Positions 1 to 33,966 of a stretch of 33,966 nucleotides of DNA are shown here, one piece after another. Source of the DNA: Ignavibacteria bacterium RBG_16_34_14 (lineage in GTDB: Bacteria > Bacteroidota > Ignavibacteria > Ignavibacteriales > Ignavibacteriaceae). Positions within the stretch are counted from its first letter, which is position 1; the number at the start of each line of letters is the position of its first letter. Position numbers and translations under genes: made by a program. A model generated the notes under the pieces. It saw only the letters and a program-made list of their open reading frames with translations. It was not told the DNA's origin and searched no databases. The stretch spans positions 1 to 33,966 of the forward strand of contig MHAF01000096.1 of NCBI GenBank assembly GCA_001802865.1. Reading direction: 5' to 3'.

Positions 1-2761
1 TATCAACCAGAAGCTGGCTGTAAAAGAGATCGGGGAAATGTAATGAAGTTGAAAGGTAACCCCAGCTTGTATTACCAAGATAATTTATAGCTTGTCCGTT
101 AGGATTTTCAAGTAAAAACAATTCACCAAAAGCATCAATATCGGGTTCAGCAAATTTTCCGGTCGAACATCCAAAATCCGTAATAAGAGGATTTCTATTT
201 GAATATGAATTCTGCAAATCCTCTGTTGAAGTGATTCCATTATCCCAGGTTTGAGTTCCGCTATGACCGATGTATGAAATGAAGAGTCCGCCATAATCAA
301 TTGCATCATTTACTTCTGCAAGTGTAAACGGACCAAAGTTGGTTGGGGGGCTTACAGTTTTATAAAAATGAATTCCTGATCCCCCCACAGGTTTTGGTTT
401 TACAAGTTCATTTAACAAACCATCGTTTGCATTTTTAATTTGTGCAAGCTGGCTTGGATTATTAATATCTCCCCCGCTGAAGAATAAATAATTTTTGTTC
501 CATGAATCAAACAGGCGGTTAACATATGTCTGATGCTTTTGCAGATAAAAAAGAACTTCTTCATTATTTCTTGCAGGAATTCTTCCGACAAACATTTGAG
601 GTAGATTTACATTCGAACTATCCCACATAACAAACCAGGCATCGCTTACCGGATTTCCAAAAGAGGGAACGAGATTTTTTTTCATAATACTCGTTGGAGG
701 AATTATAACTTTTTTGTAATCATAATTTGCGTCCCCAATGATATTAAGAAAAGAAGGTTTAGGAAACTGCCAGTACTGATTGGCAGCAAAAAGAAAACCT
801 CTTACCGCTTCGGCATTATCTTGCCCAAAAGAGAATTCATCATAGATATCATTTATATAAATCGTCTCAACATTTATTTGGTAATTAGTTTCAATAAAGT
901 TTTTATACTGATTAACAGATTCCTCGAGTTCTTTATTAGTTATAATAATATAATCTGCAATCCGTGAATTGTTTCTAAGATTTACAAATCGTTTCTTTTC
1001 AATAAAGCGTGGAGTTTTTTTATCTTCATCTTTAATGATTAAATATTTATCACCAACGGAAACAGTATCTGTAAAAGATAAAGTACCTAATGAAAAATTG
1101 AAGGTAGTAATTCTTTTAAGCTGAGGTTTAATTTTATAAAGAAATAAATTATTTGCATCAGAAATGTTTGTTGTGATTATAACTCTTGGAGATGTAAAAA
1201 CAGAATCAGGTATAATAATCATCAATGAATCATCAACTGATTTGTTAGATCTGAAGAAATCAATGTCAACCCAATCAATTAAAGACTGATGAAATCCTGC
1301 CGATGTAGGCAATCCAAAAACATTGTAAGTATTTCCACTTTGGTTCAGGATATCTGAATTGAATTCCGAAGAAAGATTGACAGTTTGTTTGAAATTATAA
1401 ATGATGGTGTCATCAGGTGTGGGAGAGTTTAAACTTGCACCATTTGAATGAGCATTTAAAGTTGTATCTGCTGCATTGCTAATTAGTCTTGCTGTTGTTT
1501 TAACTTTAGTATTAGGTACAAAATCAGGGGAATCAAAATAAAAAGGAATTGACCCGCTGTTACCAAGAAAATACCAGGTCCATACTTTATTTTCCTGCCA
1601 GTTTGGAAGCTGAACTCTCGGAACAACAGCATCATAATACCAAAGCCTTTCATCTTTTTCCAGATGTAATTTTACAAGATGAGTTTGGATAGAATCAGTT
1701 AAACCCGGAATGAAGGAATAAACTGAATCTGTTCTTAAACCATTTTCCTCATTCCATGTAAGCCAGACGAAATTTGTATCGTTATATCTGTCGAAATAAT
1801 TTTTGTAATTAACTCCTGAAGGAACAATTTCTTTGTAATCGGGAGAGTCATAATTCTTTTCTCCCCAGAATTCTATAAAATCATTCTCATCAAATGAAAG
1901 ATCATTTTCTCCAGATACAAAAATAGGAATCTGATTCCCTTCAAAAAATATTTTAAATGTTAAAGGATTAATTGATACAGGATTAAGACTAAAATTAAGT
2001 AAGTCATTATACGAAATTTTATAAATACGGTCTTCATTAACACCAAGTTTTATATACTCATTATTGTAGTTAATCCAACCTCCTGAAGTATCAGAGATAA
2101 AAGGTTGAAAAGATCTGTACTCATCAGCAGATTCATAGTTGAGAATTATCTTGCTTAAAGACTTATCAAACTCAGATTTTATTTCTGTATTTCTCTGGAA
2201 TGGTTTTATTTCTGAAAAATTTATTTTTAAATCTGCTTCAGTTATTTCTGTTAGTTCTTTCTTTTTCCAATTGTATTGGTGAGTATTAATCTTAATAGCA
2301 GTGCAGAAATATCCTCTTATCCATGTATAACCAACTGTTTCAATATCTTTTACAGGATAAATATCAGTAGTAAAATATTTTGATTCCGGCTGAGAATTTT
2401 TATATACAATCACATCTTCTTTCAATTCTATTTCGGGATTCAGTTTAATGTTAACGTTGGAAACAGAAAACTGTTTTTTATTAGTCAGGATAAGATTGAT
2501 TTTAGAATAAGGAGGAATTGCTATAAAAATAGTCTTTGAAGGTAGAACCGGTTCACCAGGATTTCCTTCATTTATAGCTTTTGTAAATTCAAGAACATCT
2601 TTCCCTTCCTCTTTTTTAATTATATAAGACTCACGATTGAAATTCAAATGTAGATCAATTCCATCAGCTCTATTAATAATTTGAGAAGATTTTATCTGGG
2701 ACAGACAAAAAGGTGAGATAATTATGAATAAAATTATAAAAGAGCTGTAAAATGTTTTCAT
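1..2761 (-). CDS. Gingipain-type C25 cysteine peptidase, possibly PorU-like (partial, C-terminus outside the window)
   Basis: An open frame of 920 codons starts at the ATG at 2761-2759 and runs off the left edge. The N-terminus is a signal peptide (MKTFYSSFIILFIIISPFCLSQ region, cleavage near residue 21). A long beta-rich propeptide-like part follows, then a C25 catalytic domain from about residue 640. I see GDANYDYK, then YIGHSG with His833, then DFGCSTG with Cys865. The 32-residue spacing of the His/Cys pair matches gingipains. In this family such proteins are either type IX secretion substrates or the sortase PorU, which cleaves C-terminal domains of cargo at the outer membrane. The C-terminal domain that would separate these is missing here, so PorU is only a possibility. 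A Bacteroidota-type promoter lies just upstream. It sits beside polysaccharide glycosyltransferases; PorU attaches cargo to A-LPS in Porphyromonas, but no link can be shown from this sequence. Confidence 0.85.
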   Translation of the reverse strand, partial: MKTFYSSFIILFIIISPFCLSQIKSSQIINRADGIDLHLNFNRESYIIKKEEGKDVLEFTKAINEGNPGEPVLPSKTIFIAIPPYSKINLILTNKKQFSVSNVNIKLNPEIELKEDVIVYKNSQPESKYFTTDIYPVKDIETVGYTWIRGYFCTAIKINTHQYNWKKKELTEITEADLKINFSEIKPFQRNTEIKSEFDKSLSKIILNYESADEYRSFQPFISDTSGGWINYNNEYIKLGVNEDRIYKISYNDLLNFSLNPVSINPLTFKIFFEGNQIPIFVSGENDLSFDENDFIEFWGEKNYDSPDYKEIVPSGVNYKNYFDRYNDTNFVWLTWNEENGLRTDSVYSFIPGLTDSIQTHLVKLHLEKDERLWYYDAVVPRVQLPNWQENKVWTWYFLGNSGSIPFYFDSPDFVPNTKVKTTARLISNAADTTLNAHSNGASLNSPTPDDTIIYNFKQTVNLSSEFNSDILNQSGNTYNVFGLPTSAGFHQSLIDWVDIDFFRSNKSVDDSLMIIIPDSVFTSPRVIITTNISDANNLFLYKIKPQLKRITTFNFSLGTLSFTDTVSVGDKYLIIKDEDKKTPRFIEKKRFVNLRNNSRIADYIIITNKELEESVNQYKNFIETNYQINVETIYINDIYDEFSFGQDNAEAVRGFLFAANQYWQFPKPSFLNIIGDANYDYKKVIIPPTSIMKKNLVPSFGNPVSDAWFVMWDSSNVNLPQMFVGRIPARNNEEVLFYLQKHQTYVNRLFDSWNKNYLFFSGGDINNPSQLAQIKNANDGLLNELVKPKPVGGSGIHFYKTVSPPTNFGPFTLAEVNDAIDYGGLFISYIGHSGTQTWDNGITSTEDLQNSYSNRNPLITDFGCSTGKFAEPDIDAFGELFLLENPNGQAINYLGNTSWGYLSTSLHFPDLFYSQLLVD

Positions 2762-2783
2762 CAGCAATAGTTAAATACTTTGA

Positions 2784-2814
2784 CAAATATATCTTTAGCT
2801 GCTGGTCTTTTCAA
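2784..2814 (-). promoter_or_regulatory. Bacteroidota-type promoter for the C25 peptidase
   Basis: Read on the minus strand there is TTG (2814-2812), 20 bases, then TATATTTG (2791-2784). This fits the TTG/TAnnTTTG form used by the primary sigma factor of Bacteroidota. The start codon is 23 bases downstream of the -7 box. The same spacing of 20 occurs at 12580-12610. Confidence 0.6.
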
Positions 2815-2833
2815 GACAATACTAAACTCATAT

Positions 2834-3553
2834 TCAATATTGTTTTCCCATTTTCATCTTAATTGCTCTGTATAAAAACTCAGGAATACCAAATATATAT
2901 CTTTTCCAAAGTCTTTTCGGTTCAGTCAGTAATCTAAACAACCATTCAATTCCAAGCTTTTGAAAAATTACAGGAGCTCTTTTTATAGTACCGAAATAAA
3001 ATTCAAGAAAATTACCGACACAGATGATAAGTTTATCTTTAGAGTTTTTAGTTAATTCATAAGCAAAAAATTCCTGCTTTGGAACTCCCATTCCGACAAA
3101 ATAGACCTGACTATAAAACTGGTTAATTATCTTAATAACATTGGCAGACTCGGTTTCATTAAAATATCCATTATAGTACCCACCGAAGTTTATTTTTCGT
3201 TTAGTGCATTCCTCCTTAATAAAATTTTCAGAAAAATTACCTCCGACAAAACTAATGGGAATTTTCTTATTAATAATTTCATTAAGAATATTTGTATTCA
3301 GAGTTGATGCATCTATCCTTGAGATTTTTTCTTTTTTCAAAAACTTAAGGAGAAGATAAATTCCAAGATCAGCCTGGTAAACTTTAAAGAATGTATCAAG
3401 CAATTTTCTGTATTGTTCATTTCTGAAATAGATGTTGAAGCCGTTTTGATTAAGATAGGTTAAAAGTAAACCTCTCTTCTTTTCATATGAAATGAAAACT
3501 TCATTAAAGATTTCTTCAGGAGTTAATAAAAATTTATTAATAATTTTTAACAT
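2834..3553 (-). CDS. WecG/TagA/CpsF family (GT26) glycosyltransferase
   Basis: The 239-residue length is typical for the family, which transfers a UDP-activated sugar such as N-acetylmannosamine to a lipid-linked sugar at the inner face of the membrane. Visible family motifs are FVGGN, then GYYNGYF, VGMGVPKQE and GNFLEFYFGTIKRAP, and the C-terminal membrane-binding block IEWLFRLLTEPKRLWKRY. Two positions are unusual. The usual G-S-D-L after the Arg of the N-terminal region reads A-S-T-L here, so the Asp proposed as catalytic base in TagA is replaced. The usual AFD reads FLE. The enzyme may be divergent or altered. It is followed by the C25 gene and preceded by GT4 genes on the same strand, so a role in capsule, LPS or exopolysaccharide assembly is inferred. 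Confidence 0.85.
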   Translation of the reverse strand: MLKIINKFLLTPEEIFNEVFISYEKKRGLLLTYLNQNGFNIYFRNEQYRKLLDTFFKVYQADLGIYLLLKFLKKEKISRIDASTLNTNILNEIINKKIPISFVGGNFSENFIKEECTKRKINFGGYYNGYFNETESANVIKIINQFYSQVYFVGMGVPKQEFFAYELTKNSKDKLIICVGNFLEFYFGTIKRAPVIFQKLGIEWLFRLLTEPKRLWKRYIFGIPEFLYRAIKMKMGKQY

Positions 3554-3570
3554 TTTTATTGGTTAAGATT

Positions 3571-3699
3571 AAGATGGCGTTGTCTTCAATATTTAATAGT
3601 TGTCATTCTGAGAGAAGTTGAAGACTGACAAGAGTTTCAATATCACACTTCGATCTCAGCTTAGTGTGACAGCAAAATATTTTGAGACGACCTCATCTT
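3571..3699. repeat. MITE-like repeat, empty copy, with two REP-like hairpins
   Basis: The ends are imperfect inverted repeats of about 24 bases (AAGATGGCGTTGTCTTCAA on the left; the right end read on the minus strand starts AAGATGAGGTCGTCTCAAAA). Inside are two hairpins: GTCATTCT...AGACTGAC at 3602-3629 and TCACACT...AGTGTGA at 3643-3669. The same order and spacing occur in the copy at 4867-6263, where the second hairpin is split by an IS110 element. The right end lies one base from the stop codon of the neighbouring glycosyltransferase. Confidence 0.65.
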
Positions 3700-3700
3700 C

Positions 3701-4789
3701 TCATTCAATAAGAGAGTTATAAATTTCTTCAAGTCTGCCGAAGTAATTATTACAATTACATTTCTTATTAACCTTTTTATAAAGATTATTACCAAGCTGT
3801 TCAGCAGCTTCTTTATTGTTTAGAAGAAAAAGAATTTTATCAGCAAGCTCATTTTCATTTTCAGGATTAACAAGCAAACCATCAAGACCATCTTCAATGA
3901 ATTCTGAGATACCTCCCGTGTTTCCTCCGATAAAAGGTTTTTTATTTGCCCCTGCTTCAATCATTACGAAAGGAAAACCATCAAACCTTGAAGGAAGAAT
4001 TACTATTTGAGCAATCTGGTACAGTATATTATTACCTTTTAAAGGAGGAATTATAATTATTGGAACAGTCAATTTAGTCCGTAATTTGGTAAAGCTTTTA
4101 TCTTCCACTTTCCCGCACATAATAAGAATTACATCTTTATCTTTATTGTAAACTATCTTATATGCCTGAATTAATTTATCATATCCTTTCTTATAATTTA
4201 TTTTCCCCATAAATAATAAAACTTTCTGATTGGGTTTTATGCATATTTCCCTTTTTATCTTTTCTTTTTCATCAGGTTTTAGTTCAGAGAATTCTTCAAT
4301 AGGATTATATAGAGTAATCAATTTATCTGTTTTAATATTAAAATTTTTTAATAGGTAAGAAGTAACTGAATTGCTTACAGAAATTATTTTATCCGATTTA
4401 AAGCTTATCTGCTTAAATCCATTAACAAAACTATGAGCAGATGTTATTGTCTTAAGGTTAAATTCTTTTGCAATTCTATTGGAAACAAATTCCGGAAATC
4501 TATGATGAGTGTGAATAAGGTTTATCTTGTTTTCAATTACATAATCTTTCAACGTTTTATAAAATCTATTATAAAAAAAAATATTTTTGATTCCGGTTGA
4601 AAAAGTTAATTTTTTAAATTTTAAAGAAGGAATTTCTTTTAATCTCTCTAATGAATCTCCTCCATTAGTTATAAAATGTGTTTCGTATTCATCTCTATTT
4701 CCAAAATATTTCAGGTAAAGAAAAACAAGCTTGCTTCTTCCACAACTGTAGTTGAAATCTGGAGTAATATGCAAAATCTTCTTTATCAT
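3701..4789 (-). CDS. GT4-type glycosyltransferase
   Basis: A 362-residue GT-B enzyme of the large GT4 group, which moves a sugar from a nucleotide donor to a growing glycan in the cytoplasm. The N-terminal Rossmann half has HITPDFNYSCGRSKL with the acceptor-side glycine/serine region, and IHTHHRFPEF. The C-terminal donor half has MGKINYKKGYDKLIQAY and the signature FDGFPFVMIEAGANKKP (EX7E region), followed by GGISEFIEDGLDGLLVNP. No membrane segment is seen. The donor and acceptor cannot be read from sequence. The gene is separated from two further GT4 genes by the IS110 insertion, and its stop codon abuts a MITE-like repeat. It was probably once transcribed with those neighbours. Confidence 0.88.
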   Translation of the reverse strand: MIKKILHITPDFNYSCGRSKLVFLYLKYFGNRDEYETHFITNGGDSLERLKEIPSLKFKKLTFSTGIKNIFFYNRFYKTLKDYVIENKINLIHTHHRFPEFVSNRIAKEFNLKTITSAHSFVNGFKQISFKSDKIISVSNSVTSYLLKNFNIKTDKLITLYNPIEEFSELKPDEKEKIKREICIKPNQKVLLFMGKINYKKGYDKLIQAYKIVYNKDKDVILIMCGKVEDKSFTKLRTKLTVPIIIIPPLKGNNILYQIAQIVILPSRFDGFPFVMIEAGANKKPFIGGNTGGISEFIEDGLDGLLVNPENENELADKILFLLNNKEAAEQLGNNLYKKVNKKCNCNNYFGRLEEIYNSLIE

Positions 4790-4989
4790 AGAAAGCTAAT
4801 AATTTCTTTCTTTAAACCGTTAAAACGGTTTCAACATTCGTTGAGTTAATGTATAATCCATGACTTAAGAGGTTGTGTGAATATTTCAAATTCGTCAGTC
4901 TGAACGGAGTCGAAGACTGACATTTCTAAACGAATTCACACTTCGACTTCGCTCCATTAGACTTATGCTGTAATTAATAATAATTTTAG

Positions 4990-5165
4990 AAAAACATTTA
5001 ATAACAAAATAATGTTAAAGTAAAATACCCAAAGAACCGATTAAGTCTATGACTCGCTCAAGAGATAATCTAAACACTGATGAAGACCCGGCTCTTTGGT
5101 GGTTAAAGCTAAATAATATTTCCGTGCAAAAAGATTAATAAAATGGAACAAGCTCATACCACTTG
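4990..5165 (+). ncRNA. Predicted IS110 bridge RNA
   Basis: The leader folds by eye into three parts. The first is a 5' stem-loop, AACATT (4993-4998) with AATGTT (5011-5016). The second is a target-binding hairpin closed by CCAAAGAACCG (5029-5039) and CGGCTCTTTGG (5089-5099). The third is a donor-binding hairpin closed by GTGGT/AGCT (5099-5110) and AGCT/ACCAC (5151-5162). In the first loop TCGCTCA (5054-5060) equals the left target side plus core, and ACACTGA (5074-5080) is complementary to TCAGTGT at 6226-6232. In the second loop TAATATT (5114-5120) equals the right end of the element at 6220-6226, and AATGGAA (5142-5148) is complementary to TTCCATT formed by joining 6225-6227 to 4955-4958. 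This is the guide layout known for bridge RNAs such as that of IS621. Transcript ends are estimates. Confidence 0.8.
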
Positions 5166-5185
5166 GGTGTTTTATAAAAAGAACA

Positions 5186-6211
5186 ATGCAAACAACAAAA
5201 TATTTCATCGGCTTTGATATATCGGCAGATGATTTTTCTGCCAGTTGCATTACCAGTCCGGATAATCCTGTTTTCTCAACACAAAAGTTTCTTAACAACT
5301 TTGATGGTTTTAATGAGTTTATTTCCCTTGTTTCTAAGCATAGCATAAAGCAATCAGAAGTAATCATTTGTATGGAAGCAACAGGGGTTTATTCTGAAAA
5401 TCTTTCCTACTTCCTGGCTTCTAAAGGATTTACTCTCTGTATTGAAGCTCCTCACAAAATAAAGAACAAAACAAAAGATTCACCCAGGAAGAATGATTTT
5501 ATTGATGCACTTTCAATTGCAGAGTATACTTACAGATACACTGATAAACTCACCTTCTGGAAACCAAAGGATGAGATTATAGAGCAAATTCAGGTACTTC
5601 TAAGTACTCGTGAGCATTTAACTTCCCAGATGACTGCAAATCAAAATGCTCTTAAAACTCTTAAGTACAAGTATTATCAAACTCCTTTGGCTAACCAGAT
5701 TTACGAGAAAACAATCAATAAGTTCAAAGAACACATCAAACAGATTGACCAGGAAATTAGTAACCTGATTGATAAAGACGATTCCTTTAAGAACAAAATC
5801 TCTTTGGCTAAGTCTGTTCCTGGTGTTGGTCTTTTGTTAGCTGCTAATCTTCTTGTGCTTACAAAAGGATTTACAGAACATCTTAACTACAAACACACAG
5901 CAGCTTATACAGGAATATGTCCTTATGAGCAAACAAGCGGAACATCGTTGCATAAACCTCCAAGATCAAAAAAATGTGGTCCGGCCAAGCTAAGAAAACT
6001 TCTTTATCTTGCTGCATTATCTGTAAGAACACATAATCAAAATTTTAAGAAATACTTCCTTCGCAAAGTAGCTGAAGGAAAAAATAAAAGACTAATACTA
6101 AATAACATTGAAAACAAATTACTTAAAATAATTTTTGCTGTTATTAATTCCGGAGTTGCTTATATAGAAAATTATAAATCAATTAATCCGGCTTTATTAA
6201 AAACAGCTTGA
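5186..6211 (+). CDS. IS110-family bridge-RNA-guided recombinase (transposase)
   Basis: A 341-residue DEDD transposase of usual family length. The N-terminal RuvC-like domain shows Asp11 (IGFDIS), Glu64 (CMEATG), Asp104 and Asp107 (RKNDFIDA). A helical linker follows at about 130-205. The C-terminal Transposase_20 domain has VPGVG at 211-215, AYTGICPYEQTSGTS at 240-254 with the candidate nucleophile serine (251 or 254), and KCGPAKLRKLLYLAA. IS110 enzymes excise as a circle and reinsert at a site chosen by a bridge RNA, using the DEDD site together with the serine. All key residues are present and the frame is intact, so the element may be active. The stop lies about 14 bases inside the right end. 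Confidence 0.95.
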   Translation: MQTTKYFIGFDISADDFSASCITSPDNPVFSTQKFLNNFDGFNEFISLVSKHSIKQSEVIICMEATGVYSENLSYFLASKGFTLCIEAPHKIKNKTKDSPRKNDFIDALSIAEYTYRYTDKLTFWKPKDEIIEQIQVLLSTREHLTSQMTANQNALKTLKYKYYQTPLANQIYEKTINKFKEHIKQIDQEISNLIDKDDSFKNKISLAKSVPGVGLLLAANLLVLTKGFTEHLNYKHTAAYTGICPYEQTSGTSLHKPPRSKKCGPAKLRKLLYLAALSVRTHNQNFKKYFLRKVAEGKNKRLILNNIENKLLKIIFAVINSGVAYIENYKSINPALLKTA

Positions 6212-6331
6212 TTATGTCATAATATTCAGTGTGACGGTAGAATTATTTTTCACACGGTCTCTTAAGTCATGGGCTATTTAAAAACACAGACTTGAAACTG
6301 TTTCAACAGTTTAAGTTATAATAATCTAAAG

Positions 6332-7468
6332 TTATTCAACTAAGAGACTCAAATAAACATTTTCAATTTGTTTAATGAAATTATTTACGTTGTATTTTTC
6401 TTCAATTGCTTTAATTCCGTTCATTCCCAGATTCTCTCTTAAAGAAATATCCGCAATAAGGTTTTGTAATTTCAATTCTGCTTCTTTAAGATTATCAGGG
6501 TTATAGATAAAACCGCAATTATTTACTTCAAGAATTTCTTTGAAGCCCCCAACATCCGGTGCAATAACAGGAACTTTATGTGCCATTGCTTCCCACATTG
6601 TTATCGGCATTCCCTCCCAATCGGAGGTGAACAAGACAACATCGAATAAATTATAATATTTATTTACTCCCTCAATGTACCCTAAAAAATCCATCTGCTT
6701 AATCAGGTATAATTTGTTTACAAGATTTTTTAGATCAATTTCCAACTTACCATCACCAAAAATCAAAAGATGAATTTTATAACCCCTAAGATTTATATTC
6801 TTAAAAATGTTTATTGCTTTATCAATTCGCTTGTCTATTTCTAATCGCCCAACAATTGCTATTATTATTTTCTCTTTCTTCAGTTTTTCAATGTAACTAT
6901 AGAGTTCAGAATTAATTTCAGTCAGAGTCTCATCATTACTATACCCGTTATAATAAACTACAGGCTCAGGGAATAGTTTTGTTTCTGCCAGAAGCAATTC
7001 CTTGCTTCTTTTCGAAGGGACAAGAACAACATCAACAGCTTTAAAGATATTAATAAGATAATGGATTGATCCATAAATTATTTTTTCAATCCATCCATAA
7101 TAATTATTCTTAAAAATGAAAAGACCGTGATAATTGAAAATGAATTTTCTTCTCAGAAAAATGTTTACCAATCCTGAAATTGCATAAGGCTTAATAAAAT
7201 GAGCATGGATTATTTGAATATCATTTTTTTTAATGAAGTTACAAATATCAATAAAGGCTTTAACGGAGATTTTCTTTTTTAATGATTGGCTTACAAATAC
7301 TTTTATTCCCATTTCAGAAAGTTCTTTCTCTATTTTCTTCCCTCCATGGAAGATAAGATAGTGTTGAAACTTTTTGTTATCTGAATTTCGAAATATCATC
7401 TTAAGGTGAGCATAAACCCCATCTGCTTTACCGGTAATATTGTTAGCAATATGGCAAACTTTAATCAT
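6332..7468 (-). CDS. GT4-type glycosyltransferase
   Basis: A 378-residue GT-B enzyme. The N-terminal half opens with HIANNITGKADGVYAHLKMIF and has IIHAHFIKPYAISG, typical of WcaJ-operon/WbaZ-like GT4 enzymes. The donor half has AIVGRLEIDKRIDKAINIF and the signature DWEGMPITMWEAMAHKVPVIAPDVGGFKE with the EX7E glutamates. It is soluble or peripheral, and likely adds one sugar during surface glycan assembly. Its start overlaps the stop of the upstream glycosyltransferase by four bases, so the two are translationally coupled. Downstream lies the repeat/IS110 block that cuts it off from the remaining glycosyltransferases. Donor and acceptor are unknown. Confidence 0.9.
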   Translation of the reverse strand: MIKVCHIANNITGKADGVYAHLKMIFRNSDNKKFQHYLIFHGGKKIEKELSEMGIKVFVSQSLKKKISVKAFIDICNFIKKNDIQIIHAHFIKPYAISGLVNIFLRRKFIFNYHGLFIFKNNYYGWIEKIIYGSIHYLINIFKAVDVVLVPSKRSKELLLAETKLFPEPVVYYNGYSNDETLTEINSELYSYIEKLKKEKIIIAIVGRLEIDKRIDKAINIFKNINLRGYKIHLLIFGDGKLEIDLKNLVNKLYLIKQMDFLGYIEGVNKYYNLFDVVLFTSDWEGMPITMWEAMAHKVPVIAPDVGGFKEILEVNNCGFIYNPDNLKEAELKLQNLIADISLRENLGMNGIKAIEEKYNVNNFIKQIENVYLSLLVE

Positions 7469-8565
7469 TCAACTGAGTTATATAATTGGATATACTGCTC
7501 GCTTACATTTTCCCAATTGAGTTTATCATAAATCTTCGAGGCATTTAATGAAATTTTACTCAAGTCATATTTCTCATTATAAATATCAATCAATAAATTT
7601 GCTAAACTTCCTTTCTCTGAACTATTAAAGATAAAACCGTTGAAATTATTTTCAACAAAATCCTTAATACCTGTATTTTCTGAAATGATAGGAATAATTC
7701 CCATTGCCATACATTCTGCCGTAAAAATTGAGAATGAATCAAAAGCAGAAGATTTGATTATGAAATGTTTTTCTGATAAAAATTCCAGTACAGATGCATG
7801 ATTCATTAGAGGGATGAAATGAATTTCAATATTTTTATTTGGGTTTTCTATTTTCTCTTCTCTACCAACTACAAAAATTGAGAACTGAAAACTTATAGTT
7901 TCCGGAATTTCTCTTAAAAGTTCTCTTAATCCTTTGTTGAAAGAATTAAAGTAAACAAAATTATAAATCTTTTTTTGTCCCATTTTAACCTCACCCTGCC
8001 CTCTCCTTAGTAAGGAGAGGGTTGAATATTTGTGAAAAGCTTCACTGATTCCGTTAGGAATTACTCTACAATTATCTTCAGACAGATTGTAATTCTTCCT
8101 GAACAAATTGAATAAAAGTTTTGAAGGGAAAATCAGACACTCAGATTTCTTTACAGATATTTTCTCAACCCATAAATCAAGGAAAGTCCTTTTTAGTTTT
8201 GAATTTTTTATTTCAGTCTTATTGAGTCCATGGAAGGTAGAGATAAATTTTAATCTTAATAAAGGTTTTAAGAAAAAAATTGCTAAAAAAAATCTCTGGC
8301 TGTTAACAAAATGAATAAGGTGGAATTGTTCTTTAAGAAGTTTTATGGCTAATGGAATAATCCCCAATCGTAAAACATTATCATCAGTTATCTTCTTGCC
8401 AAATATTTTATTAAATAAAGAATAATCTTTGTAACCGCTAAAAAAATATTCAATGAAAATTACATCAACTTTGTTTTTTAAATGCAGATAAAGTTCCCTT
8501 GCAACTCTCTCAGGACCGGAGAGAATATCATCTTCTCCGTATCTCCCAATTAAAGCTATTTTCAT
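7465..8565 (-). CDS. GT4-type glycosyltransferase with an in-frame palindromic repeat
   Basis: A 366-residue GT-B enzyme. N-terminal features are IALIGRYGEDDILSGPERVARELY and IHFVNSQ; the interdomain point is VIPNGISEAF. The donor half has FVYFNSFNKGLREL and FDSFSIFTAECMAMGIIPIISENTGIKDF, so the EX7E region is present but divergent. The stretch SLLRRGQGEVK (about residues 182-193), just after the interdomain point, is encoded by an inserted palindrome (7999-8021). The repeat keeps the frame and sits in a surface linker, so the protein may still work. It is coupled to the next glycosyltransferase by a four-base overlap. The sugar and acceptor cannot be told. Confidence 0.87.
   Translation of the reverse strand: MKIALIGRYGEDDILSGPERVARELYLHLKNKVDVIFIEYFFSGYKDYSLFNKIFGKKITDDNVLRLGIIPLAIKLLKEQFHLIHFVNSQRFFLAIFFLKPLLRLKFISTFHGLNKTEIKNSKLKRTFLDLWVEKISVKKSECLIFPSKLLFNLFRKNYNLSEDNCRVIPNGISEAFHKYSTLSLLRRGQGEVKMGQKKIYNFVYFNSFNKGLRELLREIPETISFQFSIFVVGREEKIENPNKNIEIHFIPLMNHASVLEFLSEKHFIIKSSAFDSFSIFTAECMAMGIIPIISENTGIKDFVENNFNGFIFNSSEKGSLANLLIDIYNEKYDLSKISLNASKIYDKLNWENVSEQYIQLYNSVE
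7988..8022. repeat. Palindromic repeat inside a coding region
   Basis: CCCTCTCCTTA (7999-8009) and TAAGGAGAGGG (8011-8021) are perfect inverted repeats around one base, preceded by CCTCACCCTG. The block is more GC-rich than the surrounding gene and codes for Arg/Gly/Leu-rich residues in a linker, as expected for a short interspersed palindrome that entered in frame. Confidence 0.65.
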
Positions 8566-8650
8566 CTTTAATTAAACCAGTTGCCCGGAGAATTATAATT
8601 ATTCTCTTGCTCTAATCGCCAAATGCTTACTGCATAATGTTTACTGTTCT

Positions 8651-9889
8651 TCATCTCTTTGCAAACCAAAGTTCAGGATTCTGATTCTTACGGGAGTTCC
8701 ATAATTCAAAATGCAAAATATTTCCATCAAGGCTTTCCCCAATTTTTGCTAAAAGGCTACCGGTTTTTACTTTATCACCTTCATTTATATAAATTTCCGA
8801 AAGATGACTATAAACTGTTCTGTAATCTCCTTTGTGAGTAACAATAATTACACTTCCATAGCCAGGGATATAATCAATTACTGAAACAACACCACTTGCC
8901 ACACATTTCACACTCAAATCTCCGAAAGCCTTAATATCAACACCATAATTAAGAGTAACTGTGTTAAGCTTTTGGTTCCGGTTCTCACCAAACTTCCTGA
9001 TAATTTTTCCGCCCTTTACCGGCCAGGCTAATTTTCCTTTCAATGCTGAGAAAGTTTCAAAACCTTCAGTTGATAAATCAACATCATACGTTGGAGAGAC
9101 AGGATTATCGTTCGTTAAATCTTTTTCATCTTTTTGAATACGGCTTGCTAATCTCTCCTCTTCTTTTTTTCTTTCTGCATCTTCAACAAGCTTTGCAATT
9201 AAACTTTTTATCTGCTCTTCGGCATTCCTCTTAGCCTTTAACTCCATAGTTAATTCAGTTTTATTATTCCGTATTGATTTCAGAATTTTTTGCTTCTCAG
9301 TTAGCTTTACTTTTAAACCGGATTCTTCTTTCTCCTTTTCCGCCGCAAGAATTGCTTTTTCATCTTTTTCTTTTTTAAGCTGCTGCTTTAATGCAAAAAG
9401 TTCCTCTTTAGATTTTTCAAAATTCTTTAAATCATTTTCTCTCTTCTCTGAAAAACGCTGGAGATATTTTATTCTTAAAGCTGCCTGTTCAAATGATTCT
9501 GAATCAAACACAGCAGCAAACTCATCCATCTTACCATATTTATAAATTGCAGTAACATACTTTGCATAATTCTTTTGCAGAAGTTCAATTTGCTTTTCTA
9601 TTTCATTAATACTTTTTTGATTCACATTTATCTCTTCAGCTTTTTTCTTTTCTTCATTTCTGAGTTTTGAGATAAGTTTATTTAAGAGGTAGCTCTGCTT
9701 ATTATAATTTTCAACTGCTGTAAAAGATTTTTTCTCTTTTTTTGTATGCTGTTGTATTTCATTTTCAAGTTTGGAAATTTCAGCCTTCAGATTTTGAAGC
9801 TCGGCTTTCTTTTTATTTATATCCTCCTGTTGAAAGGAAGATAACGTAAAAAGAAGAAAAAAAGATATATAAAGAATACTCCTTACCAT
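8651..9889 (-). CDS. EnvC-like murein hydrolase activator with degenerate LytM domain
   Basis: 412 residues. A signal peptide covers about 1-21 (MVRSILYISFFLLFTLSSFQQ). Two long coiled-coil blocks rich in Lys, Glu and Gln span about 22-255, and a C-terminal LytM/M23 domain about 285-410. This is the EnvC/NlpD-type layout. In active M23 peptidases zinc is held by H-x(3)-D and H-x-H. Here the first motif reads LNYGVDI (His replaced by Asn, Asp kept) and the last reads NILHFELW (first His replaced by Ile), while VYSHLSE keeps its His. The site is therefore probably dead, as in EnvC, and the protein would activate amidases in the periplasm during cell separation. Its start overlaps the upstream lipoprotein gene by seven bases. 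Confidence 0.88.
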   Translation of the reverse strand: MVRSILYISFFLLFTLSSFQQEDINKKKAELQNLKAEISKLENEIQQHTKKEKKSFTAVENYNKQSYLLNKLISKLRNEEKKKAEEINVNQKSINEIEKQIELLQKNYAKYVTAIYKYGKMDEFAAVFDSESFEQAALRIKYLQRFSEKRENDLKNFEKSKEELFALKQQLKKEKDEKAILAAEKEKEESGLKVKLTEKQKILKSIRNNKTELTMELKAKRNAEEQIKSLIAKLVEDAERKKEEERLASRIQKDEKDLTNDNPVSPTYDVDLSTEGFETFSALKGKLAWPVKGGKIIRKFGENRNQKLNTVTLNYGVDIKAFGDLSVKCVASGVVSVIDYIPGYGSVIIVTHKGDYRTVYSHLSEIYINEGDKVKTGSLLAKIGESLDGNILHFELWNSRKNQNPELWFAKR

Positions 9890-10668
9890 TTTATTATTGT
9901 TGCATCGCTGGGAACTTTGAAATTAATAACAATGTTACTTTTGTTTACCGCTATATTTTTGTAATCAATATCAATACGTTGGTTCTCTTCTTTATTCTGT
10001 ATTTCAATTTTATATGGCACAGCTACATTTTCGTGAAAATCAAACTTAGAATACTTCCCTTCCAAAAGTTCTGAGCCTTCACTATCAAAAACATAATAAT
10101 CAGTAATGCCAAGCTCACGGATATCAACTCGGTAAATAGTTTTATGACCGGTCTCGGGTTCTATGTAAGTAAGAACATATTTATCATAATCTATATTATA
10201 TTCCGTTGGAGGCTGATAAAGATTTCCTGTAAGATTAACTGAACCAATAAATGCATCCATCAATTCGCCGAATGACAAATTAATCTTGAATATCTCCTTC
10301 AAAATATTGCTGTCAACTTTTCCCTTGTATGCCGTGTTATTTAATGCATCATAAAAGATGAAAGTACTATTTGTTACTACAGCCTGTGCAAGTTCAATTC
10401 CAAAAGGACCCATAATAGTTAAATAGAGTGAATCTGGTTTTTGAAGTATTACTCTGAAAGCAGCACTCTGGTTCATTCCATTTGCTCTTACACTGATAGT
10501 TCCATTTCCTTCAAAGGTTTTTATCCTTCTGCGATTAACTTCAAGCTTGTTTATCAATCTTTCGGATGGAAGAATTTCAACTTCATCTATTGGTTTGGAA
10601 GGAACACATCCGGGAAGTATCAATAAAATATTTAATAATATTGTTATAAGAATAAAAGTCCTTTTCAA
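9883..10668 (-). CDS. DUF4292-like outer-membrane lipoprotein
   Basis: 261 residues with a lipoprotein signal ending LLILPGC (Cys21). The body is beta-rich, with RRIKTFEGNGTISVRANGMNQSAAFRVILQKPDSLYLTIMGPFGIELAQA, split by predicted strands. This resembles the DUF4292 family of Bacteroidota, itself related to the LolB/LppX lipid-carrier fold. Such proteins may bind lipids or lipoproteins at the outer membrane; no substrate is known. Its start overlaps the TPR gene stop by four bases, and its end overlaps the EnvC-like gene, so the three form one operon. The conserved association of TPR, DUF4292 and EnvC-like genes suggests a joint envelope role. Confidence 0.8.
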   Translation of the reverse strand: MKRTFILITILLNILLILPGCVPSKPIDEVEILPSERLINKLEVNRRRIKTFEGNGTISVRANGMNQSAAFRVILQKPDSLYLTIMGPFGIELAQAVVTNSTFIFYDALNNTAYKGKVDSNILKEIFKINLSFGELMDAFIGSVNLTGNLYQPPTEYNIDYDKYVLTYIEPETGHKTIYRVDIRELGITDYYVFDSEGSELLEGKYSKFDFHENVAVPYKIEIQNKEENQRIDIDYKNIAVNKSNIVINFKVPSDATIIKW

Positions 10669-12473
10669 ATTTCACCTTTTTCAATTTTATTTTTAATTAA
10701 AGTATTGGAATTATCAAGATCATAAGCTTTCTGCCATAATTCCAGAGCAAGATTTCTCTTACCCATTCTGAAAAGAACATCTCCAAGATGATCCATTATA
10801 ACAGGTCTCTCGCCAGCAACTTCTAATGCTTTTTCAAGATATTCTTTTGCATTATCATAATCTTCAAGTTTATAGTAAACCCACCCAATTGTATCGAGGA
10901 AAGAAGAATTAAGAGGTTCTTTTTCTATAGCTATCTTTGCCATTGCAAGCGCTTCATCGAGCCTTATTCCTCTTTCAGATAATGAATAAGCGAAATTGTT
11001 ATTAACAGTAGCATTCATAGAATCAATTTCCAGAGCACGCTCATAAGTACTATCACATTCATTCCACTTTTCAATAGAATCATAAATCAACCCCAATGTT
11101 CCGAGAATATTTACATCATCCGGATTTATTACTAGAGCTTTTTCCAGATAATGGATTGCTTCATCTGTTTCTTTAAGCTGGCTTAATGTATATCCATATG
11201 CAGATAATGCGTTTAAATCATTAGGGTTAAGTTCAGTTGAAGTTTTAAGATATTCTTTTGCTTCGAGATGTTTATTTAATTGTGCAAGCGACAACCCTAA
11301 AATTAAATTGACCACGAAATCCTGAGGATACAATTGAATTGCTTCCTTCATTACTTTTGAAGCCTCATCATAACGCTGGTTATCAAAGAATAATCCGCCT
11401 AAACTTACCCATGCCTGTGGATTCTGAGGTGCAAGTTCACTAACAGTTTTAAAATTCTTTTTTGCTAAGGAATCATTTCTTTCACTCAAAGCAATGGCAC
11501 CAAGATATAATTTAACCTGCCAATCTGTAGTATCTTCATCTATTCTCTCAAAGAACTGTTTTGCAGAAACAAGAGCTGAAGTATCTTTAAGCGAGTGGGC
11601 AAAATAAGTAGCCCCAACTCTTATTTTTGTTTCAAGAGAAATATCGGGTTGTTCAAGGACATAATTGTACTGTTCTGCTGCAGCATTCCAATCACCCTGC
11701 AGAATTAAAATCTGAGCTTTTCTTTCTCTTGCATCAATATCATCCGGACTGAATTCAATTATCTCACTTAAAATCTTAATCGCCTCATCATATTTCTTAC
11801 CTCTTGAGTAAATTTCGCTAAGCAATTTTTGAATTGCTGTGTTTGATGGATCTATTGTTAGTAATTCTTCTATTGCTTCAGATGCTTCATCAAGATTACC
11901 AAGATTTTCCTGAAGTTCGGCAACGCGTATCAATACATTCCACTCAGGACCAATGATCGAAGTTAGCTTGTTATATATTTCTATTGCCTGTAAAGGTTTT
12001 GAACTCTCATAAATACGGGCAAGCTTGTAATAAGCATTAATTTGGGACGGATCAAGCTCAATTACTTTCTCAAGAGCCGCCGCAGAAGAATCGTATTGAC
12101 GTGCTGAATAAAATATATCTGCAAGAAGATCATAATATTCAACTTTATCAGGTGAAAGTTCAATGGCTTTTTTTGAATGCTGAATTGCAAGTGGAATTTT
12201 GTTAATCATCCTGTAATTTTTTGCAAGAGCATAATGAACACCGGAACTGGGATCCAAACTTAATACCTCCTGGAATTCTAAAATTGCAGCAGCATAATCT
12301 CCTTTCGATTCCAGAATGGAACCTTTAATAAAATGCTGGAGTGCTTTTTCCTTATCACTTAAAGGTCTTTCCTCTGATTCAGAGAACTGAGATTCATCCT
12401 TAATTATCTCTTGCTGTGATGAGCAGCTTTCAAAAAGAAATGCTATTGATACAACAACCAGAAATTTAATCAT
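10665..12473 (-). CDS. TPR-repeat lipoprotein
   Basis: I place the start at the ATG at 12473, which gives MIKFLVVVSIAFLFESC, a clean lipoprotein signal with Cys17. An ATG at 12512 would add 13 residues in front of it and spoil the signal. The rest, about 585 residues, is a nearly continuous array of about 14-15 tetratricopeptide repeats of 34 residues. Recognisable units include KALQHFIKGSILESKGDYAAAILEFQE, and later AYYKLARIYE and AWVSLGGLFFDNQRYDEASK. Such solenoids act as scaffolds for protein complexes, here presumably on the periplasmic face of the outer membrane. It is first in a three-gene operon with the DUF4292-like and EnvC-like genes. Confidence 0.9.
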   Translation of the reverse strand: MIKFLVVVSIAFLFESCSSQQEIIKDESQFSESEERPLSDKEKALQHFIKGSILESKGDYAAAILEFQEVLSLDPSSGVHYALAKNYRMINKIPLAIQHSKKAIELSPDKVEYYDLLADIFYSARQYDSSAAALEKVIELDPSQINAYYKLARIYESSKPLQAIEIYNKLTSIIGPEWNVLIRVAELQENLGNLDEASEAIEELLTIDPSNTAIQKLLSEIYSRGKKYDEAIKILSEIIEFSPDDIDARERKAQILILQGDWNAAAEQYNYVLEQPDISLETKIRVGATYFAHSLKDTSALVSAKQFFERIDEDTTDWQVKLYLGAIALSERNDSLAKKNFKTVSELAPQNPQAWVSLGGLFFDNQRYDEASKVMKEAIQLYPQDFVVNLILGLSLAQLNKHLEAKEYLKTSTELNPNDLNALSAYGYTLSQLKETDEAIHYLEKALVINPDDVNILGTLGLIYDSIEKWNECDSTYERALEIDSMNATVNNNFAYSLSERGIRLDEALAMAKIAIEKEPLNSSFLDTIGWVYYKLEDYDNAKEYLEKALEVAGERPVIMDHLGDVLFRMGKRNLALELWQKAYDLDNSNTLIKNKIEKGEI

Positions 12474-12579
12474 GAGTTTTGAAAAAATATTATCCACTCC
12501 TAAAAATAACAAGGTAAATACTATAGTTGGTTATATTACCAGATGCTTGATTAAAGAAACTGTAACAATTGAGCAAATA

Positions 12580-12610
12580 TTGATTGCAAATATAGTAAAG
12601 TATATCTTTG
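12580..12610 (+). promoter_or_regulatory. Bacteroidota-type promoter for the ATP-grasp operon
   Basis: TTG at 12580-12582, a 20-base gap, then TATCTTTG at 12603-12610, fitting TTG/TAnnTTTG. A transcript would start near 12616. This leaves a short leader before the ATG at 12629 and argues against the in-frame TTG at 12608. Confidence 0.6.
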
Positions 12611-12628
12611 TATAAACCTGATAAAACT

Positions 12629-13549
12629 ATGGAAATATTCGATCTGGCAATTGCTTTCGACTGGGAATATGATAATGACTTCATTGATCTTATAGAAAAA
12701 ATTTTACAAGAAGAAAGCTTATCCACTTTTATTATTAAAGAACATAATGTCCACGATGTAACTGAAAAAGTTAGGGATAGGAAACTTTCTTTCAGATTTT
12801 ATTTGGACAGAGCTTCCGATGTTAATCCGGCTTTTGAAGAGCTTGCAAAAATTCTTTCAAGAAGAAAAATTGTAATCATTAACCCTCAAAAAAAAGTTCG
12901 GCATGCTATTGATAAAGCAAGTATGCACCTGGAATTTATTAATGCAGGATTAAATGTCCCATATTCAATTATTATTCCCCCTCACAGCGAACTCGAAGAA
13001 ATAAAATTGACAATCGAAGATCTTTCAATCCTCGGAAGACCTTTTATAATAAAACCTTGTAATACAACAGGCGGTGGAGTTGGTGTTGTAACCGGAGCAG
13101 AAACATTAAGAGAAATTTTCCAGGAAAGAGTTACTAATTCCAATGATAAATATCTCTTACAAGAGAAAATATACCCAACAATGCTTGAGGGAAGAAGGGC
13201 CTGGTTCAGATGTTTCTGGGCATTTGGTAAACCGGTTGCTGTTTGGTGGGATGATCTTACACATTTATATGAGGAGTTATCCGAAGAAGAGATGATTAAT
13301 TATGGATTGAAAAAACTTCTTCAAAAAACAAGAACAATTGCTAAAATAACTGAGCTTGATTTTTTCTCAACGGAAATTGTACTTAATAATAAAAATCTTT
13401 TTGTGGTAATTGATTATGTAAATGATCAATGTGACATGAGAATTAAATCCAAACACTTTGATGGCGTTCCGGATAATGTTGTAAATCAGATAATCCATAA
13501 TCTTAAAAATTATATTATTAAAACTAAAAGGCTGGAATCAATAATTTAA
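12629..13549 (+). CDS. ATP-grasp domain protein (RimK-like)
   Basis: 306 residues from ATG 12629. A TTG 21 bases earlier is in frame but lies in the -7 promoter box. The N-terminal 90 residues look like a pre-ATP-grasp domain (IFDLAIAFDWEYDND). A RimK-like ATP-grasp fold follows: the lysine IIKP and the glycine-rich loop NTTGGGVGVV, then the hinge YLLQEKI, and a metal/ligand region DFFSTEIV...FVVIDYVNDQCDMR in place of the common E-x-N. Such enzymes form amide or thioester bonds through an acylphosphate. The substrate is unknown. The next gene begins three bases after its stop, and an outer-membrane protein follows, which is an unusual context for a cytoplasmic ligase. Confidence 0.8.
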   Translation: MEIFDLAIAFDWEYDNDFIDLIEKILQEESLSTFIIKEHNVHDVTEKVRDRKLSFRFYLDRASDVNPAFEELAKILSRRKIVIINPQKKVRHAIDKASMHLEFINAGLNVPYSIIIPPHSELEEIKLTIEDLSILGRPFIIKPCNTTGGGVGVVTGAETLREIFQERVTNSNDKYLLQEKIYPTMLEGRRAWFRCFWAFGKPVAVWWDDLTHLYEELSEEEMINYGLKKLLQKTRTIAKITELDFFSTEIVLNNKNLFVVIDYVNDQCDMRIKSKHFDGVPDNVVNQIIHNLKNYIIKTKRLESII

Positions 13550-13552
13550 AGA

Positions 13553-13939
13553 ATGAGAAGAAGGAGTCTGTTAATCTACATTTCAATCCTGGTAATATTA
13601 ATTATTGTTTTTTTTGTTTATCAGTATTTAATTAAAATTTATGAATCCACAATAAAAATTGAACCGCAAGATCTTTTTGCAGATAACCAATCAACCGTTA
13701 CCATTTCTGTTATTCCATTAAACTCATTTGGCTCGAAAGCTTTGTTCAGGAATTCACCGGCTGAGTTTGAAATTGTTGAAGGCAGTTCTTTAGTTGAAAT
13801 AAAATTTCTTGATAAAGAAGAAGGTAAACTAATTTTAAAAGCAAAATCAGAAACAGGTAAAGTAGTAGTAAAGATAAAATCCAAACATTCTCTACTCCCA
13901 ATGATAGTTGAAATTCCGATTCAACCGAACATAACATAA
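13553..13939 (+). CDS. Membrane-anchored Ig-like domain protein
   Basis: 128 residues. A positively charged start (MRRR) leads into one membrane segment at about 5-26 (LLIYISILVILIIVFFVYQ). A compact beta-domain with the rhythm of bacterial Ig-like/invasin repeats follows: IKIEPQDLFADNQSTVTISVIPLN and then VEGSSLVEIKFL...KSETGKVVVKIKSK. The domain would face the periplasm. No enzyme motif is present. It lies three bases after the ATP-grasp gene and 42 bases before the beta-barrel gene, so the three are probably cotranscribed. The family is not one I recognise by name. Confidence 0.65.
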   Translation: MRRRSLLIYISILVILIIVFFVYQYLIKIYESTIKIEPQDLFADNQSTVTISVIPLNSFGSKALFRNSPAEFEIVEGSSLVEIKFLDKEEGKLILKAKSETGKVVVKIKSKHSLLPMIVEIPIQPNIT

Positions 13940-13981
13940 TGTTATTAAAATTAATAATTAATTATTAACTTTCTTTTCAGA

Positions 13982-14749
13982 ATGAAAAAAATTTTTATAC
14001 TTCTTTCAATAATTCCACATCTCACTCTCTTTTCTCAAGGAACAGCCGGTGATAAAGCCCAATATGAATACCGTTACCTTATTGATATGCCAACCGCAGG
14101 AATTCTTAAAAAAGGTTTTGTAGGTGTTGTTACAGATATCCTTCCCGAAGGAGTTTTAATTGCCCGGATTGAAGTTGGAGTTTTTGATAATATTAGCTTT
14201 GGTATTTCCTATGGCGGCAGCAATGTTATTGGTGCAGGAAAACCTGACTGGTATGAGCTTCCCGGAATTAATATAAGATTTAGAATAGTTGATGAATCAG
14301 TTGCTCTTCCCTCAATTACTTTGGGTTTTGATTCTCAGGGCAAAGGCGAATATTTTAAAAAAGAAAATCGTTACGCATTTAAATCACCTGGTTTTTTTGG
14401 AGCCGTCAGTAAAAATTTTGCACTCCTCGGTTTCCTTAGTGTTCACGGTTCAGCTAATTATTCTTTTGAAGGAGATGATGGAGATAATTTTGTAAATCTT
14501 ATGGCGGGAGTTGAAAAGACTCTTGGGCCTAACCTCTCTTTAATTATGGATTATGATTTTACTCTTAATGACAACACAACTAAAATTTTTGGTGATGGCA
14601 ATGGTTATCTGAATGTTGGTTTACGATGGTCTTTAGGAGAAGGATTTACAATTGGATTTGATCTCAGGGATCTTCTGGATAATAAAAGATGGAACCCAAG
14701 TACGGCAGACAGAGCTTTGAGGATCGAATATATCAAAAGCATCTTTTAA
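13982..14749 (+). CDS. YjbH-like outer-membrane beta-barrel protein
   Basis: 255 residues with a signal peptide MKKIFILLSIIPHLTLFSQG. The rest is built of alternating amphipathic strands ending in an aromatic residue (IKSIF at the C-terminus), as expected for a barrel inserted by BamA. The motifs YLIDMPTAGILKKGFVGV, then EVGVFDNISFGISYGG and the late LRWSLGEGFTIGFDLRDLL recall YjbH/YbjH-type proteins linked to exopolysaccharide export, though the match is by eye. It is third in the ATP-grasp operon. A role in export or surface anchoring is inferred only. Confidence 0.65.
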   Translation: MKKIFILLSIIPHLTLFSQGTAGDKAQYEYRYLIDMPTAGILKKGFVGVVTDILPEGVLIARIEVGVFDNISFGISYGGSNVIGAGKPDWYELPGINIRFRIVDESVALPSITLGFDSQGKGEYFKKENRYAFKSPGFFGAVSKNFALLGFLSVHGSANYSFEGDDGDNFVNLMAGVEKTLGPNLSLIMDYDFTLNDNTTKIFGDGNGYLNVGLRWSLGEGFTIGFDLRDLLDNKRWNPSTADRALRIEYIKSIF

Positions 14750-14943
14750 TTTGCCTGCAATCAATAAAACATTCCTTTTTTGTCTCAATAAGTGTACAAG
14801 CTAGTTTAGTTTAATGGACAATGGTTTTATTAAATCATCAAAATTTTTTAGTATCGGCAATTTTTTATTCCTTTAATAAGGCTTGGTTTTTGCACATTTT
14901 TAACTAGTTAATTTTTATTTTTTGATATAGTGGAGGAGTTAAA

Positions 14944-15984
14944 ATGAAATATTTGAAATTACTAATAGCGTTTGTAACTGCTTCATTCATTTTTAGCGGT
15001 TGTTATACCCAGCTTGCAATGCGTCCTTCAGAATATGAGAGACAAGAAGAAAACGAAGCAGTTGAAGAAAATGAATACAACGAAAATTATAGCGATACAA
15101 CTGAATATTATAATGGTGAAGAGCCTTACTATGATGAAGAGACTGAAGTAAATAATTATTACTATGGTCCCTATTATCCATACAGCAGATATTATTGGGG
15201 ATATTATCCGGGTATTTCAATAGGTTTTTCCTGGGGTTATGGATATTCATATTATGATCCTTTCTGCTGGGATCCTTTTTATTATCCCTGGTGCGGACCT
15301 TTTTATAATCCATACTATTACAGCTATTATAATCCGGGATATTACTGGTATGGACATAGCTATCCATATTACGGAGGTTATTATTCATCAGGCAAGGTTT
15401 TCAAGGAAAGAACAAAAACAGGTTCCAGGCTACGAAACAATGATGGCTTAAGATCAAGCTATACAACAAGAGGTAGTTTAACGGGAAGAAATAATGGTTT
15501 AGTTACCAAAACACGTTCGAGAGATGATATAAATCTTAAAACCACTACAAGAACTAAAATTACTGACAATAAAGAATTGAAGAGAATTAATGTTAATGAA
15601 AAAGACAAGAAGAATTTAACTATCGAAAAAAATAGAACTGATGTTGAAAAAAATAATACAACAAGAAATAAGATCCGGACTGAACAGAAAAATACAACTC
15701 CTCCTAAAGTGATTAAAAGAAATGATGTAAAGAGCAAGTTAAACACGGATAGAAAAACAAATACAAAACAGAATATAAAAACACAAAGGAAGAGTAATAT
15801 AAAACAGGAGGGGAAAAACATTACTCCTAAGTATAATACACCTAAAAATAATACTCCGAAAAACTATACTCCTCCAAAAAATAATACACCACCTAAGAGT
15901 TATAATCCTCCGAGAAACAGTGGGAATAACAGTGGTAACAGGAGTGGTAATAGAAGTGGTAATAATACTGGCAAAAGAAGGTAA
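14944..15984 (+). CDS. Tyr-rich lipoprotein with low-complexity basic tail
   Basis: 346 residues. The lipoprotein signal ends FIFSGC (Cys21). An acidic Glu/Asn/Tyr stretch covers about 30-70, a very Tyr/Pro/Gly/Trp-rich block about 72-150 (YYGPYYPYSRYYWGYYPG and similar), and a long low-complexity tail about 150-346, basic and rich in Asn, Thr and Lys, ending in repeats such as NSGNRSGNRSGNN. A good ribosome site, GGAGG, lies six bases before the start. No catalytic motif is seen. The Tyr-rich part could self-assemble or bind the wall, and the basic tail could bind glycans or peptidoglycan. It starts an operon with a smaller relative and a FadL-type protein. Confidence 0.7.
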   Translation: MKYLKLLIAFVTASFIFSGCYTQLAMRPSEYERQEENEAVEENEYNENYSDTTEYYNGEEPYYDEETEVNNYYYGPYYPYSRYYWGYYPGISIGFSWGYGYSYYDPFCWDPFYYPWCGPFYNPYYYSYYNPGYYWYGHSYPYYGGYYSSGKVFKERTKTGSRLRNNDGLRSSYTTRGSLTGRNNGLVTKTRSRDDINLKTTTRTKITDNKELKRINVNEKDKKNLTIEKNRTDVEKNNTTRNKIRTEQKNTTPPKVIKRNDVKSKLNTDRKTNTKQNIKTQRKSNIKQEGKNITPKYNTPKNNTPKNYTPPKNNTPPKSYNPPRNSGNNSGNRSGNRSGNNTGKRR

Positions 15985-15989
15985 ATTTT

Positions 15990-16478
15990 ATGAAAAATTT
16001 TAAAAAATTATTTCTTGTAATCTTTTTAATAATCGCATTTTTAATAAACGGATGCTACACTATTCTCTGGACCCCTGATGAGGATTTTCCTGATGAGAGT
16101 AATTATGAATCATATGATACATATTATGTAGATGATTATTATTATTTCTATGATTATCCGTGGTGGCTTTCATTTACTCCACCAACTAAATCCGGATCGG
16201 ATAATAGTTATGAAAGAGATAATAGCATGAGCAAAATAAGAAATAATGGCAATGGCAGAGGTGATTCCGGAAGAGAAATTTTAGTAACACCACCGCCGAC
16301 AAGAAATTATACTCCCACGGATAATGGTTCAGACGATACTTCCGGGAATAATAATACCAATACTGAGACTAAAAGAACCGAATCAGTGAACTCAAATAAT
16401 TCCCGACAGGATTCTAATTCTAATAATAACAGCACTAGGAATAATGACGGCAGCAGAAACAATGGCAGGAGCAGATAA
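15990..16478 (+). CDS. Small Asn/Ser-rich lipoprotein, relative of the preceding gene
   Basis: 162 residues. The signal ends FLINGCYT (Cys22), the same CYT as in the upstream lipoprotein (SGCYT). A Tyr/Asp-rich segment of about 30-60 (DTYYVDDYYYFYDYPWW) precedes a hydrophilic Asn/Ser/Arg/Asp-rich tail. The shared signal end, Tyr-rich middle and Asn/Arg-rich tail suggest the two genes arose by duplication. It lies five bases after the first lipoprotein, and its stop is directly followed by the ATG of the outer-membrane gene. No named family is recognised. Confidence 0.65.
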   Translation: MKNFKKLFLVIFLIIAFLINGCYTILWTPDEDFPDESNYESYDTYYVDDYYYFYDYPWWLSFTPPTKSGSDNSYERDNSMSKIRNNGNGRGDSGREILVTPPPTRNYTPTDNGSDDTSGNNNTNTETKRTESVNSNNSRQDSNSNNNSTRNNDGSRNNGRSR

Positions 16479-17921
16479 ATGTTGAAACCAACAATGTTCA
16501 GAAATTTATTTTTCATCTCCATTGGTTTAATTCTTATAAACTCATTAGAAATAAAAGCACAAAATATTAATGACGCATTGAGAGTAGCAATTCCAGGTTT
16601 GGGATCGAATGCCAGAGCACTTGGAATGGGCAACAGTTACATTGGGTTGAGTGATGATGGTTCCGCTGCTTTTTTTAATCCGGCAGGATTTGGTTTACTT
16701 AAAAGATTAGAATTCACCGGCGGACTAAGTCATGTAAATTATAATAATGATGTTGAATTTTTTGATAATAATACTTCTTATTCAAACAGCAATACAGAAT
16801 TAAACAGGTTAAGCTTTGCTTTTCCATTCCCGACTTTAAGAGGAAGTCTTGTTTTTGGTCTTTCATATCACACAACAAAAGATCTTACAAGTGCAGTTAA
16901 GTTTGATGGCTTCAATAATGGTACGACTTCTCAAATTCAGGATTTAAATGAAGATACCTTTATACCTTATGATTTATTTCTGACTGATTCGGTTTTTAAT
17001 ACTCCCTTTTTGGGAAGATTAAATCAGAGCGGAACTATTTTATCCGATGGGGATATACATAACTGGACATTCTCCGGAGCTATAGAGATTTACAAAAATT
17101 TGTATGTTGGACTAAACCTTAACATTATAACCGGTAATTATAAATCTGATAACCAATATTATGAGGATGATACTCAAAATATTTACCAGGATGTAATTGC
17201 ACCTGAAGAACCGGACAGCAGAGATTTTCAAACATTCTATTTAAACAGAATATTAAATTGGGATATATCGGGTTGGGATGCAAAATTCGGAATTCTATAT
17301 CAGTTAAATAACGATGCACGTTTTGGTCTTACTGTTCAATTTCCTAAAACTTATAATATTAAAGAAGATTTTACAGTAGAAGGTTACAGTGAATTCAATA
17401 CTGGTTTTAGAACTGATCTTTCCAGTGACGATTATAGTGATGCAGTTGAATATGATATTACTACCCCGTTCGAATTAGGTGCAGGATTCTCTTACAATTT
17501 CAAAGGTTTGATTTTAAGTGCACAGGGAACCATAATTGATTATTCCCAAATTGAATTTGAAGATGTTGCTAGTTTAGGACCAACAAATGCAGAAAATATT
17601 AATAGAAGCATTAAAGATGACCTTAAATCAGTTGTTAGCTATAATGTGGGAATTGAATACAACATTGCAAAAACAGGTTTAAGAATCAGAGGTGGATTTT
17701 TTGTTCAGCCTTCTCCTTACCAGGGTGATCCATCTGATTTTAACAGGAAGTATGCAACTGCAGGAATTGGTTTTCTAACTGATGAAACAATTGGAATTGA
17801 TGTTGCTTATGCACACGGATGGTGGAAAGATTTTGGAGATAATTATGGTTCAAATGTTTCAAGAACTTTCCAGGATATAACAAGCAACCAATTTATTTTA
17901 ACAGGTATTTACCGGTTTTAA
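16479..17921 (+). CDS. FadL/OmpP1-type outer-membrane protein
   Basis: 480 residues. A signal peptide runs to about residue 27 (ending IKAQ); an ATG at 16497 would also give a good signal. The hallmark SNARALGMGNSYIGLSDDGSAAFFNPAGF near the N-terminus forms the hatch of FadL/OmpP1 and PorV-like barrels. Many strands follow, ending with the barrel-type C-terminus ILTGIYRF. FadL members carry hydrophobic compounds across the outer membrane, while PorV-like members act in type IX secretion, and I cannot decide between these. It is the last gene of the lipoprotein operon and is followed by a strong terminator. Confidence 0.82.
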   Translation: MLKPTMFRNLFFISIGLILINSLEIKAQNINDALRVAIPGLGSNARALGMGNSYIGLSDDGSAAFFNPAGFGLLKRLEFTGGLSHVNYNNDVEFFDNNTSYSNSNTELNRLSFAFPFPTLRGSLVFGLSYHTTKDLTSAVKFDGFNNGTTSQIQDLNEDTFIPYDLFLTDSVFNTPFLGRLNQSGTILSDGDIHNWTFSGAIEIYKNLYVGLNLNIITGNYKSDNQYYEDDTQNIYQDVIAPEEPDSRDFQTFYLNRILNWDISGWDAKFGILYQLNNDARFGLTVQFPKTYNIKEDFTVEGYSEFNTGFRTDLSSDDYSDAVEYDITTPFELGAGFSYNFKGLILSAQGTIIDYSQIEFEDVASLGPTNAENINRSIKDDLKSVVSYNVGIEYNIAKTGLRIRGGFFVQPSPYQGDPSDFNRKYATAGIGFLTDETIGIDVAYAHGWWKDFGDNYGSNVSRTFQDITSNQFILTGIYRF

Positions 17922-17949
17922 TAAATATTTCTTATTGACTAAAAAATTT

Positions 17950-17981
17950 AAGCACCTTATTTTGTTATAAGGTGCTTTTTT
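17950..17981 (+). terminator. Rho-independent terminator after the FadL-type gene
   Basis: Perfect 11-bp stem AAGCACCTTAT (17950-17960) and ATAAGGTGCTT (17967-17977), loop TTTGTT, then a T-run. The ribosome site of rsgA begins six bases later, so the rsgA message must either start within or just after this hairpin or result from read-through. Confidence 0.9.
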
Positions 17982-17998
17982 ATTTTAAAGGAGGTCTC

Positions 17999-18955
17999 AT
18001 AAAAGGAATAGTCAGCAGAATTGAAAGTAAAGATTATTATGTTTTTCCTACGGGAGAAGATAAGCCAGTGCGATGCAGCCTGCCGGGGAAATTCAAAAAA
18101 GAATTTCAGTTAAAGAAAGATAAGCTTTACCGGATGGATATAGTTACACTTGGTGATAATGTAGATTTTGAATTTAATGAAGATGGAACAGGTGTTATTA
18201 ATAAAATTGAGGAGAGACAAAACTACATTTCAAGAAAAGCTCCTAAACCAAAAGGTTCAAGTTACCGCGGAGAAAGGCTTGAACAGATTATTGCTGCAAA
18301 TATTGATAAACTCTTTATTGTAGGGAGCACTTACAAACCGGATTTTAACAATAAAGTAATTGACAGGTTTATTGTTGCAGGTGAAAGCTCACATTTAAAT
18401 AATATTGTTATCATAAATAAGATTGATCTTGATAACGAAAATCTTTCTGAAAAATGGGCTTCTATCTACACAGAAATTGGATATAAAGTAATTCTAAGCA
18501 GCAAAGTTTCGGGTGATGGAATTGAAGAATTAAAAAACGAAGTTATTGGAAACAAAAATATTTTCTGGGGACATTCGGGTGTTGGAAAATCCTCTCTTCT
18601 TAATTCTATGTTTCCCGGTTTAAACCTGGAGATTGGTGATATAAGTTCTTTTACTGATAAAGGAACTCATAAAACTGTAACTTCAAAAATGATAAAGATT
18701 GCTTTCAATACTTATGTAATTGATACTCCAGGTGTAAGAGAAATTGATCCTTTTGGAATAAGGAAAGAGGACCTGGGGTATTACTTCATCGAATTCAAAC
18801 CATTCGCGGAAAAATGCCGGTTTAGTAGTTGTACGCATTATCACGAACCTGGTTGCAAAGTTGTCAAAGCAGTTGAAAATAATGAAATTTCAGAATTAAG
18901 ATATGACAGCTATTTAAGAATTCTCAAAACTATTGAAGAAGATATCATCTACTAA
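17999..18955 (+). CDS. rsgA: Ribosome small subunit-dependent GTPase RsgA
   Basis: A circularly permuted GTPase that matures and checks the 30S subunit. It has an N-terminal OB fold, G4 NKIDL, G5 SSKVSG, G1 GHSGVGKSS, G2 region KGTHKT, G3 DTPGVRE, and a C-terminal zinc knuckle CRFSSCTHYHEPGC. The start is a problem. A strong AAAGGAGGT at 17987-17995 is followed by ATA (17999), giving (M)KGIVSRIES, the usual family start. There is no ATG, GTG or TTG near it. The only upstream candidate is a GTG at 17972 inside the terminator stem, which would add nine unlikely residues. I therefore propose an AUA start or a mutated ATG. The GTG start remains possible. Confidence 0.92.
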   Translation: MKGIVSRIESKDYYVFPTGEDKPVRCSLPGKFKKEFQLKKDKLYRMDIVTLGDNVDFEFNEDGTGVINKIEERQNYISRKAPKPKGSSYRGERLEQIIAANIDKLFIVGSTYKPDFNNKVIDRFIVAGESSHLNNIVIINKIDLDNENLSEKWASIYTEIGYKVILSSKVSGDGIEELKNEVIGNKNIFWGHSGVGKSSLLNSMFPGLNLEIGDISSFTDKGTHKTVTSKMIKIAFNTYVIDTPGVREIDPFGIRKEDLGYYFIEFKPFAEKCRFSSCTHYHEPGCKVVKAVENNEISELRYDSYLRILKTIEEDIIY

Positions 18956-18962
18956 ATCCAAT

Positions 18963-18992
18963 TTGAAAGAATCAACACAAAATTTATATTTA
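18963..18992 (+). promoter_or_regulatory. Possible promoter of the menaquinone cluster
   Basis: TTG at 18963-18965, 19 bases, TATATTTA at 18985-18992. This is one base off TAnnTTTG. It lies 24 bases before the menF start in the gap after rsgA. Confidence 0.4.
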
Positions 18993-19015
18993 GGTATAAA
19001 ATTATTTGCAGATAG

Positions 19016-20419
19016 ATGGAAAATATTTCTGGCTTAGTAAACTCGTTCTCTCAGTTCCTCTCTGAAAAAACATCTCAACGAAAAGAAAACCTGCAGGGAA
19101 TCTTATTAAGCTTTAGCAAAGAAATACACATTTTCGATTTTGAGAATAAAATTGATTCTTTACTTAAATCATCCGGAAATTCATTTTATTTTTCTTCTCC
19201 GGGAAATCAATTAACATTCATTGCTTTAGACCAGGCTTTTAATATTACTGAAAATGGACAGGCAAGATTTATTTCTACTGACAAAAAACTTAAAGAATTA
19301 GCCGGCAAAATTATTCAAAATCGGAGTGATAAAAATCTTCCTTTGTTTATTGGTGGGATGAAATTCACTGTTGAACATTCCGATGATGACTGGAAAGATT
19401 ATAATGATTCAACCTGGTTTGTACCTGAGATTTTAATATGCAAAGTCAAAGAAAAATCCTTTTTGATATATAATTATTATATCGAACAGGGTTTATCAAA
19501 AACAAGATTAGTTGAAAAATTTTCGAAGAAGTTGGAATCTTTGTTAAATATAACTGAGGATAGAAATAATTCATCACCCAGAATTATTAACTCTTCAGGA
19601 CTGTCCCCCAAGGATAAAAAGAAGTGGAAACAGATCATCAACCAGGCTCTTGAAAAGATTAATGAAGATGAGATAAAAAAAATTGTTCTTGCGAGAAAAG
19701 TTGAGCTTATTCTTTCTGGCGAGATTAATCTTACCAATTCTTTATACACTTTAAAAAGTGATTATCCTAATTGTTGTTTGTTTGCTTATCACAAAGGAAA
19801 TTCAACCTTCTTTGGAGCTACACCGGAATTGTTAGCCAGAATTTCAAACCATAAAATAGAAGTTGATGCAATTGCAGGTTCAGTTAGCCGCGGTGCAACA
19901 GATGATGAAGACCAAAAGTTAGAAACTGAACTTTTAAATAACAAAAAGGATCTGGAGGAACATAAATATGTTCGTGATCATCTTACTAATGCTTTAAATA
20001 ATTTTGGAAATAATATTAGCTTTAATAACACACCATCAGTCAAAAAACTTAAGAACATTCAGCATCTTTTAACAAAATTATCTGCCGATTTAAAAGATGA
20101 TACAAGCTTAATGAATATTCTCAGAGAGCTTCATCCTACTCCTGCCGTTTGTGGTTTCCCGAAAGATGCGGCGCTTAATCTCATTAAAAAAATTGAAAAC
20201 CAGAAAAGAGGTCTCTATTCCGGAATCATCGGTTGGTTCAATTTAAATAATGAAGGAGAGTTTGCTGTTTCTATAAGATCTGCTGTAACCCGCGGGAATA
20301 AACTTTCTGCATTTGCCGGCAATGGTATTGTTGAAGGTTCCGAACCTGATAATGAGTTTGAAGAAACGGAAATGAAATTAAAACCCATACTATCTCTCTT
20401 TAATGAAAAAAAAGATTAA
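19016..20419 (+). CDS. menF: Isochorismate synthase MenF
   Basis: 467 residues. It converts chorismate to isochorismate, the entry step of classical menaquinone synthesis. The chorismate-binding half (about 195-460) shows KKIVLARK with the general-base Lys, FGATPELLARI, AIAGSVSRGA, EEHKYVRDHL, LHPTPAVCGFPK, RGLYSGIIGWFN, SIRSAV and AGNGIVEGSEPDNEFEETEMK with the Mg-binding glutamates. The N-terminal half is the usual variable domain. Being followed by menD with a 17-base overlap argues for MenF over a salicylate or siderophore EntC. It begins the men operon. Confidence 0.95.
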   Translation: MENISGLVNSFSQFLSEKTSQRKENLQGILLSFSKEIHIFDFENKIDSLLKSSGNSFYFSSPGNQLTFIALDQAFNITENGQARFISTDKKLKELAGKIIQNRSDKNLPLFIGGMKFTVEHSDDDWKDYNDSTWFVPEILICKVKEKSFLIYNYYIEQGLSKTRLVEKFSKKLESLLNITEDRNNSSPRIINSSGLSPKDKKKWKQIINQALEKINEDEIKKIVLARKVELILSGEINLTNSLYTLKSDYPNCCLFAYHKGNSTFFGATPELLARISNHKIEVDAIAGSVSRGATDDEDQKLETELLNNKKDLEEHKYVRDHLTNALNNFGNNISFNNTPSVKKLKNIQHLLTKLSADLKDDTSLMNILRELHPTPAVCGFPKDAALNLIKKIENQKRGLYSGIIGWFNLNNEGEFAVSIRSAVTRGNKLSAFAGNGIVEGSEPDNEFEETEMKLKPILSLFNEKKD

Positions 20420-22181
20420 CAGGAATTTCTTTTGGGCTGAAACATTTATAAATGAATTAACTTCAATCGGTGTAAAATATGCTTGCATCTCTCCCGGTTC
20501 TCGTAATACTCCTTTAACTCTTGCAATAGCAGGAAATAAAAAAATAAAATCTTTTGTTCATATAGATGAAAGAAGCTCTGCTTTTTTTGCTCTTGGAGTT
20601 GCTAAAGCCACAAATACTCCTGTTGTTATTGTAAGCACCTCAGGTACTGCAACTGCGGAACTTTATCCTGCAATAATTGAAGCTTATCAGCAGAGAGTTC
20701 CATTAATTGTTTGTACAGCCGACAGACCTCCTGAGCTTTTAAATACAGGTGCAAATCAAACAATTAATCAAAACAATCTTTACAAAAATCATATAAGATG
20801 GTTTGTTGATGTTGGTTTACCAGAACTAATTCCCAGAAGAATAAGACACATAAAAGTAATTGCAAAAAGAGCTGTATATGAAAGTCTCATTCATTCAAAA
20901 GGTCCTGTTCATCTCAACTTCCCTTTTAGAAAACCGTTTGAACCAGATGACTATACAGATGAAATATATGAGGATATAATTAAAACTTCAGAGGTTGTCT
21001 TACCTGATAAGAAAAAACTCTTTGAGGAAGCTGAAAAAGATATTGTCTCAGAAAAATGGTTTAAAGAAGTGGCTGCTTATCTCTCAAAGTATAAAAAAGG
21101 ATTAATAATTGCAGGTCCCGAAAATTATAATAAACAATTTCATAAGAATTGCCAGAAGCTTGCTTATATTCTTGGCTATCCTGTTCTTGCAGACGGTGCT
21201 TCACAGCTTAGGTTTGGAAAACATAATAAAGATAATATCCTTTTTAGCTTTGAAGGATTCTTAAGATCTTTATTTGTTAATGGGAACTATAAACCTGAAA
21301 TAATTATTCAGTTTGGGAGAACTGTAACCTCAAAAGCATTGGAACTATATCTTGAAAAATGCACAGCTATAAGATTTATGATTAATGAATACGGCGACTG
21401 GTTTGATCCAGCAAACCGGTCGAATGCTTCATTTGCATGCAAGCCATTTCTCTTTTGCGAAAAGATGGTTGAACATTTTGGATCAAAAAAGATGAACAGG
21501 AATTTAGACTCCTGGCTTAAACTTTTTGAAGATGCTGATAAGTTATCTCTAAAAATAAAGAACAAAATTATAAGCAATTCTGAATTTCCTAATGAATGCA
21601 GAATTATAGAAGAGCTTGTAGATATTCTCCCAGAAAATTCTAATTTAATGATCTCCAACAGCATGCCGATAAGAGATTTTGATTACTTTGCTCCTGTTAC
21701 GCAAAAAGATATAACCGTATTTAACAACCGCGGTGCAAGTGGGATTGACGGGATTACCTCAACAGCGCTGGGTTTGGCGGTTGTGGAAAAGACTCCAACA
21801 ATTTTGTTAACAGGAGATTCTGCTTTTTATTATGATATGAATGGTCTGCTTGCTGCAAAAAAATATAAAATACCTTTAATCATTGTTCTGATAAACAATA
21901 ATGGAGGAGGGATTTTTGAAGTGCTTCCTGTTTCAAAATTTGGAAAAGTTTTTAAAGAATTTTTTGTAGCACCACACGATCTCGACTTTTCACCCTTTAC
22001 AAAAGCTTTTGAGGGATATTATTCGTTGATAAAAAGCTGGGGGAATTTCAGAACAGAATTCACTAAAGCATTAGAGAGAAAAGAATTTTCTGTATTAGAA
22101 ATTAAAACAAATGCTGCCGCTTCTCTTAAGCTAAGGCAGACTTACTGGAATGAAGTGAATAAATCACTGAATAAAATTTGA
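20403..22181 (+). CDS. menD: SEPHCHC synthase MenD
   Basis: 592 residues. A thiamine-diphosphate enzyme that joins isochorismate to the succinic semialdehyde unit made from 2-oxoglutarate. Signatures are CISPGSRNTPLTLAI, HIDERSSAFFALGVAKA with the ThDP-activating Glu, STSGTATAELYPAIIEA, TADRPPEL, and the cofactor-binding block GDSAFYYDMNGLL with IIVLINNNGGGIFEVLP. Its length is normal. The start overlaps menF by 17 bases, indicating translational coupling. A gap with an inverted repeat separates it from menH. Confidence 0.97.
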   Translation: MKKKINRNFFWAETFINELTSIGVKYACISPGSRNTPLTLAIAGNKKIKSFVHIDERSSAFFALGVAKATNTPVVIVSTSGTATAELYPAIIEAYQQRVPLIVCTADRPPELLNTGANQTINQNNLYKNHIRWFVDVGLPELIPRRIRHIKVIAKRAVYESLIHSKGPVHLNFPFRKPFEPDDYTDEIYEDIIKTSEVVLPDKKKLFEEAEKDIVSEKWFKEVAAYLSKYKKGLIIAGPENYNKQFHKNCQKLAYILGYPVLADGASQLRFGKHNKDNILFSFEGFLRSLFVNGNYKPEIIIQFGRTVTSKALELYLEKCTAIRFMINEYGDWFDPANRSNASFACKPFLFCEKMVEHFGSKKMNRNLDSWLKLFEDADKLSLKIKNKIISNSEFPNECRIIEELVDILPENSNLMISNSMPIRDFDYFAPVTQKDITVFNNRGASGIDGITSTALGLAVVEKTPTILLTGDSAFYYDMNGLLAAKKYKIPLIIVLINNNGGGIFEVLPVSKFGKVFKEFFVAPHDLDFSPFTKAFEGYYSLIKSWGNFRTEFTKALERKEFSVLEIKTNAAASLKLRQTYWNEVNKSLNKI

Positions 22182-22224
22182 TATTCGATTCAGCTATTCA
22201 GATAATATGGCAAGTTCACAAGTA

Positions 22225-22273
22225 AGTTCAAGTTCAAGATGAAATTACTTGAACTTGCTCTTGAACTTGAACT
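22225..22273. repeat. Inverted repeat between menD and menH
   Basis: AGTTCAAGTTCAAGA (22225-22239) and TCTTGAACTTGAACT (22259-22273) are perfect 15-base inverted repeats with a 19-base loop. The arms are built from repeated AAGTTC units, and further CAAGTT copies lie on both sides. No T-run follows, so it is unlikely to be a simple terminator; it may shape or protect the men message. Confidence 0.7.
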
Positions 22274-22294
22274 CAAACTTGTTTAGGAAGTATT

Positions 22295-23116
22295 ATGATT
22301 TTCGAACTTGCAGGCTTAAAATTCAACATTGAGTTTTTTCATACAGTTGAAAACAATAAACCATATCTCCTCTTTCTTCATGGTTTTACAGGTTCATCTG
22401 ATGATTGGAAATCTATTGTTCCGCACGTTAACCAAAATTTTTCTTCCTTTGGAATAGATTTAATAGGACATGGTAAAAGCAGTTCACCCGACAATATTGA
22501 ATTCTACTCAGCCAATGCAATAGCAAACCAGATAAGCAGCATAATTGGACATACAATAAAAAGAAAAGTTATTCCTGTTGGTTATTCGATGGGAGGAAGA
22601 GCAGCGTTGAGTTTTACGATTAAATATCCTGAAATGGTTGAAGCACTAATTCTTGAAAGCACTGCTCCTGGAATTGAAGATGAGAAGGTGAGAGAAGAGC
22701 GGATTAAGAAGGATGAAGAGCTTGCATCTTTTATTGAAACTAACTCACTTGACAAGTTTGCTGATTTCTGGATGGATCTGGAATTGTTCAACACTCAAAG
22801 AAGATTTTCTGAGGAAAAGAGAAAACAGTTTAAGCTTGGAAGAATGAAAAACAATCCAACGGGGCTTGCAAACTCTTTACGCGGATTTGGAACGGGGATG
22901 ATGCCTCCTCTTTTTAAGCAATTAAAAGATATTAAATGTAAAACTCTGCTTATAACCGGTGAGCTTGATACAAAATTCTCTATTATAAACCAAGAAGTTG
23001 TTAAGTTATTCCCAAATGCTGAACATAAGACTGTTAAGAATGCCGGGCATAATACCCACCTTGAAGAACCGAAAGCCTTTATTGAGGCTATAAATAGCTT
23101 TCTTGATTCATTATAA
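22295..23116 (+). CDS. menH: SHCHC synthase MenH (alpha/beta hydrolase)
   Basis: 273 residues. It removes pyruvate from SEPHCHC to give SHCHC. It has the alpha/beta-hydrolase frame: oxyanion segment LFLHGFTGSSDDW, GIDLIGHGKS, nucleophile elbow VGYSMGGRAAL, acid region LLITGELDTKFS and the His in NAGHNTHLEEP. Alone these would only say hydrolase; the position directly after menD and before menB/A/C/E makes MenH by far the best reading. Confidence 0.9.
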   Translation: MIFELAGLKFNIEFFHTVENNKPYLLFLHGFTGSSDDWKSIVPHVNQNFSSFGIDLIGHGKSSSPDNIEFYSANAIANQISSIIGHTIKRKVIPVGYSMGGRAALSFTIKYPEMVEALILESTAPGIEDEKVREERIKKDEELASFIETNSLDKFADFWMDLELFNTQRRFSEEKRKQFKLGRMKNNPTGLANSLRGFGTGMMPPLFKQLKDIKCKTLLITGELDTKFSIINQEVVKLFPNAEHKTVKNAGHNTHLEEPKAFIEAINSFLDSL

Positions 23117-23210
23117 CATTTCCTTACATCAATTAACTTTTGTATAAGAAGATTTTTATTATTTTAAATCTTAGTATATAACAAGACAATTTTTCGACGA
23201 TATTAAGTTT

Positions 23211-24488
23211 ATGGAATTCCTGATAATATTATTGCTTGTAATTCTTAATGGAATTTTTGCTATGGCAGAGATTGCGCTTGTCTCTTCCAGGAAAGTACGC
23301 CTTGAGGAGAAAGCAAACAGTGGAAGTAAAGGAGCAAAAACTGCTCTTCTCCTTTTGCAAAAACCTGAAGAGTTTTTATCTACAGTTCAAGTCGGAATTA
23401 CATTAATCGGCATTATAGCAGGTGCTTATGGTGGAGTAGCCTGGGCAAATGATATATCTCCATTCTTTGAACAATTCAATGCTTTAAAGGAGTATGCGGT
23501 TGAAATTTCTTATGTAATTGTTATAGGATTAATAACATATCTCTCTTTAATAATCGGGGAGCTAGTTCCCAAAACGATGGCATATAATAATCCTGAAGGA
23601 ATATCAATAGCTTTAGCCCCTGTTATGCTGGTTCTTTCAAGAGTTACAACTCCGGTAATAAGGTTTTTAAGCTTTTCAACTAAAATTATTGTGAGCATTT
23701 TCAGAATTAAACTGAAGAAGGAACCTCCTGTTACTGAGGAAGAATTAAAAATATTAATTGAACAGGGAAGCCAGCATGGAACTTTTGAAAAGAAAGAAAC
23801 CGAAATGATAAAAAGTATTTTCCGTTTCGGTGACAGGAAAGCTTATTCTATTATGATTAACAGGCAGGATATAGTCTGGATTGATATAAATGATTCGCCC
23901 GAGGAAATAAGAGAAGCTGTATATAACAGCAACTATTCCAGGCTGCCTTTAGGTGATGGTTCTTTGGATCAGTTAGTTGGAATTATTAAGGTAAAAGATT
24001 TTTTTCGTCATTTTGAAAAAGGAAAGGAATTAAATTTAAAAGATATTGCAATTCAACCATTGTATATCCCGGAGAATTTACCTGCCGTAAAAATTCTTGA
24101 ACGTTTCCGTGAAACTAAAATTCATATTGCAATAGTAATTGATGAATACGGCTCAACTGAGGGAATGATTACCTTGCATGATCTTATTGAAAACATTTTC
24201 GGAGAACTGCCTGATAGATATGAAAAATATGAAACACCCATTTTTGAAAGAGAAGATGGTTCACTTCTTATAGATGGAAGTATGCTGATTGATGAATTGA
24301 AAGATATATTAAGAATGCAGTTTGAACAACCCGAGGAATACTCAACTTTAGGTGGTTATGTTATGTACAAATTAAATAAGATTCCATCGGAAGGTGATAA
24401 GTTTACCTCTTGCGATTATCAATTCGAAGTTGTTGATATGGATGGTAAAAGAGTTGATAAGGTTCTTGTTCAGAAGAATACGAAATAG
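23211..24488 (+). CDS. CNNM/CorC-HlyC family membrane protein with CBS domains
   Basis: 425 residues. DUF21 (CNNM) membrane domain at about 1-190 with four hydrophobic segments, starting MEFLIILLLVILNGIFAMAEIALVSSRK and containing QVGITLIGIIAGAYGG and GELVPKTMAY. A CBS pair is at about 205-330 (SIMINRQDIVWIDI; IAIVIDEYGSTEGMITLHDLIENIFGE), and a CorC_HlyC domain covers the C-terminus to about 420. Members are linked to magnesium or other divalent-cation transport; the old name hemolysin is historical. It sits between menH and menB, 94 and 102 bases from them, without an obvious role in quinone synthesis. Nothing in it looks broken. Confidence 0.92.
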   Translation: MEFLIILLLVILNGIFAMAEIALVSSRKVRLEEKANSGSKGAKTALLLLQKPEEFLSTVQVGITLIGIIAGAYGGVAWANDISPFFEQFNALKEYAVEISYVIVIGLITYLSLIIGELVPKTMAYNNPEGISIALAPVMLVLSRVTTPVIRFLSFSTKIIVSIFRIKLKKEPPVTEEELKILIEQGSQHGTFEKKETEMIKSIFRFGDRKAYSIMINRQDIVWIDINDSPEEIREAVYNSNYSRLPLGDGSLDQLVGIIKVKDFFRHFEKGKELNLKDIAIQPLYIPENLPAVKILERFRETKIHIAIVIDEYGSTEGMITLHDLIENIFGELPDRYEKYETPIFEREDGSLLIDGSMLIDELKDILRMQFEQPEEYSTLGGYVMYKLNKIPSEGDKFTSCDYQFEVVDMDGKRVDKVLVQKNTK

Positions 24489-24590
24489 AGAGCTTTATTC
24501 TCCTAGTTAAGTGAAGAACTCAAAATAGTTTTCATTCCTATCTTTCCCTATTTTTCAATATTTTTACTTCGCAATTATCAAGGAATTAGA

Positions 24591-25436
24591 ATGAGTTTTA
24601 CCTGGAAAAAAGTAAAATCCGCCTCAGGCGGATATACCGACATCATCTATGAAAAAATGGATGGAATAGCCAAAATAACCATACACAGACCTGAGGTAAG
24701 AAACGCTTTCCGCCCTGAGACTGTAACTGAAATGTATGATGCATTTTCAGATGCACGAATGGATGAAAAAATAGGTGTAATTCTTTTAACAGGTTACGGT
24801 CCTGCTAAAGATGGCACGTATGCTTTCTGTTCAGGAGGCGATCAAAGGATAAGAGGAGATAAAGGCTATAAATCAAAAGAAGGTGTGCAGAGTTTAAATG
24901 TTCTCGATCTTCAGAAATTAATAAGAAGCATACCCAAACCGGTTATTGCTCTTGTAGCGGGTTACGCAATCGGCGGAGGGCACGTTCTCCACGTTGTTTG
25001 CGATTTAACTATTGCAGCAGATAATGCAATCTTCGGGCAGACAGGTCCTAAAGTCGGCAGCTTTGACGGCGGTTTTGGTACAAGCTATCTCGCAAGAATT
25101 GTTGGACAGAAAAAAGCACGTGAGATCTGGTATCTCTGTAAACAATACAATGCCCGGGAAGCTCTGAAAATGGGTTTGGTAAATAAAGTCGTTCCTGTAG
25201 AAAAGCTTGAAGAAGAAGGAGTTGAATGGGCAAAACAAATTTTACAGCACAGCCCAATGGCAATTCGTGTCCTTAAATCTGCATTCAACGCTGAGCTTGA
25301 TGGGCAAGCTGGAATTCAGGAGCTTGCAGGCAATGCAACTCTTTTATATTATATGAGTGAGGAAGCTCAGGAAGGAAAGAAAGCGTATCTGGAAAAACGT
25401 AAACCTGATTTTAAGAAATTTCCCAAGCTGCCGTGA
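24591..25436 (+). CDS. menB: 1,4-dihydroxy-2-naphthoyl-CoA synthase MenB
   Basis: 281 residues of the crotonase fold. It closes the second ring of o-succinylbenzoyl-CoA to DHNA-CoA. MenB signatures are [57 protein letters not shown] and [17 protein letters not shown]. The oxyanion glycines and the conserved Asp and Tyr regions are all present. Downstream, a cluster of palindromes separates it from menA. Confidence 0.97.
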
Positions 25437-25439
25437 AAG

Positions 25440-25575
25440 TAGCCACGACTTTTAAGTCGTGGAATAAATGAATAACCAAAACTAATTGGGGCTTCAGCCC
25501 CCGATTAAGATGTTATCTGTGGCTAAAGTCTTTTTTTTTTTATACAATCTCCACGAGCTAAAGATCGTGGCTATT
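25440..25575. repeat. Cluster of palindromic repeats between menB and menA
   Basis: It contains CCACGACTTTTAAGTCGTGG (25443-25462, perfect palindrome), GGGGCTTCAGCCCC (25488-25501) and CCACGAGCTAAAGATCGTGG (25551-25570). TAGCCACGA at the left edge and TCGTGGCTA at the right edge are also inverted, so the whole block can close on itself. A run of 11 T follows GGCTAAAGTC near 25530. It is the same repeat type as the broken palindrome at 4858/6272. Confidence 0.7.
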
Positions 25576-25617
25576 TAGTTATGATTTTTATATACTTTTA
25601 GTACTTTTTTACTTTTT

Positions 25618-26493
25618 ATGAACAAATTTCAAAGCTGGCTTCTCGCAAGCCGGCCAAAAACTCTGCTTGCTTCCGTTGTACCTGTTATGGTTGGAACTGC
25701 TTTGGCAGTAAACTCAGGTGAATTTAATTTGCTTGTTTCATTTGTTGCTTTGGTGTGCTCACTACTTATCCAAATCGGAACAAATTTTACAAATGATCTT
25801 TATGATTTCTTAAAAGGTGCAGACACAACTTCCCGCAAAGGTCCTGTGCGTGTTCTATCAAACAGATTAATTACAGTAAAAGAAATGAAGATTGGAATTA
25901 TTATCACTTTCTCTTCTGCTTTTATTCTTGGGCTTTATCTTGTTTATGTTGGTGGAATAATAATTCTTCTAATCGGTATTCTTTCAATAATTGCAGGACT
26001 TGCATACACTGCCGGTCCATATCCCTTAGCTTACAAAGGTCTTGGCGATATTTTTGTTTTTATGTTCTTTGGTTTGATTGGAACCCTCGGAACATACTAC
26101 CTCCATACAAAGGAGTTATCATTACCTGCTGTTTTATCATCAATTCCTGTCGGAGCTTTAATCACTAATATTCTTGTTGTAAATAATTACCGCGATATTA
26201 AAGAAGACAGACATGCAGGAAAAAATACGCTGGCAGTTAAGCTTGGGAAACCATTTACACAATATCAATTTATATTTTTAATTACTTTTTCTTTCTTAAC
26301 ACCATTGTTATTATTTCTTTTTTTTGACTTCAAAATATGGATATTCCTGCCTTACCTTACTCTCCCTGCTGCTTATAATATTACTAAGATGATTTTCAGG
26401 CTTGATGGAATCCAGTTAAATAAAACTCTTGAACTCACTGCCAGACTATCTGCTTTGTATGGCATTTTATTTTCAGCCGGTTTAATTTTATGA
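25618..26493 (+). CDS. menA: 1,4-dihydroxy-2-naphthoate polyprenyltransferase MenA
   Basis: 291 residues, UbiA-type integral membrane protein with about eight or nine hydrophobic helices. It attaches the polyprenyl tail to DHNA. It has the two Asp-rich sites for Mg-pyrophosphate: TNFTNDLYDFLKGAD and NNYRDIKEDRHAGK. It starts RPKTLLASVVPVMVGTALA, typical of MenA. Its stop overlaps menC by four bases. Confidence 0.95.
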   Translation: MNKFQSWLLASRPKTLLASVVPVMVGTALAVNSGEFNLLVSFVALVCSLLIQIGTNFTNDLYDFLKGADTTSRKGPVRVLSNRLITVKEMKIGIIITFSSAFILGLYLVYVGGIIILLIGILSIIAGLAYTAGPYPLAYKGLGDIFVFMFFGLIGTLGTYYLHTKELSLPAVLSSIPVGALITNILVVNNYRDIKEDRHAGKNTLAVKLGKPFTQYQFIFLITFSFLTPLLLFLFFDFKIWIFLPYLTLPAAYNITKMIFRLDGIQLNKTLELTARLSALYGILFSAGLIL

Positions 26494-27524
26494 ACAAGCT
26501 TGAACTAACCTACACCCCTTACTCGTTAAAGCTAAAAAAAACTTTACAGACATCAAGAACAACAATAACGGAAAGAAAAGGATTCATACTAAAATTAAAA
26601 AGCCAAACCAGTGCAGTTGGAATTGGTGAAGCTGCTCCTCTTCCGGATTTTGGTTCTGAGAGTTATGAGGAAGATGAAAAAGTTCTGGAAAATTTTAAAC
26701 TAAATTTGAGAGTTGATATTGAGAATCTAAATGAAAGTTTAGAGGAAAATTTAAATGATTATAATTCATTTCCTTCATTAAGATGCGGATTTGAGCTTGC
26801 CATTCTTAATTTAATTTGCAATGAAAGAAAAACCACAATTCCTGCTTTGCTAAGAAGGAATTATCCTGATTCTATTTTAATAAATGGCGTAATAGGTTTT
26901 ACTTCTTTAGAAAGAGTTGAAGAAACGACATCCGATCTTATACAAAAGGGATTTACAACAATAAAAGTAAAAATGGGCAGAGATGATTTTGAAGAAGATC
27001 TTAAGACAATAAAAAAAATCAGAGAAACAGTTGGGTATAACCTTAAACTTAGAATAGATGCAAATGCAAAATGGAATAAAGATGAAGCATTGGAATATCT
27101 TAAAAGAATTGAGTCATTTGATATTCAATATGCTGAGCAACCTGTAAAAGATTTAACTGATTTTCTTTTTCTCAAAGAGAAAATAAATATTCCCTTAGCA
27201 GCAGATGAATCAATCAGGTCATTCAAAGATGCGGAGGAATTTGTTTCAAAAAAAGCTGCTTCATTTTTAATCCTTAAACCGATGATGCTTGGGGGGATAA
27301 TTCCAACATTAAATATTGCTGATCTTGCAAAAGAAAATGGAATTCAAACTGTTGTCACCTCATCCTTTGAAACTGTTATTGGCAGAACTGGTGTTGTTAA
27401 TACTGCCGCTTTTATTAATAATAATCTTGCTCATGGTTTAGGGACAGCAGATTATTTAGATGAAGCAGAAATTGCCAATCCATTTCCTGTTTCAAGTGGA
27501 AAAATAGTATTTCATTCAAGATGA
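26490..27524 (+). CDS. menC: o-Succinylbenzoate synthase MenC
   Basis: 344 residues of the enolase superfamily. It dehydrates SHCHC to o-succinylbenzoate. Capping N-terminal domain about 1-120; barrel with KVKMG (catalytic Lys pair KxK), RIDANAKWN, YAEQPV and ADES as Mg ligands, and LKPMMLGG with the second acid/base Lys. Related dipeptide epimerases share the fold, but the men context and overlaps of four bases with menA and menE settle the call. Confidence 0.94.
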   Translation: MNKLELTYTPYSLKLKKTLQTSRTTITERKGFILKLKSQTSAVGIGEAAPLPDFGSESYEEDEKVLENFKLNLRVDIENLNESLEENLNDYNSFPSLRCGFELAILNLICNERKTTIPALLRRNYPDSILINGVIGFTSLERVEETTSDLIQKGFTTIKVKMGRDDFEEDLKTIKKIRETVGYNLKLRIDANAKWNKDEALEYLKRIESFDIQYAEQPVKDLTDFLFLKEKINIPLAADESIRSFKDAEEFVSKKAASFLILKPMMLGGIIPTLNIADLAKENGIQTVVTSSFETVIGRTGVVNTAAFINNNLAHGLGTADYLDEAEIANPFPVSSGKIVFHSR

Positions 27525-28984
27525 ATATTTTAGATTTCATCAGACCAACCGAGAATAAAGTTAATCCCGATTCAGTTGCAGTCATTCAGAACGATAAAGA
27601 AATAACTTATAATGAAATTAATTCTTCAGTTGAGAAAACTTCTTTCTTCTTAAAGAATGTAGGCATAAAAGAAAATGATATTATCACTTTATTATCAAAT
27701 AATAGTTTGGAGTTTATTGTAACTGTTCTTTCTCTCTGGGAAATTGGGGCTGTACCTGTACCTCTTAATGTAAAGTTTCTTAAAAAAAACTTAGATGAAC
27801 AAATAGAATTTCTGAACTCAGGTTGTACTATTAAAAGTAAAGAGTTCTTGAATTTTTCAGCTCCCGGAAAAAATCTTTTTATTCCTTTTGATGACTTACT
27901 TCGCAAGGCGATTTTACCTGGGAACAAAGAAAAAAAAGGTCAAAGAAATTTTTCAAATCTGCTTTCCCGACAAACAGAAGAAAAAACAGCCCTAATACTT
28001 TTCACTTCAGGCTCATCAGGAAAACCTAAAGCTGTCATGTTAAGCTTTGAAAACCTTATTCAAAACGCATTAACAGGAAATAAAGTTTTAAATCAAACCA
28101 AAGAAGATAAATGGTTAGCATCTCTTCCCTTTTATCATATAGGAGGTTTCTCAATTATTTTTCGGGCTTTGATGTTTGGAGCTTCAATTGTAATTCCCAC
28201 TTCACTTTCAAATGATGATTTGCTGGGATCAATAAAAAAACACCAGCCAACTTTAGCTTCTTTGGTTTCAAATCAATTAAAGAAATTTGTTAAAGAGAAT
28301 TTTATTCCCAACATAGAATTAAGAACAGTTTTACTCGGCGGTGGATTTTCTGATAAAGATTTAATTCTTAAAGCCATTAAAAAAGGATGGAAGATTGCAA
28401 AAGTTTATGGTTCAACAGAGACATCTTCCTTTATTTCATTTATGAATTATGAAGAAATGAAAAAGAAACCTCAAGCATCGGGAAGAGTTATTTCTCCAAA
28501 TAAAATTAAAATAACTGATACAGGAGAAATTGCGGTTCAAAGTCAATCTGTAATGCAAGGCTATTTTAATAATAAAGAAGGAACTGAAGAGAAAATAAAA
28601 AATGGTTTTTATTATACCGGAGATTCTGGGCATCTTGATAATGAAGGCTATTTATACGTTGAAGCTAAAAGAACTGATCTAATAATTTCAGGTGGAGAAA
28701 ATATAAATCCCTTTGAAGTTGAAAATGAAATCTCATCTCATTCAAAAGTAAAAGAAGTATCTGTCGTTGGAATTGAAGATAAAGAATGGGGGCAAATTGT
28801 TTCTGCCGCTGTTGTACTAAAAGAGAATAAAAAACTTACAGAAAATGAACTGAAAAATTTTTTAAGAAATAAACTAGCTTCTTTTAAGATTCCTAAGCAA
28901 ATAGTATTTATTAACGATTTACCCAAAACAGAACTTGGAAAAATTTTCAGGGAAGAGGTAAAAAAATTATTCAACAAAGAATAG
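27521..28984 (+). CDS. menE: o-Succinylbenzoate-CoA ligase MenE
   Basis: 487 residues of the ANL adenylating family. It activates o-succinylbenzoate with ATP and CoA. Motifs are ALILFTSGSSGKPKAVMLSF (phosphate loop), KVYGSTETSSFIS, FYYTGDSGHLD, KRTDLIISGGENINPFEVENEI and the C-terminal Lys in LPKTELGKIFREE. It starts inside the end of menC (four bases). It is the last gene of the cluster. Confidence 0.95.
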   Translation: MNILDFIRPTENKVNPDSVAVIQNDKEITYNEINSSVEKTSFFLKNVGIKENDIITLLSNNSLEFIVTVLSLWEIGAVPVPLNVKFLKKNLDEQIEFLNSGCTIKSKEFLNFSAPGKNLFIPFDDLLRKAILPGNKEKKGQRNFSNLLSRQTEEKTALILFTSGSSGKPKAVMLSFENLIQNALTGNKVLNQTKEDKWLASLPFYHIGGFSIIFRALMFGASIVIPTSLSNDDLLGSIKKHQPTLASLVSNQLKKFVKENFIPNIELRTVLLGGGFSDKDLILKAIKKGWKIAKVYGSTETSSFISFMNYEEMKKKPQASGRVISPNKIKITDTGEIAVQSQSVMQGYFNNKEGTEEKIKNGFYYTGDSGHLDNEGYLYVEAKRTDLIISGGENINPFEVENEISSHSKVKEVSVVGIEDKEWGQIVSAAVVLKENKKLTENELKNFLRNKLASFKIPKQIVFINDLPKTELGKIFREEVKKLFNKE

Positions 28985-29030
28985 AATAAGGTATAGAGGT
29001 ATATGGTATAAAGTTAAAATATTCCTTATA

Positions 29031-29450
29031 CTATATAACTCTCTTCCCAACTAAGTGCTTTTCAAAACCTTTAAAGACTCCAACAGGTAATTCCCTTTTC
29101 TTCCAATCTTTTTTCCCAACAAAAACGTGAACAGTTCTTATTTTATTTGTTACTTCATTCTTTTCGTTCCTGCATATATAATTTAATTCAAAAGAGGAAG
29201 ATTTAAGTTGAGAAACTTTTATTTCAATTGTTACAAGCTCACCATATTTTAAAGGTTTGTGATATGATGCTTCGCTTTTAATAATCGGGACAATATAATC
29301 TTCATTATTCCAGTAATCTTCTTTTAGGTTAAAGTCTTCTATTAATTCCTCATAGGCGGAATGACAGAGTTCGTATATCCTTGCAAAGAACAAAACTCCT
29401 GCAGCATCGCAGTCATAAAAATGTATTTTTCTTTTAACATGAAAAGCCAT
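29031..29450 (-). CDS. Hotdog (4HBT) thioesterase, candidate DHNA-CoA hydrolase
   Basis: 139 residues, hotdog fold. The N-terminal active-site segment HFYDCDAAGVLFFARIYELCHSAYEELIE carries the conserved Asp (Asp15) and AG of the 4-hydroxybenzoyl-CoA thioesterase group. Family members hydrolyse aromatic acyl-CoAs, and DHNA-CoA thioesterase in cyanobacteria and plants belongs here. This gene is convergent with the men cluster, 46 bases from menE, and no other hydrolase for DHNA-CoA is seen. The role is inferred from family and position; a general acyl-CoA thioesterase is the alternative. Confidence 0.82.
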   Translation of the reverse strand: MAFHVKRKIHFYDCDAAGVLFFARIYELCHSAYEELIEDFNLKEDYWNNEDYIVPIIKSEASYHKPLKYGELVTIEIKVSQLKSSSFELNYICRNEKNEVTNKIRTVHVFVGKKDWKKRELPVGVFKGFEKHLVGKRVI

Positions 29451-29553
29451 CTAAATACCCGAAAATAATTTATTTAGTTTTTTTTCTTGGAAATTATTTT
29501 AACCTTATCTAATTTGAACTAAAATTTTTTAATTCACAAATTCTGAGGGCATT

Positions 29554-30168
29554 ATGAAAGCATATATAATGGAATATATCGGGACTACGTTTCTTGTGCT
29601 TACTGTTGGGTTTTCACAAAATCCCCTGGCAATCGGTATCATGCTTGGAGTAATGATTTATATGGGAGGTCATATTTCAGGAGGGCATTTCAATCCGTCC
29701 GTTACTCTTTCTGTTTATTTCAGAAAAAAAATTGAGGGAAAATTTGTCTGGGGTTATATAGTTTGCCAGGTTTTGGGTGCATTTACTGCTGCTTTTATTT
29801 ACTACATGGTATATTCAAACACATTTTACCCGGCACCGGCAGAAGATATTGAATTATGGAAAGCTATACTTCTTGAATTATTATTTACCTTTGCCTACTG
29901 TTCTGTTGTACTTGCTATAGCCACAAGTGAAAAAACAAAAGGAAATTTTGTTTACGGATTTGCCATTGGTCTTACTGTAACAGCAAGTGCATATACTGTT
30001 GGTCCGATTACAGGAGGTGCTTTTAACCCTGCAGTTTTTTTAGGACCTATGTTAATGGATGTTTTTATTGGAGGTAATTCAGCAGAACATCTCGTGCTTT
30101 ATCTGGTTGGCCCTCTCGGCGGCAGCGCACTTGCAGCAATTGTTTATAGAATTATAAATGTAGATTAA
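29554..30168 (+). CDS. Aquaporin/MIP-family channel with atypical filter
   Basis: 204 residues with six hydrophobic segments and two half-helices. The first signature is GGHFNPSV (Asn47-Pro-Ser) in place of NPA. The second is GGAFNPAVFLGP (Asn158-Pro-Ala), where Val161 occupies the place of the Arg that normally follows NPA and forms the ar/R selectivity filter. MIP channels carry water, glycerol or small neutral solutes. Without the Arg the pore may be wider or selective for something else. It is a single gene between the thioesterase and a terminator, and it is short but complete. Confidence 0.88.
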   Translation: MKAYIMEYIGTTFLVLTVGFSQNPLAIGIMLGVMIYMGGHISGGHFNPSVTLSVYFRKKIEGKFVWGYIVCQVLGAFTAAFIYYMVYSNTFYPAPAEDIELWKAILLELLFTFAYCSVVLAIATSEKTKGNFVYGFAIGLTVTASAYTVGPITGGAFNPAVFLGPMLMDVFIGGNSAEHLVLYLVGPLGGSALAAIVYRIINVD

Positions 30169-30180
30169 GTAAGGAAGTTA

Positions 30181-30216
30181 CAAACCCAATTTCTTAAAGA
30201 AATTGGGTTTGTTTTA
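30181..30216 (+). terminator. Terminator after the aquaporin-like gene
   Basis: Stem CAAACCCAATTTCTT (30181-30195) and AAGAAATTGGGTTTG (30197-30211), then a T-rich run. The minus strand also has a shorter T-run, so it may act both ways. Confidence 0.88.
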
Positions 30217-30230
30217 TAACTTTAGTAATG

Positions 30231-30528
30231 TCAATTATTCAGATCAATTTTATCTTTATTGATTGAAGCCACAATTTCATGCGTTGTTATCTCATCAACA
30301 ATCAATTCAACATCAGGATATTTTTGCATAAACACTGTGAGGAATTTTGAAAGAAGATACGGAGCTATTGTCGGGATGATTCCGATTCTCAATCTCCCTG
30401 AAAATCTTCCTGTCTCAACTTCAACTTTATTCTTTAATCTTTCACTTTCCTGCAAAATGATCTTTGCCAGCCTGATTATTTTCTCACCTTTCTCAGTTGG
30501 TTTTATCGGCTGCTTTTGTCCTGATTAA
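30231..30528 (-). pseudogene. Remnant of an OxyR-like LysR-type regulator
   Basis: The minus strand encodes about 98 residues of LysR type. These cover the end of the DNA-binding helix region (GQKQPIKPTEKGEKIIRLAK), then the start of the effector domain (GRFSGRLRIGIIPTIAPYLLSKFL and FMQKYPDVELIVDE). The winged helix-turn-helix itself is missing, with a stop in frame just upstream. The frame also ends at KIDLNN, where the family would continue for about 160 residues. Both ends are therefore lost. OxyR-type regulators often control dps genes, and a Dps-like gene lies 27 bases away, so an ancestral oxyR-dps pair is plausible. Confidence 0.75.
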
Positions 30529-30555
30529 CTGCCCTTGGTCAGGCAAGCTTCTGGC

Positions 30556-31119
30556 TTAATGTTCGCCCGGTAAAAATCTTTTTACGTAAGGTGAATGTCC
30601 CATCGTTCTTACACCGCCATGACCGGAGGGACCTTCTCCGAGAAATTCCGCAAACCATGCTTCGTGCTCAATCTCTTCATGAAGAATTGCTAATGCTAAA
30701 TCGTAAGTGCGATGATCTTTTCCTGCCGTCATATTACAGATTTCGCTGTACCCTGCTACTGCGCATCTTTCGGCATTCACAAGAACTTTAAGCATAGCTT
30801 TTATGTTTGTCGGATCTTTTGGAAGAAATGCGGGGGGACATGAAGAGATGTTATGGAAATCAACCATGCTTCTCGGAAGCTCGCCACCGAGTTCATAAAT
30901 CCTCGGAACCAAAGCTTCAAAGTGATTGCGGTCCTCAATCCTTGCATCTTCCGTAATTGCTTTGAGACCCTCCCCTTCCAGACCAATAAGATTGACTCTT
31001 AAAATTGTGTAATAATAATAGGTGGTCAATTCTGCAGAAGCATTTCTTACAAGCATATCTAATAATTTATCTACATTTATTCCTGCTTTCTCCACCATTT
31101 TTCTTGCGACTTGAGCCAT
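30556..31119 (-). CDS. Dps-like thioferritin (DPSL)
   Basis: 187 residues of ferritin-like fold. It stores iron while using peroxide, protecting the cell and DNA. Ferroxidase residues can be placed at Glu30 (SAELTTYYYY), Glu62/His66 (IEDRNHFE), Glu117 (NAERCAVAGYSEIC) and Glu149/His152 (HEEIEHEAWFAEF). The paired Cys119 and Cys128 near the metal site are the mark of thioferritins (Dps-like proteins of archaea and some anaerobes), not classical Dps. Its ribosome site AAAGGAGAG is strong. A 311-base upstream region with inverted repeats probably holds its control. Confidence 0.85.
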   Translation of the reverse strand: MAQVARKMVEKAGINVDKLLDMLVRNASAELTTYYYYTILRVNLIGLEGEGLKAITEDARIEDRNHFEALVPRIYELGGELPRSMVDFHNISSCPPAFLPKDPTNIKAMLKVLVNAERCAVAGYSEICNMTAGKDHRTYDLALAILHEEIEHEAWFAEFLGEGPSGHGGVRTMGHSPYVKRFLPGEH

Positions 31120-31430
31120 AGCACTCTCCTTTTAGTTGATGAATAAATATTATTGATTTGTTACTTAAACAGCAACGAAATATCAGAAACAATATATCTA
31201 TTTATTACTTTGGAGGATATCAGGAAAATATCTGTCGAGAACGCATATCCTCAATAGTAAAATTTTTATTGAACAGTTCCAGATAAAATTTTTTACTGAA
31301 CAAAATCTAAGAATATTATTTTCCCTAATCAATTCAGGTCCAATTGTTATTATTTATTAAGCAATAAATAATATCTATCAGGTAATTTTTTATTTAGATA
31401 TGATAAGTTCTTAAAATCGAAGATATCATT
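31120..31430. promoter_or_regulatory. Noncoding region upstream of the Dps-like gene with inverted repeats
   Basis: No gene is seen. Two structures stand out. One is GAGGATAT (31213-31220) with ATATCCTC (31245-31252), a possible operator. The other is a perfect hairpin ATTATTTATT-AAGC-AATAAATAAT (31349-31372), close to the end of the amidase gene. The latter has no T-run. The first may serve control of the Dps-like gene. Confidence 0.4.
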
Positions 31431-32192
31431 TTAAACCAACTTTATATCTTCGAGAAAAGGGAATTCCTCTCTTACTTGTTTAACTTTTTCTTTATCAATC
31501 TCAACCGTAATAATTTTCTCTTCATCTCCAATAGAAATAATTTCTTTTCCCATTGGATTAAATACACTGCTAAAACCATTGTAAACTGCATTTGGGTCAT
31601 TACCAATCCTGTTTACACCTGCAATGTAACATTGGTTTTCAATTGCCCTTGCTTTAAGCAGGGATCTCCAGTGTTCAATTCTTAGCGCTGGCCAGTTGGC
31701 AATATTAATAATTAAATCAACCCTCTCTTTAGCATAAAAACGAAAAAGTTCCGGAAATCTTAAATCATAGCAGATTGATAAGCCAATTTTCCAATCATCA
31801 ATTTCTGTAACAACAGGTTTATCACCACCTCTATAATATTTATCTTCATCTGAATAAGAGAAAGGATGGACTTTTCTATAATAACTAATTAAATCTCCCG
31901 AAGAGTTAATATGAATTAGTGTGTTAAAAAAATTATTCTCGTCTTTCTCAATTATTCCTGCAATTATTGAAGTTGAAAATTTTTTTGCAAGTTCAGAAAA
32001 GAATTGAAAACTTTTTCCTTCCCTTTCTTCAGCAAGCTTTTCGGTATTCATCGAAAAACCTGTAAGCGTCATTTCAGGAAAAAGTAGCAAACTACTTGTA
32101 GGAATTTTACCTTTTAACAACGATAAGATTTTATCTTTATTTTTCCTTTTATCCTCCCAAGAAGGATTGTATTGAAATAAATTGATATTCAT
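31431..32192 (-). CDS. Carbon-nitrogen hydrolase, YafV-type omega-amidase
   Basis: 253 residues of the nitrilase superfamily. The catalytic triad is visible: Glu in LLFPEMTLTGFS, Lys in YYRKVHPFSYSDEDKYY and Cys in GLSICYDLRFPELFR. The segment KVHPFSYSDEDKYY followed by GGD is typical of YafV/Nit2 omega-amidases, which convert 2-oxoglutaramate or 2-oxosuccinamate to the oxo acid plus ammonia, repairing by-products of glutamine transamination. It is cytoplasmic. It lies 28 bases downstream of the cyclase gene on the same strand and may share its message, without an obvious functional link. Confidence 0.87.
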   Translation of the reverse strand: MNINLFQYNPSWEDKRKNKDKILSLLKGKIPTSSLLLFPEMTLTGFSMNTEKLAEEREGKSFQFFSELAKKFSTSIIAGIIEKDENNFFNTLIHINSSGDLISYYRKVHPFSYSDEDKYYRGGDKPVVTEIDDWKIGLSICYDLRFPELFRFYAKERVDLIINIANWPALRIEHWRSLLKARAIENQCYIAGVNRIGNDPNAVYNGFSSVFNPMGKEIISIGDEEKIITVEIDKEKVKQVREEFPFLEDIKLV

Positions 32193-32220
32193 AATGTAAA
32201 TTAAAGTTCCTGAGGGTAAT

Positions 32221-33294
32221 TTACGAAATATTCACTGTGGAGGGTTTTGGTGCTTTCACAAAATACATATCAATTTCCCCTTTCCCCTTTACTTCAATAC
32301 AGCCCCTGTATTCGCAATCAAATTTGTCTTTTACAAGATTATATGTTGCTCTTGATATATTAATTCGTCCGGGTTCGCAATTTGATTCGAGTCTTTTAGC
32401 AATATTAACTGTATCCCCCCAAACATCATAAGTATATTTTTTTGTACCAACAATACCCGCAACACAAGGACCTGTATGAATTCCTACTCTCATTTTACAA
32501 CTGAAATCATGCTTCTCATTCACTTCATTAACAACTTCCTGCATTTCTATTGCGGCTTTTGTAATTTTGTATGAATGATCATTTGTTACATTTGGTAAAC
32601 CGCCGGCTATCATATATGAATCCCCTATAGTTTTTAATTTTTCCAATTCATATTTGTCAATTATGAAATCAAAATTTGTAAAAATATGATTCAGCTCTTT
32701 CACAAGATTATCTGCAGAAAGTTTGGATGCTAAAATTGTGAAATTATCAAAGTCTGTAAAAAGTATTGAAACTGAATCATAATGTTTGGGACTTACAAAT
32801 CCTTTTGCCTTCAACTCTTTTACTATTTCAGATGGAAAGATATTATGAAGAAGTTCATCGGTTTTAATTTTTTCCATTTCAAGTTCTTTGGTTCTCTTCT
32901 TCAGTTCGGAATCTACTTTATGTTTGTACAAAGCCATCTCAATTGTTGAATGAAGGTTCCTTTCATCAAACGGTTTTAATAAATAACCAAAAGGTTCTGT
33001 TACTCTTGCACGTTTAAGAGTTTCACTATTGGTAAGAGCAGTTAAATAAACAATTGGCAAGTCATATTTTCTCGAAATAATATCTGCGGTCTCTATCCCA
33101 TCCAGCTTTCCTGCAAGAGATATATCCATTAAAATAAGATCTGGTTTAGAATTCGAAAGAAACTCTATTACCTTCTCCCCTGAAATAGCTATTTCCGGAA
33201 CCGAATACCCTATCTTTTCAAGAGTAGATTTAATATCTATTGCTATAATAGATTCATCCTCGGCAATTAATATTTTCGCTTTTTTATTTATCAT
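32221..33294 (-). CDS. Response regulator fused to a class III adenylate cyclase
   Basis: 357 residues. Receiver domain at 1-120 with acidic pocket Glu12/Asp13, phospho-acceptor Asp57 (LILMDISL), Thr85 and Lys107 (LLKPF). A coiled helix covers about 120-160, including LHNIFPSEIVKELK, common before such cyclases. The cyclase domain lies at about 170-350. Metal residues are in ILFTDFDNFT and KTIGDSYMIAGG; the adenine-reading Lys (KLKTIGD) and Asp (YDVWGDTVN) and the transition-state Asn/Arg (VNIAKRLES) are all present, so cAMP production is predicted. Phosphorylation by an unknown histidine kinase, not in the window, would control it. Confidence 0.9.
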   Translation of the reverse strand: MINKKAKILIAEDESIIAIDIKSTLEKIGYSVPEIAISGEKVIEFLSNSKPDLILMDISLAGKLDGIETADIISRKYDLPIVYLTALTNSETLKRARVTEPFGYLLKPFDERNLHSTIEMALYKHKVDSELKKRTKELEMEKIKTDELLHNIFPSEIVKELKAKGFVSPKHYDSVSILFTDFDNFTILASKLSADNLVKELNHIFTNFDFIIDKYELEKLKTIGDSYMIAGGLPNVTNDHSYKITKAAIEMQEVVNEVNEKHDFSCKMRVGIHTGPCVAGIVGTKKYTYDVWGDTVNIAKRLESNCEPGRINISRATYNLVKDKFDCEYRGCIEVKGKGEIDMYFVKAPKPSTVNIS

Positions 33295-33966
33295 TTAAAG
33301 AAAAGGATTATTTGGTTAGCTTAATTTAATTATTCACAATGAAAAAAAATAAGAATTTTTTCAGTAAAGAAATAGTCATTAGACATTGACACTTATTTGG
33401 TATTTAACAAAAAGGGCAGCCTTTAAGGCTGCCCTTATTTTTCAACTCCTTCACCACAATCAAATTTTCTTTTTACAGAATCAATCTCCTCTTTCGAATC
33501 CTTAATCATCTATTGTGGAGTCTTTTCTTATATAGCCGGATGAACAAATTTACATCGGAAACAATTACATTCATCAATTATTTACAACACATTGTCATCA
33601 TTATATTCATCCCAGCTTAAAGACACAATTACAAATATTACACCAGCAAACAATTTTATTTTTTTAAAATATTATACTATATAAATGTGAATATTACTTT
33701 CAATTTGAAATAACTACACCTTAGACGGAAAATGCTACAAAAAATTTTTCTTATGTAGTAGTAATTCTACTTTTTAAGTTTAAGTATTACTACGTGTTAT
33801 CGAAAAAAAAATTCAATTCGATTCTCAATTCATTTTTGCTGCATTTTTTTACTACACAAAATATATCAAAAAAAGTAAGGCGGGGCCGATGAGACCCGAA
33901 CTCTACACTTGAAAGAATAAAGAATTTTTTCACAAACATTTCATACACATATAAAATTCTCTTCGA
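33295..33966. other. Right-end noncoding region
   Basis: About 670 bases without a convincing gene. It contains the terminator at 33412-33441, a short minus-strand frame of 24 codons (33447-33511 region, MIKDSKEEIDSVKRKF...) without support, an inverted repeat GTAGTAAT (33758-33765) with ATTACTAC (33786-33793), and a short GC-rich island near 33880-33905 standing out from very AT-rich surroundings. Confidence 0.5.
33412..33443. terminator. Bidirectional terminator
   Basis: Perfect 10-bp stem AAGGGCAGCC (33412-33421) and GGCTGCCCTT (33427-33436), loop TTTAA, flanked by T-runs on both strands. The cyclase gene is transcribed away from it, so it probably ends a transcript entering from the right edge. 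Confidence 0.88.

What the first reader, a model, noticed from the sequence alone, without database searches (positions are those of the whole stretch)
4955..6232. IS110 element with a readable bridge RNA whose four guides match its own ends and its target
Seen directly: the leader holds two long hairpins. In loop one TCGCTCA (5054-5060) equals the left target side plus core (4949-4954 then A6228), and ACACTGA (5074-5080) is complementary to TCAGTGT (6226-6232). In loop two TAATATT (5114-5120) equals the element's right end (6220-6226), and AATGGAA (5142-5148) is complementary to TTCCATT formed only when the right end joins the left end. Four independent 7-base matches in the right order and strand sense are hard to explain by chance. 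Known: bridge RNAs of IS110 recombinases (IS621) have a 5' stem-loop, target loop and donor loop, with left and right guides meeting at the core. Inferred: this is an intact guided recombinase system from an uncharacterised lineage, with core TC where IS621 uses CT.
Basis: partly seen in the sequence, partly recalled or inferred. Interest (0 to 1): 0.92.

Follow-up and report, generated by a model that had tools for sequence, protein, structure and literature searches.

The report
IS110 element with bridge RNA
This is a small jumping gene that carries its own guide RNA, which pairs both with the element's ends and with the repeated DNA it jumps into; it is a new, well-supported member of a mechanism already published in 2024, not a new mechanism.

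Summary
In detail: all four guide matches are at the stated coordinates. The element is a 1,273-bp IS110-group insertion sequence (4955-6227; core TC at 4953-4954 and 6226-6227) with a 341-aa recombinase carrying the catalytic residues of IS621. An empty copy of its site in the same genome shows clean insertion. Relatives at 34-88% identity test the guide idea. At one fixed place in the fold, the 7-nt right target guide matches each element's own right flank at 52 of 55 non-core letters in 12 elements; the next register reaches 32 of 55. Over eight guide types 36 of 38 letters match, which only 1 of 40,320 permutations reaches. The left target guide peaks at its expected register, more weakly. 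Donor guides change with element ends, but rest on few changes and do not beat their controls in a scan. The leader folds as two guide loops closed by an outer stem. This is a bridge-RNA element aimed at palindromic repeats of Ignavibacteria-related bacteria. What is new is the lineage; its TC core and closing stem differ from IS621. Activity is inferred, not shown.

The parts
4949..4954 (+). left target TCGC plus core TC (core 4953-4954)
   Evidence: equals leader 5054-5059; empty copy of the site in the same genome
4955..5185 (+). left non-coding end (LE), encodes the bridge RNA; begins CATTAGAC
   Evidence: first 11 letters identical in the 8 leaders aligned
4960..4962 (+). LE half of a 3-bp sub-terminal inverted repeat (GAC, with GTC at 6216-6218)
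   Evidence: both halves differ together in L102
5022..5030 (+). 5' arm of the outer closing stem, AAAATACCC
   Evidence: folds; equivalents in relatives
5031..5039 (+). 5' arm of the basal target stem (partner 5089-5097, one A-C mismatch)
5045..5048 (+). GTCT of the target-loop stem (partner AGAC 5084-5087)
   Evidence: AAGTCTA ... AGAC present in all 13 leaders, down to 34% protein identity
5054..5059 (+). left target guide TCGCTC (A5060 also matches here)
   Evidence: expected register is the top of a scan over registers
5074..5080 (+). right target guide ACACTGA
   Evidence: covaries with right flanks: 52 of 55 letters over 12 elements; 1 of 40,320 permutations
5113..5120 (+). left donor guide ATAATATT
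   Evidence: equals RE 6219-6226; L045 has ATAGTATT in both places; scan not above control
5142..5147 (+). right donor guide AATGGA
   Evidence: complement of TCCATT at the RE-LE junction; AATAGA where LE is TATTAG; scan not above control
5165..5173 (+). 3' arm of the outer closing stem, GGGTGTTTT
5186..6211 (+). IS110-group recombinase, 341 aa (DEDD RuvC-like plus Transposase_20); D11, E64, D104, D107, S251
6212..6227 (+). right end (RE), with core TC at 6226-6227
   Evidence: conserved in close relatives
6228..6232 (+). right target AGTGT
   Evidence: complement of the right target guide

Best explanation
It is an IS110-group insertion sequence guided by a bridge RNA. Inferred cycle, by analogy with IS621: the element leaves as a circle joining RE to LE; the joint may restore a promoter; a leader RNA of about 150-200 nt is made and binds the recombinase. 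Its first loop pairs with the bottom strand left of the core and the top strand right of the core in a chromosomal palindromic repeat, reading TCGCTC-AGTGT around a TC core. Its second loop pairs in the same way with the RE-LE joint. The DEDD/serine enzyme then exchanges strands at TC and leaves no other duplication. Shown here: anatomy, clean insertion, covariation of target guides with flanks, conserved RNA topology in most lineages folded. Suggested: donor guides changing with the ends. Not shown: circle, transcript, RNA binding, recombination.
For: Recombinase family and catalytic residues. Empty paralogous site at 92.8% over 125 bp running through the joint. Four exact copies of the 20-nt target repeat elsewhere in the genome, with 0 matches of the reversed-pattern control. 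Right target guide: 52 of 55 non-core letters in 12 elements at one fixed register, next best 32 of 55, mean 0.29; 36 of 38 for eight guide types, 1 of 40,320 permutations; wrong-strand control at most 20 of 33 against 32 of 33 for seven types. Left target guide: expected register on top, 37 of 72 for 12 elements and 22 of 36 for six types, next 16 of 36; wrong-strand control at most 17 of 36; hand-placed guides 25 of 36, reached by 10 of 720 permutations; L103 carries CACCGGTC in guide and flank. Donor: L045 has ATAGTATT in guide and RE; AATGGA with LE CATT in 5 elements, AATAGA with LE TATT in 2, of 7 examined. Outer stem with two branches is the minimum-energy shape in five lineages.
Against: Only one close copy in the window's own genome, so movement there is not seen directly. 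In L045 the topology is not the minimum-energy fold, z -1.74; the L103 fold is not unusual against shuffles, z -1.08. The register scan does not separate the donor guides from their wrong-strand controls: LDG 38 of 56 against 35 of 56 (at the proposed place), RDG 22 of 35 against 20 of 35 (and its best register is not the proposed place, whose distance varies). L006, L008, L102 and the G534 pairing each have one mismatch in the right target guide. Right ends whose leader is absent, cut off or on another contig were left out of the counts; by my reading several fit the guides known from their genome less well: two IGN3 remnants 2 of 5 letters; two G628 ends 3 or 4 of 5 depending on the guide; five further G534 flanks, four at 4 of 5 and one at 3 of 5; three G679 ends at 4, 4 and 3 of 5. 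The repeat is common in the own genome and IGN3 but the pattern gave only 4, 0 and 1 matches in the three other host genomes, controls 1, 1 and 0. The junction promoter is weak evidence: equal scores also occur off the joint.
Confidence: 0.94

Rival explanations
1. The recombinase itself recognises the repeat, and the leader RNA is only regulatory (a folded 5' UTR or attenuator). The matches reflect shared ancestry of element and site.
For: Most close relatives sit in similar repeats, so some matching is inherited; left-guide matches are partial.
Against: Guides and flanks change together across eight guide types with the expected strand and register; L103 and L102 have different targets, matched by their leaders.
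Confidence: 0.04
2. It is a decayed, immobile copy whose bridge RNA once worked.
For: Single close copy in its genome; in IGN3 three of four copies have a broken frame.
Against: Open frame with the catalytic residues, ends like those of relatives, matching guides and a folded leader in the window copy.
Confidence: 0.2
3. The four 7-base matches are chance in an AT-rich leader.
For: The two donor 7-mers occur in 7-9% of shuffled leaders.
Against: No shuffle of 20,000 holds more than two of the four; the relatives' covariation.
Confidence: 0.005

Closest known systems
IS621 bridge recombinase (IS110 group; PDB 8WT6-8WT9; PMC11208160, PMC11208158)
   Same: DEDD plus Tnp serine enzyme; guide RNA in the left end before the gene; target loop first, donor loop second; left guides read as the top strand, right guides complementary to it; guides overlap at a dinucleotide core; targets palindromic repeats; short sub-terminal inverted repeat.
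   Different: Core TC rather than CT; right target guide 7 nt rather than the 4 of wild-type IS621 (longer ones are reported for other IS110 orthologues); [quoted passage not shown] no clear 5' stem-loop seen here; distant protein (E 2e-28).
ISCro4 transposase (PDB 9T56)
   Same: Best match among Protein Data Bank sequences, E 3.1e-31 over residues 3-327.
   Different: Distant in sequence; its guide RNA was not compared.
IS1111 group with seekRNA (PMC11187229, passages)
   Same: Same enzyme family and RNA-guided targeting.
   Different: There the RNA is usually encoded after the gene and the order of target matches is reversed; here it lies before the gene.
TIGR-Tas (NCBIfam NF052498; PMC12045711, search listing only)
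   Same: Weak C-terminal similarity, 23.2 bits against a cut-off of 100.
   Different: Below the cut-off; tandem guide arrays were not looked for; not filed as a member.

Membership tests
IS110 family recombinase | PF01548 DEDD domain and PF02371 domain | tested here: met
   89.2 and 60 bits, both above the gathering cut-offs; NF033542 182.7 bits against 140
IS110 family recombinase | catalytic D, E, D, D and serine | tested here: met
   D11, E64, D104, D107, S251 align with the IS621 residues D11, E60, D102, D105, S241 named in PMC11208158 (I took the chain numbering of the alignment as shifted by two)
IS110 group (not IS1111) | long LE carrying the RNA, short RE | tested here: met
   LE 231 nt, RE 16 nt
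IS110 group (not IS1111) | short 2-3 bp sub-terminal inverted repeat flanking the donor | tested here: met
   GTC/GAC in the window, ACC/GGT in L102; feature described in PMC11208160
bridge RNA system | two internal loops matching target and donor, order LTG-RTG-LDG-RDG | tested here: met
bridge RNA system | target guides covary with insertion sites | tested here: met
   strong for the right guide, weaker for the left
bridge RNA system | donor guides covary with element ends | tested here: inconclusive
   co-changes seen in L045, L102 and L103, but the scan is not clearly above its control
bridge RNA system | scarless insertion at a short shared core | tested here: met
   empty site L121; core TC
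bridge RNA system | promoter restored across RE-LE in the circle | tested here: inconclusive
   TTGACT-17-TAGACT (9 of 12) spans the joint in 5 of 8 elements scanned, not among the best of the window; similar scores occur off the joint
bridge RNA system | RNA expressed, bound by the recombinase, sufficient for recombination | not testable with these tools
   needs an experiment
IS621 and near orthologues | CT core | tested here: not met
   TC in the flanks and ends of the 13 elements, where present

The most novel reading that the evidence does not exclude
A separate IS110 clade of Ignavibacteria-related bacteria uses a strict TC core, instead of the (C)T core of IS621, with a bridge RNA built as a closed three-way junction. 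Its enzyme would then read the core differently from IS621. The clade shows natural retargeting of one enzyme type across the arms of a repeat family, and to unrelated sites in more distant members.
Probability: 0.4. Interest if true: 0.5.

Novelty: new member of a known kind. Interest (0 to 1): 0.38.

Why it matters
Bridge RNAs are programmable tools for DNA insertion, excision and inversion. A clade with another core and an RNA whose two loops are held together by one stem would widen the set of usable sites and give a compact RNA to test. The series of relatives is also a natural experiment: one enzyme type, eight right target guides, each with a largely matching site of its own.

Tried and rejected
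Rfam: no family reached its gathering score in the window. Viral contigs: 7 pattern stretches, none a relative. Plasmids: 1,335 records with relatives below 60% identity, first row 31.8%; not pursued. Protein search of 395 genomes drawn from the phylum at E 1e-60: only the own genome. PADLOC: no match at E 0.01. Right ends without a usable leader (IGN3 L053, L061; G628 L052, L068; G615 L055, L063, L070; G534 L110, L112, L114, L119; G679 L113, L115, L117) were not used in the counts; of the G534 flanks only that of L118, the copy with its own left end in the same locus, was used. L043 and L050 at first looked like leader-only elements; they stop at contig ends. L044 and L088 (G604) are remnants and were not counted. 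RNAalifold gave little covariation because most relatives are close: 1 of 41 pairs with both sides changed, 4 of 39. A shift of register making the core (C)T, as in IS621, was considered: the joints allow a cut after the T, but the base before it differs between target and donor, while TC is shared, so TC is preferred. The class searches scored only 2 or 5 candidates per genome, so copies may be missed. No covariance model was built and no structure was predicted.

Full report
What is there. Window 4955-6227 is a complete IS110-group insertion sequence. Its longest open frame (5186-6211, 341 aa) matches PF01548 and PF02371 above their cut-offs and NCBIfam NF033542, 'IS110 family RNA-guided transposase'. 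The only matches at E 0.001 among Protein Data Bank sequences are ISCro4 and IS621. The IS621 catalytic residues D11, E60, D102, D105 and S241 (PMC11208158, passages seen) align with D11, E64, D104, D107 and S251, taking the chain numbering in the alignment as shifted by two. The gene is preceded by a 231-nt non-coding left end and followed by a 16-nt right end, the layout of the IS110 group rather than IS1111 (PMC11208160, section seen).

The host. The window's genome is an incomplete draft (78.6% complete, 174 contigs). It is placed in the same family as a genome (G661) whose matches have the same coordinates as those of the Ignavibacteriota isolate IGN3; I infer that they are the same from the coordinates. 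Only one close copy is in the own genome.

The insertion. Joining the two flanks gives ...CACTTCGACTTCGCTC-AGTGTGACG..., which aligns through the joint to another place in the same genome (locus L121, 92.8% over 125 bp). So the element entered cleanly, with only the dinucleotide TC present on both sides. The target is a palindromic repeat. A 20-nt form with up to 3 mismatches has 19 matches in the own genome (4 exact; 2 of the 19 lie in the window) and 77 in IGN3, against 0 and 1 for the reversed pattern; in the three other host genomes searched it has 4, 0 and 1, controls 1, 1 and 0, so those hosts have other forms or few copies. IS621 also targets palindromic repeats (PMC11208160).

All four are present. 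In 20,000 shuffled leaders the single matches occur in 0.16%, 1.3%, 8.8% and 7.4%, and never more than two together. The two donor matches alone would not be convincing.

The relatives. One scan of the genome collection gave seven close relatives (81-88% identity). A leader search of 391 genomes of the class gave 10 genomes with a match at E 1e-5, the own included and some of them short and probably spurious. A protein search of the same class gave 8 of 391 genomes at E 1e-45, the own included, reaching 51% (L045/L101), 41% (L102) and 34% (L103) identity. The 13 leaders compared all have AAGTCTA ... AGAC around the target loop, which fixes the place of the guides independently of the flanks. 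One search lists further loci, found by that motif itself, so it is no test of the motif; many of them are the same copies fetched again.

Target guides. At 3 nt before AGAC, the reverse complement of the 7-mer matches the right flank at 52 of 55 non-core letters over 12 elements; the next best register reaches 32 of 55 and the mean is 0.29. L003 contributes only 2 letters and L045 only 3, because their contigs end. With one element per guide type it is 32 of 33 for seven types; the wrong-strand control reaches at most 20 of 33. With an eighth type, pairing the guide of L103 with the flank of another copy in the same genome, it is 36 of 38, and 1 of 40,320 permutations reaches that; within the six close types it is 28 of 28, 1 of 720. 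The guides are ACACTGA, AGTCTGA, ACATTGA, ATTCTGA, ACGTTGA, ACCCTGA, CGCCCGA and AGTGCGA. The left target guide is clearest in a distant relative: L103 has CACCGGTC in both places. Over six types the expected register is the best of the scan, 22 of 36 against 16 of 36, with a wrong-strand control of 17 of 36. Hand-placed, the guides match at 25 of 36, which 10 of 720 permutations also reach. So the left side is supported but tolerates mismatches.

Donor guides. L045 has ATAGTATT both in the donor loop and at its right end, where the close relatives have ATAATATT. Of 7 elements examined, the 5 whose left end begins CATTAG hold AATGGA in the donor loop and the 2 that begin TATTAG hold AATAGA. 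The sub-terminal triplets change together, GTC/GTC to ACC/ACC. These are few changes. In the register scan the left donor guide is best at its proposed place, 38 of 56, but its wrong-strand control reaches 35 of 56; the right donor guide is not picked out, its best register (22 of 35, control 20 of 35) being elsewhere, since its distance from the anchor varies. This part is consistent rather than proven.

Fold. In the window the leader folds as an outer stem (5022-5030 with 5165-5173) around two stem-loops that hold the guides (z -3.16 for 5020-5175, -2.26 for the whole leader). Outer stem and two branches are also the minimum-energy shape of L006, L042, L102 and L103, with z of -2.58, -4.67, -3.19 and -1.08; in L006 the inner GTCT/AGAC stem is not formed. 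In L045 the stems exist (ACACCGA with TCGGTGT, CAAAGACTG with CAGTCTTTG), but the free fold prefers another shape. The basal target stem holds AAAGAACCG/CGGTTCTTT in L042, CAAAGACTG/CAGTCTTTG in L045, GACAAACCG/CGGTTTGTT in L102 and CGCAGGAAGCG/CGCTTTCTGTG in L103: changed sequence, kept pairing.

Core. TC is the dinucleotide shared by target and donor, it is present in the flanks and ends of the 13 elements as far as they are known, and the left and right target guides overlap there. In IS621 the core is CT, with the T nearly invariant (PMC11208158). Because a cut just after the T is also compatible with the joints, whether the enzyme contacts the same T as IS621 is open; the base before T differs between target and donor here, which argues for TC.

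Against the reading. L006, L008, L102 and the G534 pairing each have one mismatch in the right target guide. Right ends without a usable leader were left out; counted by eye on the five non-core letters against guides known from their genome, the two IGN3 remnants have 2 of 5, two G628 ends 3 or 4, the other five G534 flanks 4, 4, 4, 4 and 3, and three G679 ends 4, 4 and 3. Three of four IGN3 copies have a broken frame. A promoter across the circle joint (TTGACT-17-TAGACT, 9 of 12) is seen in 5 of 8 elements, not among the best in the window, and similar scores occur off the joint.

Known or new. The mechanism is that of Durrant et al. and Hiraizumi et al. 2024 (PMC11208160: abstract, sections 5, 6, 7, 12, figure legends and passages seen; PMC11208158: passages seen) and of Siddiquee et al. 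2024 (PMC11187229: passages seen). The first predicts a bridge RNA in 85.7% of catalogued IS110s and reports right target guides longer than that of IS621. A library search for 'Ignavibacteri' with 'IS110' listed one paper, on transferred genes, seen in the listing only. Cores and folds of other published elements are in figures I could not see, so I do not claim that TC or the closing stem is unprecedented. Verdict: a new member of a known kind, unusually well supported from sequence alone.

Noticed in passing
window 4842-4881 and 6249-6288: Imperfect 40-nt inverted repeat (75%) around the target repeat; with the palindromes inside it looks like a MITE-like composite repeat, and the inner part recurs at L121.
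   Followed up: partly
L007, L008, L009 (IGN3): Three of four element copies have a frame break at the same stretch of the recombinase gene; L008 is also split by an insertion of about 1.4 kb.
   Followed up: partly
L119 1-70 (minus strand): Two right-end termini of the L103-type element 49 bp apart, as if one element had used the end of another.
   Followed up: no
window 4958-4965 and 5042-5049: The left terminus TAGACTTA is complementary to the target-stem segment TAAGTCTA; not kept in L102 and L103.
   Followed up: no
L004 (Ignavibacterium HOT.MB2.1): Guide AGTCTGA aims at a TCAGACTGAC site, the sequence of the sister arm of the same repeat family seen: a natural retargeting.
   Followed up: partly
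window 19016-28984: By recall of the gene families, a run of menaquinone biosynthesis genes (isochorismate synthase to CoA ligase), with other genes between; not searched.
   Followed up: no
window 3701-8565: Glycosyltransferase-like genes on the minus strand on both sides of the element (by recall, not searched).
   Followed up: no
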